A stretch of DNA of 64,000 nucleotides. It comes from Hufsiella arboris (GTDB lineage Bacteria; Bacteroidota; Bacteroidia; Sphingobacteriales; Sphingobacteriaceae). This document shows positions 1 through 64,000 of this stretch, piece by piece; the first letter of the stretch is position 1, and every line of letters starts with the position of its first letter. The notes beneath the pieces were generated by a model. That model was not told the DNA's origin. It saw nothing but the letters and a program-made list of their open reading frames with translations, and made no database searches. The stretch spans positions 62,001 to 126,000 of the forward strand of contig NZ_WVHT01000004.1 of the NCBI RefSeq assembly GCF_009834875.1, written 5' to 3'. A program made the translations under genes and the position numbers.

Positions 1-84
1 GAACATGCAAATGCCGGCATCTTGAGCTAATTCTTTGATTTTTTCTACGGCCTCTTTTGAAACCAGGTTCTCAATGTTTTCCAT
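1..84 (-). CDS. N-terminus of a pyridoxamine 5'-phosphate oxidase-like (general stress) protein, partial
   Basis: An open reading frame enters the window from the left and begins with ATG at 84. The 28 visible residues start MENIENLVSKEAVEKIKEL and end with GICMF. A helix followed by a Cys-Met-Phe strand is typical of the N-terminus of small flavin-binding general stress proteins of the pyridoxamine-phosphate-oxidase fold common in Bacteroidota. Everything that would confirm flavin binding lies outside the window, so the family call rests on a short resemblance. Confidence 0.5.
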   Translation of the reverse strand, partial: MENIENLVSKEAVEKIKELAQDAGICMF

Positions 85-105
85 GATGATAGATAGATGT
101 GTATG

Positions 106-279
106 TTAATGTTTTTGCAGCGTATCGTTTTTCGACTTAATAGCCGACGTATCCTTGTCTTCATTCCGCGTACCTTTCGGGATATTGTGCCTTCCTCCCG
201 GATCAACGGATTTCACCGCGGTTTTGCAGGCTGCCGCAGATGCGATCAGGGCAACAATTATGAACAACTTTGCTTTCAT
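106..279 (-). CDS. Small putative lipoprotein or exported protein
   Basis: 57 codons beginning MKAKLFIIVALIASAAACKT. There is a basic start, a hydrophobic stretch of about 14 residues and then a Cys at residue 18, consistent with a lipoprotein signal (Ala-Ala-Ala-Cys, a loose lipobox). The remainder is short, charged and probably disordered. The ATG at 279 is chosen because an AAGGA-like sequence sits about 6 nt upstream and the signal peptide starts there; a longer in-frame extension would bury the signal. It lies just downstream of the MFS gene on the same strand. The function is unknown. Confidence 0.55.
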   Translation of the reverse strand: MKAKLFIIVALIASAAACKTAVKSVDPGGRHNIPKGTRNEDKDTSAIKSKNDTLQKH

Positions 280-313
280 GATTATCCTTGATTGAGTAAG
301 GATAACAGCGGTA

Positions 314-1516
314 TCAGGAAGTGGTTTGCAAATTTGCAGTTTGGTTTTTTTTATAAGTGAAGATATATACGGCGAGTGCACACAGCAGCAAAACGATCAA
401 ACCGAGGCACACTCCATGCCAGCCGCTCCATTTCCATAGAGCGAGGCTCATCGCACTACCTGCTGATGTACCCACAAAACTAGCCGTCATGAACACTGTA
501 TTGAGCCTGTTGCGCGCTTCGGGAATAAGCGCATAAACACGTGTCTGGTTCGACACATGCACTCCCTGCTGACCAAGGTCGAGCAGCAATATGCCAAAAA
601 TGAACAGGTACAAATGTGTACCGAAAAAGTAGAAGATAAGTAACGCAATCAAAAGGATGAGCAACCCATAACCCACAGCGATACGTGGGTTTTTCTTATC
701 GCCGATTCGCCCGACGAGCGGAGCTGCCATGGCTCCCATCGCACCTGCCAACCCGAATAAACCGATCTGGTCAGCGCGAAAGTAATACGGCGCACCATCA
801 AGAAGTAAAACCATGCTCGTCCAGAATGCACCGAAAATGGAGAACGCCAGCGCGTTGATGGCCGAGGCTTCCCGAAGTTCGGGCAGCTCGCGGGTAAGTT
901 TCACGAGTGAAGCCATCAGATCCTTGTATTTTCCGTTAAATGTTGGCCGGCTTTCCGGAAAACGTTTCTTAATTAGAAGCATCAGTAAACTGCAAATCAC
1001 AGCTGCGATCCAAAACATGGCACGCCAGCCGAACAGTTGCCCGATGATTCCGCTTAAGGTTCGCGATAGTAAGATACCGATCAACAAGCCGCTCATAATT
1101 GTGCCGATCACTTTTCCGCGTTCCGTCGGCTCGGCAAGATGAGCAGCGAGCGGAAGAATAAGCTGCGGAACTACCGAGCTGAACCCAATAATTACCGAAG
1201 CGATGCATAATATTGTGAAACCAGGTGATAGGGCTGCAGCAATTAAGGCCGCGATGGCTAACAAGGTTGTATATAGTATCTGGGTTTTACGTTCCAGCCT
1301 GTCGCCAAGCGGTACCAGGAATAGCAAACCCAAAGCGTAACCGGCTTGGGTCAGATAAGTTATGCGTCCGGCATCACTTTCGGCGATGTTAAATTCTTTA
1401 GCGATAAGAATGATCAGCGGCTGGCAGTAATAAATATTCGCCACGATGAGGCCGGTCGTAAAAGCCATCAGAATGATATCGGTTTTCTTAAGTTGCATGT
1501 TTGCAAATAACGTCAT
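314..1516 (-). CDS. MFS transporter, drug/sugar efflux type (DHA1-like)
   Basis: The 400-residue protein has about twelve hydrophobic segments, the length and pattern of a major facilitator. The N-terminal half contains GLIVANIYYCQPLI and, after TM2, the loop GDRLERK, a version of the MFS loop 2-3 motif (G-D-R-x-x-R-K). This matches proton-driven exporters of the AraJ/NepI-like group, which pump small molecules out across the inner membrane; the substrate cannot be read from the sequence. A second ATG at 1498 (MQLKKTDI) is an equally plausible start because neither start has a strong ribosome site. It is divergent from galK with a 54-bp gap. Confidence 0.8.
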   Translation of the reverse strand: MTLFANMQLKKTDIILMAFTTGLIVANIYYCQPLIILIAKEFNIAESDAGRITYLTQAGYALGLLFLVPLGDRLERKTQILYTTLLAIAALIAAALSPGFTILCIASVIIGFSSVVPQLILPLAAHLAEPTERGKVIGTIMSGLLIGILLSRTLSGIIGQLFGWRAMFWIAAVICSLLMLLIKKRFPESRPTFNGKYKDLMASLVKLTRELPELREASAINALAFSIFGAFWTSMVLLLDGAPYYFRADQIGLFGLAGAMGAMAAPLVGRIGDKKNPRIAVGYGLLILLIALLIFYFFGTHLYLFIFGILLLDLGQQGVHVSNQTRVYALIPEARNRLNTVFMTASFVGTSAGSAMSLALWKWSGWHGVCLGLIVLLLCALAVYIFTYKKNQTANLQTTS

Positions 1517-1570
1517 AAAGACACTTCTATCAGCACTTTTTTTTATCTTTAGCGCCTTATACCAACGAAT

Positions 1571-2740
1571 ATGACAGACGAATTAGCCAAAAATTTCAGG
1601 GAGATTTTCCAACATGAGCATCAGGATATTTTCTTTGCTCCGGGACGCGTAAACCTTATCGGTGAGCATATCGATTATAACGGCGGACTGGTGATGCCGG
1701 CTGCGATTACGTTCGGAACCTACCTGTTGACCGCGCCGAACACTATCGGCAAGTTTCGTATGAGAAGCATAAACTTTGACGAATCGTTGGATATAGATGT
1801 TCAGAATTCCTATTCAAAAAAAGACGAAAGCTGGTTCTATTATCCGCTTGGTGTAATTGACCGCTTCGCTAAAGCCGGTTTCGAGCTGAAAGGCCTCGAC
1901 ATGCTGTACTTCGGAAATATTCCTATCGGCTCAGGTCTATCGTCTTCTGCTTCTATTGAAGTGGTGACGGCTTTTGCCTTAAACCAACTTACAAATGCAG
2001 GTTATTCGAAACTTGAACTTGTCAAGATTTCAAAGGATGTCGAGAATAATTTCATCGGTGTGAACTCCGGCATTATGGATCAGTTTGCCGTAGCATTTGG
2101 AGAAGACAGTAAAGCACTGAAGCTTAATTGTGATACACTCGACTATGAGGCAGTGGATTGTAATCTTGGCGACTACCTTTTAGCGATTATCAATACCAAT
2201 AAACCCCGCAAACTTGCTGAATCTAAATACAATGAACGTGTCACCGAATGCCAGGAGGCACTAAAAGCGTTACAGCAGGAACTTGAGATACAAAACCTCT
2301 GCGACATCACGGGCGAAACATTCAGCGAACATGCCCAACTGATCACTAATGAGATAGTCAGAAAGCGTGCTAAGCACGTTGTTGAAGAAAATGATCGGGT
2401 ACACAAAGCTGCGAAGGAACTTGCAGCGAACAATCTCGAGGCTTTTGGAAAGCTGATGTATGCTTCACACGATTCGCTGAAAAATCAATACGAAGTATCC
2501 GGCAAGGAACTGGACGCGGTGGTTGAATACAGCCTGACCAACCCCAACGTTGCCGGAGCACGTATGACGGGAGCCGGATTTGGAGGTTGTGCCATTGCAT
2601 TGGTTAAAAAAGATTATTTCGATCAGTATAGTAAAGAGCTAATCAGCTATTATACTGATAAAATTGGTTACGAACCGGGCGTTTACAGTTCGCTTATTGG
2701 CGATGGCGTCCGCAGTTTGAACGGAACTTTGGTTCATTAA
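1571..2740 (+). CDS. galK: Galactokinase
   Basis: 389 residues, the usual length. It phosphorylates galactose to galactose 1-phosphate with ATP, the first step of the Leloir pathway. The three GHMP-kinase signatures are intact: PGRVNLIGEHIDYNGG at residues 24-39 (galactose binding), the ATP loop GSGLSSSAS at 120-128, and GAGFGGC at 334-340. The catalytic Asp is probably D170 in GIMDQF. A -7-like box (TATCTTTA, 1544-1551) lies 19 nt upstream of the ATG. No galT or mutarotase is adjacent; the next gene, 5 nt downstream, is an RNA methyltransferase that is probably co-transcribed. Confidence 0.95.
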   Translation: MTDELAKNFREIFQHEHQDIFFAPGRVNLIGEHIDYNGGLVMPAAITFGTYLLTAPNTIGKFRMRSINFDESLDIDVQNSYSKKDESWFYYPLGVIDRFAKAGFELKGLDMLYFGNIPIGSGLSSSASIEVVTAFALNQLTNAGYSKLELVKISKDVENNFIGVNSGIMDQFAVAFGEDSKALKLNCDTLDYEAVDCNLGDYLLAIINTNKPRKLAESKYNERVTECQEALKALQQELEIQNLCDITGETFSEHAQLITNEIVRKRAKHVVEENDRVHKAAKELAANNLEAFGKLMYASHDSLKNQYEVSGKELDAVVEYSLTNPNVAGARMTGAGFGGCAIALVKKDYFDQYSKELISYYTDKIGYEPGVYSSLIGDGVRSLNGTLVH

Positions 2741-2745
2741 TCAAC

Positions 2746-3321
2746 ATGCGAAAACTAAAATTAGATGAGCTCGGGAGAGCCAGTGTTGAAGAATTTCACG
2801 GGCAGCAAAAACTGCCCGTTATCGTTGTTCTGGATAGTGTACGAAGCCTTCATAACGTAGGTTCTGTCTTCCGTACCGCCGATGGTTTCGCGGTCGAAGC
2901 TATTTACTTATGCGGGATAACCGGCCAGCCGCCACACCGGGAGATCGAGAAAACCGCTTTAGGTGCCACACAATCGATAAAATGGAAATATTTTGAATAT
3001 ATAGACGAGGCTATCAGCGAACTTAAAGCGGATGGCTTTGATATACTTGCCATCGAACAAGCTGAAAAAAGTGCCATGCTCCATGAATTTCAGCCGTCCG
3101 GAGATAGAAAATACGCGCTGATATTCGGCAATGAGGTGAACGGTGTTTCTGAAGAGGCGATGAAATTAATTGATAATTGTTTGGAAATTCCGCAATTTGG
3201 AACCAAACATTCCTTTAACATTGTTATTTCCGCAGGGATTGTTTTATGGGATTTTTATTCTAAACTCAATCTTTATTCACGCAATGGCAACAACCCCGAT
3301 TCTCAAAAGACTTCACCTTAA
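2746..3321 (+). CDS. TrmH/SpoU-family RNA 2'-O-methyltransferase
   Basis: 191 residues with the three SPOUT motifs: NVGSVFRTAD (37-46, with the N and R of motif 1), ALIFGNEVNGVSEE (124-137, motif 2) and IPQFGTKHSFNIVISAGIVL (148-167, motif 3, which builds the trefoil-knot SAM pocket). The usual motif-3 core SLNVSVA is here SFNIVIS, a conservative variant. Single-domain members methylate the 2'-OH of a tRNA or rRNA nucleotide; the target base cannot be deduced. It starts 5 nt after galK, and its last 38 nt overlap the next gene in another frame. Confidence 0.85.
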   Translation: MRKLKLDELGRASVEEFHGQQKLPVIVVLDSVRSLHNVGSVFRTADGFAVEAIYLCGITGQPPHREIEKTALGATQSIKWKYFEYIDEAISELKADGFDILAIEQAEKSAMLHEFQPSGDRKYALIFGNEVNGVSEEAMKLIDNCLEIPQFGTKHSFNIVISAGIVLWDFYSKLNLYSRNGNNPDSQKTSP

Positions 3322-3955
3322 GGAAGGTCAAACTCTTGCGTTTATCAATCCTTCTGAAACTGCGGCAAACATTGCCGATTCACTTGCTTCGGGAGGATTA
3401 AAAATCAGTTACGACGCCGATATACCATTCGACGCAGCGATGCTTTTTGTAAAAGGAAAAGACGAATTGATAAATGAAACAAGGAACCTCGCTCAGCGGC
3501 TAAAGCCTGAGACCGTCTTCTGGATTGCTTACCCGAAGAAGAGCTCGGGAATTAAAACAGATCTGAATATGATGTCGGGCGACTGGAACGAGTTGCACCA
3601 GTTTGCCATACGCCCTGTTGCTTCGGCCTCGCTTGACGAAGTTTGGACCGGATTGCGTTTCCGCGACGAAAAACAAGTGAAGCTGGCAGATTTCCGCAAC
3701 TCTGAAATTCCAACCAACCAGTTCGGAGAATATATTGATCCGGCTACAAAAACGGTAACGCTGCCCGAAGAGCTCAAAACAACACTCGAATCAAACACTG
3801 CTGCATTAAACTTCTACAACGGCCTCTCTTACACCAATAAAAAGGAATATGTTGTGTGGCTGGTTTCCGCGAAACAGGAAAAAACTAAGGCTGAACGTTT
3901 GGAAAAGATTGTTGAAAAATTGAAAGCTGGGAAGAAAAATCCGATAGACAAGTAA
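3284..3955 (+). CDS. DUF3052-like plus YdeI/OmdA-like protein
   Basis: The ATG at 3284 (MATTPILKRLHLKEGQTL) is chosen over an upstream in-frame ATG that would run deep inside the methyltransferase gene. It gives 223 residues. The N-terminal part (LKEGQTLAFIN, then AMLFVKGKDEL and VFWIAYPKKSSGIKTDLN near 70-100) resembles DUF3052. The C-terminal part (FYNGLSYTNKKEYVVWLVSAKQ, then KTKAERLEKIVEKLKAGKK) is the helical YdeI/OmpD-associated region linked in enterobacteria to peptide and bacteriocin resistance. The function in Bacteroidota is unknown. The start lies inside trmH, suggesting translational coupling. Confidence 0.7.
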   Translation: MATTPILKRLHLKEGQTLAFINPSETAANIADSLASGGLKISYDADIPFDAAMLFVKGKDELINETRNLAQRLKPETVFWIAYPKKSSGIKTDLNMMSGDWNELHQFAIRPVASASLDEVWTGLRFRDEKQVKLADFRNSEIPTNQFGEYIDPATKTVTLPEELKTTLESNTAALNFYNGLSYTNKKEYVVWLVSAKQEKTKAERLEKIVEKLKAGKKNPIDK

Positions 3956-3994
3956 GATAAATGTTATAATAAAACAACTCATTACATCCGATTT

Positions 3995-4909
3995 ATGCCC
4001 AAGCTAGGAAAAGAATATGAAGAGTTAATTGACGAAATTTACAACCAGCTACTTCCGTCGGCTATAGTCACTAAAAATGATAAAATTATCGGCCGTTATT
4101 CTAAAATTCCAAGAGAAATCGATGTTTCAATAAGAAGTGAAATAGGTAACAAAAATTATCTTATGATCGTTCAAGCAAAAGATTATAAAACGCCTGCGGA
4201 TATTAAAACTATTGGAGAATTTGCTTCTGTCATTGAAGATGTGAATGCAACAAAAGGAATATTGATATGTGCAGCTGGATTTACAAAGACGGTAAAAACA
4301 TACGCTTTAAACAAAGGCATTGAACTTTATTCAGCTCATGACGCAAAGTCAATAAAATGGCTTACAGAACTTAAACTACCGGTTACTATGAGTTGTATAG
4401 GAATATGGGGCAGTTTGAAATTTGGATTTCAAGGTACAAAAGAAACAGAAGGAAAGCCACTAACAATTAGACAGGATGAGCTTTACGGTGATATATTTTA
4501 TGATAAAGACGGGAATCAAACATCTTTTATGAATGAATTCATAAAAAGGTACGATGATGGTTCCATTAGAAAAACGCCAGGAAATTATGCTTTTGACTTA
4601 CTACAAGACAAGATGATGGTTAAGCTAAGTAATAATTTGATTCCGGTTAATAAATTTTTGGCTGAGTACGACATAAAATTCAAATACTTTTTTAAGTATT
4701 TTACTATTGACGATTATCAAGGGCTTAGGGAAGCAATTTCAAATAAATTCATTTACACGCGTTTAGGAATAAAAGACTTCCTTGTTTTAGATGACACTTG
4801 GCAACAAATTGAATCACCTGATAGTATCGTTGTTAATTCTGAAAGGATTGAATATGATGATTTTTATTTTTTTTTCAAAGGAATTAGGCGTATAACGATG
4901 CATTTATGA
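3995..4909 (+). CDS. Mrr-like restriction endonuclease-fold protein
   Basis: 304 residues. The N-terminal 120 or so look like the PD-(D/E)xK nuclease core of the Mrr/restriction-endonuclease family: E9/E10 in the first helix, D43 in REIDVSIRS, and Q60-A-K62 in LMIVQAKDY (the QxK form of the catalytic strand), followed by a helix and GILICAAGFTKTVKTYA. The C-terminal 180 residues match nothing I recognise. No methyltransferase or specificity subunit is adjacent, so a classic restriction pair is not supported; a lone type IV-like or regulatory nuclease is possible. Codon use is clearly AT-richer than the flanks (about 30 percent G+C in a sampled 60-nt stretch), suggesting horizontal acquisition. 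Confidence 0.6.
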   Translation: MPKLGKEYEELIDEIYNQLLPSAIVTKNDKIIGRYSKIPREIDVSIRSEIGNKNYLMIVQAKDYKTPADIKTIGEFASVIEDVNATKGILICAAGFTKTVKTYALNKGIELYSAHDAKSIKWLTELKLPVTMSCIGIWGSLKFGFQGTKETEGKPLTIRQDELYGDIFYDKDGNQTSFMNEFIKRYDDGSIRKTPGNYAFDLLQDKMMVKLSNNLIPVNKFLAEYDIKFKYFFKYFTIDDYQGLREAISNKFIYTRLGIKDFLVLDDTWQQIESPDSIVVNSERIEYDDFYFFFKGIRRITMHL

Positions 4910-5068
4910 ATTTCACAAATACTTAAGTGATCACAAAATCGTTTTTTGAAAATGATAAGGCTATGGCCGGTAGACCCGCCATCTGGCACGAGTTTTTAGG
5001 TATAACTTGACAATATTTTGTCTTTCCTTTTTCTCCTATATCCTATTTTTAAGGCTTAGAAAAAACCT

Positions 5069-5560
5069 ATGAATACTGAAAAAGCTATTTTGGCCGGCGG
5101 TTGCTTTTGGGGCGTCGAAGAACTGATCAGGCATCAGCCGGGTGTAATATCAACGGTTGTAGGATATACCGGTGGTGACGTACCAAACGCGACGTACCGC
5201 AACCATGGAACACATGCGGAAGGCATCGAAATTGAATTTGATCCTGAACGTTTATCCTATCGTAAACTGTTGGAGTACTTTTTTCAGATTCACGACCCTA
5301 CCACACGTAACAGGCAGGGAAACGATGTCGGCACTTCATACCGGTCGGCTATTTTTTACACAAGCGAAAATCAGCGCGATACAGCTGAAAAATTAATTGC
5401 TGAATTGAATGCGTCAGGCAAGTGGCCTGGAAAAATTGTAACCGAAGTAGTCGCCGCTGCCGATTTCTGGAACGCTGAAGAGGAGCATCAAAATTATCTG
5501 CAAAAACACCCTTACGGATATACCTGCCATTTTGAACGGCCGGATTGGAAACTTGCTTAA
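5069..5560 (+). CDS. msrA: Peptide-methionine (S)-S-oxide reductase
   Basis: 163 residues, single domain. The catalytic GCFWG motif is at residues 11-15 (Cys12), followed by [16 protein letters not shown] and [13 protein letters not shown], all standard MsrA blocks. It reduces the S-epimer of methionine sulfoxide in free Met and proteins after oxidative damage, using thioredoxin-type electron donors. There is no fused MsrB domain and none nearby. The preceding 159 bp after the nuclease gene holds no gene; the YcaQ-like gene follows 50 bp downstream on the same strand. Confidence 0.95.
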
Positions 5561-5610
5561 TGTATTCTCGTTAAATTCTGACCCGATATAACCTTTTCTA
5601 TCAAGGAAGT

Positions 5611-6807
5611 ATGAGCCAGTTGACTATCACCGGATCGCAAGCCAGGAAAATTATTTTGCATGCCGCTGGCTTGGCTCAACCCGCGCCATTTGGAACGGGT
5701 CCCGAAGCCGTTTACAAACTGATCGACCATCTTGGTTTCATCCAGATCGATACCAATTATGTAGTTGAGCGCGCACATCATCATGCCATTGCATCACGCG
5801 TGCCTGATTATGAACCAGAATGGCTTTTGGAGCTGCAGGAAGACGGGAGGATTTTCGAATTTCTCCTGGCAGACTCAGGCTTTATGCCAATGAACGATTT
5901 CAGGTTTTCTTTGCCTGTTAAAGCAAGCTTTTCAGCGAACAGAAATCTCCTGACCAAGGCTGAAATTAATCTCATGAATCAGGTGATGGATCGCATAGCG
6001 CGTGAAGGCCCGCTGCAGGTAACTGATTTTGAAAACGACCGTACCGAAGCGAGTTCCGGTTGGTGGGATTGGCGGCCAGCGAAATTGGCTCTCGAACGGC
6101 TTTACCTGGCAGGTGAACTGATGACCACCAGGCAAAAAGATTTTAAAAAGCTGTACGATTTGCCCGAAAACCTGATACCGGAGGACATCGACACCACAAT
6201 GCCGACCGCTGAAGAATTTGCTAAGTACATTATCCTGCGAACCTTAAAATCTCTGGGCATCGCCTACCTGAAAGAATTGTCCTGGCGTGCACGTCGCGTG
6301 AAAAACAATTTGATTAAACAGGAACTGGAAAAACTTGTCGCGGCCGGTGATGTATGTACGGTTGCCATAGAGGGGTCAAAAACGGCTACTTTGTATCTTC
6401 TCCCCGATCATATAAATAAAGACCTGCAATTATCAGACGCTGCTTACATCCTTTCGCCTTTTGACGTAGTAAACGTCTTCAGGCATCGTTTAAAGGATTT
6501 CTTTAATTTCGATTACCAAATTGAATGTTTTGTGCCTCAGGCGAAACGAAAATACGGCTATTTTTCACTGCCGATTTTGGTTGGGGATGTCTTCGTCGCG
6601 CGTATGGACTCAAAAGCTGACAGGAAGAAAAAGACCCTGCTTGTTCACAACCTTCATTTCGAGCCGGTGGAATTGAGCCGGCAGCAACTCGAAAAGATTA
6701 TCGATGCCCTGAAAAAATTTGTTCGGTTCAATCAATGCCACAACATCGTGCTCAAAAAATCAAACAACGAAGTGTATATAGAAATCATTCGGAATGCGTT
6801 TGCCTGA
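5611..6807 (+). CDS. YcaQ/AlkX-type winged-helix DNA glycosylase
   Basis: 398 residues matching the HTH_42 / AlkZ-YcaQ family of tandem winged-helix glycosylases. The active-site pair is visible as Q45-I-D47 in GFIQIDTNYVVERAHHH. A QxD motif characterises the YcaQ (AlkX) branch, which in E. coli unhooks interstrand crosslinks and removes alkylated bases, while the AlkZ branch carries QxQ. The C-terminal region (VGDVFVARMDSKADRKKKTLLV) matches the usual family end. It is followed by a DinB/YfiT-fold gene on the opposite strand. The biochemical role is inferred from family knowledge. Confidence 0.85.
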   Translation: MSQLTITGSQARKIILHAAGLAQPAPFGTGPEAVYKLIDHLGFIQIDTNYVVERAHHHAIASRVPDYEPEWLLELQEDGRIFEFLLADSGFMPMNDFRFSLPVKASFSANRNLLTKAEINLMNQVMDRIAREGPLQVTDFENDRTEASSGWWDWRPAKLALERLYLAGELMTTRQKDFKKLYDLPENLIPEDIDTTMPTAEEFAKYIILRTLKSLGIAYLKELSWRARRVKNNLIKQELEKLVAAGDVCTVAIEGSKTATLYLLPDHINKDLQLSDAAYILSPFDVVNVFRHRLKDFFNFDYQIECFVPQAKRKYGYFSLPILVGDVFVARMDSKADRKKKTLLVHNLHFEPVELSRQQLEKIIDALKKFVRFNQCHNIVLKKSNNEVYIEIIRNAFA

Positions 6808-6831
6808 CGTCCTTGTCCCTAACAGGTATTT

Positions 6832-7293
6832 CTAAACCAGTTTCCGCATCGCCATTACATATCCGGCGTGCAAGCCTTCATGAAACAAAACAAAATCAAT
6901 GGCTTCATCAATATTGCTTAAAGTGACATTGTATCGGGTTGTGACAGTAGTATATTCCTGGAAAATCCCGCGCTGATAATCGTCCTGAAGCTTTAACGGG
7001 CTCGACAAAAGCAATTCCTTTATCGCATTAACATCTTCTTCGTTATAATATTTTTCAGGCTTTGATCCCGGAATAAAAGGCTCAACATATTGCTCTTCTA
7101 CGGCAGGTTTTAAGCCAGAACGTTTATAACATAGTCCTTGCATAGCTGACGTGAGATGGCCAAGATTCCAGATGATATTGTTATTGAAACCATCAGGAAT
7201 TTTATTCAACTGCTCAACTGAGAAATCTTTTATCTGATCCAGCAAATAGGTTCTTACGTTCAGAATATTGGCAACTTGTGATTCGATTAGCAT
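6832..7293 (-). CDS. DinB/YfiT-fold putative metal-dependent protein
   Basis: 153 residues, a four-helix-bundle DinB_2 protein. The three metal-binding histidines of the fold can be placed at H46 (NLGHL), H138 and H142 (FHEGLHAGY). Family members include bacillithiol or mycothiol transferases and uncharacterised hydrolases. Bacillithiol use is plausible here because ypdA is present at 14.9 kb, but nothing in this protein fixes the thiol. It is not related to DNA polymerase IV despite the name. It lies downstream of the gltBD terminator. Confidence 0.8.
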   Translation of the reverse strand: MLIESQVANILNVRTYLLDQIKDFSVEQLNKIPDGFNNNIIWNLGHLTSAMQGLCYKRSGLKPAVEEQYVEPFIPGSKPEKYYNEEDVNAIKELLLSSPLKLQDDYQRGIFQEYTTVTTRYNVTLSNIDEAIDFVLFHEGLHAGYVMAMRKLV

Positions 7294-7305
7294 ACAATTA
7301 AAGAC

Positions 7306-7343
7306 TTAAAAAACAAACCTGCATCAAATACATGACGCAGGTT
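7306..7343 (-). terminator. Intrinsic terminator of gltBD
   Basis: On the minus strand an 11-bp stem (7333-7343 with 7316-7326, one G-U pair, 6-nt loop) is followed by a run ending TTTTTTAAG. It lies 37 bp past the gltD stop codon and just before the DinB/YfiT-fold gene. Confidence 0.8.
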
Positions 7344-7379
7344 ATGTCTCGAGGTTGGAGTAAAGAATTTTATATGAAT

Positions 7380-8849
7380 TTACGCAAACATGCTGACAGC
7401 GTCTTTGCTGGCAAGAGCTGTTGCTCCCATTAAATATTCGTCGACTTTTCGCGCAGCTTCACGTCCTTCTGAGATTGCCCAAACAACCAAAGATTGTCCG
7501 CGGCGCATATCGCCGGCTGCAAATACATTAGATACGTTGGTTTGATAAACGCCTTCGCGCGCCTTTACATTACCGCGCTCATCTATTTCAACACCCAATT
7601 CTTCCAGCATGCCTTCGAATTGAGGGTGAAGAAATCCCATAGCAAGAAAAACGCGCTGACAAGGAATTTCACGTTCGGAACCTTCTACTTCGTTAAATTT
7701 GATTGGGCGCCCGAATATATCTTTTTCCCAATTTACGTCTGTTACCAGGAGCGATTTCAGGTTTCCGTTTTCATCGCCAATAAATTTTTTCGTATTAACA
7801 CCCCAGAAACGTTCGCAGCCTTCTTCATGCGAAGATGTGGTTTTCAGCACCATCGGATATGTCGGCCATGGCATACTGTCTGTACGGTCGCCCGGCGGCT
7901 TAAACATCACTTCAAACTGCTTAACAGATTTTGCTTTGTGGCGATTCGAAGTTCCAACGCAGTCTGATCCCGTATCACCACCGCCAATTACAACTACATC
8001 GGCGTCTGTGGCGAGGATGTCTTCCGCATCAAAGGGAGAGTTTCCAACGCGCTTATTTTGCTGCTTAAGAAATTCCATCGCGAAATAAACGCCTTTCAAC
8101 TCACGGCCCGGAATATTCAGATTCCGGGGAATAGTTGAACCTCCTGCAAGAACTACTGCATCAAAGTTCTCAGCAAGTTCTTTTGCCGAAATATCTTTGC
8201 CGACTTCCGTGTTATATTTAAACAGGATGCCGCTTTCTTCCATCAGTTTAATGCGGCGATCGACCACCCATTTGTCAAGCTTAAAATCAGGGATGCCGTA
8301 ACGAAGCAATCCTCCGGCTTTATCATCTCTTTCGTAAACCGTTACCAAATGGCCAGCTTTATTCAGCTGCGCAGCGGCAGCAAGACCTGCCGGACCCGAG
8401 CCAACAACCGCTACTGATTTACCCGTACGTAAATGCGTATTATGCGGTTGAACATAGCCTTTTGAATAAGCAATCTCAATAATGTGTTTTTCGATTTCCT
8501 CTATGGCTACCGGCGGACGGTTAATACCCAACACACATGCAGACTCGCATGGCGCCGGGCAAATACGGCCTGTAAACTCGGGGAAGTTATTTGTTGAAGA
8601 GAGGATATTATAAGCTTCCTCCCAGTTCTCCTTGTAAACGGCATCATTAAATTCAGGAATGATGTTGCCCAGCGGACATCCCGAATGGCAAAACGGGATT
8701 CCGCAGTTCATACATCTTGCAGCTTGCTTATTCAGTTTCTCATCTGAATACAAACCAACAAACTCTTTGTAGTTACTAACCCTTTCCGCGGGGCTCTTTT
8801 TCGCGGGAAGTTCCCTGTCAAACTCTTTAAAACCTGTTACTTTGCCCAT
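7380..8849 (-). CDS. gltD: Glutamate synthase (NADPH) small subunit
   Basis: 489 residues. The N-terminal domain has the two cysteine clusters for [4Fe-4S] centres ([14 protein letters not shown] and [14 protein letters not shown]). Next come an FAD-binding Rossmann motif ([17 protein letters not shown]) and an NAD(P)H-binding motif ([15 protein letters not shown]); the C-terminus has the FAD-contacting [18 protein letters not shown]. It passes electrons from NADPH through FAD and Fe-S centres to GltB for conversion of glutamine plus 2-oxoglutarate to two glutamates. It lies 3 nt downstream of gltB and ends at a clear terminator. Confidence 0.97.
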
Positions 8850-8852
8850 AGA

Positions 8853-11800
8853 TCAATTAGCTGGTTGGAATTGTGAACGTTGTAAAACTTTTTTGTATTC
8901 AGTAGGGAATACTTTTATGAACTTGCGTGACTCTTCGACCCAATTGCTGGTCAGATAAAGCGCAAGCCGGCTTTGTGTTAACTGGATATGCTTTCTGAGC
9001 AGGTGCTGGATCTGATCTTCGTCATCCTGTGTAAGCGGATCTAGTTCAACCATTTCTGTATTACAGTTTTCAGCGAAACTTCCGTCAACATCATATACCC
9101 AGGCAATACCTCCGCTCATTCCTGCGGCAAAGTTACGTCCTGTTTTACCGAGAATTAACGCACGGCCGCCGGTCATATACTCACAACCATGATCTCCTAC
9201 CCCTTCTACAACCGCCGTAGCGCCCGAATTACGAACTGCAAAACGTTCACCCGCTTGTCCCCTGATGAATACTTCACCCGATGTAGCCCCGTAAAGTGCT
9301 ACGTTTCCAATTATTATGTTCTCCTCAGGAACCAATTTACTTTCGGACGATGGATAGATGGCTAATTGCGCGCCCGACAAGCCTTTTCCGACATAGTCGT
9401 TAGCTTCACCTTCCAGCTCAAACGATAAACCTTTGGTAGCAAAAGCTCCGAAACTTTGTCCCGCTGAGCCACTGAATTTAAAGTTAATTGTATTATCAGG
9501 TAAGCCAGCAGATTGATAGCGTTTCGATACTTCGTTTGAAAGAAGCGTTCCGATTGTCCGATCGGTATTTTTAACGATGAACGTTGCAAACACAGGCGTT
9601 TTACTTTCTAAAGCCTGTTGTGCATGTTGCAGCAATTTCCAATCAAGGATATCGGCCATTCCATGATCCTGCGACTCACTGTTATAAAGTGTTTGACCAG
9701 ACGGATTAGCGACCGGGTGCAGTATTCCTGAAAGATCAACTGTTTTCGCTTTCCAATGGGTGACGCCTTCTTTTACTTTCAGGTATTGAGCACGTCCAAC
9801 CATTTCGGTAATGGTACGGAAGCCAAGCTCTGCCATAATCTCGCGCATTTCTTCTGCAAGGAAACGGAAAAGATTAACTATATGCTCAGGTTTTCCGCTA
9901 AATAACTTACGCAATTCAGGATCCTGTGTAGCCACACCAACAGGGCATGTATTCAGATGGCATTTGCGCATCATAATACAACCACCGGCAACGAGAGCAG
10001 CGGTAGCGACTCCCCATTCTTCGGCCCCCAATAACGCCGCTATCGTTAAATCACGACCAGTTTTCATCTGTCCGTCTGCCTGCAAAACCACACGGCTGCG
10101 AAGCTGGTTACGAACAAGTGTCTGATGTGCTTCAGCTAAACCAAGTTCCCACGGTAAACCAGCATGTTTAATTGAACTGATTGGCGATGCACCTGTACCG
10201 CCATCGTACCCTGCAATAAGGATAACATCAGCATGCGCTTTTGCTACTCCTGCCGCAATGGTGCCCACTCCTGCTTTAGACACGAGTTTCACATTGATAC
10301 GGGCTGCTCTGTTAGCGTTTTTCAAATCGAAAATCAGCTGCGCCAAATCTTCAATTGAATAAATATCGTGGTGTGGTGGCGGAGAAATTAAACCTACTCC
10401 CGGAGTCGAATGGCGCACACGTGCGATCCAGTCGTCAACTTTATGTCCAGGAAGCTGGCCGCCTTCACCAGGCTTAGCGCCCTGTGCCATTTTTATCTGC
10501 AATTCGTCCGCATTGGTAAGATAATTTGAGGTTACACCGAAACGGGCTGAAGCAATTTGCTTTATAGCAGAACGCATGGAATCGCCGTTAGGCAATTTTT
10601 CGTAACGAATTTCGTCTTCACCTCCTTCACCGGTATTGCTCTTTGCGCCGATACGGTTCATCGCGATTGCTAATGTACTATGGGCTTCGTGAGAAATAGA
10701 TCCAAACGACATCGCTCCCGTCGCGAAACGCTTCATGATATTCTCCGCTGGCTCAACTTCATCAATTGAAATTGATTCGCGATGTTTCGCAAAATCCAAT
10801 AAACCGCGCAGTGTGTACATTTTTTCACTTTGCTCGTTTACAAGTTTTGCGTAGTTCTTATAAATATCGTAGCTATTGGTACGTGTGGCTTGCTGCAACA
10901 GGTGAACCGTTTGCGGGTTAAACAAATGCGCTTCACCACGACGTTTCCATTGATAAATTCCACCTTCTGGAAGTAACTGCTCGTCGCGTTTTGAAGCGCC
11001 GAAACCGTTCCAGTGTTTGTATAAGGTCTCACGAGCGATTTCATCAAGGCCTAAACCTTCGATCCGTGTTACCGCTCCGGCGAAATGCGTATCAACAACT
11101 GCTTTGTTTATTCCCAGAATTTCAAAAACCTGGGAGCCGTGGTATGACTGCAAAGTTGAAATCCCCATTTTCGAGAAAATCTTAAGCAATCCATCGCATA
11201 CAGCTTTTATATAGTTTTTAGAAAGATATTTCCATTCCAGTGAGGTATCCAGTTTACCTTCTTCTTTCATTGTCTGGATAGTACCCAGCGCCAGGTAAGG
11301 GTTAATCGCGGTAGCACCGAATGCAAGAAGACAAGCAAAATGGTGAACTTCCCAAACATCACCACCTTCAACTACAATACCAACCGCACCACGCAAGCCT
11401 TTACGAATCAGGTAATGATGAACAGCGGACACAGCAAGCAGCGATGGTATCGGCGCGTGCTCAGAATCTACAGCGCGGTCGGAAAGAATTAAAACTTCAA
11501 AACCGTCGTTTACGGCATCTTCGGCATAGCGGCAAAGCCTGTCGATGCCATTTTGCATTGACCCTGCCAATCCATCGGCTTTGAAATAAGTTTGCAGCGT
11601 TTTCGCGTGGAAAAGGCCGGTATCAATACTTCTTAGTTTTTCAAGTTCTACGTTAGTTAGAATTGGCTGCTGCAGAGCTACACAATGGCAATGCATTTTA
11701 TCCTCATCAAGCACATTACCGTTATTACCGATAAAGGTTGCGAGACTCATTACGAGACGTTCGCGGATTGGGTCGATTGGCGGGTTGGTTACCTGGGCAA

Positions 11801-13376
11801 AAAATTGCTTGAAATAGCTCGACAAATGTTGAGGCCTGTCGCTTAGTACCGCGAGTGGAACATCAGTTCCCATAGAACCTACCGGTTCTTTGCCATCCAG
11901 CGCCATCGGTTTAATGATGGACTCGATATCTTCCCGGGTGTAACCAAACACCTGCTGATATTTAAACACAGATTCCGCCGAAAGATTTGTGAACGCTAAG
12001 CGCGGTTCAGGCAATTCCTCCATGCGGATCTTATAGTTCTCAAGCCATTGTCCATAAGGTTGCCTTGTGGCCAGCTGATGTTTAATCTCATCATCGTTGA
12101 TGATCTTACCTTCCGCTGTATCTATGAACAACATTTTACCGGGTTGCAAGCGTCCTTTTTTAATAATAAGCGCTTCAGAAACCGGCAGCGCACCTGCCTC
12201 TGAGGCAACTATAACACGGTTATCGCTGGTTATGGCGTAACGCAACGGACGCAGACCATTACGATCCAGCATAGCCCCGATATTTGTTCCGTCTGTAAAA
12301 GTCAACGCTGCAGGGCCATCCCATGGTTCCATCAATGTAGCGTGGAACTCGTAAAAGGCCTTTTTTATCGGATCCATCTGTTCGTTACCATCCCAAGCTT
12401 CAGGAACCAGCATCATCATCACATGCGGCAAGGTTCTTCCCGAGTGAAGCAAAACCTCGACAATATTATCAAGGCAGGCAGAATCGGACTGATTAGTATC
12501 AATTACCGGCAGGATCATGTCCATTTCTTCCTTAGTAAAATAAGGAGAAGCTAATGAACGAACACCGGAGTAAAACCAGTTAAGATTTCCTGTCAAAGTA
12601 TTGATCTCACCATTGTGAGCCATCATGCGGAAAGGCTGTGCCAGTTTCCATGAAGGAAAAGTATTGGTTGAAAAACGAGAGTGTACCATACCGAAACCAG
12701 ATTTGATACGCTCGTCAGACAAATCCTTATAATATGCCCGGACCTGGTAAGTAGTCAGCTGTCCTTTATATATAATGATCTTACAGGAAAAAGACGTAAA
12801 ATAAAGCTCATCAGAAACGTGCGGAAGTTTTTCTGAAACCAACTTGGTTACATACCGGCGGAGAACGAAAAGCTTGCGCTCAAAGTCATCTGCGTTTTTA
12901 ACATGCGAAGGTCGCTCGATAAAAACCTGTTCAACGGCTGGTTCGGCTTCCAACGCTGTTTTTCCAATAGATGAAGGATCAACAGGCACTTTTCTGAAAC
13001 CTAAGAACTTCAGCCCTAAATCGGCCGATGCCTGTTTGATTATATTTTTACAAGCCTCTTTCAATTCAATGTCCTTAGGTAAAAAGGCCATTCCAACGCC
13101 ATAATAACCAGGCTCACCCAATCTTATACCTTGTGTTATGCATTCTTCCAGTAAAAATTCGTGTGGTATTTGAAAGAGAATTCCCGCTCCGTCACCTGAA
13201 TCGGGATCACAACCGCACGCTCCGCGATGCTCCATGTTTTCCAGGATCGTCAATGCATCTGCAATAATCTGATGTGATTTGTGTGCGTTGATTGATGTGA
13301 TAAATCCGGTACCACATGAGTCGTGTTCAAATTCAGGCCGATACAGACCCTGCTGATCAATCTCAGTTTGCTTCAT
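8853..13376 (-). CDS. gltB: Glutamate synthase large subunit
   Basis: 1507 residues, full family length. Class II glutamine amidotransferase domain at the N-terminus with catalytic Cys21 (EHDSCGTGFI), so a 20-residue propeptide must be removed. Then a central domain, the FMN-binding synthase barrel (about 800-1200), the [3Fe-4S] motif CHLNTCPVGVATQ with an upstream CIMMRKC, and the C-terminal right-handed beta-helix with repeated glycines (GSAGQSFGAF, GDHGCEYMTGG). With GltD it forms the cytoplasmic nitrogen-assimilating GOGAT. I could not find a convincing -7 box in the AT-rich region upstream. Confidence 0.97.
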   Translation of the reverse strand: MKQTEIDQQGLYRPEFEHDSCGTGFITSINAHKSHQIIADALTILENMEHRGACGCDPDSGDGAGILFQIPHEFLLEECITQGIRLGEPGYYGVGMAFLPKDIELKEACKNIIKQASADLGLKFLGFRKVPVDPSSIGKTALEAEPAVEQVFIERPSHVKNADDFERKLFVLRRYVTKLVSEKLPHVSDELYFTSFSCKIIIYKGQLTTYQVRAYYKDLSDERIKSGFGMVHSRFSTNTFPSWKLAQPFRMMAHNGEINTLTGNLNWFYSGVRSLASPYFTKEEMDMILPVIDTNQSDSACLDNIVEVLLHSGRTLPHVMMMLVPEAWDGNEQMDPIKKAFYEFHATLMEPWDGPAALTFTDGTNIGAMLDRNGLRPLRYAITSDNRVIVASEAGALPVSEALIIKKGRLQPGKMLFIDTAEGKIINDDEIKHQLATRQPYGQWLENYKIRMEELPEPRLAFTNLSAESVFKYQQVFGYTREDIESIIKPMALDGKEPVGSMGTDVPLAVLSDRPQHLSSYFKQFFAQVTNPPIDPIRERLVMSLATFIGNNGNVLDEDKMHCHCVALQQPILTNVELEKLRSIDTGLFHAKTLQTYFKADGLAGSMQNGIDRLCRYAEDAVNDGFEVLILSDRAVDSEHAPIPSLLAVSAVHHYLIRKGLRGAVGIVVEGGDVWEVHHFACLLAFGATAINPYLALGTIQTMKEEGKLDTSLEWKYLSKNYIKAVCDGLLKIFSKMGISTLQSYHGSQVFEILGINKAVVDTHFAGAVTRIEGLGLDEIARETLYKHWNGFGASKRDEQLLPEGGIYQWKRRGEAHLFNPQTVHLLQQATRTNSYDIYKNYAKLVNEQSEKMYTLRGLLDFAKHRESISIDEVEPAENIMKRFATGAMSFGSISHEAHSTLAIAMNRIGAKSNTGEGGEDEIRYEKLPNGDSMRSAIKQIASARFGVTSNYLTNADELQIKMAQGAKPGEGGQLPGHKVDDWIARVRHSTPGVGLISPPPHHDIYSIEDLAQLIFDLKNANRAARINVKLVSKAGVGTIAAGVAKAHADVILIAGYDGGTGASPISSIKHAGLPWELGLAEAHQTLVRNQLRSRVVLQADGQMKTGRDLTIAALLGAEEWGVATAALVAGGCIMMRKCHLNTCPVGVATQDPELRKLFSGKPEHIVNLFRFLAEEMREIMAELGFRTITEMVGRAQYLKVKEGVTHWKAKTVDLSGILHPVANPSGQTLYNSESQDHGMADILDWKLLQHAQQALESKTPVFATFIVKNTDRTIGTLLSNEVSKRYQSAGLPDNTINFKFSGSAGQSFGAFATKGLSFELEGEANDYVGKGLSGAQLAIYPSSESKLVPEENIIIGNVALYGATSGEVFIRGQAGERFAVRNSGATAVVEGVGDHGCEYMTGGRALILGKTGRNFAAGMSGGIAWVYDVDGSFAENCNTEMVELDPLTQDDEDQIQHLLRKHIQLTQSRLALYLTSNWVEESRKFIKVFPTEYKKVLQRSQFQPAN

Positions 13377-13933
13377 TTGATTAAGTTGGTTAAGTGGTGT
13401 GATTACGAAGATATAGATTTAACGAAATGATTGAAATAGTTTTAAATATTTTTAACGTTTCACTATTTTATCATCAAAAATGTATACAATAATTTACACT
13501 ATCGCAATTTCAACGCACTCTAATTAACAATTACGTAATTTGAGTTTTTTGCTTCTATCAGGCTTAGATGACTAAATTTATGAAATTTAAAACATTTTTT
13601 GGCTTAAAATTGTAAAATGCGGCCTGCGTGTTTGTTAACAATAGAAATACAACCTATCACAGTAAACTTATATAAGGTAAATTCCAATGATGTCTGCTTA
13701 CATAGTTGTAGCAATTAGCCGGGCTAAGGGCTAAAACATACGTGTTTCCTACTCACGACAATAATTAGAAACGTTTTGATTACCCTCAACTTGACAAGGG
13801 CAGTACATGTTTGCCTTGCTAAACTTAGATATGGTCGTTAAAAATAAGCCACTAAAAATCAAGAGAATAGTAGACAATGACGGGTTAAATTCACAATTTT
13901 TGAAAGTCTGCTCGTCAATTTCGCTTTTTTTTC
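13377..13933. other. Intergenic region between gltB and the SRP RNA
   Basis: About 560 bp, AT-rich. It presumably contains the leftward gltB promoter, but I see no clean TAnnTTTG box, no convincing operator and no credible reading frame. Short frames here overlap the SRP RNA or lack any recognisable feature. Confidence 0.6.
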
Positions 13934-13941
13934 TACTTTTG
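13934..13941 (+). promoter_or_regulatory. -7 box of the SRP RNA promoter
   Basis: TACTTTTG matches the Bacteroidota -7 consensus TAnnTTTG exactly. It places the transcription start about 4-6 nt downstream, at the predicted 5' end of the SRP RNA. No good TTTG -33 element lies 19-21 bp upstream. Confidence 0.65.
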
Positions 13942-13942
13942 T

Positions 13943-14043
13943 GGCGGGTAAGTCTTTTACGACCAGCTCCCTTTGAACTCCCCCAGGGTGGGAACACAGC
14001 AAGGGTAGAAGGTTGTAGCGGTGCGATAAAAGGGGCTTGCCCA
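13943..14043 (+). ncRNA. ffs: Small signal recognition particle RNA (4.5S-like)
   Basis: About 100 nt with the features of bacterial small SRP RNA. The ends pair (GGGTAAG at 13946-13952 with CTTGCCC at 14036-14042, one G-U). The conserved apical region reads AACTCCCCCAGGGTGGGAA followed by CACAGCAAGGGTAGA, the Ffh-binding internal loops in their Bacteroidota form. The distal strand TTGTAGCGGTGCGATA closes the helix. A run of eight T (14044-14051) follows immediately and should terminate transcription. This RNA binds Ffh and FtsY for co-translational membrane targeting. The exact ends are uncertain by a few nt. Confidence 0.85.
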
Positions 14044-14216
14044 TTTTTTTTGCTTATATTTGAACTACGTTCAGGCGGTTTGCAAAAATGATCTTCCTTC
14101 AAATATCATGCTATCAGTTCGTTTTTATAATTACTACAAAACGTTACTTTTAAAAGATTCAGTGCAATCGTTTGCTCTACGCTTTACAAATAACCTTAAT
14201 ATTAAATTATAATCTT

Positions 14217-14882
14217 ATGAAATTTTTCATCGATACTGCCAATCTTCAGCAGATTAAAGAGGCTCACGATTTAGGCGTTCTCGACGGTGTAACCACCAAT
14301 CCAAGTTTAATGGCCAAAGAAGGCATCTCCGGACAAGACAATGTAATCAATCATTATAAGGCAATTTGCGATATTGTTGAAGGCGACGTAAGCGCCGAAG
14401 TCATCGCGACAGATTTTGACAGCATAGTTAAAGAAGGCGAATACCTGGCGTCTTTAGACGATAAAATCGTTGTTAAAGTTCCAATGATTAAAGACGGCGT
14501 TAAAGCGCTGAAATATTTTTCATCCAAAGGGATTCGTACCAACTGTACCCTGGTATTTTCTGCAGGGCAAGCGTTGCTGGCAGCTAAAGCAGGCGCAACG
14601 TACGTATCGCCATTTATCGGACGATTAGACGACGTTTCAACGGACGGACTTGCCTTGATCGAAGACATCCGCTTGATCTATGACAACTACGGCTACGAAA
14701 CTCAGATCCTTGCGGCTTCGGTCCGTCATCCAATGCATATTGTTAACTGTGCTAAAATCGGTGCAGATGTAATAACCGGCCCGCTTTCGGCTATCACGGC
14801 TTTATTGAAACACCCTCTAACTGACAACGGGTTGGCCCAGTTTCTTGCGGACCATGCAAAAGCGGCAGAAGCAGTAAAATAA
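14217..14882 (+). CDS. tal: Small (FSA/TalC-type) transaldolase
   Basis: The ATG at 14217 gives 221 residues, the length of the compact transaldolase/fructose-6-phosphate aldolase family. The Schiff-base lysine is K87 (KIVVKVPM). Two positions that separate the subfamilies point to transaldolase: E61 in SAEV, where E. coli FSA has Gln, and F133 in YVSPFIGRLDD, where FSA has Tyr. It would transfer dihydroxyacetone units in the pentose phosphate pathway. Automatic annotation often calls such proteins fructose-6-phosphate aldolase. A weak GC-rich hairpin follows the stop. Confidence 0.85.
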   Translation: MKFFIDTANLQQIKEAHDLGVLDGVTTNPSLMAKEGISGQDNVINHYKAICDIVEGDVSAEVIATDFDSIVKEGEYLASLDDKIVVKVPMIKDGVKALKYFSSKGIRTNCTLVFSAGQALLAAKAGATYVSPFIGRLDDVSTDGLALIEDIRLIYDNYGYETQILAASVRHPMHIVNCAKIGADVITGPLSAITALLKHPLTDNGLAQFLADHAKAAEAVK

Positions 14883-14932
14883 AAATTACTTTTATTCAAG
14901 ATACGAGGGCCGGGGTTTTACTCTGGCCTTTG

Positions 14933-14940
14933 TACTTTTA
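14933..14940 (+). promoter_or_regulatory. Candidate -7 box directly before ypdA
   Basis: TACTTTTA matches TAnnTTTG at 7 of 8 positions (last base differs) and ends only 5 nt before the ypdA ATG at 14946, which would make the transcript leaderless or nearly so. No clear -33 element. Confidence 0.4.
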
Positions 14941-14945
14941 CGAAT

Positions 14946-15941
14946 ATGGAGAATCAATTTGATCTGGTAATTATAGGCGGCGGCCCCATTGGCCTGGCAT
15001 GCGGTATTGAAGCAAAAAAAGCCGGACTTAGTTATGTAATCCTCGAAAAAGGAGCGTTAGTTAACTCGATCTTCAACTACCCGGTTAACATGACCTTTTT
15101 TTCAACTTCCGAAAGACTTGAAATCGGCAAAGTTCCTTTTGTTTCGAACAACCCAAAGCCAACACGAAGCGAAGCAATGGAATACTACCGCAGGGTGACT
15201 ACTACGTTCAATCTCAATATAAAACTTTATGAGAAAGTGCAAACCGTCACAAAGGTTGATGATGAATTTTCTGTTCACACTTCGAAAAATGAATATCTCA
15301 CGAAAAATATCATCCTTGCCATAGGTTTTTATGATCTGCCGAATAAGATGGACGTGCCTGGTGAGGATCTTCAGAAAGTTTCACATTATTACGACGATCC
15401 GCACAAGTATGCTTTTCAAAAAGTACTTGTTGTAGGTGCAAATAATTCATCGGTAGATGCTGCGCTTGAAACTTTCCGTAAGGGCTCGGAGGTGACGATG
15501 GTTATACGGAAAGATGAAATCGGGCGGCGTGTTAAATATTGGGTAAAGCCCGACATCGAAAATCGCATTAAGGAAGGTTCGATTAAAGCATTTTTTAATT
15601 CCAGCCTGGCAGCTATTCGTGAAAAAGAAGTTGATATAATGACTCCCGAAGGAGCCATTACAATCCCCAATGACTATGTGCTTGCTCTAACAGGGTATCA
15701 GCCAAATTTTAGCTTTCTGAAAAAAATCGGACTAACCTTGTCTGACGACGAGAAACTAATACCGGTACATAATGAAACCACCATGGAGACCGCTGTGCCG
15801 GGAATATACCTCGCGGGAGTTGTTTGCGGAGGTATGGAGACACATGTTTGGTTTATTGAAAATTCACGTGAACACGCCTATAAGATTGTCGACGCTATTA
15901 AAGAAAAAATGCTTAATCAATCAGGTGCAGTACTTCGCTGA
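14946..15941 (+). CDS. ypdA: YpdA-family flavin disulfide reductase (bacillithiol disulfide reductase type)
   Basis: 331 residues. FAD-binding Rossmann motif VIIGGGPIGLACG (9-21), a second dinucleotide motif VLVVGANNSSVDAALE for NAD(P)H, and a C-terminal FAD contact GIYLAGVVCGG. There is no CxxC pair as in thioredoxin reductases, which fits YpdA/Bdr, the NADPH-dependent reductase of bacillithiol disulfide. This implies bacillithiol as the low-molecular-weight thiol, as known for many Bacteroidota. Its 3' end overlaps the convergent gmhB gene by 29 bp. Confidence 0.85.
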   Translation: MENQFDLVIIGGGPIGLACGIEAKKAGLSYVILEKGALVNSIFNYPVNMTFFSTSERLEIGKVPFVSNNPKPTRSEAMEYYRRVTTTFNLNIKLYEKVQTVTKVDDEFSVHTSKNEYLTKNIILAIGFYDLPNKMDVPGEDLQKVSHYYDDPHKYAFQKVLVVGANNSSVDAALETFRKGSEVTMVIRKDEIGRRVKYWVKPDIENRIKEGSIKAFFNSSLAAIREKEVDIMTPEGAITIPNDYVLALTGYQPNFSFLKKIGLTLSDDEKLIPVHNETTMETAVPGIYLAGVVCGGMETHVWFIENSREHAYKIVDAIKEKMLNQSGAVLR

Positions 15942-16404
15942 TCGGCTGATCCGAATTAATCAGAATGCCTGTTATTCCTGCTGCCTCGCCTGCTAAAACG
16001 TCACGTTCACGATCGCCGATAAAATAAGATTTAGACGGCTCGGCATCGAATCTTGCAGCCGCTTTTTCAAGCATTAGCGATCCGGGCTTACGACAAAGGC
16101 ATTTACTGGTATATTCGGGATGATGATTGCAGTAATAAATTTCGGCAAGCTGAATGCCGTTTGCCTCGTAGGCTTCCCGAAGCTTTTTATGCATCGACTG
16201 CAAATCATCTTCAGTATACCACTTTTTCGCGAGTCCGCCTTGGTTGGTTATAACTATGAGCAGGTAACCTCGATCCTGAAGTTCTTTCAGCGGTTTAAAG
16301 TTATGTTCAAGCACGACAAAATCTTCCACCCGGCAAACGTAATCGCCGAGTTCCTGATTTAATACTCCGTCCCTGTCTAAAAAAACCGCCTTATTTTTTC
16401 TCAT
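15913..16404 (-). CDS. gmhB: D,D-heptose 1,7-bisphosphate phosphatase (HAD-IIIA)
   Basis: 163 residues from the ATG at 16404 (MRKNKAVFLDRDGVLNQ); a longer frame upstream has no coding character. HAD motif I is D10-x-D12 in FLDRDGVLN. Motif II is VITNQGG, and motifs III/IV are CRKPGS and FIGDRERDVLAG. The Zn-binding loop typical of GmhB is present as CNHHPEYTSKCLCRKP. It removes the C7 phosphate of heptose bisphosphate in ADP-heptose synthesis for LPS. A GmhB-like histidinol phosphatase cannot be excluded. The 3' end overlaps ypdA by 29 bp. Confidence 0.82.
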   Translation of the reverse strand: MRKNKAVFLDRDGVLNQELGDYVCRVEDFVVLEHNFKPLKELQDRGYLLIVITNQGGLAKKWYTEDDLQSMHKKLREAYEANGIQLAEIYYCNHHPEYTSKCLCRKPGSLMLEKAAARFDAEPSKSYFIGDRERDVLAGEAAGITGILINSDQPISEVLHLID

Positions 16405-16409
16405 GGCGG

Positions 16410-16417
16410 CAAATGTA
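16410..16417 (-). promoter_or_regulatory. -7 box of gmhB
   Basis: Read on the minus strand this is TACATTTG, an exact TAnnTTTG match, 5 nt upstream of the gmhB ATG. A transcript starting at the expected distance would begin at or next to the start codon. Confidence 0.5.
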
Positions 16418-16535
16418 GGAATTTTGTTTGATGATAAAACGGCCGATACCGACTGCTCACTTAAGCGAATCGCAGTGACCACAGCGCCAACTCCTCGGCC
16501 CGAAACCGGTGGTAACGAGTGATTCGCAGCCAATT

Positions 16536-17081
16536 TTAACGACCAGCAACAACAGCAAAATCACGGCTATTGCCTTTGATCGACTTTATCCGACCAAACA
16601 GTTCTTTTGAATCGAATGCGTTGTAGTACTCGATTTGTATTTTTCCTATTGATTTAACTTTACCCTGCGGGTCATGTATATCGAACACATTATAATAACT
16701 AATCGGGATATCTCCTATTGATTTCAGCGTCCCCTTCCTTTCGTGAATATCAAAAACGTTGTTGTAAACGATTTGGATACCACCAATTGATTTTATTTTT
16801 CCCGGAATGTCGTGAATGTCTGATTGATCATACCATGTAAGAGGCATTCCAAGATTGTCCATATCTTCCACTGCTAAAGGAGTTCTTGTTGTCAGTTGAA
16901 TATAATCGACGCCGCCATTTCCTGTGAGACCGATATAAAAACGATCATCGATCAGCAATTCAACCGATTGAATACCGTCGTTTCGGTTGGAGATTTTAAA
17001 TCGGGCATGCGTAATTGTTTGCGCATTAGCTAGTGTAACAATAGCGGAGAAAATAAACGTGATTGTAAAAGCTCTAAGCAT
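16536..17081 (-). CDS. Exported protein with tandem 23-residue repeats
   Basis: 181 residues. Signal peptide MLRAFTITFIFSAIVTLANA with cleavage likely before Q21. Residues 22-87 form a non-repetitive, beta-rich part. Then follow three complete 23-residue repeats (88-110, 111-133, 134-156) and a partial fourth (157-170). Each has the pattern D-I-H-x3-G-x-[IVL]-K-S-I-G-x-I-x-I-x-Y-x-N-x-F. The regular alternation of hydrophobic residues suggests a stacked beta structure. I do not recognise the family. No co-directional neighbour gives a functional hint. Confidence 0.7.
   Translation of the reverse strand: MLRAFTITFIFSAIVTLANAQTITHARFKISNRNDGIQSVELLIDDRFYIGLTGNGGVDYIQLTTRTPLAVEDMDNLGMPLTWYDQSDIHDIPGKIKSIGGIQIVYNNVFDIHERKGTLKSIGDIPISYYNVFDIHDPQGKVKSIGKIQIEYYNAFDSKELFGRIKSIKGNSRDFAVVAGR
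16572..16820 (-). repeat. Coding tandem repeat, 69-bp unit, 3.6 copies
   Basis: DNA encoding the exact 23-residue repeats of the exported protein. The period is constant at 69 bp with no insertions; the copies are diverged at the DNA level, so the array is old rather than a recent slippage product. Confidence 0.75.
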
Positions 17082-17161
17082 ATTTAGATTGCAGTAATTG
17101 ATTAATCGACTAATTGCCTTTATGACCAGAAACCGGTTATCAAAGTTTAAAATTCCTAAAA

Positions 17162-19726
17162 CTAAACTTCCTTACGCAAAACTTCCAGCGGCGGCCTGTT
17201 AAGCACTCCCCTGCTATTCAATAATCCGATAAGAACCGTTAAAGCGGTGATGCTCAGAAAGATGAATCCAATAACTGACAAAGCTGGCCGAAAAGGTGTG
17301 TCAAAACTGAACCGCGCCAGTGCCCATCCTCCTGCAAGTGCCAGCAAAATCCCTGTAAGCGCTGAAAGTGCGCCAAGAAAAACATATTCAAGGGCGGTAA
17401 TTGCGAACACTTGCTTCCTGCTTGCGCCAAGCGTTCTGAGCAGAACACTTTCCTGCATTCGCTGGTATTTACTGATCATAACCGAAGCGATCAGAACAAC
17501 CAATCCGGTAAGGATACTAAAGGCCGCCATAAAGCGGATCACAAAACCAATTTTATCCAGTATCTCATCAAGCACGTTTAGTATCAGCGCCAAGTCGATC
17601 ACCGACACATTTGGAAATTGTTGTACAATCTTCTGCTGAAAAGCCGCTGACTGCCGGTTATCCTGCACACGAGTAACCAATACATGAAACTGAGGAGCGT
17701 CTTCCAACACACCTTTTGGAAATATTACCAGGAAATTTGTCTGCACCCGGTTCCACTCAACAGTTCGCAGGCTTCCGATAACAGTAGGAACCATCAAGCC
17801 CTGTACATTGAACATCAGCCTGTCGCCAACATGCCAGTGATTACTTTCAGCGTATTTTTGTTCAACAGATATACGAGCTGTGTCCCGCGGCCCGGCAACA
17901 GATCCCATCCATTTTCCGGCACTCAGTTTTTCGGTATCGCCCAGCGTGTCGCGGAAGGTTACGCGAAACTCTCTTCCAAATGGCTTTACTGATAAAGTGG
18001 TTTTCTTATCTTTTTTAATATCGGCCGCCGTTTGATCATTTATGCTTTGAAGCCGCATGGTTATAACCGGCACTTCCTGTATTACTGGCAAACCTTCCGA
18101 ACGGGTTAGTGAAGCGATTGCAGCCTTTTGTGAGCTCTGAATATCGAACAAAATCATGTTCGGCTGATTTTTTCCTGCCGCCATGGTAACCCGCCCGATC
18201 AGCATGCTTTGTACAAAGAATAGTAAGCTTATAAAAGCTGTTCCTAAGCCAATGGATACCAACAAAATAGCCGTCTGGTTATTCGGACGATATAAATTTG
18301 ACAATCCTTGCCGCCAGAGATAACTCCATGAGGTTGGGAAGAACCGGCGAACCATCCACACCAGCAACATCGCGATAGCATAAAGAACAGCAAATGCAAT
18401 AAACAGTCCGGCGGCAAATGCCAGCGTTTGAATCCATCCATCGAGCTGCAGCGTCGCAAATCCGATAACAAATAAAGCAATCAATAAAAAGACGAGCCAC
18501 CTCGCCCAGTCTTTCCAACCGCCTTTCTCCTCCCCAAGCAATCGAAGCGTATTTAATGGCGAAATTTTACGCACCGAAAGTAATGGAAGCAACGCGAACA
18601 ATACCGAAATGAGCATACCCAGCAGAATCCCCTGACCAACCGCCAGCCAGGAAATGGCACTACTAATTTCTACCGGAAGAAAATCCTTTAACACAACCGG
18701 CAATATCTGTTGGATAATCGTACCTAAAAGGGCACCTGTAACCGACCCAATGAACCCGATGCCTAAAATCTGGATCAGGTAAATTAAGAATGCCTGGCGG
18801 GAACTCACTCCCATGCATCTTAACACCGCAACAGTTGTCAGCTTTTCCCTCATATAAATATGGACCGAACTCGCCACGCCGATACAGCCGAGAAGCAAGG
18901 CGATAAATCCAACCAGGGCCAGGAAATCCGTAAGGTCGCTGAACGATTTACCGGTGTTTTCCTTCCGCGTTTGAATCGTATCATAGTTTAACTCCTGCTT
19001 CTCAAATTTCGGATCTAATTTTTTCACCATGGCGTTCACATCCACATCCTTCGGGAATTTGTAGTAAACGGTATAATTGATCCTACTACCCTTTTGCAGC
19101 AAGCCGGTGGCAGAAACGTATTGCAACGGAATAAATACAGCCGGCGCTACAGTTGATGCAAAGCCGGTTTGCCCGGGAGCTTTGTTCAGAATTCCGGCGA
19201 TCTGAAATGTTAGATTTCCCACCTGAATCGAATCACCCGGTTGGGCGTTAAATTGTAGCATCAGCGTTTTATCCACCAATGCACTTTTGCCTTTGCGAAA
19301 CTCCGTGGCAGCGCCCGCAGGTGTTGTTTCCAGCTCACCGTAGTAAGGAAAATCGCCGCTTAAAGCCCTGATCTGAACTAATCGCGTTCCCTGATTTTTC
19401 TTAAACAGAATCATCGAAGCAAAACTATTTTCCTCGGAATAACGGGCATCCAGGCCTTTTAACGAATCGATCAAATGCAAAGTTTCCTTGCTGAAGGGCC
19501 TGTTGTCTGAAACGGACAAATCAGCGCCGATAAGTGTCGCTGCCTGGTTATCAATATCGCGTTTAAGATTATCACCAAATGAGTAAATAGCCACCAACGC
19601 GGCAATTCCAACAATAATGGAAGATATGAATAGAAATAGTCGTGATCTGTTTTTGCGGCTGTCCCGCCAGGCCATTTTCAGCAACCAGTTAAATTGCAGC
19701 GGTTGTTTTTGCGTATAATCGTTCAT
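17162..19726 (-). CDS. ABC transporter permease, YbbP/FtsX-like
   Basis: 854 residues. An N-terminal TM segment (about 28-50) is followed by a periplasmic MacB-type domain and a first FtsX domain near 265-385 (three or four TM). Two central TM segments (about 410-460) precede a second TM/periplasmic half, and a second FtsX domain closes the C-terminus (about 730-850). This two-FtsX layout matches YbbP, the partner of the ATPase YbbA. Such mechanotransmission ABC systems act on lipids, lipoproteins or envelope enzymes rather than classic transport. It lies 14 bp downstream of the ATPase gene. Confidence 0.85.
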   Translation of the reverse strand: MNDYTQKQPLQFNWLLKMAWRDSRKNRSRLFLFISSIIVGIAALVAIYSFGDNLKRDIDNQAATLIGADLSVSDNRPFSKETLHLIDSLKGLDARYSEENSFASMILFKKNQGTRLVQIRALSGDFPYYGELETTPAGAATEFRKGKSALVDKTLMLQFNAQPGDSIQVGNLTFQIAGILNKAPGQTGFASTVAPAVFIPLQYVSATGLLQKGSRINYTVYYKFPKDVDVNAMVKKLDPKFEKQELNYDTIQTRKENTGKSFSDLTDFLALVGFIALLLGCIGVASSVHIYMREKLTTVAVLRCMGVSSRQAFLIYLIQILGIGFIGSVTGALLGTIIQQILPVVLKDFLPVEISSAISWLAVGQGILLGMLISVLFALLPLLSVRKISPLNTLRLLGEEKGGWKDWARWLVFLLIALFVIGFATLQLDGWIQTLAFAAGLFIAFAVLYAIAMLLVWMVRRFFPTSWSYLWRQGLSNLYRPNNQTAILLVSIGLGTAFISLLFFVQSMLIGRVTMAAGKNQPNMILFDIQSSQKAAIASLTRSEGLPVIQEVPVITMRLQSINDQTAADIKKDKKTTLSVKPFGREFRVTFRDTLGDTEKLSAGKWMGSVAGPRDTARISVEQKYAESNHWHVGDRLMFNVQGLMVPTVIGSLRTVEWNRVQTNFLVIFPKGVLEDAPQFHVLVTRVQDNRQSAAFQQKIVQQFPNVSVIDLALILNVLDEILDKIGFVIRFMAAFSILTGLVVLIASVMISKYQRMQESVLLRTLGASRKQVFAITALEYVFLGALSALTGILLALAGGWALARFSFDTPFRPALSVIGFIFLSITALTVLIGLLNSRGVLNRPPLEVLRKEV

Positions 19727-19740
19727 AACACAGGTTCAGT

Positions 19741-20445
19741 TTAAAGCTGTGTATGGATTGATTTACTCGCGGCTTCATCAGAAATAATCTTTCCGCCTTT
19801 GAGTCGTATCACCCGCTGTGTTTTTGCCGCCAGTTCAAGATCATGAGTAACCAGCACTAAGGTAGTTCCGGCATCGCGATTCAGCTCAAAAAGTAATTTT
19901 TCCACTTTCGCCCCGGTTTCAGCATCCAGATTTCCGGTTGGCTCGTCGGCAAATAAAATTCTCGGCGAATTGGAAAAAGCCCGGGCCAGGGAGATACGCT
20001 GCTGCTCGCCTCCAGACAATTGTGTCGGGTAATGATGCCCGCGATCCGCAAGTCCTACTTTATCAAGTAACTCAAGCGAACGCTGCTTCACATTTTTTTC
20101 GCCGTGAAGCTCCAGCGGAACCATCACATTTTCCAAAGCGGTTAATGTTGGTAGTAATTGAAAATTTTGAAATATAAAACCTACATAGCGATTTCTGACG
20201 GTTGCACGCTGATCTTCGGAAAGCGTATTGAGAACAATGCTATTCAAAGCAACTTCTCCTGCACTCGCCCGGTCAAGCCCGGCACAAAGGCCCAGCAAGG
20301 TTGTTTTTCCGCTGCCTGAAGGTCCGACGATAGCCGCTGTTGAGCCTTCTTCGATATCGAAATTGATGTCATCCAGCACGGTAAGGGATCTTCCGGCGCT
20401 TTGATATGTTTTACTTAGGTTGCTGACTTTTAATATAGATGCCAA
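19741..20445 (-). CDS. ABC transporter ATPase, YbbA/LolD-like
   Basis: 234 residues. Walker A GPSGSGKTT, Q-loop in FIFQNFQLLP, signature LSGGEQQR, Walker B ILFADEP followed by TGNLD (D-loop) and a switch His in VLVTHDLELA. The MacB/LolD-type TGNLDAETG and the 234-residue length identify the type VII branch that pairs with FtsX-like permeases. It is the first gene of the leftward ybbA-ybbP pair and is divergent from the tesA-like esterase, the same arrangement as in E. coli. Confidence 0.92.
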   Translation of the reverse strand: MASILKVSNLSKTYQSAGRSLTVLDDINFDIEEGSTAAIVGPSGSGKTTLLGLCAGLDRASAGEVALNSIVLNTLSEDQRATVRNRYVGFIFQNFQLLPTLTALENVMVPLELHGEKNVKQRSLELLDKVGLADRGHHYPTQLSGGEQQRISLARAFSNSPRILFADEPTGNLDAETGAKVEKLLFELNRDAGTTLVLVTHDLELAAKTQRVIRLKGGKIISDEAASKSIHTQL

Positions 20446-20550
20446 TTGCGTTTGTGTTATTTGCTAATATTTCTGTAAGATCATCGAAAATACCTGATTA
20501 GAAAACTTAATTTGTCACCGGCTTGTTTTAATCACTTATTTCTAAGACGA

Positions 20551-21231
20551 ATGACCAGACTAAAGATTTTAATGATAACTCTTTTTGCAGGAATATTTTT
20601 CGCCTGTAATCAGTCATCAAATACTACCGACAGCGAAAAACCAAAATCCGGCGAAAGCAGGAATGCGGTAAAAACACCTAAAAAAAATATCCTTTTTTTT
20701 GGCAACAGCTTAACAGCCGGATATGGCCTCGATGATCCGGCAAATGCTTTTCCGGGTTTGATACAGCACACCGTGGATTCACTTAACCTGCCTTATAATT
20801 GCGTAAATGCCGGACTGAGCGGCGAAACAACAGCCGGAGGAAACAGCCGTATCGACTGGCTTTTAAAGCAGCCGGTTGATGTTTTCGTGCTGGAACTGGG
20901 CGCTAACGACGGATTGCGCGGCCTGGACGTACAGGACACTTACAAAAATCTTCAGTCGATTATTTCGAAAGTGAAATCAAAATATCCCTCCTGTAAAATC
21001 GTACTTACCGGCATGATGGTTCCTCCTAATATGGGCGAGAACTATGCGAGCGATTTTGCGGCTGTTTACCCCCGCCTGGCGAAAGAAAACAACATTGCGT
21101 TGGTTCCCTTTTTGCTACAGGATGTTGCTGGTGTTCGCAAGCTAAACCAGGGTGATGGCATACATCCTACAGAAGAAGGACAGAAAATTGTTACAGAGAA
21201 CGTCTGGAAAGTACTAAAGGACCAGCTCTGA
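20551..21231 (+). CDS. tesA: TesA-like SGNH esterase/lysophospholipase, lipoprotein
   Basis: 226 residues from the ATG at 20551. Signal peptide with Cys19 (IFFAC), a loose lipobox, so probably lipid-anchored and periplasmic. SGNH blocks: GNSLTAGYGL (nucleophile S53), Gly in GLSGETT, GANDGLRG (block III) and DGIHPTEEG (catalytic Asp and His). The usual GDSL is GNSL here. TesA-type enzymes hydrolyse acyl-CoA, lysophospholipid and aryl esters. It is divergent from ybbA-ybbP, as tesA is in Proteobacteria, suggesting a functional link between this esterase and that ABC system. Confidence 0.88.
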   Translation: MTRLKILMITLFAGIFFACNQSSNTTDSEKPKSGESRNAVKTPKKNILFFGNSLTAGYGLDDPANAFPGLIQHTVDSLNLPYNCVNAGLSGETTAGGNSRIDWLLKQPVDVFVLELGANDGLRGLDVQDTYKNLQSIISKVKSKYPSCKIVLTGMMVPPNMGENYASDFAAVYPRLAKENNIALVPFLLQDVAGVRKLNQGDGIHPTEEGQKIVTENVWKVLKDQL

Positions 21232-21258
21232 TTCAGTAATATTTATTGAACAAGATTG

Positions 21259-21456
21259 TTATTTTACCGGATCTCCGGACGGTGGACTAAACTTTTGACG
21301 GAGATAATCTTCCAAAGTCGAAGATTCCGTTGATTTTAACTTATTGATAGCCGCCATTACGTCCTCGCGCGTGACCTTAAACTTATCCATGAAATAATGA
21401 TAATCGATATCATGCGCGCTACCATCTAAATGTTCTTTCAAGTTGTTTTCAACCAT
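21259..21456 (-). CDS. DUF3606-like small protein
   Basis: 65 residues starting MVENNLKEHLDGSAHDIDYH. A short helix-turn-helix-like segment (HYFMDKFKVTREDVMAAINKL) resembles DUF3606, a family of small basic or stress-related proteins in Bacteroidota and Proteobacteria that resembles a shortened DNA-binding fold. The function is unknown. It is convergent with tesA, 27 bp apart. Confidence 0.55.
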   Translation of the reverse strand: MVENNLKEHLDGSAHDIDYHYFMDKFKVTREDVMAAINKLKSTESSTLEDYLRQKFSPPSGDPVK

Positions 21457-21510
21457 AACTTTATTGCTAGTTTATTTTCAGCCCACTTTTTTGGCTGCGG
21501 TTTTCGAAGT

Positions 21511-21717
21511 TTATTTGGGCTCTGGTCTCTTAGCTTCGGAATTGTCTTCCGACTGGTCTTTTTCACCCGAAATATATGATTCTGCTGAGCTGTCGATTAA
21601 AATACCATCGGCGCCGATTTTTTTGTCATCTATATCGTTGTTTGCAGCAAGGTTTTTCGCACTTATGTTTTTACCCTGTTCGTTGCCGTCGCCCCGATTT
21701 TGCATGTTGTCTTTCAT
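21511..21717 (-). CDS. Small hydrophilic hypothetical protein
   Basis: 68 residues, strongly polar and acidic with many Asn, Asp, Lys and Ser, no hydrophobic segment, probably disordered. Small proteins of this composition are common near stress genes in Sphingobacteriaceae, but I recognise no domain. It may be co-transcribed with the DUF3606-like gene 54 bp downstream. The coding call rests on frame length and composition only. Confidence 0.4.
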   Translation of the reverse strand: MKDNMQNRGDGNEQGKNISAKNLAANNDIDDKKIGADGILIDSSAESYISGEKDQSEDNSEAKRPEPK

Positions 21718-21798
21718 AACAGAAATCTTTTATTAGAAAATAGAAATCTGTTTAAAAGGTTTTAATCAAATCTTAATTCTTAAGTATAGCGACCTGAG

Positions 21799-23517
21799 TT
21801 AATATGCAGATGCATCGGGCATTACATCAGCTGCAGCAAATGCCCGCTGATAGCTTTTTTTGTAAGCAGCCGCTTCTGTTAATTTCTTTTGAGCAGACAG
21901 GCATTGGAACATGCCTAATAACGACCAGCCATTTCCAGGGTTTGTTGTCAAATCTTCCTGATAAACTTTAGCAGCTTCCGACGCACGATTCAATCTTAGC
22001 AACGCTAATCCTAAGTATTGTCGCGAAGGGATCAACCAATCCTGAGGTTCACGATAAATCAGGTTATCTTCTTCATCAACGGCTTTCTTTAATGCAGTTA
22101 ATGCTTCTTCATATCGTTTCTCAGCAAATAAAATTTCACCACTCAATAATTCTGACGCTATGATACCACATTGCTTCGGCGCATTAAAAGGCATCAGCCG
22201 GATTGCCAGCTGACTATTGGCCAAATGCTTTTTAATGTTAGTAAGCCGCCGTTTAGCCTCGGGTATATTGCCACTTCGGACGCACGCCATTCCTTTTGCA
22301 AAATCGTTAAGCAAAGAGGCATATTTCCACTTTGTATCGGGTTCGTTGGCCTTTAATATCTCTTGCCATTTGCCCAGCCTTACCCGGGCGACAACCGGTA
22401 TCATATAAACAAATTGCGCGTAGGTATTTTTTTCAAATCCTGGTTGCTGAGCAATCAGCCTTTCGCGGGTGCGCTGATAAACAGGCAATCCCTTTCGGTA
22501 CATACCAGCGTTCATCGCGCAGTACGATTGCACAGCATAAATATGAACGACATTATCTCGTCCTAGTTGTAAAGATGGCACAAGGGAATCGATCCGGTTA
22601 TTTACATCGTTGGCTTCTTCGTTTACAACAACACCCCTGGAAAAAAAACCGTTGCGCTGGTAAGAATGCGTTGCCATATGCACCATGTGGCCAACGCCGG
22701 GCATAGTATTTCTTAACTTTTCTGCATCAGGCAGTGCAATCTCCGGATGGCGCGATGCTTCTGTTAAATGAATAAAATAATGAAGCGCCGCAGGATGAGT
22801 GGAATCGGATTTTAAAATCTCTTGCGATAACTGCACAAGCTCCGGTGTCCAGGCTTTAGGAGTTCCGTTATTATACCAAAAATCCCATTTATGCTGCAGC
22901 ATCACTGCGTCAATGTACAGAGCTTTTACGTCGTTGTCATTCGGATGCTTTTTAACGAGCAAGCGCATTGAAGCTGCATAATCGCTGTCAAGTTTAACCC
23001 TATCTGCATTTGTCGTATCCGAAGAATACCGTCGTTGCATGGCGTAAATCAAATCTTTTTCCTTTTCGCTTACACCCGCGATATTTTGTGCCATCACCTG
23101 CAAAACTTGCGGCACTTGCTTATCCATTTTATAGGTGTAGTTATTATAATATGGCCCCATTGCCAGCGCCTGACCCCAATACGCCATAGCGCAATCCTTG
23201 TCAAACCGGGCAGCTTCCTTAAACGAAGCCTGCGCCTCGCGAAAATGATAGCTGTAATAGAAATTAATGCCCTGATCAAAATACACCTGGGCACTGTCTG
23301 CAGTGGTAGAAATGCTGTAACTGTGATTTCCCAAGCCCGGAAGCACCGGTATATATTTCCCGTTCCGATCCTTTGTTATGCCTTCCGGGAGATTTCCGCA
23401 AATGGCGACACTCCTGTCAAAAGTTGCTAAAACCGGGGCCTGTCTGTAAAAATTATTTTCGCCGGAGACTAACAGGACACAAGTCATAAAAACCGGCATT
23501 AAAACCGTATGCTTCAT
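21799..23517 (-). CDS. Exported tetratricopeptide-repeat protein
   Basis: 572 residues. A hydrophobic N-terminus (MKHTVLMPVFMTCVLLVSG) probably directs export. TPR-like helical pairs are visible near residues 75-115 (AQVYFDQGINFYYSYHFREA, then KDCAMAYWGQALAMGP), in the middle around 235-300 (LHYFIHLTEASRHPEIALPDA) and at the C-terminus (YEEALTALKKAVDEEDNLIY). Conserved patches such as HYFIHLTEAS and GHMVHMATHSYQR are typical of a family annotated simply as TPR proteins in Bacteroidota. It is probably a scaffold or a metalloenzyme-like fold given the conserved His clusters; the role is unknown. Confidence 0.75.
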   Translation of the reverse strand: MKHTVLMPVFMTCVLLVSGENNFYRQAPVLATFDRSVAICGNLPEGITKDRNGKYIPVLPGLGNHSYSISTTADSAQVYFDQGINFYYSYHFREAQASFKEAARFDKDCAMAYWGQALAMGPYYNNYTYKMDKQVPQVLQVMAQNIAGVSEKEKDLIYAMQRRYSSDTTNADRVKLDSDYAASMRLLVKKHPNDNDVKALYIDAVMLQHKWDFWYNNGTPKAWTPELVQLSQEILKSDSTHPAALHYFIHLTEASRHPEIALPDAEKLRNTMPGVGHMVHMATHSYQRNGFFSRGVVVNEEANDVNNRIDSLVPSLQLGRDNVVHIYAVQSYCAMNAGMYRKGLPVYQRTRERLIAQQPGFEKNTYAQFVYMIPVVARVRLGKWQEILKANEPDTKWKYASLLNDFAKGMACVRSGNIPEAKRRLTNIKKHLANSQLAIRLMPFNAPKQCGIIASELLSGEILFAEKRYEEALTALKKAVDEEDNLIYREPQDWLIPSRQYLGLALLRLNRASEAAKVYQEDLTTNPGNGWSLLGMFQCLSAQKKLTEAAAYKKSYQRAFAAADVMPDASAY

Positions 23518-23582
23518 GAAGCGAATTTTATATCAAGATAGGCATTTAATCTAGCTTACAACAATATGCAAAAACGATGCAT

Positions 23583-23620
23583 AACAAAAAAGCCGCCTCA
23601 AAAGAAGCGGCTTTTTTGTT
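23583..23620 (-). terminator. Terminator after the OYE gene
   Basis: Perfect 14-bp inverted repeat (23583-23596 with 23607-23620) around a 10-nt loop, with GCCGC at the tip side and A/T runs outside, so it can act in both directions. It ends the leftward ArsR-OYE operon, 19 bp past the OYE stop. Confidence 0.9.
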
Positions 23621-23638
23621 AACCGGTATTAAAATGCT

Positions 23639-24745
23639 TTATTCCATTACAAGCTCAGCCAACGCTTCTTTAGAGAAACCTTTCAGTTCACCGGTACGTT
23701 GTTCTTTGATCTTTTTAACCCAATTTGGATCAGAGAGTAACGGACGGCCGACAGCTACCAGGTCGAAATCCCCGCGGTCAAAACGACGAAGCAATTCATC
23801 CAATGAACTTGGCTGGGAACTTTCACCGGCGAAAGCGGCAAGGAATTCTCCTGTTAAACCAACTGAACCTACCGTGATTGTAGCTTTTCCGCTTACCTTT
23901 TTAACCCAACCGGCGAAATTAAGATCCGAATCGTCAAACTCAGCTTCCCAAAAGCGACGCTGCGAACAATGAAAAATGTCTGCTCCTGCATCAGCCAGCG
24001 GACTGATCCAGGCTTCAAGTTCCTGTGGCGTTGCAGCCAGTTTATTGGTATAATTGGCGGGCTTGAATTGTGATAATCGTATGATCAATGCAAAATCCTC
24101 TCCTACCTGTTTACGAACTTCTTTGATCACTTCTACTCCGAAGCGTGTCCGTTCGGCTAATGTTTTGCCTCCCCAGATATCCGTTCTTTTATTCGTTTCG
24201 TTCCAGAAAAACTGGTCGATCAGGTAGCCATGTGCTCCGTGGATTTCTACGGTATCAAACCCTAATCGCTTGGCATCCGCGGCAGCACGACCGAAAGCTG
24301 CAATCGTATCGGCGATGTCAGAATCAGTCATAGTATTTCCATTAACAAATCCCGGGCGATTTAAACCTGAAGGGCCTTCAAACGGGACGGGCGGAATCCA
24401 TCCGGAATGATGGTTGTCCATGATACCCATGTGCCAGATTTGAGGTGCCATTTTCCCCCCAGCCTGATGAACATTTTTGATAACGTCTTCCCAGCCAGTC
24501 AAAGCATCCGCACCATAAAAGTGAGGAATGTTTGCATCATTAGATGAGGACGGCCTGTCAATCACCGTTCCTTCCGATAAAATTAATCCCACTCCCCCCT
24601 CGGCACGCTTACGGTAATAAGCTGCGACATCATCAGTTGGAACGCCATTTGGCGAAAACGAACGCGTCATCGGAGCCATCACAATACGATTTTTGATACT
24701 TAACGATTTCAGGTTAAAAGGCCTGAACAAGCTGTCTGTATTCAT
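23639..24745 (-). CDS. Old yellow enzyme-type NADH:flavin oxidoreductase
   Basis: 368 residues, an FMN-binding TIM barrel. N-terminal FPFNLKSLSIKNRIVMAPMTR-like strand (LSIKNRIVMAPMTR), the substrate-binding pair in EIHGAHGYLIDQF (here H-G-A-H, usual H-x-x-N/H), then FFWNETNKRTDIWGG, and a C-terminal FMN-phosphate site (VAVGRPLLSDPNW). OYEs reduce activated C=C bonds of enals, quinones, nitro esters and similar electrophiles. It is co-transcribed with the ArsR-type regulator 10 bp upstream, so it is presumably induced by a reactive compound. Confidence 0.92.
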   Translation of the reverse strand: MNTDSLFRPFNLKSLSIKNRIVMAPMTRSFSPNGVPTDDVAAYYRKRAEGGVGLILSEGTVIDRPSSSNDANIPHFYGADALTGWEDVIKNVHQAGGKMAPQIWHMGIMDNHHSGWIPPVPFEGPSGLNRPGFVNGNTMTDSDIADTIAAFGRAAADAKRLGFDTVEIHGAHGYLIDQFFWNETNKRTDIWGGKTLAERTRFGVEVIKEVRKQVGEDFALIIRLSQFKPANYTNKLAATPQELEAWISPLADAGADIFHCSQRRFWEAEFDDSDLNFAGWVKKVSGKATITVGSVGLTGEFLAAFAGESSQPSSLDELLRRFDRGDFDLVAVGRPLLSDPNWVKKIKEQRTGELKGFSKEALAELVME

Positions 24746-24755
24746 GTTTAAAAAT

Positions 24756-25055
24756 TTAAATGTCTTTTTTAATTAACTGGATCAAGCTGTTAAATGCTTC
24801 TTCATTTCGCTGGTAGTAAGTCCACTGCCCGACACGGGTAGCCTTTACCATCCCGGCCCGCTGCAATAGCGACAAGTATTCGGAAACCGTTGATTGAGTC
24901 AATCCGGCTTTTTTCTGTATCTGGCCAACGCATACACCATTGTCATAACCATACTCCGCCTGTTCCGGGAAATTATTCTCCGGATCTTTGAGCCATTGCA
25001 AAATTTGCAAGCGGGTTTTATTGGAAAGCGCTTTAAATAGTTCCACCTGATCCAT
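24756..25055 (-). CDS. ArsR-family transcriptional repressor
   Basis: 99 residues with a winged helix: recognition region CVGQIQKKAGLTQSTVSEYLSLLQRAGMV (about 42-70) and wing VGQWTYYQRNEEA. A single Cys (C42) sits at the start of the DNA-binding region; no metal-binding ELCVCDL-type motif is present, so this is a non-metal sensor, possibly redox- or electrophile-responsive through that Cys (inference). It is the first gene of the operon with OYE. A perfect inverted repeat overlaps its promoter, indicating autoregulation. Confidence 0.88.
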   Translation of the reverse strand: MDQVELFKALSNKTRLQILQWLKDPENNFPEQAEYGYDNGVCVGQIQKKAGLTQSTVSEYLSLLQRAGMVKATRVGQWTYYQRNEEAFNSLIQLIKKDI

Positions 25056-25059
25056 AAGA

Positions 25060-25086
25060 CAAAGATATATCGGATTTTTCCGATAT
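25060..25086 (-). promoter_or_regulatory. ArsR operator overlapping the arsR-OYE promoter
   Basis: On the minus strand TATCTTTG (25060-25067) is an exact TAnnTTTG -7 box. Directly upstream and touching it is a perfect inverted repeat ATATCGGA-N4-TCCGATAT (25067-25074 and 25079-25086). A repressor bound here would block polymerase. The -7 box ends 4 nt before the arsR ATG, so the mRNA is probably leaderless. Confidence 0.75.
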
Positions 25087-25233
25087 CCCTATATCCTTAA
25101 CGGAGATGACAATCAGATTAGCGAAAGCTGAAAGTGCAATGACAAAGCACAAAATACCATCCAGTTATTCTTTAGTAAGCCGTTCAACACCTACTAAAAA
25201 ATTCTTAGCTTAGAATACTTATTCAAATTGACT

Positions 25234-26121
25234 ATGAGCGAAATAAAAAAAGAAGACATCAGCCAGGATGTATTCGACCTGTATGACGATTATGCGCATA
25301 ACCGTGTTAATCGCCGGGATTTTGTACAAAAACTATCCCTATATGCGGTTGGCGGCCTTACAGTGCCTTCGCTGATGAGTTTTCTCATGCCGGATTACAA
25401 GGGTGCGATCCAGGTTTCACACGATGATCCCCGCTTAAAATCTGAATACATCAGCTATCAATCTCCGAAAGGCGGCGGAACAATCAAAGCACTGTTATCA
25501 GCACCCGTAAATGCAAACAAGAAACTTGGCGGGATCATCGTTGTTCACGAAAACCGGGGCTTAAATCCGCATATTGAAGATGTAGCGAGAAGAGCAGCGT
25601 TGGCGGGATTTATTTCTATTGCTCCTGATGCGCTGAGCCCTTTAGGCGGTTATCCGGGCAACGATGATGAGGGCCGCGCCCTGCAAAGTAAGCGTGACAG
25701 AAATGATATGCTGGAAGACTTCATCGCTTCTTATGATTATTTGAAAAACCATAAAGACTGCAATGGCAAAATTGGCGTTGTAGGTTTCTGCTTTGGCGGG
25801 TGGATTGCCAATATGATGGCTGTCCGGATTCCCGGGCTGTCGGCGTCGGTTCCATTTTATGGTGGCCAGCCGCCGGTTGAAGACGTTTCAAAGATAAAAG
25901 CTCCTCTTTTACTGCATTATGCATCGCTCGACACTCACGTTAATGAGGGCTGGCCGGCTTATGAAAAAGCTTTAAAAGATAATAACAAGGAATATACCGC
26001 CTATTTTTATGAAAACGCAAATCATGGCTTCCACAATGATACGACCCCGCGCTATGATAAAGCAGCGGCAGAACTCGCATGGAATCGGACGATTGAGTTT
26101 TTCAATAAAAAGTTGAGTTAA
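25234..26121 (+). CDS. Dienelactone hydrolase family protein, possible Tat substrate
   Basis: The ATG at 25234 gives 295 residues. An N-terminal NRRDFVQKLSLYAVGGL (about 26-42) looks like a twin-arginine signal, so the protein may be exported folded. The alpha/beta-hydrolase core has the DLH nucleophile motif GFCFGGW (Cys nucleophile), then an acid in LHYASLDTHVN and the catalytic His in NHGFHND. True dienelactone hydrolases act on chlorocatechol breakdown; many homologues have other ester substrates. It is divergent from arsR-OYE with a 178-bp gap and convergent with the creatininase-like gene. Confidence 0.85.
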   Translation: MSEIKKEDISQDVFDLYDDYAHNRVNRRDFVQKLSLYAVGGLTVPSLMSFLMPDYKGAIQVSHDDPRLKSEYISYQSPKGGGTIKALLSAPVNANKKLGGIIVVHENRGLNPHIEDVARRAALAGFISIAPDALSPLGGYPGNDDEGRALQSKRDRNDMLEDFIASYDYLKNHKDCNGKIGVVGFCFGGWIANMMAVRIPGLSASVPFYGGQPPVEDVSKIKAPLLLHYASLDTHVNEGWPAYEKALKDNNKEYTAYFYENANHGFHNDTTPRYDKAAAELAWNRTIEFFNKKLS

Positions 26122-26141
26122 TCTTTAACCGACAGTCTCTG

Positions 26142-27011
26142 CTACCTGTTGAGCCCGTCAACCTTCTTGTAGTATTCATCCTGGATTTCCAAAGTTTTTG
26201 TATCCGCTTTGATAGCCTTTAATGCTTTTGAAAAGGATTCTACTTCATGATCGACGATCAGCTGGCCTAATTCTTTAGTCGCTTTAGCACCTTCGCCGGC
26301 ATAATGATTGGGATAGCCCGAATACCACCATATGGGCGTATAAACATCAGGCGGCAAGGTAGCGCGTTTTTGATTTTCCCCAGATTCGGAGGCTGCGCGA
26401 TCCATTTTCATCAATTCCGGGTGAAGATATAAAAGCACAGAAGTTTCGGTTTCCCCTGCATGAAGATCGCCCTGGGCAGCAGATTTTCTCATGGAAGCCA
26501 ATTTCTCACCAAAAGCCGGATCTCCCTGCGGAGTGTAGAAGAACACTGCATAGCTTTTCCGTTTGTATAGCTGCGATTGCATAAAGAACCGCATGAATTC
26601 GGGGTTTCCGCCGTGTCCGTTAAGTATAACAATTTTGGTAAAGCCATTTCTCGCTATCTCATCACAGGTAGCCTCAATGAGTTTTAAAATCAAATCACTT
26701 GGTAAGGCAAAAGTTCCCGGCTGCTGCCTGGCTTCATTAATCTGGCCGTAAAAATAATCAGGAAAGGTGACGGCGTATTCATTTTTTACGACGCGGGCCG
26801 CAATATCTCTTACGTGAATAAGATCGGTTCCCAGCGGTGAATGAGGGCCGTGCTTTTCCAAAATCCCGATAGGCAGTATACAGGTTTTGGAAGATTTATC
26901 GAGGGCGGCCTTCCAGTCTGTGGTGGTTAATTCATCCCAACGACTTGGAAGTTGCTGTGACATAGCTGCCGAAGTTAACAGTAAGAAAATGCAAAGAAAT
27001 TTGGTTTTCAT
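26142..27011 (-). CDS. Creatininase-family amidohydrolase, exported
   Basis: 289 residues. Signal peptide MKTKFLCIFLLLTSAAMSQ, cleaved before QLPS. Creatininase metal-site motifs are present: ILEKHGPHSPLGTD (Glu, His and Asp ligands), ILNGHGGNPEF and the C-terminal GDLHAGETETS (His and Glu). Family members hydrolyse cyclic amides or formamides (creatinine, FAPy). The signal peptide places this one in the periplasm, which is common for Bacteroidota homologues of unknown substrate. Confidence 0.85.
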   Translation of the reverse strand: MKTKFLCIFLLLTSAAMSQQLPSRWDELTTTDWKAALDKSSKTCILPIGILEKHGPHSPLGTDLIHVRDIAARVVKNEYAVTFPDYFYGQINEARQQPGTFALPSDLILKLIEATCDEIARNGFTKIVILNGHGGNPEFMRFFMQSQLYKRKSYAVFFYTPQGDPAFGEKLASMRKSAAQGDLHAGETETSVLLYLHPELMKMDRAASESGENQKRATLPPDVYTPIWWYSGYPNHYAGEGAKATKELGQLIVDHEVESFSKALKAIKADTKTLEIQDEYYKKVDGLNR

Positions 27012-27090
27012 AATTGGTTATTGTTAATCCATTTCAAGATAGTGAATGATTTCAGAAACACATCGCCCCAAATAGACTTTCCTAAATAAT

Positions 27091-27128
27091 AACGCCTTTC
27101 CGCTTATTCGATGATGCAGAAAGGCGTT
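27091..27128 (-). terminator. Probable terminator after exbD
   Basis: Perfect 10-bp inverted repeat (27091-27100 with 27119-27128), 18-nt loop, followed on the minus strand by TTATTATTT. It lies 23 bp past the ExbD stop. The U tract is weak. Confidence 0.55.
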
Positions 27129-27151
27129 CAACAGCACGTTACGATTTGAAA

Positions 27152-27679
27152 TTAATTGACGTGAATTGCTTTCATCATCACCATGTCCTCCTTGGTAAGG
27201 TCAACGATGGCATAAGAGTCAACGCTCCCTATCTTCATTTCATCCAGAATATCAACCAAATTTTTATAGCTGGAATGATCGCTTGCCTTAATAAGCACAA
27301 TCAACTGTTTGTCTTTATATTGATTTTTTATAGCTGCGGATTGTTCTGTCAATGCTTTCCGGATACCACCTTTACTAAAGTTTGTCCTGAAGGGGCCAAG
27401 CAGTGGCTTTTTTGAAGTGCCTTTATACCACATCAACCTATCATTCGCTCCAAGACAAATAGTTATGCTCCGATCTTCGGAAACACCTGTTTGGTTAGTT
27501 TCTTTAACCGGCATAACGACGTCCATCGCTTTTAACTTTGCCAGCGTAGTCGTCAGCATAAAAAACGTAATTAACAAGAAGCATAAATCAACCATTGCTG
27601 TAAGATCTATGCGTGGCGCAATTCGCAAGCGTTTCACTCTCCCAGAGTTAGAACGTAAGGTTTGGGTTAATTCGGCCAT
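27152..27679 (-). CDS. exbD: ExbD/TolR-family biopolymer transport protein
   Basis: 175 residues. Basic cytoplasmic N-terminus, one TM segment (PRIDLTAMVDLCFLLITFFMLT) with the conserved Asp facing the proton channel (D in AMVDLCFLL), then a periplasmic domain. The pattern matches ExbD, which with ExbB and TonB energises outer-membrane receptors. No exbB or tonB lies nearby, so this is an orphan copy, as often seen in Bacteroidota genomes with several ExbD paralogues. Confidence 0.88.
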   Translation of the reverse strand: MAELTQTLRSNSGRVKRLRIAPRIDLTAMVDLCFLLITFFMLTTTLAKLKAMDVVMPVKETNQTGVSEDRSITICLGANDRLMWYKGTSKKPLLGPFRTNFSKGGIRKALTEQSAAIKNQYKDKQLIVLIKASDHSSYKNLVDILDEMKIGSVDSYAIVDLTKEDMVMMKAIHVN

Positions 27680-27790
27680 AATCGTTTTTTATTAAATGAT
27701 GAGCGGATAGATTAAATTCCATAATACGATCCACGAGTGTTGCACGTCAAAAAAAAAAAGCGCCTGGCTTTAGTTCAGCAACACCTCAAT

Positions 27791-27834
27791 CACCGGTAAA
27801 AATTTCGAATCCCTTTTCACCGGAAATTTTCCGG
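27791..27834 (+). promoter_or_regulatory. Candidate operator upstream of the small exported repeat protein gene
   Basis: Perfect palindrome CCGGAAATTTTCCGG (27820-27834, odd-length centre), overlapping the second of two direct CACCGG sites (27791-27796 and 27818-27823, 27 bp apart). It lies about 60 bp upstream of the -7 box at 27896. The regulator is unknown. Confidence 0.4.
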
Positions 27835-27895
27835 CATTTACCGAAAGTCTTTCCACTCTTGCCAGTTCTCTATTTACGACGGCCTGCTTTTGAGA

Positions 27896-27903
27896 TAATT
27901 TTG
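27896..27903 (+). promoter_or_regulatory. -7 box of the small exported repeat protein gene
   Basis: TAATTTTG is an exact TAnnTTTG match. A TTTA (27873-27876) stands in the -33 position with a 19-bp spacer. The leader to the ATG at 27941 would be about 30 nt and contains AAGGAAA. Confidence 0.65.
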
Positions 27904-27940
27904 AGTCAACAAACAAGGAAAAAAATTAAAAAAACGAATC

Positions 27941-28315
27941 ATGAAAACTTTAAAAAATATCGCAGCAGGTTTATTAATCATCGCATCAACCGGCGCTTTC
28001 GCTAACGAAAAGGCTCCTTCAAAAACTGTTGCTTCTTTAAAAAACGTTTCAGCAGCACCTTTTACATTAGGTAGCCCTGATGAATCTGCACCAGAGAACC
28101 TGAAGGCCATGACAGTTAAAGTTGCGCCAATGATTTACGGAAACCAGTCAGAAACTGTTCCTTCAGAATTGATTGATCTGAAACGTGTACCCGTTGCGCC
28201 AATGGTTTATGGATGTGCTGAAGAATCCGCTCCTGAAAACTTGAAAGCGATGACCGTGAAAGTTGCTCCAATGGTTTATGGCGATCCTTCAGCAGCTGCA
28301 CCTGTAATTGAGTAA
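27941..28315 (+). CDS. Small exported protein with APMVYG repeats
   Basis: 124 residues. Signal peptide MKTLKNIAAGLLIIASTGAFA (about 1-21). The mature part is four imperfect 23-25-residue units (about 25-49, 50-72, 73-96 and 97-119), each ending in A-P-[MF]-x-[YL]-G. Units two and four share APENLKAMTVKVAPM almost exactly. There is a single Cys at 92. I do not recognise the family. It has its own promoter with an upstream palindrome and its own terminator, so it is a monocistronic, probably regulated envelope protein. Confidence 0.75.
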   Translation: MKTLKNIAAGLLIIASTGAFANEKAPSKTVASLKNVSAAPFTLGSPDESAPENLKAMTVKVAPMIYGNQSETVPSELIDLKRVPVAPMVYGCAEESAPENLKAMTVKVAPMVYGDPSAAAPVIE

Positions 28316-28346
28316 TCCGGGGGATAACTAACTATCCGCCGGATTA
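28313..28346 (+). terminator. Probable terminator of the repeat protein gene
   Basis: TAATCCGG (28313-28320, starting with the stop codon) pairs with CCGGATTA (28339-28346), an 8-bp perfect stem with an 18-nt loop, followed by TTTAAG. The U tract is short. Confidence 0.5.
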
Positions 28347-28710
28347 TTTAAGCCGCCAACAGATTCGAAGTAATTTTAATCGACTTATACGATCATCTAC
28401 TATAACCCTACCTAATCAAATGCAACGTTTCAATCAAACCGGACAACGAATCCAAATCTTCATTTTCAACAAGTTATTGCATCGTATACCGTTCCTTTGT
28501 GTCCGGCTCGTACAATTATTTTGAGCCTCGTACAGTCTTAAAATAATTTAAGATTAGCGGAATTGATAGCCACTTAAAAATGATTCAACCATTCAACGAA
28601 AGCCACCCGCTTTCCGGGCATTCGAAAAGTTTTTTATATCCCCCAATTACCATTTCTATATTAAAACTTGCTTGAAGTACTTATAAACAATAAGTAACAT
28701 CATTACCAGT
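28347..28710. other. Non-coding stretch with direct and inverted repeats
   Basis: No credible gene. Two direct CTCGTACA repeats (28507-28514 and 28527-28534, 20 bp apart, one side of the helix) and an adjacent AT-rich palindrome TCTTAAA-N4-TTTAAGA (28536-28553) could be protein-binding sites, but there is no gene immediately downstream on the plus strand. Confidence 0.4.
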
Positions 28711-28742
28711 CAAAAAAACGGCATACCATCTCTGATATGCCG
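28711..28742 (-). terminator. Intrinsic terminator of the small leftward gene
   Basis: On the minus strand CGGCATA (28742-28736) pairs with TATGCCG (28725-28719) around a 10-nt loop, followed by seven T. It points leftward and lies 88 bp past the stop of the 68-codon frame at 28831, supporting that frame as a transcribed gene. Confidence 0.75.
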
Positions 28743-28830
28743 CAGCTATTGTGATAAGGATTATTAGCAATGACTAGTATAGCACTTCCGGTTGGCAAAT
28801 GCTTTAATAAGAAAATCTGGTAAAGTCAAT

Positions 28831-29037
28831 TCAATCCCAGGCAGATAACAACGTATCCTTCGCATGCATGTTCCTGGCGTGCTGAAAATGATTTTTCCTG
28901 TCAGACTGAAGTTTTGGTGTGATTGATTTTGCAGTACCGGGTTTTCTGACGGGCTTATCTAAATAGCCAAAGCTAAATAAAATGATACCGCAAACAACAA
29001 CCAGGCAAAGCCGCTTAATTCCGTAAATTTTACCCAT
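28831..29037 (-). CDS. Small membrane or exported protein
   Basis: 68 residues from the ATG at 29037 (MGKIYGIKRLCLVVVCGIIL); an ATG at 29064 would add nine residues. A basic start and one hydrophobic segment (about residues 8-23) suggest a membrane anchor or uncleaved signal; the rest is basic and hydrophilic. No known domain. The coding call is supported by the well-formed leftward terminator downstream. Confidence 0.5.
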   Translation of the reverse strand: MGKIYGIKRLCLVVVCGIILFSFGYLDKPVRKPGTAKSITPKLQSDRKNHFQHARNMHAKDTLLSAWD

Positions 29038-29308
29038 ACAATATCTTGGCCCAGAACTTCCCAAGAGGTATGTTTTTCATAGATAGATGTGGGTAACAGT
29101 TTTGTTTTTCAGATGTGCTGCAAATATGCTATCGCCGATTTAAAAACACACGATTCAAAACACCCTTTTTACCCCGGGTAAACCACCCTTTTTTATACAG
29201 GTGATTTTATACAGAATGTCAGACGTCCCACCGCAGCTGCAGCCTTTCTCTTTGCTTTCAACTGGTAGCATAATAATAACACGATTGAATCCGTCTGCTC
29301 TCCACAAC

Positions 29309-29344
29309 TGCCCGAAAGCAGGGCAACCTGTCCGAAATCGGACA
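29309..29344 (+). promoter_or_regulatory. Two NtrC-type upstream activator dyads
   Basis: Two similar dyads lie in tandem: TGCCCGAAAGCAGGGCA (29309-29325, arms TGCCC/GGGCA) and TGTCCGAAATCGGACA (29329-29344, perfect 7-bp arms TGTCCGA/TCGGACA). They share TG-Y-CCGAAA. Their distance of about 55-90 bp from the -24/-12 promoter is right for an enhancer of the operon-encoded NtrC-like regulator. Confidence 0.7.
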
Positions 29345-29394
29345 AATACAGACATCGGAAATAACATAAAACACTAACAACCAATAAATTAACA

Positions 29395-29412
29395 TTGGTA
29401 TATCACTTGCAA
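29395..29412 (+). promoter_or_regulatory. Sigma-54 (-24/-12) promoter of the ABC efflux operon
   Basis: TTGGTATATCACTTGCAA has the invariant GG (29397-29398) and GC (29409-29410) separated by exactly 10 bp, with the TTGC of the -12 element intact. The transcription start would be near 29422, about 13 nt before the adaptor ATG at 29435. No TAnnTTTG box competes here. Confidence 0.85.
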
Positions 29413-29434
29413 AGCAATTGACAAGAAATGATAT

Positions 29435-30685
29435 ATGGATACTGAAATACCAGCTCAATACCTGTTACAAAAACGAAGAAGAACTATACTGATCATTGTT
29501 TTAAGTATAGGCGTACTCATCGCTGCGGTCTGGGGACTGAGAGCATTCTTTAAACCAACCCTTAACCGCAGTGACATTACGCTGGCAAAGGTTGAAACGG
29601 GTAATGTTGAAAACACGCTGAATGCTACCGGTGAAGTATTGCCGGAGTTTGAAGAAGTGATCACCAGCCCTATTAACGCCTCTATCAAAAGCGCGCTGAT
29701 TGATGCTGGTACAACTGTTAAAGCCAATCAGCCTATTATTATTCTGGACAAATCATCCTCTGAAAACGAATTTACCAATCTGAAATTTCAGCTGGAATCA
29801 AAAAAAAGTGAGATTAAAAAGCTAAAGCTTGACCTGGATAAAAGCTTTTTTGATATACAATCCAATAACGCCATCAAACAGCTTCGCATTGAAAATCTGA
29901 AGGATGCCGTAGAAAATGCAACACGGCTATTCAAAGCCGGCGGCGGCACGCGGGAAGGTATTGAACAGGCGGAACTGAATCTGAAAGTTGCTCAATTGGA
30001 GAAAAAGCAACTGGAAAATGAGATCAGGAGCAAACAGCAAACGATGCGTGTGGAAGCTAGAGAAGCTGAAATTGCCGCGGCTATTCAACAAAACGATTTA
30101 AACGAACTGAGCCGCAAACTACAGCTTGCCAACGTAACCGCTTCACGTAAGGGCGTGATCACCTATGTTAACAAGAATATCGGAACAACGGTAAGAGAAG
30201 GTGACATCCTGGCCCGCATTGCCGACCTGAACAGTTTCAAAGTGGCCGGCAATATATCAGACACTTACCTCGACCAGCTGCGTAACAATATGCCCGTCAT
30301 CGTCCGCTTTAATGATACAGAGCTAAAGGGCCGGATCGTGAATCTGAATCCATCCGTGCAAAACAGCCTGGTAAGTTTTGAGGTACAGCTGGAAGAACGG
30401 AATAATAAACAGCTGCGCCCTAATATGAAAGTTGATGTGTTCCCGGTAACCGATGCCCACAGTCATGTGATGCGTATCGCAAACGGGCCGGCTTTTAAAG
30501 GTGTCGGCGCGCAGGATGTATTTGTTCTGAATGGTGATAAGGTTGAACGGCGTATAGTACATCTCGGCCTTAGCAATTTCGATTATGTAGAGATAAAGGA
30601 TGGATTGAAGCCCGGCGATATCGTTGTAAGCTCAGACATGAGTGAGTATAAAAATTCGAAGGTGCTAAGCATTAAAAATCAATAG
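29435..30685 (+). CDS. Periplasmic adaptor (HlyD/MacA-like) of an ABC efflux pump
   Basis: 416 residues. A single N-terminal TM anchor (about 16-37) rather than a lipobox. Then a biotinyl-lipoyl half (VENTLNATGEVLPEFEEVITSP), a long coiled-coil hairpin (about 105-220, rich in Glu, Lys and Leu heptads), the second lipoyl half (VTASRKGVITYVNKNIGTTVREGDILARIADL) and beta-barrel/membrane-proximal domains. It bridges the inner-membrane ABC permeases and the TolC-type channel encoded downstream. First gene of the sigma-54 operon. Confidence 0.9.
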   Translation: MDTEIPAQYLLQKRRRTILIIVLSIGVLIAAVWGLRAFFKPTLNRSDITLAKVETGNVENTLNATGEVLPEFEEVITSPINASIKSALIDAGTTVKANQPIIILDKSSSENEFTNLKFQLESKKSEIKKLKLDLDKSFFDIQSNNAIKQLRIENLKDAVENATRLFKAGGGTREGIEQAELNLKVAQLEKKQLENEIRSKQQTMRVEAREAEIAAAIQQNDLNELSRKLQLANVTASRKGVITYVNKNIGTTVREGDILARIADLNSFKVAGNISDTYLDQLRNNMPVIVRFNDTELKGRIVNLNPSVQNSLVSFEVQLEERNNKQLRPNMKVDVFPVTDAHSHVMRIANGPAFKGVGAQDVFVLNGDKVERRIVHLGLSNFDYVEIKDGLKPGDIVVSSDMSEYKNSKVLSIKNQ

Positions 30686-30691
30686 GAACAC

Positions 30692-32149
30692 ATGAAACAG
30701 CTGCTCATCCTTTTGTTTTTTATATCTGGCATACAGGCCTTTTGCATGGCGGCGCCACCCGATACGTTGCGATTAACGCTGACCGAGGTTGTTGACCTGG
30801 CCCGTAAAAATTCCATCGCGGCAAAACAGGCGATCGCCGTAAAGGAAAACAAGTACTGGCAATGGCGTACCTTTAAAAGCAACTATCAGCCACAGCTATC
30901 ATTAAGCGGAATGCTGCCTGGGTACAGCAAAACTTACCAGCAGGTTCTTCAGCCTAACGGAACCATTCTGTTTCAGCCGGTGCACAACGATAATTCCAGC
31001 TTGCAGCTGGATTTCAGCCAGACCATCACAGCCACCGGAGGAACGGTTTATGGCACAACAAACCTTCAGCGCTTTGATGATTTCGACCGTAATAACGTGC
31101 TCTACAACGGTGTTCCTTACGCCATCGGGATCAGCCAGCCACTATTCCAGTACAACAGTTTAAAGTGGGATAAGAAGATAGAGCCTTTGAAGTATGACGA
31201 AAGCAAACAAGCTTTTATAGAATCGCAGGAGCAGATTGCCGTTACTGTGGAGGGTTATTTTTTTGACCTGTTACTGGCGCAGGTTAACCTGCATGTAGCC
31301 GAGATCAACCTTAGAAATACACAGCAGATCATGAAGGTGGCCAATCTTAAATTCGAGCTGGGCAAAATTTCGAAAAATGAAATTCTGCAACTGCAGCTCG
31401 AGCTGTTAAATGCAAAAAAAGACGTCGGTACGGCTAGCCGTAATATTCAGATCGCTACACTGACGCTGCGCAGCTATATGGGTATCGACAGCGAGGCGGA
31501 GCTGGCGTTGGTGGTTCCGGAAGAGATCAGTCGGATGGAAGTAAGTGCCGACAGGGTGCTGACCGAAGCTTTCGAAAACCGGTCGGAAGCGATTGCATTT
31601 GTGCGGAGAGTTGCCGAGGCAAAAAGGGACGTCGCCCTGGCGAAAGGGCAAACCGGCTTAACGGCCAGTTTAACAGCGAACTTAGGATTTTCCAACAGCG
31701 CCGCTACGGTGCCGGGCGTATACCATAATCCACAGGATCAACAGTTGCTGCAATTACAGTTTTCCATACCTGTTCTCGATTGGGGACGAAGTAAATCCAA
31801 AATTAAAACGGCGCTGACCAATGAGCAATTTACAGCTTATGCAGTGGAACAGGATAAGCAAACTTTTCGCCAGCAAATCGTAACACAGGTTACCCTGTTT
31901 AACATGCTCAAGGAACAGATCGTTTCCAATGCCCAGGCCGACAGCATCGCTGGCGAGAAGTACAAGATAGCACGGGAACGATATGTGCTGGGCGATTTAA
32001 GCATCACTGATCTCGGGATAGCTTTCAGGGAAAACGACCAGGCTAAACGCGATTTTATTAACGCCTTGCGGGACTTTTGGGGAGCCTACTACCAGCTGCG
32101 TTATCTCTCGCTTTATGATTTTGAAAAGAAGCAAAAAATAACTTATTAA
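30692..32149 (+). CDS. TolC-family outer-membrane channel
   Basis: 485 residues. Signal peptide MKQLLILLFFISGIQAFCMA; no clear lipobox consensus. Two OEP repeats: LTLTEVVDLARKNS near 30-43 and a second half with the second coiled-coil pair (TEAFENRSEAIAFVRRVAEAKRDVALAKGQ). The strand FSIPVLDWGRSKSKIK is typical of the family. It forms the trimeric outer-membrane exit duct for the pump. It follows the adaptor gene by 6 bp. Confidence 0.92.
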   Translation: MKQLLILLFFISGIQAFCMAAPPDTLRLTLTEVVDLARKNSIAAKQAIAVKENKYWQWRTFKSNYQPQLSLSGMLPGYSKTYQQVLQPNGTILFQPVHNDNSSLQLDFSQTITATGGTVYGTTNLQRFDDFDRNNVLYNGVPYAIGISQPLFQYNSLKWDKKIEPLKYDESKQAFIESQEQIAVTVEGYFFDLLLAQVNLHVAEINLRNTQQIMKVANLKFELGKISKNEILQLQLELLNAKKDVGTASRNIQIATLTLRSYMGIDSEAELALVVPEEISRMEVSADRVLTEAFENRSEAIAFVRRVAEAKRDVALAKGQTGLTASLTANLGFSNSAATVPGVYHNPQDQQLLQLQFSIPVLDWGRSKSKIKTALTNEQFTAYAVEQDKQTFRQQIVTQVTLFNMLKEQIVSNAQADSIAGEKYKIARERYVLGDLSITDLGIAFRENDQAKRDFINALRDFWGAYYQLRYLSLYDFEKKQKITY

Positions 32150-32168
32150 AATAGTATAATCAACCATC

Positions 32169-32834
32169 ATGATCAGATTACAAAACATTGCAAAGGTTTA
32201 CCGCACCACGAACATCGAAACGCTGGCGCTCAACAACATCAGCATGGATATTGCCAAAGGCGAGTTCCTTTCAGTTATGGGTCCATCCGGTTGCGGAAAA
32301 AGTACGCTGCTGAATATTATGGGATTGCTCGATGACCCTTCTAAAGGCAGCATTCAAATAGCAAACCAGGAAACCGGCAGCCTGAACGACAAGCAGCTTG
32401 CAAAGTTCCGCAATCAAAAACTGGGCTTTATTTTTCAAAGCTATCATTTGATCAATGACCTGCAGGTGCTTGACAATGTCGAATTGCCTTTATTATACCG
32501 AGATACAACAGCCAGGGAAAGAAAAAAGCTCGCGTCCGAAGCATTGGAAAAAGTTGGGTTAAGCAACCGGATGAAGCACTTCCCTACCCAGCTATCCGGC
32601 GGGCAGCGGCAGCGGGTAGCTATCGCAAGAGCCATTGTAGGCCGGCCGGAAATTATACTGGCCGATGAGCCTACCGGTAACCTGGACAGCGCCATGGGAA
32701 ATGAGATTATGGATATCCTGATCAACTTAAATCAAAAAGAGGGAACCACCATTGTGATGGTTACCCACGACGAAAATATGGCCAGGAAAACACATCGGCT
32801 GGTGCGTTTATTTGATGGTTCGCAAGTATCATAA
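32169..32834 (+). CDS. ABC transporter ATPase, MacB/LolD type
   Basis: 221 residues. Walker [11 protein letters not shown]-loop FIFQSYHLI, signature [14 protein letters not shown], Walker [14 protein letters not shown] and switch His in VMVTHDEN. It powers the two FtsX-like permeases encoded directly downstream. The next gene starts 22 bp past the stop. Confidence 0.95.
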
Positions 32835-32856
32835 TCACCGCTCTAACATTAAAGCC

Positions 32857-34086
32857 ATGTTAAAAAACTACTTCAAAATTGCCATAGCGGTGTTAAAACG
32901 CCGTAAGTTTTTCACCTTTATCAGTTTGTTCGGTATCAGTTTTACACTGAGCATATTAATGGTAGCCACCGCGTTCATTGATAAAGTGGTTAACGACGAT
33001 TATCCGGACAAAAAGCGTGACCGCTCACTATATGTCGCTCATATCGAATTAAAAGGCAAAGAATCAATGAATGCTGCAGCCCCTTCATACTATTTCCTTC
33101 AGCATTATGTCGGAAGCCTTAAAACGCCTGTTAAATTCGCCATATCATCTAATTTCAACAGCACGAATACGTATGTAAATAACCGGAAGATCGTTATTAA
33201 TTATAAATATACCAACGCCGATTACTGGGACATACTGGAATATAAATTTTCGGAGGGCAAGGCGATCACTAAGCAGCAGATTGCTAATGCGGAGCGTGTT
33301 ACCGTCATTTCTGAAGATATGAAAAAGGAATACTTCGGCGATGATTCCGGTCCTGTTGTAGGTAAGTACCTGGAAGCCGACAACATTAAATACCGGATAT
33401 GTGGCGTAGTAAAAAATATACCCATTACAGCCTACTTGTTTTACGCTGATATATACCTGCCCTATACTGTATCTAAAATAGATTTCAAAAGCGACAAAGG
33501 TTATATGGGGGAATTCACTGGAATTTTGCTAGCAGCTGATAAAAGTGATGTTCCGAAAATGAAAAAAGAATTTGATTTAATGATACCCAAACTCCCAATT
33601 CCCGATAAGCAATTCGATAAAATATACAGTCATGCCGACCCTTACGTTGAGGGGTATGTTCGAACCGGCAATGAAACTAAATCAGGCATGCTGTATGCTA
33701 TAACAGCCCTGTCTGTATTTGCTTTGCTGGTCATGCTATTGCCTACATTAAACCTGGTTAATATCAACGTTACCCGGATTATGGAACGTTCTTCGGAAAT
33801 TGGAGTTCGCAAAGCATTTGGCGCTTCCTCGCAAACGTTGGTTTACCAGTTCATTGTAGAAAACCTGATTTTGACTTTCCTGGGTGGCTTAATAGGTATT
33901 GTGCTGTCTGTTGTAGCCCTGTATTTTATTAACAATGCGCGACTAATTGCCAACCTGGAATTGAGTTTAAACTTCACCGTTTTATTTTATGCACTGGGAA
34001 TATGTATTGTATTCGGGTTGCTTTCGGGCGTGTACCCGGCCTGGCGCATGTCCAAACTGAATGTGGTAACTGCCCTGAAAGCGTAA
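32857..34086 (+). CDS. MacB-like ABC permease, first subunit
   Basis: The ATG at 32857 (MLKNYFKIAIAVLKRRKFFT) gives 409 residues; an upstream in-frame ATG overlaps the ATPase gene. Topology is one N-terminal TM (about 19-41), a periplasmic MacB_PCD domain, then three TM in the FtsX domain (about 285-405) with the conserved ERSSEIGVRKAFGAS loop. It pairs with the second permease as a heterodimer (inference from the two adjacent, different permease genes with one ATPase). Confidence 0.88.
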   Translation: MLKNYFKIAIAVLKRRKFFTFISLFGISFTLSILMVATAFIDKVVNDDYPDKKRDRSLYVAHIELKGKESMNAAAPSYYFLQHYVGSLKTPVKFAISSNFNSTNTYVNNRKIVINYKYTNADYWDILEYKFSEGKAITKQQIANAERVTVISEDMKKEYFGDDSGPVVGKYLEADNIKYRICGVVKNIPITAYLFYADIYLPYTVSKIDFKSDKGYMGEFTGILLAADKSDVPKMKKEFDLMIPKLPIPDKQFDKIYSHADPYVEGYVRTGNETKSGMLYAITALSVFALLVMLLPTLNLVNINVTRIMERSSEIGVRKAFGASSQTLVYQFIVENLILTFLGGLIGIVLSVVALYFINNARLIANLELSLNFTVLFYALGICIVFGLLSGVYPAWRMSKLNVVTALKA

Positions 34087-34113
34087 AAAATAAATCCTTA
34101 AAATCACGATATT

Positions 34114-35298
34114 ATGTTCAAGCATTTATTTAAACTCATCTGGAACAAGAAGAAACAAAATTCTTTATTGATCGCCGAAATCCTGCTTTCCTTTATGGTG
34201 ATGTTCGCCGTGTTTACTTTTGGGGTGAATTCTTACCGCAACTACGTAACACCGATGGGGATCGATTACGAACATGTATGGGTTATTAATTATAACAACT
34301 CATTAAAAACGACGAGTTCCGATTCACTGGCCCTGTTCTATGAGAGCCTGTTAAGGAATATAAAGAGTATGCCCAAAGTAATTGATGCGGGTTATTCAAG
34401 CAACAATGTACCTTTCTCCTCTTCACATTCAAGCAGCGGTATTAAATATGATGGTGAAGAATTTGACCGTGTAAATCAATTCACCGTCGATGATAATTAC
34501 ACCAATACTTTAGGTGCCAAAATGATTGAAGGCAGATGGTACAATAAGGAAGATAAGGCGGGCAAGCAAAGACTTACCGTAATCAATAATTCATTAAAAG
34601 AAAAGCTGTTTGGCAATACCACCGCGCTTGGAAAATATCTAACCTATGGTGATGACAAAGCAAAGATCAAAATCATTGGCGTTGTAAACGATATCAAATT
34701 TGACGGTGACTACCAGGTTGCGGGGCCTTCAATGTATGGCCGGGCCGATACCTCTGCCTATCACTGGCTGTCGCGGATACTGGTTAAGGTAAGCCCGGAT
34801 GCAGATGCCGCCTTTGAAGGGCGGTTATATAAAATGATGGCCAATACCTTAAAAAATTCGAACATAGAGATAGAGCACCTGGACAACAAATTAACAGCTT
34901 ACAACAAATTCACTCTTGTACCGCTCATCATTCTCTCCATAGTTGCCGCGTTCCTGATCATCAATGTAGCGCTGGGAATATTCGGCGTGCTATGGTACAA
35001 CATTAATAAGAGACGGGGCGAAATCGGCCTGCGGAGGGCGATCGGTGCAAGCGGCAGTTCGGTATCATCCCAGTTAGTCACCGAAGCGCTAATACTTACT
35101 ACATTATCGATCATTGCCGGGACATTTTTTGCCGTTCAGTTTCCGTTGCTCAATGTGTTTGATCTCCCTGCAGGCGTTTATTTAACGGCCATCGGTCTTG
35201 CGATCGGTTTTATTTACCTGGTTGTTATTGCATGCTCTTTATACCCGGGCAATCAAGCCGCAGCGATTTACCCGGCTGTTGCTCTACATGAAGAATAA
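34114..35298 (+). CDS. MacB-like ABC permease, second subunit
   Basis: 394 residues, the same architecture as the preceding gene: N-terminal TM (about 17-38), a periplasmic domain and three C-terminal TM with the FtsX loop KRRGEIGLRRAIGASGSSV. Sequence identity between the two permeases is low outside this loop, so they are distinct subunits rather than a recent duplication. It is 27 bp downstream of the first permease and 21 bp upstream of the regulator gene. Confidence 0.88.
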   Translation: MFKHLFKLIWNKKKQNSLLIAEILLSFMVMFAVFTFGVNSYRNYVTPMGIDYEHVWVINYNNSLKTTSSDSLALFYESLLRNIKSMPKVIDAGYSSNNVPFSSSHSSSGIKYDGEEFDRVNQFTVDDNYTNTLGAKMIEGRWYNKEDKAGKQRLTVINNSLKEKLFGNTTALGKYLTYGDDKAKIKIIGVVNDIKFDGDYQVAGPSMYGRADTSAYHWLSRILVKVSPDADAAFEGRLYKMMANTLKNSNIEIEHLDNKLTAYNKFTLVPLIILSIVAAFLIINVALGIFGVLWYNINKRRGEIGLRRAIGASGSSVSSQLVTEALILTTLSIIAGTFFAVQFPLLNVFDLPAGVYLTAIGLAIGFIYLVVIACSLYPGNQAAAIYPAVALHEE

Positions 35299-35319
35299 TT
35301 ACGACCTTAAGGCCCTGTT

Positions 35320-36693
35320 ATGATACTGATCATTGATGATGATATCGCCGTTCGTACCTCCCTGTATTTATTGCTAAAAAGCGAGAAGTATGAGGTTACT
35401 GGCTCTTCGACACCTGCAGATGCTTTATCGATTATTAAAAAAGAAAAACTGCAGCTCATTATCCTGGATCTTAACTTCTCGCTAGATACTTCCGGCGATG
35501 AAGGCCTGCAGCTTCTCGGCCAGATTAAACAGCTGAATCCCGCTGTGCCGGTAATCCTGATAACCGGATGGGGAAGCATCGAACTCGCTGTAAAGGGTAT
35601 GAAAATGGGTGCGAATGACTTTATAAACAAGCCCTGGGACAACCAGTATTTTCTGCAATCCGTCAAAACATTTTTAGATCTCGAGAAACAGACTACACAG
35701 CGGCTTACACGTAAACAATTAGACAGTCAGTATAACTTTCAGCAGATCGTTGGCCAGGACCCCAAATTACTGGATATCCTGGAAACCATCGGCCGCGTGG
35801 CCGGAACAGATGCTTCTGTGCTCATCATGGGTGAAAGCGGAACGGGTAAAGAACTGATTGCAGAAGCCATTCACCAAAACAGCAGCCGCAGGAACAAGCC
35901 TTTTGTAAAAGTGAATCTTGGCGGCATCTCCACTTCCTTATTCGAAAGTGAGATGTTCGGCCATATTCGCGGAGCTTTTACCGACGCGCGTTTTGACCGG
36001 ATGGGAAGATTTGAAATGGCAAATAAAGGGACCATCTTTTTAGATGAGATCGGCGACCTGGATGCCGGAAGCCAAGTAAAACTGTTAAGGGTTCTACAGG
36101 ACCGCACTTACGAAGTACTCGGCAGCAGCCGGACAAAAACAGTCGACCTGCGTGTGGTATGTGCTACCAATAAAAACCTGAATGATATGGTTACGCTTAA
36201 AAGTTTCAGGGAAGACCTGCTGTATCGGATTAATCTCATTACTATTTATTTGCCAGCATTACGTGAACGGCCCGGAGACATTCCTTTGCTGGTTAATTAC
36301 TTTATCAGCAATTTAAAAGAGATTTATAACCGTCCTGAGTTATCCGTTAGCCATGCGGCTTTGAAATGGCTGCAGCAATTACCCCTGCCGGGCAATATCC
36401 GCCAACTGAAAAACCTGGTAGAGCGAACTGTACTGGTAAGTAAAAAAGACAAGTTTGAAATTGAAGATATAAGGGCTCAGCTCGACGCGACGCCGGCAAA
36501 AAAAGATAACAAGCAATTACCCGGCGTCGGTTCCTATACATTAGACGAGCTTGAAGCAGACATGATCAGGAAGGCGATGGATTATCACAAAAACCGGGTG
36601 GCGAAAGCTGCGCAGTCATTAGGTATTACGCGCAGTTCCCTGTATCGCAGGCTGGACAAATACCAAATACCTTACGATGAAACTGAGGACTAA
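35320..36693 (+). CDS. Sigma-54-dependent response regulator, NtrC family
   Basis: 457 residues. Receiver domain with acidic pocket D6-D8, phospho-acceptor D50, T82 and K104. AAA+ domain (about 140-375) with Walker A GESGTGKE (171-178), the sigma-54 contact loop GAFTDA (218-223, usual GAFTGA) and Walker B in GTIFLDEIGDLD. C-terminal Fis-type HTH (MDYHKNRVAKAAQSLGITRSSLYRRLDK). It is expected to activate the sigma-54 promoter at 29395 from the dyads at 29309-29344, so the operon would be positively autoregulated. The last 17 nt overlap the kinase gene. Confidence 0.93.
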   Translation: MILIIDDDIAVRTSLYLLLKSEKYEVTGSSTPADALSIIKKEKLQLIILDLNFSLDTSGDEGLQLLGQIKQLNPAVPVILITGWGSIELAVKGMKMGANDFINKPWDNQYFLQSVKTFLDLEKQTTQRLTRKQLDSQYNFQQIVGQDPKLLDILETIGRVAGTDASVLIMGESGTGKELIAEAIHQNSSRRNKPFVKVNLGGISTSLFESEMFGHIRGAFTDARFDRMGRFEMANKGTIFLDEIGDLDAGSQVKLLRVLQDRTYEVLGSSRTKTVDLRVVCATNKNLNDMVTLKSFREDLLYRINLITIYLPALRERPGDIPLLVNYFISNLKEIYNRPELSVSHAALKWLQQLPLPGNIRQLKNLVERTVLVSKKDKFEIEDIRAQLDATPAKKDNKQLPGVGSYTLDELEADMIRKAMDYHKNRVAKAAQSLGITRSSLYRRLDKYQIPYDETED

Positions 36694-37975
36694 ATACCTC
36701 CTTTTCGTATTTATTCTGCACCTGGTTGCCCTTGTGCTCTCTTACTTTATTTTTGAGGAAAACAAGATCCTATTCCTGGTAGCGGAGGCTTTCATCGTCA
36801 TTTCGGTCGTGATCTCCTGGAGCTTATACAGGCAGTTGATACAGCCGCTTAAGTCGTTAATGACCGGTGTTGAAGCCATCCGTGACCGTGATTTTAACAT
36901 CAAGTTTTCGCCGACAGGAAAATACGAAGTTGATCAGTTGATCGAAGTGTATAACCAGATGATCGATCAGCTGCGTATTGAACGGACACTGCAGGAACAA
37001 CAACATTTTTTCCTGGAGAAGCTAATTCAAACATCACCTACCGGAATCGTTATCCTGGACTATGACGATGTGGTTCAGCAAGTAAATCCAAGAGCTTTGG
37101 AAATCCTGGAAATTGACGAAAAGCAATTGATCAATTACCCGGTTAATTATCATCAAAATGAATTATTGACCCAAATAGTAACGTTAAAATCCGGTGATTC
37201 CCGCACTGTTAAGTATAAAGGCGCCCTGGTATATAAGTTACAAAAGTCGCATTTTATCGACAGGGGCTTTTCACGTCATTTTATATTAATTGAAGACCTT
37301 ACGGCCGAGATTCTTTCTGCTGAAAAGAATACATATGGAAAAGTGATTCGTATGATGGCACATGAGGTTAACAATACCATCGGCCCGGTTAATTCTATCA
37401 TTCAATCAGCAATCGCTACCAACTCCATATGGAATGAAAATAATGAATTGCTGAAAGGAGCGCTCCACGTGGCTTTGGATCGGAATCAAAACCTCAACCT
37501 GTTCATCCGCAACTTTGCCGACCTTGTTAAATTGCCGAAACCCAATAAAAGACATCTTGAACTGCAGTCGTTAATCAAAACCGTGGTTCAGCTGATGGGT
37601 ATTAAAGCCGAAGAAAAAAATATTAAACTGGTCAACGAGTTACCAGAATCAGCAATTATTATTTCGGCCGACGAGCAACAGGTGGAGCAGGCATTCATCA
37701 ACATCGTTAAAAATGCCATTGAAGCTATCGAATTTAGCGGAACTGTAACATTCAGTATAGAACTTGAAAGCCGGCAGCTAAAGATCACAGACACAGGTAC
37801 CGGTATTACTCCTGCGCAAAGCGAATACCTGTTCACTCCTTTTTACAGCACTAAAACTGACGGCAAAGGAATAGGACTTATCCTGGTCAGAGAAATTTTA
37901 GTTAATCACGGATTTGAGTTTTCGTTAAAAACACTTCGTCCGGGTTGTACAGTTTTTATGGTGAAATTTAACTGA
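36677..37975 (+). CDS. NtrB-like sensor histidine kinase
   Basis: 432 residues. Two N-terminal TM segments (about 7-25 and 31-50) with almost no periplasmic loop, a HAMP domain (about 51-103), a PAS domain (about 110-215), then the H-box with phospho-acceptor H229 in MMAHEVNNTIGPVNS, and an HATPase domain with N-box (FINIVKNAIEAI), G1 (ITDTGTG) and G2 (GKGIGL). Lacking a periplasmic sensor, it probably senses a membrane or cytoplasmic signal. It partners with the overlapping NtrC-type regulator. Confidence 0.92.
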   Translation: MKLRTKYLLFVFILHLVALVLSYFIFEENKILFLVAEAFIVISVVISWSLYRQLIQPLKSLMTGVEAIRDRDFNIKFSPTGKYEVDQLIEVYNQMIDQLRIERTLQEQQHFFLEKLIQTSPTGIVILDYDDVVQQVNPRALEILEIDEKQLINYPVNYHQNELLTQIVTLKSGDSRTVKYKGALVYKLQKSHFIDRGFSRHFILIEDLTAEILSAEKNTYGKVIRMMAHEVNNTIGPVNSIIQSAIATNSIWNENNELLKGALHVALDRNQNLNLFIRNFADLVKLPKPNKRHLELQSLIKTVVQLMGIKAEEKNIKLVNELPESAIIISADEQQVEQAFINIVKNAIEAIEFSGTVTFSIELESRQLKITDTGTGITPAQSEYLFTPFYSTKTDGKGIGLILVREILVNHGFEFSLKTLRPGCTVFMVKFN

Positions 37976-37984
37976 GGCATCTTT

Positions 37985-38018
37985 ATTCAAATAGCCGGTA
38001 TTAGCCAGCTATTTGAAT
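37985..38018. terminator. Bidirectional terminator between convergent efflux operons
   Basis: Perfect 11-bp inverted repeat ATTCAAATAGC/GCTATTTGAAT (37985-37995 and 38008-38018), 12-nt loop, between the kinase gene (ends 37975) and the leftward outer-membrane factor (ends 38042). No long U tract on either strand. Confidence 0.5.
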
Positions 38019-38041
38019 TCATATCATATATCATTTCGCTG

Positions 38042-39475
38042 TTAATTCCACCCGCCGCCTAAAGCCTGATAAATATTAACCATCGCGTTCATTTGCGCTT
38101 TCTTTGTATCAATTAAATCCAATTTAGCTTCCAGAGCATCGCGCTGTGTCAGCAATACTTCAAGATAATCGGCACGAGCTGAACGGAAGAGGTCGTTTGA
38201 AATATCAATAGATTGTGTTAGGGCATTCACTTGTCTCGACTTCAGATCATAACTGTTTTGCAGATTACTAATACTCGACATCTGGTTGGCTACTTCCACA
38301 TAAGCGTTGAGAAGAGTACGTTCGTAATTATAAACTGCCTGCGTTTGCTTGGCGTTCGCACCTGCGTATTCCGCTTTTATCGCTCCGCGATTAACTAAGG
38401 GCGCAGTAATATCAGCGGCTATATTGTACAGGAGAGACTCCGGCAATTTAGCCAGGTAAGTTGGATCAAATGCCTGTAAACCAATTGAGGCGGATAAGCC
38501 TAACGACGGGTAGAATTCAGCCCTGGCCACTTTCACGTCGAGCTTTGCAGCTGTTAGTTCCAGCTCCGCCTGTCTCACGTCAGGACGATTGGTGAGAAGT
38601 TGCGACGGGATACCGGCACTGATACTGCCCGGCATCATATCATTAAAAGTCACCGAACTTCTAACGATCGGCTGCGGATATCTTCCCAACAGAAAATTGA
38701 TTTTATTCTCTGTTTCCGTGATCTTTTGCTGAAGATCATACTGCAGACTTTTCGTATTCAACACTTCTGCTTCAAACTTACGAACTGCGAGCTCAGTGGT
38801 TCTTGCGGCTTGTTTTTGCACTTTTACGATCTCGAGTGCATTATTTTGCAGCTCGATGTTCTTTTTCACAATTTCCATCTGGTTGTCAAGTGCGAGCAAT
38901 TCATAATAAGAGTTAGCGATTTCCGCGATAAGATTTGTTACCACGAAATTCCGGCCTTCTATACTCGCCAGGTAACGGGTTACAGCGGCCTTTTTCGCGT
39001 TATGCAGTTTATGCCATATATCAACTTCCCAATTACCGTACACGCCAAGGAGATAGTCGGGCAGCGGATCGGGCACGGGCTTACCGGAAGTTATTTCTGT
39101 TGAAGCGTCGCCGGCACCCTGGCTGGTATACCGGCCAACCTTCTCAATTCCGGTACTTGCTGTTATTCCAACTGAAGGCAGCAAGCTGCTTTGCCTGAAC
39201 CTGATTTCGCTTTTCGCAATTTCAAGTTCCTGCAATGTAACCTGCAATTCCTGGTTACGCTTTAATCCTGTATCAATCAGGCTAACCAGGTTCGGATCTG
39301 TAAAGAATGATTGCCAGCGGATTTTACCTGTATTGAGCGTATCCGTTGTCGTTCCGTAAGACTGTGGAACCTGTTTATTTTCGGTGACTTGCGTCATGGA
39401 CGGCACTTTACAACCTGTAACCGACAGGCATAGCACGGCCACGCTGGCAAGCCAGTATATTTTGTTTTTAGACAT
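38042..39475 (-). CDS. RND efflux outer-membrane lipoprotein, NodT/OprM type
   Basis: 477 residues. Lipoprotein signal with Cys22 (LSVTGC). Two OEP repeats with hallmark segments PQSYG..W..FFTDPNLVSLIDTGLKRNQELQ near 38-75 and LLTNRPDVRQAELELTAAK in the second half; C-terminal DALEAKLDLIDTKKAQMNAMVNIYQALGGGW. It is the outer-membrane duct of the pump encoded upstream. Its start overlaps the end of the pump gene by 8 bp. Confidence 0.92.
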   Translation of the reverse strand: MSKNKIYWLASVAVLCLSVTGCKVPSMTQVTENKQVPQSYGTTTDTLNTGKIRWQSFFTDPNLVSLIDTGLKRNQELQVTLQELEIAKSEIRFRQSSLLPSVGITASTGIEKVGRYTSQGAGDASTEITSGKPVPDPLPDYLLGVYGNWEVDIWHKLHNAKKAAVTRYLASIEGRNFVVTNLIAEIANSYYELLALDNQMEIVKKNIELQNNALEIVKVQKQAARTTELAVRKFEAEVLNTKSLQYDLQQKITETENKINFLLGRYPQPIVRSSVTFNDMMPGSISAGIPSQLLTNRPDVRQAELELTAAKLDVKVARAEFYPSLGLSASIGLQAFDPTYLAKLPESLLYNIAADITAPLVNRGAIKAEYAGANAKQTQAVYNYERTLLNAYVEVANQMSSISNLQNSYDLKSRQVNALTQSIDISNDLFRSARADYLEVLLTQRDALEAKLDLIDTKKAQMNAMVNIYQALGGGWN

Positions 39476-42400
39476 TGTTTTCTATTTCTTCAGTCAAAGG
39501 TTGTTCTTCTTCTATGTTGATAAGCTGATGTTTTTCGGATATTTTACCGAAGATGTAGTAAAGCCCAGGAATAACAATTACCCCGAACACGGTTCCGAAA
39601 AGCATACCTCCGGCGGCGGCTGATCCGATGGTGCGGTTACCGATAGCGCCGGGGCCAGTTGCAATCATCAACGGAATTAATCCCGCGATAAAGGCAAACG
39701 AGGTCATTAAAATCGGGCGGAACCTGGCTTTCGCGCCATCAAGCGCCGCTTTTAAAACCGTAGCACCATCACGGTGCCGTTGCGTCGCAAACTCAACGAT
39801 AAGCACAGCATTCTTACCGAGCAAACCGATCAGCATCACCATAGCTACCTGTGCGTAAATGTTATTCTCTAAACCAAATATTTTCAGGAACAGGAATGCT
39901 CCGAAAATTCCGGCAGGCAGTGAAAGAATTACAGACAGAGGCAGGATGAAACTTTCGTATTGCGCGGCGAGGATCAGGTAAACGAATCCAAGGCAAATCA
40001 GGAAGATATAAAGCGCCTCATTTCCACGGGAAACCTCATCTTTCGAAATACCTGCCCAATCGATGCCAAAACCACGAGGAAGCGTTTTAGCGGCGACTTC
40101 GTTTACTGCCTGTATGGCAGCGCCACTACTGTAACCTGGCGCGGCGGAACCACTGATCTCGGCCGAGTTATACATATTGTAACGAGTGATTTCCGATAGG
40201 CCATAAACTTTATCCATTGTCATGAAAGCTGAGAACGGAACCATTTCGTCCTTGTCATTCTTCACATAAAGCTTCAGAATATCAGCCGGCATAGCTCGGT
40301 ATTGTGGCAGAGCCTGAACCATCACTTTATACTGACGATCGTATTTAATGAAACTGGTTTCGTAGTTACTTCCGATCAGAGTCGATAAGGTATTCATTGC
40401 ATTGTCGATGGTCACTCCCTTTTGCTGGGCGAGGTCATTATTGATATGCAGCATATACTGAGGGAAACTTGCACTGTAAAAGGTAAACACGGATGAGAGT
40501 TCGGGTCGCTTATTCAGCTCGCGGACGAAATCCCGGGCCACAGTTTCCATGTTTTTGTAATCACCGCTACCGGCTTTATCCAGCAAGCGAAGTTCAAAAC
40601 CGCCGGCTGCTCCGTATCCGGGTACTGCCGGTGGCTGGAAAAATTCGATCGATCCGCCGCCAATATCTTTTGATTTTTCTTCGAGTTCATCAATGATTTC
40701 CTGGGCTGAATGTTTACGTTCATTCCAATCTTTCAGGTTGATCAGACAGGTACCAGAGTTAGAGCCGGTTCCTTCGGTTAAAACTTCATATCCTGCCAGG
40801 GCCGAAACCGATTTTACGCCTTCCACGTGTTCAGCTATTTTTTGCAGCTGCGATGCCACCTCCTGGGTTCGCTCAAGTGTCGATCCCGGAGGCGTTTGAA
40901 TAATCGCGTAAACCATTCCCTGGTCATCATTTGGTATGAAGCCAGATGGAACATTGGAGTTTAAGAACCAAACGCCGGCGCAGAAAGCGATCAGCATTCC
41001 GAACGTTACTACACGGCGGCTCACGACTTTTGTCAGTACAATATGGTACTTACCCGACAACCTGTTAAACGAATTGTTGAACTTGTCGAGGCCCTTGTCG
41101 ATGATTGATTTCTTTTTCGATCCGGTACAGTGGCTTTTCAACATCATCGCACAAAGTGCTGGCGTTAACGTAAGCGCAACTAACCCGGAAAGAATAATCG
41201 CCGTAGCCATGGTTATTGAAAACTGGCGATAAAAAATGCCCACAGGTCCCGACATAAATGCTACCGGGATAAACACCGCGGCCATGAGGAAAGTAATGGC
41301 GATAATTGCACCGCTGATCTCACGCATCGCCCGTTGGGTTGCCCTCAACGGCGACAAATGGTATTTCTCCATATTGGCATGCACCGCTTCAATTACCACG
41401 ATCGCATCATCGACTACCACACCGATGGCCAGTACGAGTGCGAATAAAGTAATCAGGTTAAGAGTGATGCCGAAAAATTGCATAAAAACAAATGTTCCAA
41501 CCAACGATACCGGAACCGCGATAGCGGGAATGACTGTCGAGCGCCAGTCGCCAAGGAAGATAAACACCACCAGACCTACCAGGATGAAAGCTTCTATAAG
41601 CGTATGCACAACCTTTTCCATCGAAGCATCAAGGAATTTTGACACGTCATAGCTAATCTCGTAATCGAGGCCCTTAGGAAAATCGTTCGCCTTGATTTCG
41701 GCCAACTTTGCTTTTACATCAGCAATAACCTGACTGGCATTGCTGCCATAAGATTGCTTCAGCACGATTGCCGCGGAAGGGCGACCATTCAGGTGCGAGT
41801 ACAAATCATACATCGAACTGCTAAAATCGATGTCTGCAACGTCTTTCAACCGCAGCAGTTCGCCGTCGGGGTTAGCACGTAAAACGATGTCGCCGTACTG
41901 TTCCTTCGTGCTGAAGCGCCCCGAATATTTCAAAACATATTCAAATGCTTGTGAGCGCTTACCAGAACTTTCTCCGGTTTTGCCGGGCGACGCTTCGAGA
42001 CTTTGCTCGTCAAGCGCTTTCATCACATCGTCGGCAGAAATTTTATAAGCCAGCATCCTGTCCGGTTTCAACCAGATTCGCATAGCATAATCGCGGTCGC
42101 CTAAAATGTCGGCGAATCCAACGCCGTCAATACGCTTTAATTCAGAAAGAAGATTGATATCCGCATAGTTGTACAGGAAGTTTTCGTTCATTTTCGGATC
42201 CTTACTGTAAAGGTTGATGTACATCAGCATGTTGGATTCTTCACGCGAAATCTTCACACCTTCACGAATGACGAGTGGCGGAAGCTTATTCGTTACCGCG
42301 GCAACACGATTTTGTACGTTAAGCGATGCCTGGTTAGGGTCTGTTCCTAAGTTGAAAATTACCTGGATCGATGCCTCGCCGTCATTACCGGCGTCGGACT

Positions 42401-42635
42401 CCATATACTTCATTCCGGGAACACCGTTAAGCGCCCGCTCAAGAGGGATAACTACCGACTTGATCAAGAGCTCGTTGTTTGCACCAGGATACTCAGCCGT
42501 AATATTCACTTTTGGAGGCGATATCGACGGAAATTGAGTTACCGGTAATTTGGCGATTGACAATACGCCCAGAAATACGATGATCAGTGAAATAACGATC
42601 GAAAGGACGGGCCTTTGTATAAACTTGTTAAACAT
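39468..42635 (-). CDS. RND multidrug efflux pump, HAE1 family
   Basis: 1055 residues from the ATG at 42635 (MFNKFIQRPVLSIVISL); an upstream frame extension has no coding look. Twelve TM segments in the AcrB arrangement, the first right at the N-terminus. The proton-relay motif in TM4 is GVVVDDAIVVIEAV with the paired Asp residues. Other family hallmarks are PGANNELLIKSV, the GSNASQVIADVKAKL region and the C-terminal AILIVEFATQ-like strand (AVLIVEFATQ). It exports hydrophobic or amphipathic compounds using proton motive force. Confidence 0.95.
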   Translation of the reverse strand: MFNKFIQRPVLSIVISLIIVFLGVLSIAKLPVTQFPSISPPKVNITAEYPGANNELLIKSVVIPLERALNGVPGMKYMESDAGNDGEASIQVIFNLGTDPNQASLNVQNRVAAVTNKLPPLVIREGVKISREESNMLMYINLYSKDPKMNENFLYNYADINLLSELKRIDGVGFADILGDRDYAMRIWLKPDRMLAYKISADDVMKALDEQSLEASPGKTGESSGKRSQAFEYVLKYSGRFSTKEQYGDIVLRANPDGELLRLKDVADIDFSSSMYDLYSHLNGRPSAAIVLKQSYGSNASQVIADVKAKLAEIKANDFPKGLDYEISYDVSKFLDASMEKVVHTLIEAFILVGLVVFIFLGDWRSTVIPAIAVPVSLVGTFVFMQFFGITLNLITLFALVLAIGVVVDDAIVVIEAVHANMEKYHLSPLRATQRAMREISGAIIAITFLMAAVFIPVAFMSGPVGIFYRQFSITMATAIILSGLVALTLTPALCAMMLKSHCTGSKKKSIIDKGLDKFNNSFNRLSGKYHIVLTKVVSRRVVTFGMLIAFCAGVWFLNSNVPSGFIPNDDQGMVYAIIQTPPGSTLERTQEVASQLQKIAEHVEGVKSVSALAGYEVLTEGTGSNSGTCLINLKDWNERKHSAQEIIDELEEKSKDIGGGSIEFFQPPAVPGYGAAGGFELRLLDKAGSGDYKNMETVARDFVRELNKRPELSSVFTFYSASFPQYMLHINNDLAQQKGVTIDNAMNTLSTLIGSNYETSFIKYDRQYKVMVQALPQYRAMPADILKLYVKNDKDEMVPFSAFMTMDKVYGLSEITRYNMYNSAEISGSAAPGYSSGAAIQAVNEVAAKTLPRGFGIDWAGISKDEVSRGNEALYIFLICLGFVYLILAAQYESFILPLSVILSLPAGIFGAFLFLKIFGLENNIYAQVAMVMLIGLLGKNAVLIVEFATQRHRDGATVLKAALDGAKARFRPILMTSFAFIAGLIPLMIATGPGAIGNRTIGSAAAGGMLFGTVFGVIVIPGLYYIFGKISEKHQLINIEEEQPLTEEIENNV

Positions 42636-42660
42636 GATATTATTTTTTGAACGTACTACA

Positions 42661-43743
42661 CTATTCAGCTGCAACTCTCAGGTGCCCGATAACATTTTTC
42701 GGATCCTGGAATCTGTACGCGATCTTATCGTCGTCTTTAACTTTTTGTACCCCTTCCAGTAATATTTTGTCGCCGGGATTTAAACCGGATCCTACGATGT
42801 ACAGATCAGGAAGCTCACTGGCGATCGATATTTCACGGGAGCGCACTTTGTTGTTTTTGTCCACAATAAAAACATAGCTCTTATCCTGGATTTCGTACGT
42901 GGCCTTTTGAGGTATCACCAACGCATTTTTAATCGGAACAACCATTTCTATTTTACCTGTTTCACCATTTTTAAGCAGTTGATCGGGATTGGGAAAACGT
43001 GCCCTAAAAGCGATGTTACCAGTTTCGCTGTCGAATTCACTTTCAACAGTTTCTACCTCACCTTTGTATTTTAAAAGATCGCCGTTTGCCATTACCAGGC
43101 TCACCGGTTGTTTTTTCCCTTTGTTAGCCGAATTCTCGTAATTGAGATATTCCGGTTCAGACACATTGAAATAAGCGAACATCTGGTTGTTATCAGAAAG
43201 GTTGGTAAGCAGCTGACCTTCGTCGATCAAACTCCCGAGCTTCATTGGAATACGATCGATGATTCCATCGAAAGGCGCACGGATTTCGGTGAACGAAAGA
43301 TGAACTTTCGCGAGTGATGTTTCCGCTCTTGCCTGTTCCAGCTTGGCTTTAGCTACGGCCAGTTCATTTTTAGAAACTATATTTTTATCTGAAAGCATTT
43401 TTGTATTCTGGAGCTCGATTTCAGATTCTTTGGCTTCAGCCTCAGATTTCTTTACCTCAGCTTCAAAAGCTGTTGGCATGATTCTGAACAGCAACTGCCC
43501 GGCTTTTACGTGCTGGCCCTCATCGACATAAATATTTTGTAAATAGCCTTTTTCCTGTGACCTGATCTCTATATTCCGCACCGATTTGATTTGCGACACA
43601 TACTCTTTAGTAAATGATGTATCAATCTGCAACGGGCTGGTGACCGAGTAATTTGGAATTTCTTCTTTTACTTCTTTTTTTTGATTACAACTTGTACCGT
43701 AGATCAAAGCAGAAACTCCGGCAAGCAAAATAATTCTCTTCAT
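42661..43743 (-). CDS. RND efflux periplasmic adaptor lipoprotein
   Basis: 360 residues. Lipoprotein signal MKRIILLAGVSALIYGTSC with Cys19. AcrA-type layout: lipoyl half EIRSQEKGYLQNIYVDEGQHVKAGQLLFRI, a short coiled coil (about 90-140), second lipoyl half IRAPFDGIIDRIPMKLGSLI, then a beta-barrel and a membrane-proximal domain. First gene of the leftward three-gene pump operon. No regulator gene is adjacent. Confidence 0.93.
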   Translation of the reverse strand: MKRIILLAGVSALIYGTSCNQKKEVKEEIPNYSVTSPLQIDTSFTKEYVSQIKSVRNIEIRSQEKGYLQNIYVDEGQHVKAGQLLFRIMPTAFEAEVKKSEAEAKESEIELQNTKMLSDKNIVSKNELAVAKAKLEQARAETSLAKVHLSFTEIRAPFDGIIDRIPMKLGSLIDEGQLLTNLSDNNQMFAYFNVSEPEYLNYENSANKGKKQPVSLVMANGDLLKYKGEVETVESEFDSETGNIAFRARFPNPDQLLKNGETGKIEMVVPIKNALVIPQKATYEIQDKSYVFIVDKNNKVRSREISIASELPDLYIVGSGLNPGDKILLEGVQKVKDDDKIAYRFQDPKNVIGHLRVAAE

Positions 43744-44080
43744 GGATATTGTGAATTAAAGCGGTTTACGATTAATGAAACTTGGACAGATTGAACATTA
43801 TATCCGGCGAACCCTGTCGCCGGATTACAAAGTGCGACAACTGCCGACCGCTGCTGGCATCTGCATAAAAATGAAACGCAAAGCGCCAAAAATGAAAAAG
43901 TTACTCCTATCATGGGGGCAAAACTCGGGTAGTTTTATGAAGTTTTTGTGAAGCTTGAAGGTGTGCTTCAAAACCGGTACGCCGCCAGATCAGCAGGAAC
44001 GATACCCCGCAGAAATAAGGATCTTTACTGTCTTTTATAAATTTACTAAATTGCTGTATCCACCCCTCAGGTAAAAACAG
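43744..44080. other. Divergent control region between RND operon and alkyltransferase-like gene
   Basis: 337 bp, no gene. A perfect 9-bp inverted repeat ATCCGGCGA-N6-TCGCCGGAT (43802-43825) lies about 60 bp upstream of the leftward adaptor gene and just above a TATAATG-like box on that strand, so it may be an operator for the pump. A weaker hairpin TGAAGC/GCTTCA is at 43949-43970. Confidence 0.45.
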
Positions 44081-44491
44081 ATGTCAAATATATCTTTCCT
44101 TGAAAAATTACAAACTGCTCCGCAGGCCACTTTTCATAAGCTGGACGTCGTTAAAAGTAAAAGAATGGCTGGAGCTCAAACTTTATATATTCCATCGGTC
44201 TCTGACGTAGCAGAAACCATCCGTAAAATTCCAAAAGGTGAAACCAAAACGATCGAACAATTGCGAGATGATCTGGCGAAAATAGGCAAAGCAGACACTG
44301 CCTGCCCGGCGAAGACAATTAAATATTGGAAATGGATGGCCAGCTTAAATGAATCGCCGGTAAAGTATCCTGAATACGATATACCATGGTGGCGGGTGTT
44401 AAAGAGCGGAAAACCAAGCAGGCATATGCCCGGCGGAATAGAGAATCAACTAAAAATATTAAAAGCGGAAGGTGTTGATATCAAGCTCTGA
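44081..44491 (+). CDS. Alkyltransferase-like (MGMT DNA-binding domain) protein
   Basis: 136 residues. The C-terminal half resembles the DNA-binding domain of O6-alkylguanine transferases: a helix-turn-helix region (IPKGETKTIEQLRDDLAKI, then CPAKTIKYWKWMA), the segment YDIPWWRVLKSGKP where active enzymes have PCHRV, and the ending PGGIENQLKILKAEGVDI. The nucleophilic Cys is replaced by Trp, as in alkyltransferase-like proteins that bind damaged bases and recruit repair rather than transferring alkyl groups. The family assignment is by pattern; damage binding is inference. Confidence 0.62.
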   Translation: MSNISFLEKLQTAPQATFHKLDVVKSKRMAGAQTLYIPSVSDVAETIRKIPKGETKTIEQLRDDLAKIGKADTACPAKTIKYWKWMASLNESPVKYPEYDIPWWRVLKSGKPSRHMPGGIENQLKILKAEGVDIKL

Positions 44492-44644
44492 CGAGCTCTT
44501 CGCAACGCCGACGGTAAATCGTTAAGAGATAAACAAATGCTGTCGCCATGGCCGTTTTACCTGAAACGCAAAGCTTAATGGAAGAAAGTCATAAGAACGA
44601 TCGCATACACTGGTAACAAAAACTAAGGAATTCGTCTAACGAAA

Positions 44645-45271
44645 ATGAAGCGATATCAATTACCCTGGCTGAGCATTGCATTCCTATCCATCGCTGTTGG
44701 CATATATCCGGCGACATATTACCTGATGGATATGCATAGCAACGGGTTGTTTCAAACGAAACCAAAAACTCTGCTGGATAATAGGCTCTGGAATGCCCTG
44801 TTTTACGTGCATATCACCTTTGGCGGCATTGCGTTGCTTACAGGATGGCCGCAGTTCAGTACAAAATTAAGAAACCGGTATTTGCGCCTGCACAGAACAG
44901 TCGGTAAAGTATATATAACGTCGGTATTTCTCAGCAGCCTGGCTGGGTTATATGTCGCCTTTTATGCTTCTGGCGGCATTGTTTGTGTTATGGGTTTCGG
45001 CATTCTGGCCGTTCTATGGTTTTATACAAACACAATGGCTTATACTACTATCCTAAAAAGAAATATCATACAGCACCGGTACTGGATGATCCGGAATTAC
45101 GCCCTGACATTCGGAGCCGTCACTTTACGTTTATGGCTTCCGATTCTTGCCAATTTTGTGTTTCATGAATTTATCCCGGCATACCGCATCGTAAGTTGGC
45201 TGGCATGGGTTCCCAATCTATTTATCGCTGAAATTATTATCAGAAATTTAAAAGTCGCCGTAAAACAGTAA
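44645..45271 (+). CDS. DUF2306 membrane protein
   Basis: 208 residues with about six TM segments. The order FYVHITFGGIALLTGWPQF, then RLHRTVGKVYI, then QHRYWMIRNYALTFGAVTLRLW matches DUF2306, a family with conserved histidines (H56-like, H94-like, H-R-Y-W-M) reminiscent of haem-binding membrane proteins. The function is unknown. It stands alone between an alkyltransferase-like gene and a convergent lipoprotein gene. Confidence 0.75.
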   Translation: MKRYQLPWLSIAFLSIAVGIYPATYYLMDMHSNGLFQTKPKTLLDNRLWNALFYVHITFGGIALLTGWPQFSTKLRNRYLRLHRTVGKVYITSVFLSSLAGLYVAFYASGGIVCVMGFGILAVLWFYTNTMAYTTILKRNIIQHRYWMIRNYALTFGAVTLRLWLPILANFVFHEFIPAYRIVSWLAWVPNLFIAEIIIRNLKVAVKQ

Positions 45272-45321
45272 TTAGTTAACAAACTATAATCTGTCAGCAC
45301 ATTAGTCGCGATATTAAATTC

Positions 45322-46395
45322 TTACCTTAAGAAAATCTGCCTGACGGAATTCCGGTCAGTGAAAAAAATAGATGCTTCATTTTTTGCGAGAGCGAGCTGT
45401 TCGGCCTTGACATCAGCCTCTCTTCCTACTCCGTCTTTTCCGTGATAGTCAGGATGAGGCCCGGCAAGATATTGAAGCTTACCGTTTGATATACTTTTAA
45501 TAGATCCGTTATCAGCAACGTAAATACTTTTACTGTTTCTATTGACAACGATACTCGATATGTAAGTAAATTTCAAGTCTCTGAAAATTTGCGTAAATAC
45601 CCCTTTAGATGTCCATTTATAAATTGCTTTGCCATTAACAACAATATATTTAACATTGTTATATCCGCAAAAAAATGCATTGATCGTGCTTAAGGTTTGT
45701 GCATCTTCCGCCAGCGAATCGGGAAACAACGTATAGCCAAATGCGCCAATTGCACCTTCATTGATTATAAATTGTTCGATAATACCCGTTTGTGCGTAAC
45801 CGTCGACGTATGATCCGGCAATAAACAATTGATCATGATATGGCTCTCTCTGCAGATCATTGTAATAGTAAGAGCTGTATGGGTATACGACAGGTCCATT
45901 TTTATAAGGTGGCGTAAGTACTTCGCCACCGGGTTTTATAATCCATACTTTCGGAGCAATTGTAAACGGACCATCCTGGCAAAGAATATTGATAGTTCCA
46001 TCTTTCTGAACTCTGACCCTCCTTGGCGACGAGATGGTCGTTCCAAATGCATCACCTGGCAAGGTAACAGTAGAAACTTCACCATTCTGGCTTACTTTTC
46101 TAATTTTGTGATTGTTATGATCAGCAACATATAAGCTGCCATCTGGTAATAAGTCGAGGCCTTCAGGATACGCCAGCCTTGCTGCATTGCCGGAGCCATC
46201 AACATAACCTGGTTCTTCAGGTACGCCGGAAATTGTTTTAACCGTCAGGCGTGGGTAGCCGCTTGGAACTGCTGTCGCCATTAAGTTTGACTCACTGGCG
46301 GAAGCCTTGACTAACGCCTGCTCAGTATCTTTCCTGCATGAAAAAAGCAGAACTAGCAGGCATATCAGCGCTACATGGTTTTTTAAGATTTTCAT
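45322..46395 (-). CDS. NHL-type beta-propeller lipoprotein
   Basis: 357 residues from the ATG at 46395. Lipoprotein signal MKILKNHVALICLLVLLFSC with Cys20. The mature part has NHL-repeat-like segments: YPEGLDLLPDGSLYVADHNNHKIRKVS (typical NHL), then PRRVRVQKDGTINIL and a C-terminal IYVADNGSIKSISNG and IFFTDRNSVRQIF. Probably a surface or periplasmic beta-propeller, often a binding module. No partner gene (such as a SusD or IPT domain protein) is adjacent. Confidence 0.75.
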   Translation of the reverse strand: MKILKNHVALICLLVLLFSCRKDTEQALVKASASESNLMATAVPSGYPRLTVKTISGVPEEPGYVDGSGNAARLAYPEGLDLLPDGSLYVADHNNHKIRKVSQNGEVSTVTLPGDAFGTTISSPRRVRVQKDGTINILCQDGPFTIAPKVWIIKPGGEVLTPPYKNGPVVYPYSSYYYNDLQREPYHDQLFIAGSYVDGYAQTGIIEQFIINEGAIGAFGYTLFPDSLAEDAQTLSTINAFFCGYNNVKYIVVNGKAIYKWTSKGVFTQIFRDLKFTYISSIVVNRNSKSIYVADNGSIKSISNGKLQYLAGPHPDYHGKDGVGREADVKAEQLALAKNEASIFFTDRNSVRQIFLR

Positions 46396-46825
46396 GGGTG
46401 TGTTTAGTTTATTAAAGTTCATCAATTAAAAGTCAACAACCCTTAAAAGTCCCGGAACTAGTAAAAAAAATGTGAAATTCTGTGAAGAAATTTCAAAAAT
46501 TCCAGCGTGAGAAATACGCTCATAATCAGTAAAGTTAAAGCCTCACTCATTTACAGCATGATAATTGTCACCGCAAATCCGGGCCAATAATTTTTCTTAA
46601 AACCAGCTTGTTATATGACGGTTTACAAATTGACACTACCTGCATGCATCTTAACAAAAATACAAGTTCTGTTATTCGACTGACTACTCGCTGAAGAATT
46701 GTGCCTATGGAGTTTTGGTAACGAGTACAAATGCAAAAGGCAGCATCCGGTACGCATTCGTAAATTGCCAATTAAAGCTGAAGATTTGATCTGAACAATC
46801 ACTGGCGCCGGGCAGGGGCTGCATG
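46396..46825. other. Intergenic region, nothing recognised
   Basis: 430 bp, AT-rich. One 67-codon frame on the minus strand (46568-46771) has an irregular composition and no signal, so I do not call it. No clear promoter, repeat or RNA structure seen. Confidence 0.5.
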
Positions 46826-47581
46826 TTAGCTAATCCCGTAACTATATTTCAAGATATCCCACCAGGAATGTATTCCAACATTATTGTTAAAAATATGAAT
46901 GTCGAAAATGGTATAAAGTTGCAAAACCAGGTCCGCCAGGTTCATTACATTTAGGATCAGTATCAGCGCAATAACACTGTACGCTGAACGGCCGAATAAG
47001 GCTATTCCCTGCCATAAAATAATCGCATAGCTGATTAACTGAAAAGCCAGATCAACATTCGATTTATATTCAATCAATGGAAAATAGACCGGTAAAAGTA
47101 TTAGTCGGAAAAAATAAGTTAAACCCAGCGCAAAAAGCCAGAATACAACGATCTCTGCAAAGTTGAAACGTTTCCTGAAAGCCAGCCAGGTCAGCAAAGT
47201 TTCCAGAGGCAATAATAAAATAGCGCGGTACTTAGTTAAGTGATACAACTCACGGCCGTACTGATTATTCATGTGCACAACCTTATCCTCAAAGTCGAAA
47301 ACATAAGGGTAAAGTACAGCCAGGATACCGGCCGTCAGAATAAAAAAGAGCACCGGACTAAAATATGTCTTTCTTTTACCGCTGAAATAATCGGCGTAAG
47401 CTATGGCGGGACGAACGATCAAGTCAGATACCAAGCGTATCATTCCTTTATCCATATGAGTAAAAGCATGCCAGGTTTCATGTGTCAGTTCATGCATGCT
47501 TAAGCGGCCAACCGAAAGTTTTTGTCCGCAGCTAATACAGTATACGCCGTTGTTATCGTCTCCGCAATTATTACAGTTCAT
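46826..47581 (-). CDS. DUF3667 membrane protein with N-terminal zinc ribbon
   Basis: 251 residues. N-terminal CNNCGDDNNGVYCISCGQ gives two CxxC pairs, a small zinc ribbon, followed by a conserved helix (LSMHELTHETWHAFTHMDKGMIRLVSDLIVRP) and four or five TM segments. This is the standard layout of DUF3667 proteins, abundant in Bacteroidota and of unknown function. A structured RNA with a terminator lies 87 bp upstream. Confidence 0.82.
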   Translation of the reverse strand: MNCNNCGDDNNGVYCISCGQKLSVGRLSMHELTHETWHAFTHMDKGMIRLVSDLIVRPAIAYADYFSGKRKTYFSPVLFFILTAGILAVLYPYVFDFEDKVVHMNNQYGRELYHLTKYRAILLLPLETLLTWLAFRKRFNFAEIVVFWLFALGLTYFFRLILLPVYFPLIEYKSNVDLAFQLISYAIILWQGIALFGRSAYSVIALILILNVMNLADLVLQLYTIFDIHIFNNNVGIHSWWDILKYSYGIS

Positions 47582-47667
47582 TTCTATCTAAAAAAAGCAA
47601 CCTAAAATAGGCAATAAAAGATTATTGCAAATTAAAAGTTGATGGCGCTGCTTTTTATCTTTAACAC

Positions 47668-47800
47668 AAAAAACCCGGCCGGATAAAATCCTGACCAGGG
47701 CTATTAACTTTCTATTATTGCCTGCTGGCTGTTCCCGTTACCAGACTGCTTTAAGCAGCCTCATCTTTCCCACTAATAACCACCGGGAACCAATCAGGCA
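47668..47800 (-). ncRNA. Structured RNA with its own terminator (6S-like topology)
   Basis: On the minus strand, from about 47800: GCCTG (47799-47795) pairs with CAGGC (47724-47720) and GTTCCCG pairs with CGGGAAC inside it. A large asymmetric internal loop follows and then a terminal hairpin GCTGC-TTAAA-GCAG. After a short AT-rich linker comes a strong terminator (47700-47672; CCTGGTC...GGAT stem, TTT loop) followed by TTTTTT. AAATTTTG just upstream (47812-47805) resembles a -7 box and would start transcription at the first paired base. A closed helix with one large bubble recalls 6S RNA (Rfam has a Flavobacteria 6S family), but I cannot align it. A leader of the DUF3667 gene is the alternative. 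Confidence 0.55.
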
Positions 47801-47913
47801 ATTCAAAATTTGCATTTGAAAGAAAGCGGCGGACACCGTCTTAATTTCGTGAATTAATGGCCGTTGGTGTGTAAGCAACGGCCACAATTCGTATAAATCC
47901 CCCCTACCAAATC

Positions 47914-48042
47914 TTAAAATCCAATGGTTGAAAAATTGCTTGCGTTGCCAAAAGCAATCATAAAACCAAAACAGATTAACAAAAAAATTGCACCTCCAAT
48001 AAAAATAATCTTCTCCTGCTTTGCTGTTACACTAATCTCCAT
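47914..48042 (-). CDS. 42-residue single-span membrane protein
   Basis: A short frame starting MEISVTAKQEKIIFIGGAIF. A hydrophilic start with three Lys/Glu turns precedes one strong TM segment (about 12-31), then a polar tail ending STIGF. TAAGTTTA, 7 of 8 to TAnnTTTG, lies about 25 nt upstream of the ATG on the same strand. The clean TM character and A/T-ending codons support coding; no homologue family is recognised. Confidence 0.45.
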   Translation of the reverse strand: MEISVTAKQEKIIFIGGAIFLLICFGFMIAFGNASNFSTIGF

Positions 48043-48104
48043 CGCCAACAATTTGGATGTCTGTAAACTTACCGGCTTAAATACCGTATAATCAGTTTCT
48101 TAAC

Positions 48105-48165
48105 TGGCTGAACGTTGGCAGTTCCGGCGGGCACTGGAAACCTTACCAACATTTTTGTTCAGCCA
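48105..48165. other. Long interrupted hairpin
   Basis: TGGCTGAAC (48105-48113) pairs with GTTCAGCCA (48157-48165), continued by GTTGG/CCAAC (48114-48118 with 48146-48150) and TTCC/GGAA (48122-48125 with 48136-48139), with a 10-nt GC-rich loop and one 6-nt bulge. As RNA it would be stable in either orientation. It may be the leader of the 42-residue protein gene or a separate element. The rest of 48043-48320 shows only a tight palindrome TGATGATTATCATCA near 48230. Confidence 0.45.
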
Positions 48166-48320
48166 AGAAAACTGAGCTGCAAAAGTCTGAATTTTCCGGC
48201 CGATGATTTATGATAACAATCACATTTTCTGATGATTATCATCATTTTTTATTCGATTATTTTGACTTTGATGGATTCAAAAGGATTAAAGCACGAAATT
48301 GTATTGCGACTTAAGACCAC

Positions 48321-48360
48321 AAAAATCTTAGTCTCAGAATCACTGAGATCCTGAGACTAA
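48321..48360 (-). terminator. Terminator of the beta-helix lipoprotein gene
   Basis: Perfect 10-bp stem TTAGTCTCAG/CTGAGACTAA (48328-48337 and 48351-48360), 13-nt loop, followed on the minus strand by GATTTTTG. It lies 28 bp past the stop codon. Confidence 0.75.
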
Positions 48361-48388
48361 CAAGAAAAGGTAATTATTTAAAAAGGGA

Positions 48389-50080
48389 TCAAAGTCCCGG
48401 ACCCTGATAGAATCCTATGTTTGGCTTTGCAGTAGCTGAAAGCGGGTTACCAAAAAAATCCTTACCACCATTATTACTGATTACCCGGCCAGACGATAAG
48501 GCTACGGAGCCAGCTTTCAATTTAAAACCATCGGGAGTATCAGAAGCGGAATTCAGAAATTTAACATCTCCGGCAATATTATGGGTTTGGCCGGGCTGGT
48601 TGACAACCTGGTTCTTGTAATAGCAGTTGTAATCAAAGATATTTCCGGTGCTGCTGCCAAAGGTATATGAAGTACCGCTGCCGTAGTTATCAAAGATATT
48701 ATTGTAAAAGGATGTATTAGATGGCCAGCCGCCCCAGATCTGGAACCGTACGAACTGGGTATTGGTCTGAGTGGGACCAATATCAACCACATTATTATAA
48801 AAGACAGTATTGGAAGCGGTACCCGATAGCTTAATCATAAACTTGCCGCTCACGGGATGCGCGTATTTTCCATCTTTCTTGAAAATATTGTACCTGACGA
48901 CCGTTTTGTCGTTAAAGGAATTGGAGCCTCCGGTAACCAACATGCCATAATCGTTATCATGCAGGTAGTTGTACTGAATGATCGTATTCTTGGTTCTATA
49001 ATCCGCGTCAATACCACCAGCATCATCATCGTCTATATTTGCTTTTGTAAATCGCGACTCATTATATTGCCAGATAGCGTTATCCGTATTAAAATTGAAT
49101 GCGGCATTGCCGGAGGCCTTAATAGCGCAGTGGTCGAAAAGATTATGTTCCATTAGCGGGCGGTCGGCAACCCTGATAATCATAGCATTAGCGCCGGTGT
49201 TAGCGAAACTATTGTTGCGAACGATAATATTCAGGGATGGTGTCCAGTTAGTATTTGAAGTTAAGGTTCGCGTACTCCATGTTGATTCCGTCCAAAGCCC
49301 GGTCCTGTCAACATCATGAATAAAACAACTATCTACTAAGATATCATTGAACCATGTAGGCGTGGCGGTTCCGGTAATTCTAAAACAAACGCCTCCGTTG
49401 TATTTACTGTTCTCGTCAGACTGATCGATAAAACCATTTACTCCATGAACTTCCAGGTTACGGAGGTAAATATGATTCAGCATTCCTTTATCCTGGCCTG
49501 CAACCAGAACACCTATTTTTGCGCTCGCCTTGTTTGCATATTGCGGCGGACGAACCATATTGGCGTAATTAGCTGTATTGGCCGTTTCCCATTGCGATAT
49601 GCTCGCTCCGCCTGCTTCTGAAGTATTGAAATTAGTAATATCCAGATCGCTTATTTCCCAGTATTGCTGGTTGAGCAGATAGAGTGCGCCGTCAGCTACT
49701 CCTGCGCCGTTAATTTTAGGCTTATTTCCAGATCCGTATCTTCCGATGATAATAGGACTTCCGCTGTTGCCTGAGCCCTTAGGACGAAGCTGCCTTGTCC
49801 AGCTGCCGCCTGCCTTGAACAAAATCCTGTTTCCTGGTTTAAAAGTAACGGAATTAACCTTGCCTACAGTTTTCCAGGCGGTGGTGGCACTTGTACCGTT
49901 ATTGCTGTCATTACCGCTCACGTTATCGACATAATAATTAGCTGTTACGGCTGACACCGTTGCTTCCTTTGCGTTACTTGCGTTGTCTATCGAACTAGTA
50001 TCTGGCTTCAGATTATCCTTCCCACAGGATGCGATAAGGATTGCAAAAATATAACCGACAAATCTCATGTAAATCCGCAT
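48389..50080 (-). CDS. Right-handed beta-helix (pectate-lyase-like) lipoprotein
   Basis: 563 residues from the ATG at 50080 (MRIYMRFVGYIFAILIASC); the ATG at 50068 is an alternative. Lipobox IASC with Cys near 19. After a disordered linker comes YYVDNVSGNDSNNGTSATTAWKTV, the typical start of surface polysaccharide lyase-like helices. Many short beta-strand coils follow, with Asn ladders (MIIRVADRPLMEHNLFDHC, IIQYNYLHDNDYGMLVTGG, VFYNNVVDIG, SFYNNIFDNYG). It is probably a surface polysaccharide-binding or -cleaving protein; the catalytic residues cannot be assigned. No SusCD pair is nearby. Confidence 0.8.
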   Translation of the reverse strand: MRIYMRFVGYIFAILIASCGKDNLKPDTSSIDNASNAKEATVSAVTANYYVDNVSGNDSNNGTSATTAWKTVGKVNSVTFKPGNRILFKAGGSWTRQLRPKGSGNSGSPIIIGRYGSGNKPKINGAGVADGALYLLNQQYWEISDLDITNFNTSEAGGASISQWETANTANYANMVRPPQYANKASAKIGVLVAGQDKGMLNHIYLRNLEVHGVNGFIDQSDENSKYNGGVCFRITGTATPTWFNDILVDSCFIHDVDRTGLWTESTWSTRTLTSNTNWTPSLNIIVRNNSFANTGANAMIIRVADRPLMEHNLFDHCAIKASGNAAFNFNTDNAIWQYNESRFTKANIDDDDAGGIDADYRTKNTIIQYNYLHDNDYGMLVTGGSNSFNDKTVVRYNIFKKDGKYAHPVSGKFMIKLSGTASNTVFYNNVVDIGPTQTNTQFVRFQIWGGWPSNTSFYNNIFDNYGSGTSYTFGSSTGNIFDYNCYYKNQVVNQPGQTHNIAGDVKFLNSASDTPDGFKLKAGSVALSSGRVISNNGGKDFFGNPLSATAKPNIGFYQGPGL

Positions 50081-50232
50081 AGTCAAGTTCAACTGGTACA
50101 CGTAAAAATACCCTTCACTTTTGGTGGCAATGCCGAGCAGGCGAGATTGTAAAAAATATGTGCAGTTCCGGGAAATCTCGACAGTGAGCGATTCAGCTTT
50201 TGATAAAACCAATCCTTAATGACTCCTAACTA

Positions 50233-50263
50233 TTTGCATTTTAGAAAATAGTATTTATCTTCA
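50233..50263 (+). promoter_or_regulatory. Candidate promoter of the 53-codon gene
   Basis: TTTG (50233-50236) and TATCTTCA (50256-50263, 6 of 8 to TAnnTTTG) with a 19-bp spacer, the spacing expected of a Bacteroidota -33/-7 promoter. It lies 7 nt upstream of the ATG at 50271. Confidence 0.35.
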
Positions 50264-50270
50264 ATTTGCA

Positions 50271-50432
50271 ATGAAACGAAAAGCCAAAATCGTCATACTG
50301 TTTATCGGATTATGTCCTTTAGCAGTAAATTTTTGTAAGGATATTTTTTTGATTGGTGTTAAAGACGGAAAAAAACACACTCAGTCGGATTTTATAAAAA
50401 CCAGGTATGAAACGGTTAGAAAACCGCAATAA
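50271..50432 (+). CDS. 53-residue hypothetical protein with hydrophobic N-terminus
   Basis: Starts MKRKAKIVILFIGLCPLAVN: a basic start and a hydrophobic stretch to residue 28, a membrane anchor or signal sequence, followed by a basic hydrophilic tail (GVKDGKKHTQSDFIKTRYE). A candidate promoter lies directly upstream. No homologue recognised. It ends 17 bp before the 3' end of dinB on the other strand. Confidence 0.45.
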   Translation: MKRKAKIVILFIGLCPLAVNFCKDIFLIGVKDGKKHTQSDFIKTRYETVRKPQ

Positions 50433-50449
50433 GCGGGCTCTTTAATAAA

Positions 50450-51634
50450 TTAGCCAGTCTTCCCGTTAAACGGATTAAAATCGCGTGACGAAATTCCCAT
50501 TGTCAACGCTCTCGAAATAGTTTTGCTTCCGTAACGCACATTCAATTGATCAAGCGCTTTATATAATTTTGAGCTGCGCTCGAAATCATCAAACAAGCCG
50601 GGCTGAAACGGCCCTTCGGCGAGGTTACTTAGCCGTACGCCAACTAACCGTATCTTGCGACCTTGCTGATAAGCCTTCCTGAACAATTTTTTTATGAGCG
50701 GAAAAAGCAAATGATCCGAATTCGTTGCAGGCATACTCAATTGCTGCGTATTCGTTTCAAAATCCGAATAGCGGATTTTAACGGCGATGCAGGAAGCAAC
50801 TTTTCGCTCGATACGGAGCTTTGCTGCCAATTGCTCGGTCATCGAAATTAGTAATTCCTCAAGTTTCGGCTCATCCATCACATTTTGGGAGAATGTATTT
50901 TCAGAAGAAATTGATTTACGGCCATGGTGGGGAACGATTTCCGAATGGTCGATACCATTGGCCTTATCCCACATCATTTGTCCCATCTTTCCAAATACGC
51001 GTTCAAGATTCTCAATCTTTTGCTCCTGTAAATCCTTCACTCTATGGATACCCATGCCGCGTAAAGTTTCGCAGGCCTTATCGCCAATCATCGGGATGCT
51101 GCCTACCGGGAGCGGCGCAAGAAACTCTCTCTCCTTTCCATGTTCTACAAATAATTGGCCGTTGGGCTTTGCCTGATTAGTAGCAAGTTTAGCCACCGTT
51201 TTGTTAGATGCAAGTCCGAATGATATGGGCAAACCTGTTTGCTTGATTACCTGCCTGCGCAACTCGGTTGCCAGTTTATAGCATCCGAAAAACTGATCCA
51301 TTCCTGTGAGGTCAATATAAAACTCATCGATCGACGTTTTCTCATACAAGGGAACCATCGAGTGGATGATAGAAGTGACACTGGCTGAGGCGTCACTATA
51401 AGCATGATAGTCGCCTCGCAAAGTAATCGCATCTGGACAAAGCCTTCTGGCAGTACGCATAGGCATCGCCGAGTGGATACCGAATTTTCGCGCTTCATAA
51501 CTGCATGAGGCCACCACACCCCTGTCGCCAGATCCGCCAATTAACACAGGTTTCCCTCTAAGCGAAGGATCCTTTAAACGCTCAACGGAAACGAAAAATG
51601 AGTCGAGGTCAATATGAACAATATAGCGTTTCAT
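50450..51634 (-). CDS. dinB: DNA polymerase IV
   Basis: 394 residues from the ATG at 51634. Y-family polymerase: palm motif HIDLDSFFVSVE (first catalytic Asp), the nucleotide-binding YEARKFGIHSAMP, and TSIDEFYIDLTG with the second Asp/Glu pair. Then helix-hairpin-helix thumb and little-finger domains, and a C-terminal QPGLFDD like the beta-clamp-binding peptide (Q-x-x-L-F). It bypasses damaged templates with low fidelity. It is divergent from the RNA-ligase-like gene over a 38-bp control region with a dyad. Confidence 0.95.
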   Translation of the reverse strand: MKRYIVHIDLDSFFVSVERLKDPSLRGKPVLIGGSGDRGVVASCSYEARKFGIHSAMPMRTARRLCPDAITLRGDYHAYSDASASVTSIIHSMVPLYEKTSIDEFYIDLTGMDQFFGCYKLATELRRQVIKQTGLPISFGLASNKTVAKLATNQAKPNGQLFVEHGKEREFLAPLPVGSIPMIGDKACETLRGMGIHRVKDLQEQKIENLERVFGKMGQMMWDKANGIDHSEIVPHHGRKSISSENTFSQNVMDEPKLEELLISMTEQLAAKLRIERKVASCIAVKIRYSDFETNTQQLSMPATNSDHLLFPLIKKLFRKAYQQGRKIRLVGVRLSNLAEGPFQPGLFDDFERSSKLYKALDQLNVRYGSKTISRALTMGISSRDFNPFNGKTG

Positions 51635-51640
51635 GCTTTG

Positions 51641-51669
51641 CAATATTACTAATAATTTTAGTATTTTTG
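51641..51669. promoter_or_regulatory. Divergent dinB/ligT-like promoters with a shared dyad
   Basis: Leftward -7 box TAATATTG (minus strand of 51641-51648, 7 of 8) lies 6 nt from the dinB ATG. Rightward -7 box TATTTTTG (51662-51669, exact TAnnTTTG) lies 3 nt from the ATG at 51673. Between them, overlapping both, is the dyad TACTAA-N5-TTAGTA (51647-51663), positioned to repress both genes. Both mRNAs would be leaderless or nearly so. Confidence 0.6.
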
Positions 51670-51672
51670 AGA

Positions 51673-52242
51673 ATGAAAAATTTGTATTTCATTGCCATTT
51701 TACCACCGGAGCAATTAAGCGAACAGATCGACGATATCAGGAAAGAGTGCTCGGAGATGTTCAATGTATTTGCAGCGCTCAAGCCACCTGTTCATATAAC
51801 GCTGTTTGCTCCTTTCCAACTTGGGAACGAACGCGAAAACCAGCTAATAAAGGTATTGGAGGCGCCGCGTCACCATTCTTCTTTCGAACAGGAGTTAGAA
51901 AATTTCGACACATTTAACTCGCATGTAGTTTATATCAACACCATCAAAAACAAGTCGATTGCAAGTTTACAGAAGAACATCACGGCCGTTATGCATCATC
52001 ATGAAATTGGCAAACGAGAAGTGAAAGGCGGCAACACGCTGTTCAAACCACATATTACTATTGCTTATCGTGACATCGACCAGGAAATTTTTCCGGCGAT
52101 GTGGGCGGAATACAAGAACAAAAAGTTCAAACGGCAGTTTACCGTCGGCGGTTTTACTTTGCTAAAACACGATGGCAAAAAATGGAACCGCTTTAAGGAG
52201 TATTCGTTTATTGAACCAATGCCAGAGTTGACGTTGTTTTGA
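51673..52242 (+). CDS. 2'-5' RNA ligase / cyclic phosphodiesterase-like protein
   Basis: 189 residues from the ATG at 51673. Two catalytic H-x-T motifs of the 2H phosphoesterase fold: HITLF near residues 46-50 and HITIAY near 134-139. The family includes LigT/ThpR, which opens 2',3'-cyclic phosphates or ligates tRNA halves in vitro; the physiological role is unclear in most bacteria. It shares a 38-bp divergent promoter region with dinB. Confidence 0.85.
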   Translation: MKNLYFIAILPPEQLSEQIDDIRKECSEMFNVFAALKPPVHITLFAPFQLGNERENQLIKVLEAPRHHSSFEQELENFDTFNSHVVYINTIKNKSIASLQKNITAVMHHHEIGKREVKGGNTLFKPHITIAYRDIDQEIFPAMWAEYKNKKFKRQFTVGGFTLLKHDGKKWNRFKEYSFIEPMPELTLF

Positions 52243-52848
52243 AGGGATTTATTGGTTATTACGAGGGTTTGAACTAACAGGCATTTATACTTTATAAAGG
52301 AACAGATTTTAAATAATGGGCTTTACATAATTGAAAAGCAGGGCCTGAATTCATGTCAAACTGCAGCCCCGTTCTTTGCTTATCCTACACAAGGCATTAG
52401 CCACAAGGCCAGTATCCGCCGCCCGGGTTTAGAAACGTCCGGCATTCGGTTCTAACAACATTCGAAATCCGAACCGCTAATAAAAACGCAAATTACAGCG
52501 TTGTCACTCCTATTTAGCCCCGATAGAAGCGGTTACCCCGCAACGACGCGGTGGATTAAGCGACGGCGTGAGGAGTAAAAGCGGATAGCGGGAAGAGACA
52601 TTAACCGAGGCATGTGGCCCTGCGCTACAAATTATCCGACTTAACATTGAAATTTAATTAAATCGTAACTTGGGTAAGTTACATGGCCTGCATTTCGATC
52701 ACGTAATAAAAATGCCAAAAATTTGACAAGCCATTTACTATCATCTTTAACTTACGTCCAAGCCTTCTTTCCGTTTCTTAATAAAATCCCTGAACTTAGC
52801 AGCCAATATCGTCCGGCAGATTTTATGGTCGATAATTAATTCCAAGTC
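52243..52848. other. Intergenic region carrying a repeat element
   Basis: 606 bp, no credible gene. Apart from the repeat at 52506-52595 I see nothing specific; the 200 bp before the persulfide dioxygenase gene must hold its promoter, but no exact TAnnTTTG box was found. Confidence 0.5.
52506..52595. repeat. Bacteroidota-type intergenic repeat element
   Basis: The stretch begins with TAGCCCCGATAGAAGCGG, has a GC-rich centre with a CCGC/GCGG hairpin, and ends with TAAAAGCGGATAGCGGG. This matches, from memory, a REP-like element dispersed between genes in Flavobacteria and related Bacteroidota (AGCCCCGATAGAAG ... CGGATAGCGGGA). It could form an imperfect long hairpin. Only one copy is visible here. 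Confidence 0.6.
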
Positions 52849-54234
52849 ATGAAAGTTGAACAAATTTATACCGGCTGCCTGGCACAAGGCGCATATTATA
52901 TCAGCTCCGACGGAGAGGCAGCTATTATTGATCCCTTACGTGAAGTGCAGCCATACATAGACCGCGCTAACCGCGATAAGGTGCAGATAAAGTATATTTT
53001 CGAGACTCACTTTCACGCGGACTTTGTTTCAGGACACCTGGATTTAAGCGAAAAAACCGGCGCATCCATCATTTACGGACCGACAGCGAAACCAGAATTT
53101 GACGCCATTATCGCTGAAGACGGCCAGGAGTTTAAGATAGGCAAGCTGATCATTAAAATTTTACATACACCAGGCCATACGCTTGAAAGCACCACTTACC
53201 TGTTAAAAAACGAAGACGGAAAGGATTACGCCATTTTCACCGGAGACACATTGTTTTTAGGAGATGTTGGCCGGCCAGACCTGGCTCAGAAAGCTGCGCA
53301 CATGACGCAGGACGATTTAGCCGGCTTGCTATATGACAGTTTGCAAACGAAAATAATGCCTTTGGCTGATGATGTCATAGTATACCCGGCGCATGGAGCT
53401 GGTTCTGCCTGCGGAAAGAATATGATGAAGCAAACTGTTGATACCCTCGGTAATCAGAAAGAGATGAATTATGCGCTCAATCAAGCCGATAAGCAATCCT
53501 TCATCAAAGCCGTTACAGAGGGACTGCTGCCACCACCACCCTATTTCCCAATGAATGTGTCGATGAATAAAAAGGGTTATGAAAGTTTTGACGATGTAAT
53601 GGACCAGGCACTGACACCACTCGATCCGCAACAATTTGAAACCCTTGCTGAAAGCAGCGGTGCATTGATTTTAGATACCAGAAGTGCAGATGAGTTTGCC
53701 CAAGGCTTTATTCCGCAATCAGTTAATATTGGCCTGAATGGCGATTTTGCACCCTGGGTTGGCTCACTGGTCGCAGATGTAAAGCAACCCCTGCTATTGA
53801 TTACCGATAAGGGCCGGGAGGAAGAAACCGTCACCCGACTCAGCAGGGTTGGGTTTGACAGGATACTAGGATATTTGGACGGCAGCTTCGAAAGCTGGTC
53901 AAACGCGGGTAAAGAGATTGATTGTATTAACCGTATTTCTGCCGACCAATTTATTGATGAACTGACGGATAAAAGTAATATCATCGACGTTCGCAAAGAA
54001 ACGGAATTCGAAGCCGGGCATGTTGAACAGGCACATAATCATCCGCTGGCTGACATAAACGACTGGATTGAATCCATTAACCCGTCCGAACATTTTTACG
54101 TGCATTGTGCCGGCGGCTACCGCAGCATGATCGCAGCCAGCGTACTGCATGCCCGAGGCTATCACAACTTTAGCGAAATTAATGGCGGTTACGGAGCGAT
54201 TAATAAGGTGATTTCCACAAAACCTAAATTCTAA
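52849..54234 (+). CDS. Persulfide dioxygenase-rhodanese fusion (CstB-like)
   Basis: 461 residues in three parts. Residues 1-245 form a metallo-beta-lactamase-fold persulfide dioxygenase with ligands in THFHADFVSGH (H54, H56, D58), HTPGH (H110) and GDTLF (D133). A first rhodanese domain (about 265-350) lacks the catalytic Cys (TDKGREEE, T319-D320), so it is inactive. The C-terminal rhodanese (about 370-461) has an active C420 in VHCAGGYRS. This order matches CstB, which oxidises persulfides from sulfide stress and makes thiosulfate. No CsoR-type regulator or SQR gene is adjacent. Confidence 0.88.
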   Translation: MKVEQIYTGCLAQGAYYISSDGEAAIIDPLREVQPYIDRANRDKVQIKYIFETHFHADFVSGHLDLSEKTGASIIYGPTAKPEFDAIIAEDGQEFKIGKLIIKILHTPGHTLESTTYLLKNEDGKDYAIFTGDTLFLGDVGRPDLAQKAAHMTQDDLAGLLYDSLQTKIMPLADDVIVYPAHGAGSACGKNMMKQTVDTLGNQKEMNYALNQADKQSFIKAVTEGLLPPPPYFPMNVSMNKKGYESFDDVMDQALTPLDPQQFETLAESSGALILDTRSADEFAQGFIPQSVNIGLNGDFAPWVGSLVADVKQPLLLITDKGREEETVTRLSRVGFDRILGYLDGSFESWSNAGKEIDCINRISADQFIDELTDKSNIIDVRKETEFEAGHVEQAHNHPLADINDWIESINPSEHFYVHCAGGYRSMIAASVLHARGYHNFSEINGGYGAINKVISTKPKF

Positions 54235-54268
54235 AAACAATGTTGACGAGATAATAATCTTGTAAGCA

Positions 54269-55138
54269 ATGTATTTATCCATGCGCAATATTTTTCTGAC
54301 AGCGATACCGATGACAATAATTTTGTCGGCTGGTGTTTTTTCCTATTCCCGTAACAAGTCAGCTCCTGCGAAAAGTTATGACCTCAGCAAGCCATTAAAA
54401 ACATGGAAGCTGCCGGCATCACTTAAGGAGATTTCAGGAATAGCATGGGTCGATGCGAATCATTTGCTGGCTATTGAAGACCTGACGCCAAACCTGTATC
54501 TTCTCAATATGAACGGGAAGAATATCATCGAAAGAAAAGTGTTGATCAAGCAGGAAACGAAAAAGTTCGACCTGGAAGATGTATCAGTAAATGGCACAAC
54601 TGCCTATTGTTTACGCAGTGATGGCAAACTATATCAGGTAGCTAACTGGAATACCAAAGCTTCTTCTATAAAATACGAAACTGGCCTTAGCCGCGACAAC
54701 AACACCGAAGGGATTTGCGTCGATCCGCCTAGCAAAGATTTATTAATTGCCTGTAAAGAAGATAACGGTCTGAAAGACGCCAAAAAATCAACCCGGGCTG
54801 TTTACCGCTTCAGTCCGTCAACTCGTCAATTAAACAAAAAACCGTTCCTTCTCATCGAGAAAAAGGACCTTGGGATCAAGGAAGAGCGCCCCGATGTTTT
54901 TCCGTCCGCCATTTCCATTCACCCGACAACTCATGATATTTATTTACTGTCGACCAGGGAAAATAAATGCCTGATGGTTTATACCTACCAGGGAAAGTTT
55001 AAATCCATCCAGTATTTAAATGCCGATGAATTTCCGCAGCCGGAAGGGATTTGCTTCGCACCAGATGGAACCTTGTTTATCAGCACCGAAGGCAAAGGAA
55101 ATGGGTCAGCATTTTTGTATGAGTTTAAATACCAGTAA
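54269..55138 (+). CDS. SdiA-regulated-like beta-propeller protein
   Basis: 289 residues (or 285 from the ATG at 54281, MRNIFLTAIPM). N-terminal signal or anchor, then WKLPASLKEISGIAWVDANHLLAIED, TEGICVDPPSKDLLIACKE and PQPEGICFAPDGTLFISTEGKG. These are the repeat blocks of the SdiA-regulated / YjiK family, a beta-propeller of unknown function, probably periplasmic. It follows the CstB-like gene by 34 bp and may share its transcript. Confidence 0.75.
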   Translation: MYLSMRNIFLTAIPMTIILSAGVFSYSRNKSAPAKSYDLSKPLKTWKLPASLKEISGIAWVDANHLLAIEDLTPNLYLLNMNGKNIIERKVLIKQETKKFDLEDVSVNGTTAYCLRSDGKLYQVANWNTKASSIKYETGLSRDNNTEGICVDPPSKDLLIACKEDNGLKDAKKSTRAVYRFSPSTRQLNKKPFLLIEKKDLGIKEERPDVFPSAISIHPTTHDIYLLSTRENKCLMVYTYQGKFKSIQYLNADEFPQPEGICFAPDGTLFISTEGKGNGSAFLYEFKYQ

Positions 55139-55287
55139 TTAATAGCCGCAATTTATATAGGCAGATTTCTCGTAACATGGGTTATTCAATGCAGCATACT
55201 TGTCCAATTATCGCTACTCGAAGCAATTGTACGCTAATATCATCCTCTCAATTTGTATATTAGTAAGTACTTTTCAAACCTCAAAAT

Positions 55288-55857
55288 ATGGCTGAATTTG
55301 AGAACGCCTATAAAATCACCATGACAAATGAAGGCGGTTACGCTAACAATAAACTGGACAAAGGCGGAGAAACATATAAAGGAATAGCCCGCAACTTCTG
55401 GCCGAACTGGGCAGGATGGCCAACAATAGACCGGGTTAAAGCTACCTCGTCGAATTTAAACGCAGACCTCGACAGCAATGATACGTTGGAGCAGCTGGTT
55501 CATTCATTTTATAAACGCAATTTCTGGGATACCGAAAACTTAGACAATATCCGGTCACAGGAACTTGCGAACCAGGCTTTTGACATCGCCGTTAATATGG
55601 GTACAAGCATTGCCGCAAAATTCCTGCAGAAAGGCTACAACGCTGTTCATTCCGAAACACCGCTACTTATTGACGGAGGTATTGGACCAATAACTGTAGA
55701 AGCGGTCAACTCGTCAGAACCTTGTCCGATCTACGATGCTATCAATGTTTTAAGAAAGGAACGCTACGACAATATCATTGCCAGCAACCCGTCACAGGTG
55801 ATTTTCAAAAACAGCTGGTACAGCCGGATAAAACCGTTTGACGACAGCCTGGCTTAA
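55288..55857 (+). CDS. Glycoside hydrolase family 108 muramidase
   Basis: 189 residues. The family signature NEGGYANNKLDKGGETYKGI holds the catalytic Glu15, followed by the conserved YKRNFWDTENLDNIRSQELANQAFDIAVNMG and a C-terminal peptidoglycan-binding-like tail (IGPITVEAVNS). These lysozymes are usually phage endolysins or secretion-associated muramidases (ZliS). No holin, spanin or phage gene is near and there is no signal peptide, so export is unexplained; a leftover phage gene or a role in cell-wall remodelling is possible. Confidence 0.85.
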   Translation: MAEFENAYKITMTNEGGYANNKLDKGGETYKGIARNFWPNWAGWPTIDRVKATSSNLNADLDSNDTLEQLVHSFYKRNFWDTENLDNIRSQELANQAFDIAVNMGTSIAAKFLQKGYNAVHSETPLLIDGGIGPITVEAVNSSEPCPIYDAINVLRKERYDNIIASNPSQVIFKNSWYSRIKPFDDSLA

Positions 55858-56004
55858 CAGAATGGGCAACCAGATTTCGTTGAACGAAGTAACAATTAGC
55901 GATATATCAAAAAGAATTGCGGCCAAATCCCCACAAAAACTTGATTGTTAGCGCTCTAATCAATGGCATTCTTATTGAATCAATAGAACAACAAAATAAC
56001 CGCC

Positions 56005-56940
56005 ATGTCAGACAAAATTTTAGGCCTTCATCATATCACCGCAATCGCGGATAACGCCCAACGCAATCACGACTTCTATACTAATATTCTCGGATTGAGA
56101 ATGGTTAAGAAAACAGTCAACTTTGATGATCCCGGGACTTACCACTTTTATTACGGCAACGAGGAGGGTACGCCGGGAACAATCCTGACTTTCTTTCCCT
56201 GGGAAGGTATTGGCAAAGGCCGTACAGGAGTTGGCATGGCTACCGAAATCGGCTACTCTGTTCCTAAAAACAGTTTCGATTTCTGGCTGGACCGATTCAA
56301 ACGGTATAATGTGGTTGTAACTCAACAAGCTGAACGATTCGGCGAAAACTTCATTACATTCTCCGATCCCGACGGATTGAACTTTAGCCTTATTGCTCCA
56401 CAAAACGCTGATGACAGAAAAGCATGGACAACAAATGAAATTAACGAGTCTGCTGCTACAAAGGGCTTTCATAGTGTTACACTGACACTGAAAAAAATTG
56501 ACGAGACGGCTAAAGTGCTCACAGATATTTTCGGATATCGTTTACTAAGCCAACAAAACAATCGGTACCGGTTCATTTGCGATGCTGTTTCAAGCGCTTC
56601 CATTGTTGACCTTCTTGAAGAACCCGATGGTAAAACAGGACTTAATACTGCCGGTACAAATCACCATGTAGCTTTCAGGGTTGCAAACGAAGATGTACAG
56701 ATGGCATTTCACGAAAAAATCATGAGCAAGGGCCTGCAGATCACACCTAAAATTAACCGTGACTATTTCTATTCACTTTATTTTCGTGAACCTGGAGGCG
56801 TGTTATTTGAAATTGCAACCGATAATCCCGGCTTTACTGTCGATGAACCCCTTGCCGAACTTGGCTCAAATCTTAAGCTTCCTAAACAATATGAGCCGGC
56901 CAGGGAAGAAATTGAAAAGGTATTACCAGTTTTGAAATAA
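56005..56940 (+). CDS. MhqO-like ring-cleaving dioxygenase (VOC), first copy
   Basis: 311 residues, two VOC (vicinal oxygen chelate) halves. The first metal ligand is H9 or H10 in LHHITAIADN. HHVAFRV marks the second module and REPGGVLFEIATD supplies the C-terminal Glu ligand. It closely matches the MhqO/LinE-like family of putative extradiol dioxygenases acting on hydroquinones. Adjacent homologue 1 bp away and an MhqD-like hydrolase further on form one operon. Substrate not established. Confidence 0.85.
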   Translation: MSDKILGLHHITAIADNAQRNHDFYTNILGLRMVKKTVNFDDPGTYHFYYGNEEGTPGTILTFFPWEGIGKGRTGVGMATEIGYSVPKNSFDFWLDRFKRYNVVVTQQAERFGENFITFSDPDGLNFSLIAPQNADDRKAWTTNEINESAATKGFHSVTLTLKKIDETAKVLTDIFGYRLLSQQNNRYRFICDAVSSASIVDLLEEPDGKTGLNTAGTNHHVAFRVANEDVQMAFHEKIMSKGLQITPKINRDYFYSLYFREPGGVLFEIATDNPGFTVDEPLAELGSNLKLPKQYEPAREEIEKVLPVLK

Positions 56941-56941
56941 C

Positions 56942-57898
56942 ATGCCACAAGAACCGATTACCGGAATTCATCACGTTACTGCCATCGCGTCGAGCACTAG
57001 TAAGAACCTTCATTTTTACGCCGGAGTCTTGGGTTTGAAACTGATTAAACAGACAGTAAATTTTGACGCTCCTGAAGTTTATCACCTCTACTACGGCAAT
57101 GAAACAGGTCAGCCGGGCAGCGTAATGACGTTCTTTCCTTACGAAGGGCTTGTCAAGGGCCGGCATGGAAAAGGGATGCTTAATACAACCACTTTTTCAG
57201 TCCCGCTTTCCTCTCTCGATTACTGGATTAACAGGTTAAAAAGTTTCGACATCTTGTATAAGGAACCGGAAGAACGCTTTGACAACGAAGCAGTTATTTA
57301 TTTCGAAGATGAAGATGGCCTCGGGCTGGAACTTATATTTAACGACAGGGACCAACGCAAAGGATATAGCGGCGGGCCGGTCGCAGAAGAACATGCAATC
57401 AAAGGCTTCTACAGCGTGGAAATATGGGAAGAAGGCTATGAACGAACTGCAGGTTTACTTACTGAGCAGCTTAATCATAAGTTGGTGGCCGAAAAAGGAA
57501 ACCGTTTTCGTTTTGCAGCGAAAGACGCGCCGGGCAATTATGTGGATGTTCTCTGTACACCGGATGTTCTGAAAGGCCTCGCCGGCAGTGGAACTGTTCA
57601 TCACGTTGCTTTCAGTACGCCTGATAAGGAGTCGCAGGAAGAGGTCAGAAAGAAGATTTTGCTGCGAATGCTTAATCCAACACCCATTCTGGACAGAAAA
57701 TATTTCACGTCAATTTATTTCAGGGAGCCCGGAGGTGTGCTTTTTGAAGTGGCTACAGCCGCGCCTGGCTTTTCCGTTGATGAAGATATAAGCAGTTTGG
57801 GCAAGGAGCTGAAACTGCCTGACTGGCTTGAGAAAGACCGTGAAAAGATCTCGGCTAAACTACCTCCGCTTGCTATTAACCTGCAAAATTATTACTGA
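56942..57898 (+). CDS. MhqO-like ring-cleaving dioxygenase (VOC), second copy
   Basis: 318 residues, a paralogue of the previous gene with the same block order: IHHVTAIASS, TVNFDAPEVYHLYYGN, HHVAFSTPD and REPGGVLFEVATAAPGF. Divergence is substantial, so the duplication is not recent and the two may prefer different substrates. The start codon follows the preceding stop by 1 bp, showing translational coupling. Confidence 0.85.
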   Translation: MPQEPITGIHHVTAIASSTSKNLHFYAGVLGLKLIKQTVNFDAPEVYHLYYGNETGQPGSVMTFFPYEGLVKGRHGKGMLNTTTFSVPLSSLDYWINRLKSFDILYKEPEERFDNEAVIYFEDEDGLGLELIFNDRDQRKGYSGGPVAEEHAIKGFYSVEIWEEGYERTAGLLTEQLNHKLVAEKGNRFRFAAKDAPGNYVDVLCTPDVLKGLAGSGTVHHVAFSTPDKESQEEVRKKILLRMLNPTPILDRKYFTSIYFREPGGVLFEVATAAPGFSVDEDISSLGKELKLPDWLEKDREKISAKLPPLAINLQNYY

Positions 57899-57899
57899 C

Positions 57900-58520
57900 A
57901 TGCACAAAAAAAAAATAAAATATGCCGGCCTCCCCTTGGATGGTGCCGGGAAAGTTCTGATCATGCTGCATGGCCGCGGGGCTTCGGCGGACGACATTTT
58001 ATCCCTTTCCAACTATCTTAATGTAAAAGATTTTGCCTTAATAGCGCCACAGGCGACCAATCAAACCTGGTATCCTTATTCGTTTCTCGCACCTGCGAAG
58101 CAAAACGAACCATGGCTTTCGTCGGCTATGGACTTACTTAGCGACCTCGTTTCTGAAATTGAACAACTGGGCATCACAAAGGAGAATCTTTATTTTCTTG
58201 GGTTTTCACAAGGCGCTTGCCTGACGCTCGAGTTTGCAAGCCGGAATGCCGCAAAATATGGCGGTATTGTAGCATTTACAGGCAGCCTGATCGGCGAAAA
58301 AATAGAGCCTGACAAATACAAAGGCGACTTTGAAGGTACTCCCGTCCTGATCGCTACAAGCAACCCCGATTTTCACGTACCTGTAGAACGGGTTTATGCC
58401 TCCGCTAATATCTTAAAAAATATGGGTGCTCATGTTACGGAAAAAGTCTACGACAATATGGGACATACGATTAATCAGGATGAAATCAATCTTGCTAATC
58501 AACTGATATTTGATAAATAG
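57900..58520 (+). CDS. MhqD-like carboxylesterase/phospholipase
   Basis: 206 residues from the ATG at 57900 (1 bp after the preceding stop); an upstream frame extension overlaps the VOC gene. Alpha/beta-hydrolase with oxyanion strand MLHGRGASADD, nucleophile elbow GFSQGA, acid in SNPDFHVPVERV and catalytic His in MGHTIN. It matches the MhqD/YodD group, which in Bacillus is co-regulated with MhqO for quinone resistance. Last gene of the three-gene operon. Confidence 0.85.
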   Translation: MHKKKIKYAGLPLDGAGKVLIMLHGRGASADDILSLSNYLNVKDFALIAPQATNQTWYPYSFLAPAKQNEPWLSSAMDLLSDLVSEIEQLGITKENLYFLGFSQGACLTLEFASRNAAKYGGIVAFTGSLIGEKIEPDKYKGDFEGTPVLIATSNPDFHVPVERVYASANILKNMGAHVTEKVYDNMGHTINQDEINLANQLIFDK

Positions 58521-58943
58521 CATTATCGTATAGAAGGCTATCGGACTCATCTTAACGGTCAGTCCATACCAGCAAGAATCTTACGTTTTCAGGCAACATC
58601 CTTTCATTTCAAACCTGACGGGAACGGCAGCCCCGAGGTACGAGGGCTACAGTGGACGGCAGGGCTATCGGCCGATAGCAGCAGAAACGCTCATTTTCAA
58701 AATGATATCATAGCTAACCAAAAAATGATAAAATTTAGATCATGGGCGATCATTCCGCTAAAGCAATTGGCGCCAATTCGCTTCGAAAATACGGTTTGCC
58801 GATTGTTGACAACCCAAGACCCTTAATAGTGTAAACACAGCAGTCTGTAGTAATCCCAAAGTGCTTTGTCATACCAAAATAAAATCCGACAAGAAACTGA
58901 TAATTGAGAAGCATATTATTTGGAAATTAACTTTTATTACTGT
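58521..58943. other. Intergenic region with a palindromic repeat
   Basis: About 420 bp without a credible gene; a 30-codon frame at 58742 has no supporting feature. It contains the palindromic element at 58612-58683. The right end carries the -33 element of the tetR promoter. Confidence 0.5.
58612..58683. repeat. Palindromic REP-like element
   Basis: Contains AGCCCCGAGGTACGAGGGCT, a hairpin (AGCCC/GGGCT), and the perfect 16-bp palindrome GCTATCGGCCGATAGC (58664-58679). The GC content is above the surroundings. Its AGCCCCGA start resembles that of the repeat at 52506, so both may belong to dispersed intergenic families of this genome (inference). Confidence 0.5.
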
Positions 58944-58964
58944 TAACTTTGCTAACACCGTTAG
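58919..58964 (+). promoter_or_regulatory. tetR promoter with operator
   Basis: -33 TTTG (58919-58922), 21-bp spacer, -7 TAACTTTG (58944-58951, exact TAnnTTTG). The operator CTAAC-N3-GTTAG (58952-58956 and 58960-58964) abuts the -7 box and covers the transcription start. The same operator recurs before the pump genes. Confidence 0.8.
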
Positions 58965-58974
58965 GAAATAACAA

Positions 58975-59574
58975 ATGGGAATCGTAGAACGAAGAAAAAG
59001 GCAACGTGATGAAGTTAAAAGCGACATCATCAGTACGGCCTGGGAAATGGTGAAGAAGGAAGGCTGGAATTCCCTATCGATTAGAAAGATAGCTGATGCC
59101 ATTGAATACAGCGTGCCCGTTATTTACGATCATTTTGAAAACAAGGAGGCGATCCTATTAGAATTTGCAAAAAAAGGATTCCGGCAATTGTCTACCATGA
59201 TCATAAAAGCAAAGCAACAACATGAAGCTCCTGCCGAGCAGATAAGGGCTATGGCTGACGCTTACTGGGATTTTGCGTTAAACAATATCGAGCTATATCA
59301 GCTGATGTTTGGAATTAACATGGCCTGCTGTGAAATAAGCAAAGCAATGCCGGAACAGGAGAAATTTCGGGAAATCGTAATGGAACCAATAAACGAAATG
59401 TTGGGAACGGAGGGCCGTAACAATACCAATGCATGTTTAAAATATCATACTTTTTGGTCGATCATGCATGGATTAATTTCAATAAAGATTGTCGGCAATT
59501 CAGCGATTGATTCAGAACTTAATAAAATAGTACTCGATGATGCTATTTCGGGTTTTATAAAAAATCTCACGTAG
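58975..59574 (+). CDS. TetR-family repressor of the adjacent RND pump
   Basis: 199 residues. N-terminal TetR HTH: EVKSDIISTAWEMVKKEGWNSLSIRKIADAI then EYSVPVIYDHFENKEAILLEF (recognition helix around VPVIYDHF). The C-terminal ligand domain is unassigned (TetR_C_33/WHG-like by the LYQLMF pattern). A matching CTAACnnnGTTAG operator lies over its own promoter and 56 bp before the adaptor gene, so it should repress itself and the pump until an effector binds. Confidence 0.9.
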   Translation: MGIVERRKRQRDEVKSDIISTAWEMVKKEGWNSLSIRKIADAIEYSVPVIYDHFENKEAILLEFAKKGFRQLSTMIIKAKQQHEAPAEQIRAMADAYWDFALNNIELYQLMFGINMACCEISKAMPEQEKFREIVMEPINEMLGTEGRNNTNACLKYHTFWSIMHGLISIKIVGNSAIDSELNKIVLDDAISGFIKNLT

Positions 59575-59593
59575 ATTTTTTTTGGCTGATAAT

Positions 59594-59606
59594 CTAACAG
59601 CGTTAG
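59594..59606 (+). promoter_or_regulatory. Second TetR operator, before the RND pump genes
   Basis: CTAAC-AGC-GTTAG followed by GAAAAATAAC, nearly identical to the site before tetR (CTAAC-ACC-GTTAG followed by GAAATAAC). It lies in the 87-bp gap between tetR and the adaptor gene. A separate -7 box is not clear. Confidence 0.75.
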
Positions 59607-59661
59607 GAAAAATAACAATGTTCAAACATCTATTTAAAAACAAACCTTTAAAGCACAAAAC

Positions 59662-60840
59662 ATGAAAACAACAAAGAAAACAGTACCGTTAATCTTGAGA
59701 TTTACTCCCTTCCTTATGATAGCCGCCATGGTGATATATAGCAGCTGCGGATCATCTGTGGCAAATAACACACCGCCTCCGCCACAGGAGTTACCGGTTT
59801 ACAGCGTGGTATCTAAACCTGTTACAACTTTTACCGATTATACAGCTTCCCTGCAAGGAAGCCGTGACATCGAAATACGCCCGAAAGTTGATGGTTACCT
59901 TGAAGCAATTTATATAGATGAGGGCTCCTATGTAAAAAAGGGGCAGCCACTTTTCAGAATAGATGGCCGCACTTATCGTGAACAGGTCAATAATGCGAAT
60001 GCCGCTCTTTTATCCGCGAAAGCTGCGTTAGAAAATGCTTCAATTAATGTGACCAAATTAACTCCGCTCGTTCAGAATAACGTGGTATCGGATGTTCAGT
60101 TGCGCTCGGCGAAGGCTGCTTATGATGCAGCAAAGGCAAATGTGGCGCAAGCGCAGGCACAATTGCAATCTGCTAAAATAAACGTTGGCTACACTACTAT
60201 TACCGCGCCTGCAGAAGGTTATGTCGGAATTATCCCGTTTAAAACCGGAAGCCTGGTTGGTCAAACTATGCCGCAGGCCTTAACTGTACTTTCTGAAACC
60301 CGAGATATGCATGCATATTTCACAATGAGCGAAGTGGATTTCATTGCCTTCAAAGAACAGTTTGCGGGTAATACTATCCAGGAAAAAATAAAAAAACTGC
60401 CGCAAGTGGAACTTTTACTCGCAGACAATACTACTTATCCGGCAAAAGGAAGAGTGGAATTGGCAGGTGGTCAATTTGATAAAGCCAGCGGTACGATCAG
60501 CTTCCGCGCAGTATTTCCGAACGCGAATGGCTTATTGCGGTCGGGTAATACAGGTAAGATCAGGATTCCAAGTTTAAATACTGAATCACTGCTTGTACCG
60601 CAGGAAGCTACCTATGAATTACAGGACAAAGTATTCGCCTATGTACTGGCAGACAGTAACAAGGTGGTCGGAACTCCGCTTACCGTTACCGGAACAAGCA
60701 GCCACTTTTACCTGGTTTCAAAAGGCCTCAAACAGGGTGATAAGATTGTCTACAAAGGCATAGACAGGCTGCGCGACGGGATGATTATCAAACCTCTGGC
60801 AATGTCTGCCGACAGTTTGTTGAGAACTGCCTCTTTGTAA
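59662..60840 (+). CDS. RND efflux periplasmic adaptor lipoprotein
   Basis: 392 residues. Lipoprotein signal with Cys29 (MVIYSSCGSS). AcrA-like: EIRPKVDGYLEAIYIDEGSYVKKGQPLFRID (lipoyl half), Ala-rich coiled coil (about 105-180), TITAPAEGYVGIIPFKTGSLV (second half), then beta-barrel and membrane-proximal domains. It shows the same architecture as the adaptor at 42.7 kb but is a distinct paralogue. It is 87 bp downstream of tetR with a TetR operator between. Confidence 0.93.
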   Translation: MKTTKKTVPLILRFTPFLMIAAMVIYSSCGSSVANNTPPPPQELPVYSVVSKPVTTFTDYTASLQGSRDIEIRPKVDGYLEAIYIDEGSYVKKGQPLFRIDGRTYREQVNNANAALLSAKAALENASINVTKLTPLVQNNVVSDVQLRSAKAAYDAAKANVAQAQAQLQSAKINVGYTTITAPAEGYVGIIPFKTGSLVGQTMPQALTVLSETRDMHAYFTMSEVDFIAFKEQFAGNTIQEKIKKLPQVELLLADNTTYPAKGRVELAGGQFDKASGTISFRAVFPNANGLLRSGNTGKIRIPSLNTESLLVPQEATYELQDKVFAYVLADSNKVVGTPLTVTGTSSHFYLVSKGLKQGDKIVYKGIDRLRDGMIIKPLAMSADSLLRTASL

Positions 60841-60909
60841 GAAAACTTAACATCAAATACCTTATTAACTGTATCTCTAAGCGGTTTAGAGATACTTAAT
60901 GCCACAATT

Positions 60910-63900
60910 ATGCTTAAAAAATTCATAGAAAGGCCGGTCCTTTCAACAGTTGTTTCGATCCTCTTATTACTGCTGGGGATCATATCACTGATAGGTTTGC
61001 CTATTACGCAGTTCCCCGACATTGCGCCTCCAACGGTGCAGGTAACTGCATCTTATCCGGGCGCTAACGCCGAAGTCGTTGCGCGTTCTGTAGCCACGCC
61101 TATCGAAGAAGCCGTTAACGGGGTGGAAAATATGACGTACATGACTTCCAATTCAAGCAATGACGGCACTATGTCGCTGAACGTTTATTTTAAACAGGGT
61201 ACCGATCCGGATATTGCCGCTGTAAACGTACAGAACCGGGTATCAAAAGCGCTAAGCCAGATTCCGCAGGAAGCAGTACAAACAGGTGTTTCGACTCAAA
61301 AGGTCCAGAACAGTATTATCATGTTCGTGGCACTGGCGAGTAAGGATACCGCTTACAATGAGACTTTCCTGCAGAACTATATTAAAATAAACCTGATTCC
61401 GCAGCTACAGCGTATTCCGGGAGTAGGCCAGGCGCAGCCGTTCGGAACGCATGATTATTCAATGCGGATATGGCTCAAACCAGACAGGCTTACCTCTTAT
61501 AACCTCACTCCTGCCGATGTTACCGGTGCTATCAAAGACCAAAGCCTGGAAGCTGCGCCTGGAAGGCTCGGCGAAAACAGCAAAGAGGTTTTTGAATATG
61601 TGCTGAAATATAAAGGAAAACTGAGTAAGGTCAACGATTACGAAAACGTCATTATAAAAGCTAACAGCGATGGATCGGTGATCCGTTTGAAGGACGTTGC
61701 CAGGGTTGAATTCGGCTCGTATACCTACTCCTCGAACAGTTTCTTAAACGGCGTGCCGACGTCAGGTGTCGCAATCTTTCAAACTGCCGGCTCAAACGCC
61801 AATGATATTCTTACTGAAGCCGAACGGCAACTGAAAGAATTTGCAACAACGTTACCCAAAGGTATTGAACCGGTGGTTATGTATAATTCAAAGGAGTTTC
61901 TTGACGCATCCATCGACCAGGTAAAGCATACACTGATTGAGGCATTTATCCTGGTCTTCATTGTTGTTTTTATTTTCCTACAGGATTTTCGTTCAACACT
62001 GATACCGGCAATAGCTGTCCCGGTGGCCATCATCGGTACCTTCTTCTTTATGCGATTATTCGGATTCAGCATTAACCTGTTGACGCTGTTTGCCCTCGTA
62101 CTGGCGATCGGTATCGTAGTAGATGATGCCATAGTGGTTGTGGAAGCGGTGCACTCAAAAATGGAGCGCACGCGTCTGTCGGCAAGAAAGGCAACTATCG
62201 AGTCGATGAGCGAAATATCGGGAGCGATCATATCAATCACGCTGGTAATGGCCGCGGTATTTGTCCCGGTAGGATTTATGCAAGGGCCCGCTGGTGTTTT
62301 CTACAGGCAGTTTGCCTTTACGCTTGCCATCGCGATCCTGATTTCCGCCCTGAATGCATTAACGTTGAGTCCTGCGCTGAGTGCTTTGTTTCTTAAAAAC
62401 CCACACGCCGACGAGCATGGTAGTCATTCTTCACGTAAAGGATTTGTCGCACGTTTTTTCGCAGCGTTTAACATTGCGTTTAACGCGATGACGGACAAAT
62501 ATGTGAGGTCTCTACAATTCTTAATAAAACGTAAATGGGTTGCCATTTCAGGCTTGGCGTTGGTGGCAGCAGTCACTTTCGTAATGATTAAGCGCACTCC
62601 TACCGGCTTCATCCCTACTGAAGACCAGGGATTTTTGCTCTATGCAGTCAACACGCCTCCAGGAAGTTCTCTAGAGCGTACGCACGAGGCTATGAAAGAG
62701 ATCGATGATATCGTAAAGAACGACCCAATCACAAAAAATCATTACAAGGTTGAGGGTCTGAACTTCATATCAAATGCTAACGCTTCCTCATACGGCGCCG
62801 GATTTATCAGGATGAAGCCACAGGACGAACGGGGCGACGTGAAGGATTTCAACCAGATCTCCGCGATGATGACACAAAAAGTTGCCTCGAAAGTTAAAGG
62901 GGCAAGCGCGTTCTTCTTCACCTTCCCCACTGTTCAGGGTTTCGGAAATGTTAGCGGATTTGAATTCATGCTGCAGGATAAAACCAATGGTACGATGGGC
63001 AAACTGGATTCGACTACGCACGCATTCTTACGTGCACTTATGCAACGAAAAGAGATCGCGTATGCATTCACAACCTTTGCGGCAGGCAATCCGCAGTACG
63101 AAATGGAAGTAGATAATGCAAAAGCAAGGCAACTCGGTGTACCGGTAGCAAGCCTTTTGCAAACGCTCCAAATCTATTATGGTAGCAGCTTTGTAAGCGA
63201 TTTCAACCGGTTCGGGAAATATTACCGGGTAATGGTTCAGGCAGATGCCAATTACCGTACCAATACGACATCGCTTGATGATATTTTCGTAAAAAACTCG
63301 TCCGGAGAAATGGTTTCAGCCAACTCTCTGGTAACGCTGAAACGCGTTTACGGACCAGAAACTGTAACACGTAATAACCTGTTTAACGCCGTTACTATCA
63401 ACGGAGTGCCAAAACCAGGCTACAGCACTGGCGATGCGATCAAAGCCATACAGGAAACCGCCAAAGAATCGCTGCCAAGGGGATACGGGTATGAGTGGAC
63501 CGGCATGACCAGGGAAGAAATTAACTCCGGCTCACAGATCCTGTTGATATTTTTGATGAGTATGATCTTCGTTTACTTCCTGCTCGCAGCCCAGTACGAA
63601 AGTTATATTCTGCCTTTCGCTGTGATACTAACCATTCCGTTAGGAGTTTTCGGTGTAATGCTCTTTATAAATATGCTTGGCATCGATAATAATATCTATG
63701 TGCAGGTTTGCCTGATCATGCTCATTGGCTTGTTAGCGAAAAACGCAATTCTGATCGTGGAATATGCCGTTCAGCGCCGCAAGGCGGGCATGCCCCTGGT
63801 AGCGGCCGCTCTGGAAGCTTCAAAACTAAGACTACGCCCAATATTAATGACCTCGTTCGCTTTTATCGTCGGACTTATTCCGCTTATGCAAGCGAAAGGC

Positions 63901-64000
63901 GCTTCGGCATTGGGCAATCATTCTATTGGCGCGGGAGCTGTCGGCGGAATGCTTACCGGTGTAATTCTGGGCGTGTTTGTCATCCCTGTATTGTTTGTAA
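60910..64000 (+). CDS. RND multidrug efflux pump, HAE1 family, 3' end outside window
   Basis: The frame is open from the ATG at 60910 (MLKKFIERPVLSTVVSIL) through the window end, 1030 codons so far of an expected 1040-1060. TM1 lies at the N-terminus, then PGANAEVVARSVATPIE, the TM4 proton relay GIVVDDAIVVVEAVH with two Asp, large periplasmic loops, and the closing NAILIVEYAVQ and RPILMTSFAFIVGLIPL segments. A NodT-type channel gene probably follows outside the window, as in the 38-43 kb set. Confidence 0.95.
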   Translation, partial: MLKKFIERPVLSTVVSILLLLLGIISLIGLPITQFPDIAPPTVQVTASYPGANAEVVARSVATPIEEAVNGVENMTYMTSNSSNDGTMSLNVYFKQGTDPDIAAVNVQNRVSKALSQIPQEAVQTGVSTQKVQNSIIMFVALASKDTAYNETFLQNYIKINLIPQLQRIPGVGQAQPFGTHDYSMRIWLKPDRLTSYNLTPADVTGAIKDQSLEAAPGRLGENSKEVFEYVLKYKGKLSKVNDYENVIIKANSDGSVIRLKDVARVEFGSYTYSSNSFLNGVPTSGVAIFQTAGSNANDILTEAERQLKEFATTLPKGIEPVVMYNSKEFLDASIDQVKHTLIEAFILVFIVVFIFLQDFRSTLIPAIAVPVAIIGTFFFMRLFGFSINLLTLFALVLAIGIVVDDAIVVVEAVHSKMERTRLSARKATIESMSEISGAIISITLVMAAVFVPVGFMQGPAGVFYRQFAFTLAIAILISALNALTLSPALSALFLKNPHADEHGSHSSRKGFVARFFAAFNIAFNAMTDKYVRSLQFLIKRKWVAISGLALVAAVTFVMIKRTPTGFIPTEDQGFLLYAVNTPPGSSLERTHEAMKEIDDIVKNDPITKNHYKVEGLNFISNANASSYGAGFIRMKPQDERGDVKDFNQISAMMTQKVASKVKGASAFFFTFPTVQGFGNVSGFEFMLQDKTNGTMGKLDSTTHAFLRALMQRKEIAYAFTTFAAGNPQYEMEVDNAKARQLGVPVASLLQTLQIYYGSSFVSDFNRFGKYYRVMVQADANYRTNTTSLDDIFVKNSSGEMVSANSLVTLKRVYGPETVTRNNLFNAVTINGVPKPGYSTGDAIKAIQETAKESLPRGYGYEWTGMTREEINSGSQILLIFLMSMIFVYFLLAAQYESYILPFAVILTIPLGVFGVMLFINMLGIDNNIYVQVCLIMLIGLLAKNAILIVEYAVQRRKAGMPLVAAALEASKLRLRPILMTSFAFIVGLIPLMQAKGASALGNHSIGAGAVGGMLTGVILGVFVIPVLFV

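Follow-up and report, generated by a model that had tools for sequence, protein, structure and literature searches.

Enhancers of the NtrC type consist of one or more dyads placed at a conserved distance above the promoter, from some tens of bp up to about 150 bp. In the NtrC and PspF systems (glnA, pspA), the dyads stand in tandem roughly 80–110 bp above the start, and a bend of the IHF type is possible in between. In the usual sigma54 layout, tandem sites are placed above a GG-N10-GC box and the activator gene belongs to the same operon.

Comparative genomics has provided activator motifs for Desulfovibrio, which the accessible part of the study describes as inverted repeats conserved ahead of activator genes or of their targets (PMC4641369), and for Clostridiales (PMC6615313). 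For the Bacteroidia, the accessible part of a 2025 survey predicts sigma54 control of FtsX/MacB-type permeases (COG0577) and names no enhancer motif (PMC12316311). The same part states that solely proteins with a GAFTGA motif were kept, so that GAFTDA regulators like those described here would probably have been missed.

We analysed a pair of dyads in a 64-kb stretch of Hufsiella arboris DNA, hereafter the window. The locus resembles glnA and pspA in having tandem dyads at a similar distance, an NtrC-family activator, a sigma54 box and, possibly, an IHF-type bend. It differs from them in its motif (TGYYCG-N4-CGRNCA), in its 19–20 bp spacing, in the GAFTDA loop of the activator, in belonging to Bacteroidota, and in that the activator gene is one of the last in the exporter operon itself. 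The regulator matches in sequence chains 4l4u, 3dzd, 1ny5 and 1ojl (receiver and/or AAA+) among the solved structures, and thereby resembles the ZraR and NtrC1/NtrC4 type, but the target here is a MacB-like exporter and the matched chains bear the names of other proteins. Our reasoning from conserved inverted repeats is similar to that of the accessible part of the Desulfovibrio study (PMC4641369). In contrast to the motifs collected there and in Clostridiales (PMC6615313), ours comes from another phylum, and it is not described in the accessible parts of these two studies. The locus shares its phylum and its class of target genes with the Bacteroidia survey (PMC12316311), as far as the accessible part goes; unlike that part, the present analysis names an enhancer motif. 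Neither the TGYYCG-N4-CGRNCA motif, nor any enhancer of a MacB-like exporter operon in Bacteroidota, was found described in the open-licence literature searched. An earlier note on this DNA had called the dyads a new motif: with respect to that literature, the putative binding motif is new, whereas the class of enhancer was already known.

Results

The two dyads lie next to each other at positions 29309–29344 of the forward strand, and both begin with TGYCCGAAA, as the earlier note had reported. The downstream dyad, or main enhancer copy (29329–29344, TGTCCGAAATCGGACA, 16 nt), is a perfect 6-4-6 palindrome, TGTCCG-AAAT-CGGACA, whose first base lies 67 bp before the TGG in the -24 element. The upstream dyad, or weaker copy (29309–29325, TGCCCGAAAGCAGGGCA), has the form TGCCCG-N5-AGGGCA; its right half is in the register of the family, and it is 17 nt long because its left half is one base out. 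The spacing between the two dyads is 20 bp. The pair extends from 88 to 53 bp above the GG of the sigma54 box, near the 55–90 bp from the -24 element that had been given for it.

As a chance test, the segment 29100–29434 was submitted to 3000 dinucleotide shuffles. A perfect 6-4-6 dyad arose in 9.8% of them, any dyad with 6-bp arms and a spacer of 3–8 in 39%, and a related tandem pair (5-bp-arm dyads, 17–22 bp apart) in 0.5%. Related tandem pairs of 5-bp-arm dyads were present at 4 places within the 64-kb window. By itself, the dyad sequence is only suggestive; the pair becomes convincing as a real element because it is conserved across related loci.

The sigma54-type promoter, TGGTATATCACTTGC, is located at 29396–29410 (forward strand) and has the GG-N10-GC form. 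Of 80 related loci, 78 have a TGGYA-N7-TG box no more than 100 bp from the start; the two others, L066 and L067, have TGGC[TC]. The genome encodes RpoN (one PF04552 match, E 3.2e-56), so that both features by which a sigma54-dependent promoter was recognised, a GG-N10-GC-like box and RpoN in the genome, are present.

Downstream, seven genes of the forward strand (29435–37975) apparently form one operon. The first, with its ATG at 29435, encodes a membrane fusion protein of the HlyD type (29435–30685). It is followed by genes for a TolC-type outer membrane efflux protein (30692–32149), an ABC transporter ATPase (32169–32834), two MacB/FtsX-type permeases, A (32854–34086, a longer frame from TTG at 32812 being also listed) and B (34114–35298), an NtrC-type response regulator with receiver, AAA+ domain containing GAFTDA and Fis-type HTH (35320–36693), which is the proposed binder of the dyads, and a sensor histidine kinase with HAMP, PAS and HATPase domains (36677–37975).

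Related loci were collected with the first-gene protein as query. Among 121 genomes of the same family, 24 close loci were retained, own included; two family matches, G119:C2 and G084:C102 (E about 1e-81), are outside this sample. A public genome collection gave 80 named loci, out of 181 confirmed, with 58–78% identity. They belong largely to Mucilaginibacter, Pedobacter, Chitinophaga and other Chitinophagaceae, and the closest (78% identity) comes from a Sphingobacteriaceae genome from lichen. Requiring the strict box TGGYA-N7-TG near the start left 79 rows from the 80 loci and the window, L066 and L067 being left out for their TGGC[TC] box; both have a dyad of 10/12 arm matches at offset 67 from that box. 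The consensus alignment of the close loci comprised the 16 of 24 that have the strict box. The loci share ancestry, and counts across them are not counts of independent events.

A dyad with at least 8/12 arm matches was present 66–68 bp above TGG in 78 of the 79 loci, the exception being L125. This agrees with the NtrC-type enhancer proposed in the earlier note, the pair forming an enhancer-like element at a fixed spacing above the sigma54 box. The best offset was 67 bp in 74 loci, 68 in three and 66 in two. At the higher threshold of at least 9/12, a dyad was found within offsets 60–75 in 73/79 loci; palindromes with shuffled arms (n = 199) gave a mean of 1.1 loci over the same offsets and a maximum of 44, which presumably reflects a shuffled arm close to the real one. 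The upstream copy was best placed 19 bp above the main dyad in 67/79 loci and 20 bp above it in 9/79, the window being one of these nine. It was better than the downstream copy in L123, L125, L126 and L127. Further up, between columns -45 and -23, information was 0.0–0.3 bit, mostly about 0.1, in the 79-row alignment: the flanks diverged among the loci while the dyad sites, judging from the alignment, stayed. Among the 24 close loci, 22 had a dyad of at least 9/12; none was found in L051 and L056, which are partial matches to the first gene.

The operon was complete, in order and with its regulator and kinase, in 66 of the 68 loci having at least 9.3 kb downstream. L094 (Mucilaginibacter psychrotolerans) lacks the ATPase and the permeases and has a truncated regulator, but has kept dyad and promoter. 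L101 has kept dyad and box, with neither regulator nor kinase in the available downstream stretch. L064 (Mucilaginibacter lacusdianchii) has an additional dyad, TGTTCGCTATCGGACA, 238 bp before the first gene. The operon, with dyads like those of Pedobacter, is also present in the record titled Chryseobacterium indologenes CI_885 (L141); this copy may come from transfer, mislabelling or contamination.

Inspection of the interval between enhancer and promoter revealed a conserved block, TAA-N4-YTGATW, that begins 38 bp after the start of the dyad (T 82%, A 96%, A 96% for its TAA in the 79-row alignment). It is degenerate in the window (29367–29379, forward strand, TAAAACACTAACA). We take this block to resemble the IHF consensus. 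With a looser box (81 rows, window included), an IHF-like match of at least 8/9 in either orientation was found in the spacer of 65/81 loci, for a consensus that was picked after the columns had been seen; base-shuffled spacers gave such a match in 18 of 81 loci, and in 27 at most. The matches lie mostly at positions 38 and 50–53, and the window has a weak copy. Three matches to HU/IHF-family proteins are encoded in the genome. The IHF-like block is a lead.

Column counts of the 79-row alignment gave TGTYCG-ATAT-CGRNCA for the main copy and roughly TGYCCGATATCAAACA for the upstream copy. The corrected core is TGYYCG-N4-CGRNCA, with TGYYCG as half-site and 6-4-6 pairing. In relatives, the spacer after TGYYCG is mostly ATA, its middle base being T in 93% of rows, and the AAA of TGYCCGAAA is a peculiarity of the window's genome. 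The pattern TGYCCGAAAnCRGRCA, which the earlier note had offered for searching, is thus over-specified: its AAA is unconserved, and it fits the second dyad alone because the two spacers differ (5 versus 4 nt), leaving out the 17-nt upstream dyad.

Four patterns were run against the own genome, among them a dyad-plus-box pattern and a version one base longer. TGYCCGAAAnCRGRCA itself, with which a genome scan had been proposed, gave one exact match, the second dyad, and three matches with one mismatch that found no support. These three do not include the first dyad, and no TGG[CT][AG]-N7-TG box was present within 150 bp on either side of them; two have a bare GG-N10-GC at 9 or 29 bp, the family gap being 50–53 bp. 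With the dyad-plus-box pattern, matches in the own genome were considered mainly at up to 2 mismatches, plus one at 3, a level at which the 121 genomes gave 190 matches and the reversed control gave 160, which is near background. That one match (C56:36861–36941, minus strand; L189) contains TGTCCGGTTTCGAACG, a degenerate 12/12 dyad at C56:36926–36941, with a TGG at 67 that has GG-N10-GC. It precedes a lone FtsX-type gene of 797 aa, and no convincing second copy of the dyad was found there. This candidate could belong to the operon's regulator or to its paralogue B, described below. The idea that the motif would reveal a regulon is barely supported: among the matches listed, the putative regulon gains at most one member beyond the operon itself, the other seven promoters resembling those of paralogue B. 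On present evidence, the main target would be the exporter operon itself, one further target being possible.

The regulator (35320–36693) has PF00072 (receiver), PF00158 (sigma54 AAA+) and PF02954 (Fis-type HTH) above cut-off, which are the domains by which it was assigned to the NtrC family. Its activator loop, like that of paralogue B, is GAFTDA and not GAFTGA. This lowers its membership of the family in the strict sense only, because GAFTDA is listed, in the accessible part of the Desulfovibrio study, among the loop variants expected to keep activation (PMC4641369). GAFTDA was found in 68/69 orthologues of the regulator, the remaining one being truncated. Six further relatives had GAFTDA (four), GAYTDA (one) or GSFTDA (one), and 45 B-type and related regulators had GAFTDA (37) or GAYTDA (8).

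The recognition helix of the regulator is TRSSLYRRL, and TR-x-x-LYRRL was present in 69/69 orthologues, the truncated L094 included. Counting the regulator itself, nine places of the genome match its sigma54-activator part (at least 35% identity across 259 or more residues), and among these nine activators only paralogue B, with TRTALYRRL, has a similar helix. In a divergent clade (L052–L055, first gene 38–41% identical), all four loci combine dyads of the form TGTCCA-N4-[TG]GAACA with a helix that reads SRGTLYRKL, a co-change that amounts to one evolutionary event. Two genomes of this clade, G041 and G047, have paralogue B. No orthologue of B was found in the two others, G011 and G030, among the 14 candidates scored per genome (E up to 1e-90), so that B is not available there as binder and the own regulator is left. 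A change of one residue (TR to SR, or RRL to RKL) was considered as an account of the dyad change, and was ruled out by L232 (SRAALYRRI) and by L237, whose regulator is of a third type (SRPALYRKL), both near CG-type dyads. Helix, co-change and operon order argue for the operon's own NtrC-type regulator as the best candidate binder of the dyads, in line with the binder first proposed.

The gene of paralogue B (helix TRTALYRRL, loop GAFTDA) lies at C34:322776–324128 of the own genome. Its regulator and kinase genes stand at the start of an array of about 60 kb (C34:326433–385344; L143, L186, L187, L188, L144), which contains about 22 FtsX/MacB-type permease genes, most of them near 800 aa. The permease genes are mostly on one strand, and two other frames interrupt the array, 364053–365090 and, on the minus strand, 367740–369968.

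Seven promoters with TGYYCG-type dyads 67–69 bp above TGGYA were found in or beside the array, among the own-genome matches listed. Their main dyads (C34:324246, 343606, 361247, 365141, 370200, 372783 and 387351) are TGTTCGATAACGAACA in 3/7 and related forms in the other four. A second copy lies 21 bp upstream in six of the seven; at C34:324246, distances of 21 and 17 bp are equally good as its best placement (8/12), and the -12 part of the box is poor. The seven most likely belong to paralogue B, because of their position next to it and their mostly 21-bp spacing. The B orthologue loci failed in part as a clean second test of the dyads: in the region that runs from 420 bp above the regulator gene to 30 bp inside it, a dyad of at least 10/12 was present in only 15/45 of them, a count that includes L237 with its third-type regulator and L211, whose dyad is probably coding.

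Discussion

Taken together, the layout, its conservation and the helix suggest that the dyads are most probably the enhancer (upstream activating sequence) from which a sigma54 operon is autoregulated, bound by the operon's own NtrC-type regulator. In the scheme that we infer, an inducing signal would lead the sensor kinase (36677–37975) to phosphorylate the regulator. Dimers of the latter would use their Fis-type HTH to occupy both dyads, which lie about two helical turns from each other, and would come together as an AAA+ hexamer. The DNA between enhancer and promoter would then loop, perhaps aided by an IHF/HU-type bend about halfway, and the GAFTDA loop would remodel the RNA polymerase-sigma54 complex at 29396–29410. 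The expected outcome is activation, that is, raised expression of the tripartite MacB-like exporter together with its two-component pair.

The alternative that survives best, although unlikely, is that paralogue B is the main binder of the dyads, or a second one, in which case the operon would be an outlier of the B regulon or a point of cross-talk. The recognition helix of B is almost that of the operon's regulator, its GAFTDA loop is identical, and the seven promoters around it carry similar tandem dyads at 67–69 bp. However, their spacing, 21 bp in six of seven, differs from the 20 bp found here and the 19 bp found in most relatives; their main dyads are TGTTCGATAACGAACA or related forms; G011 and G030 have kept the divergent operon and its dyads although B was not found in them at E up to 1e-90; and the operon has retained its own regulator gene in nearly all long loci (66/68). 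Less probable still is that the dyads serve an unrelated repressor, or some other factor, as operator and lie above the sigma54 box by coincidence. Palindromes of such size would suit many dimeric regulators, but a repressor site is not expected to hold 67 bp (±1) to the -24 element, nor an in-phase second copy, and the layout is the usual one for sigma54. Finally, an origin of the palindromes by chance, or a role as a hairpin in the transcript, for instance a terminator, can practically be dismissed: single perfect dyads do arise in shuffled sequence at the frequency given above, and T-rich stretches follow the dyads in many relatives, but the dyad occupies one position in 78/79 aligned loci, no T-run follows it in the window, and the dyads sit upstream of the promoter.

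Under the favoured reading, with the operon's own regulator as binder, the dyads offer a concrete cis-element with which the control of MacB-like exporters by sigma54 can be tested in Bacteroidota. Screens that demand an exact GAFTGA may miss activators with GAFTDA. The genome also offers a natural comparison between two paralogous activators that have one helix in common and dyads spaced differently, and the code that they share is a livelier lead than the operon element. Tentatively, a GAFTDA-type NtrC clade in Bacteroidota might use a single half-site code, TGYYCG, to drive MacB/FtsX exporters via sigma54, its paralogues within one cell being separated less by base sequence than by the geometry of the dyads. 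The geometries to be contrasted are 19–20 bp for the exporter operon versus 21 bp for the promoters of the B-side array.
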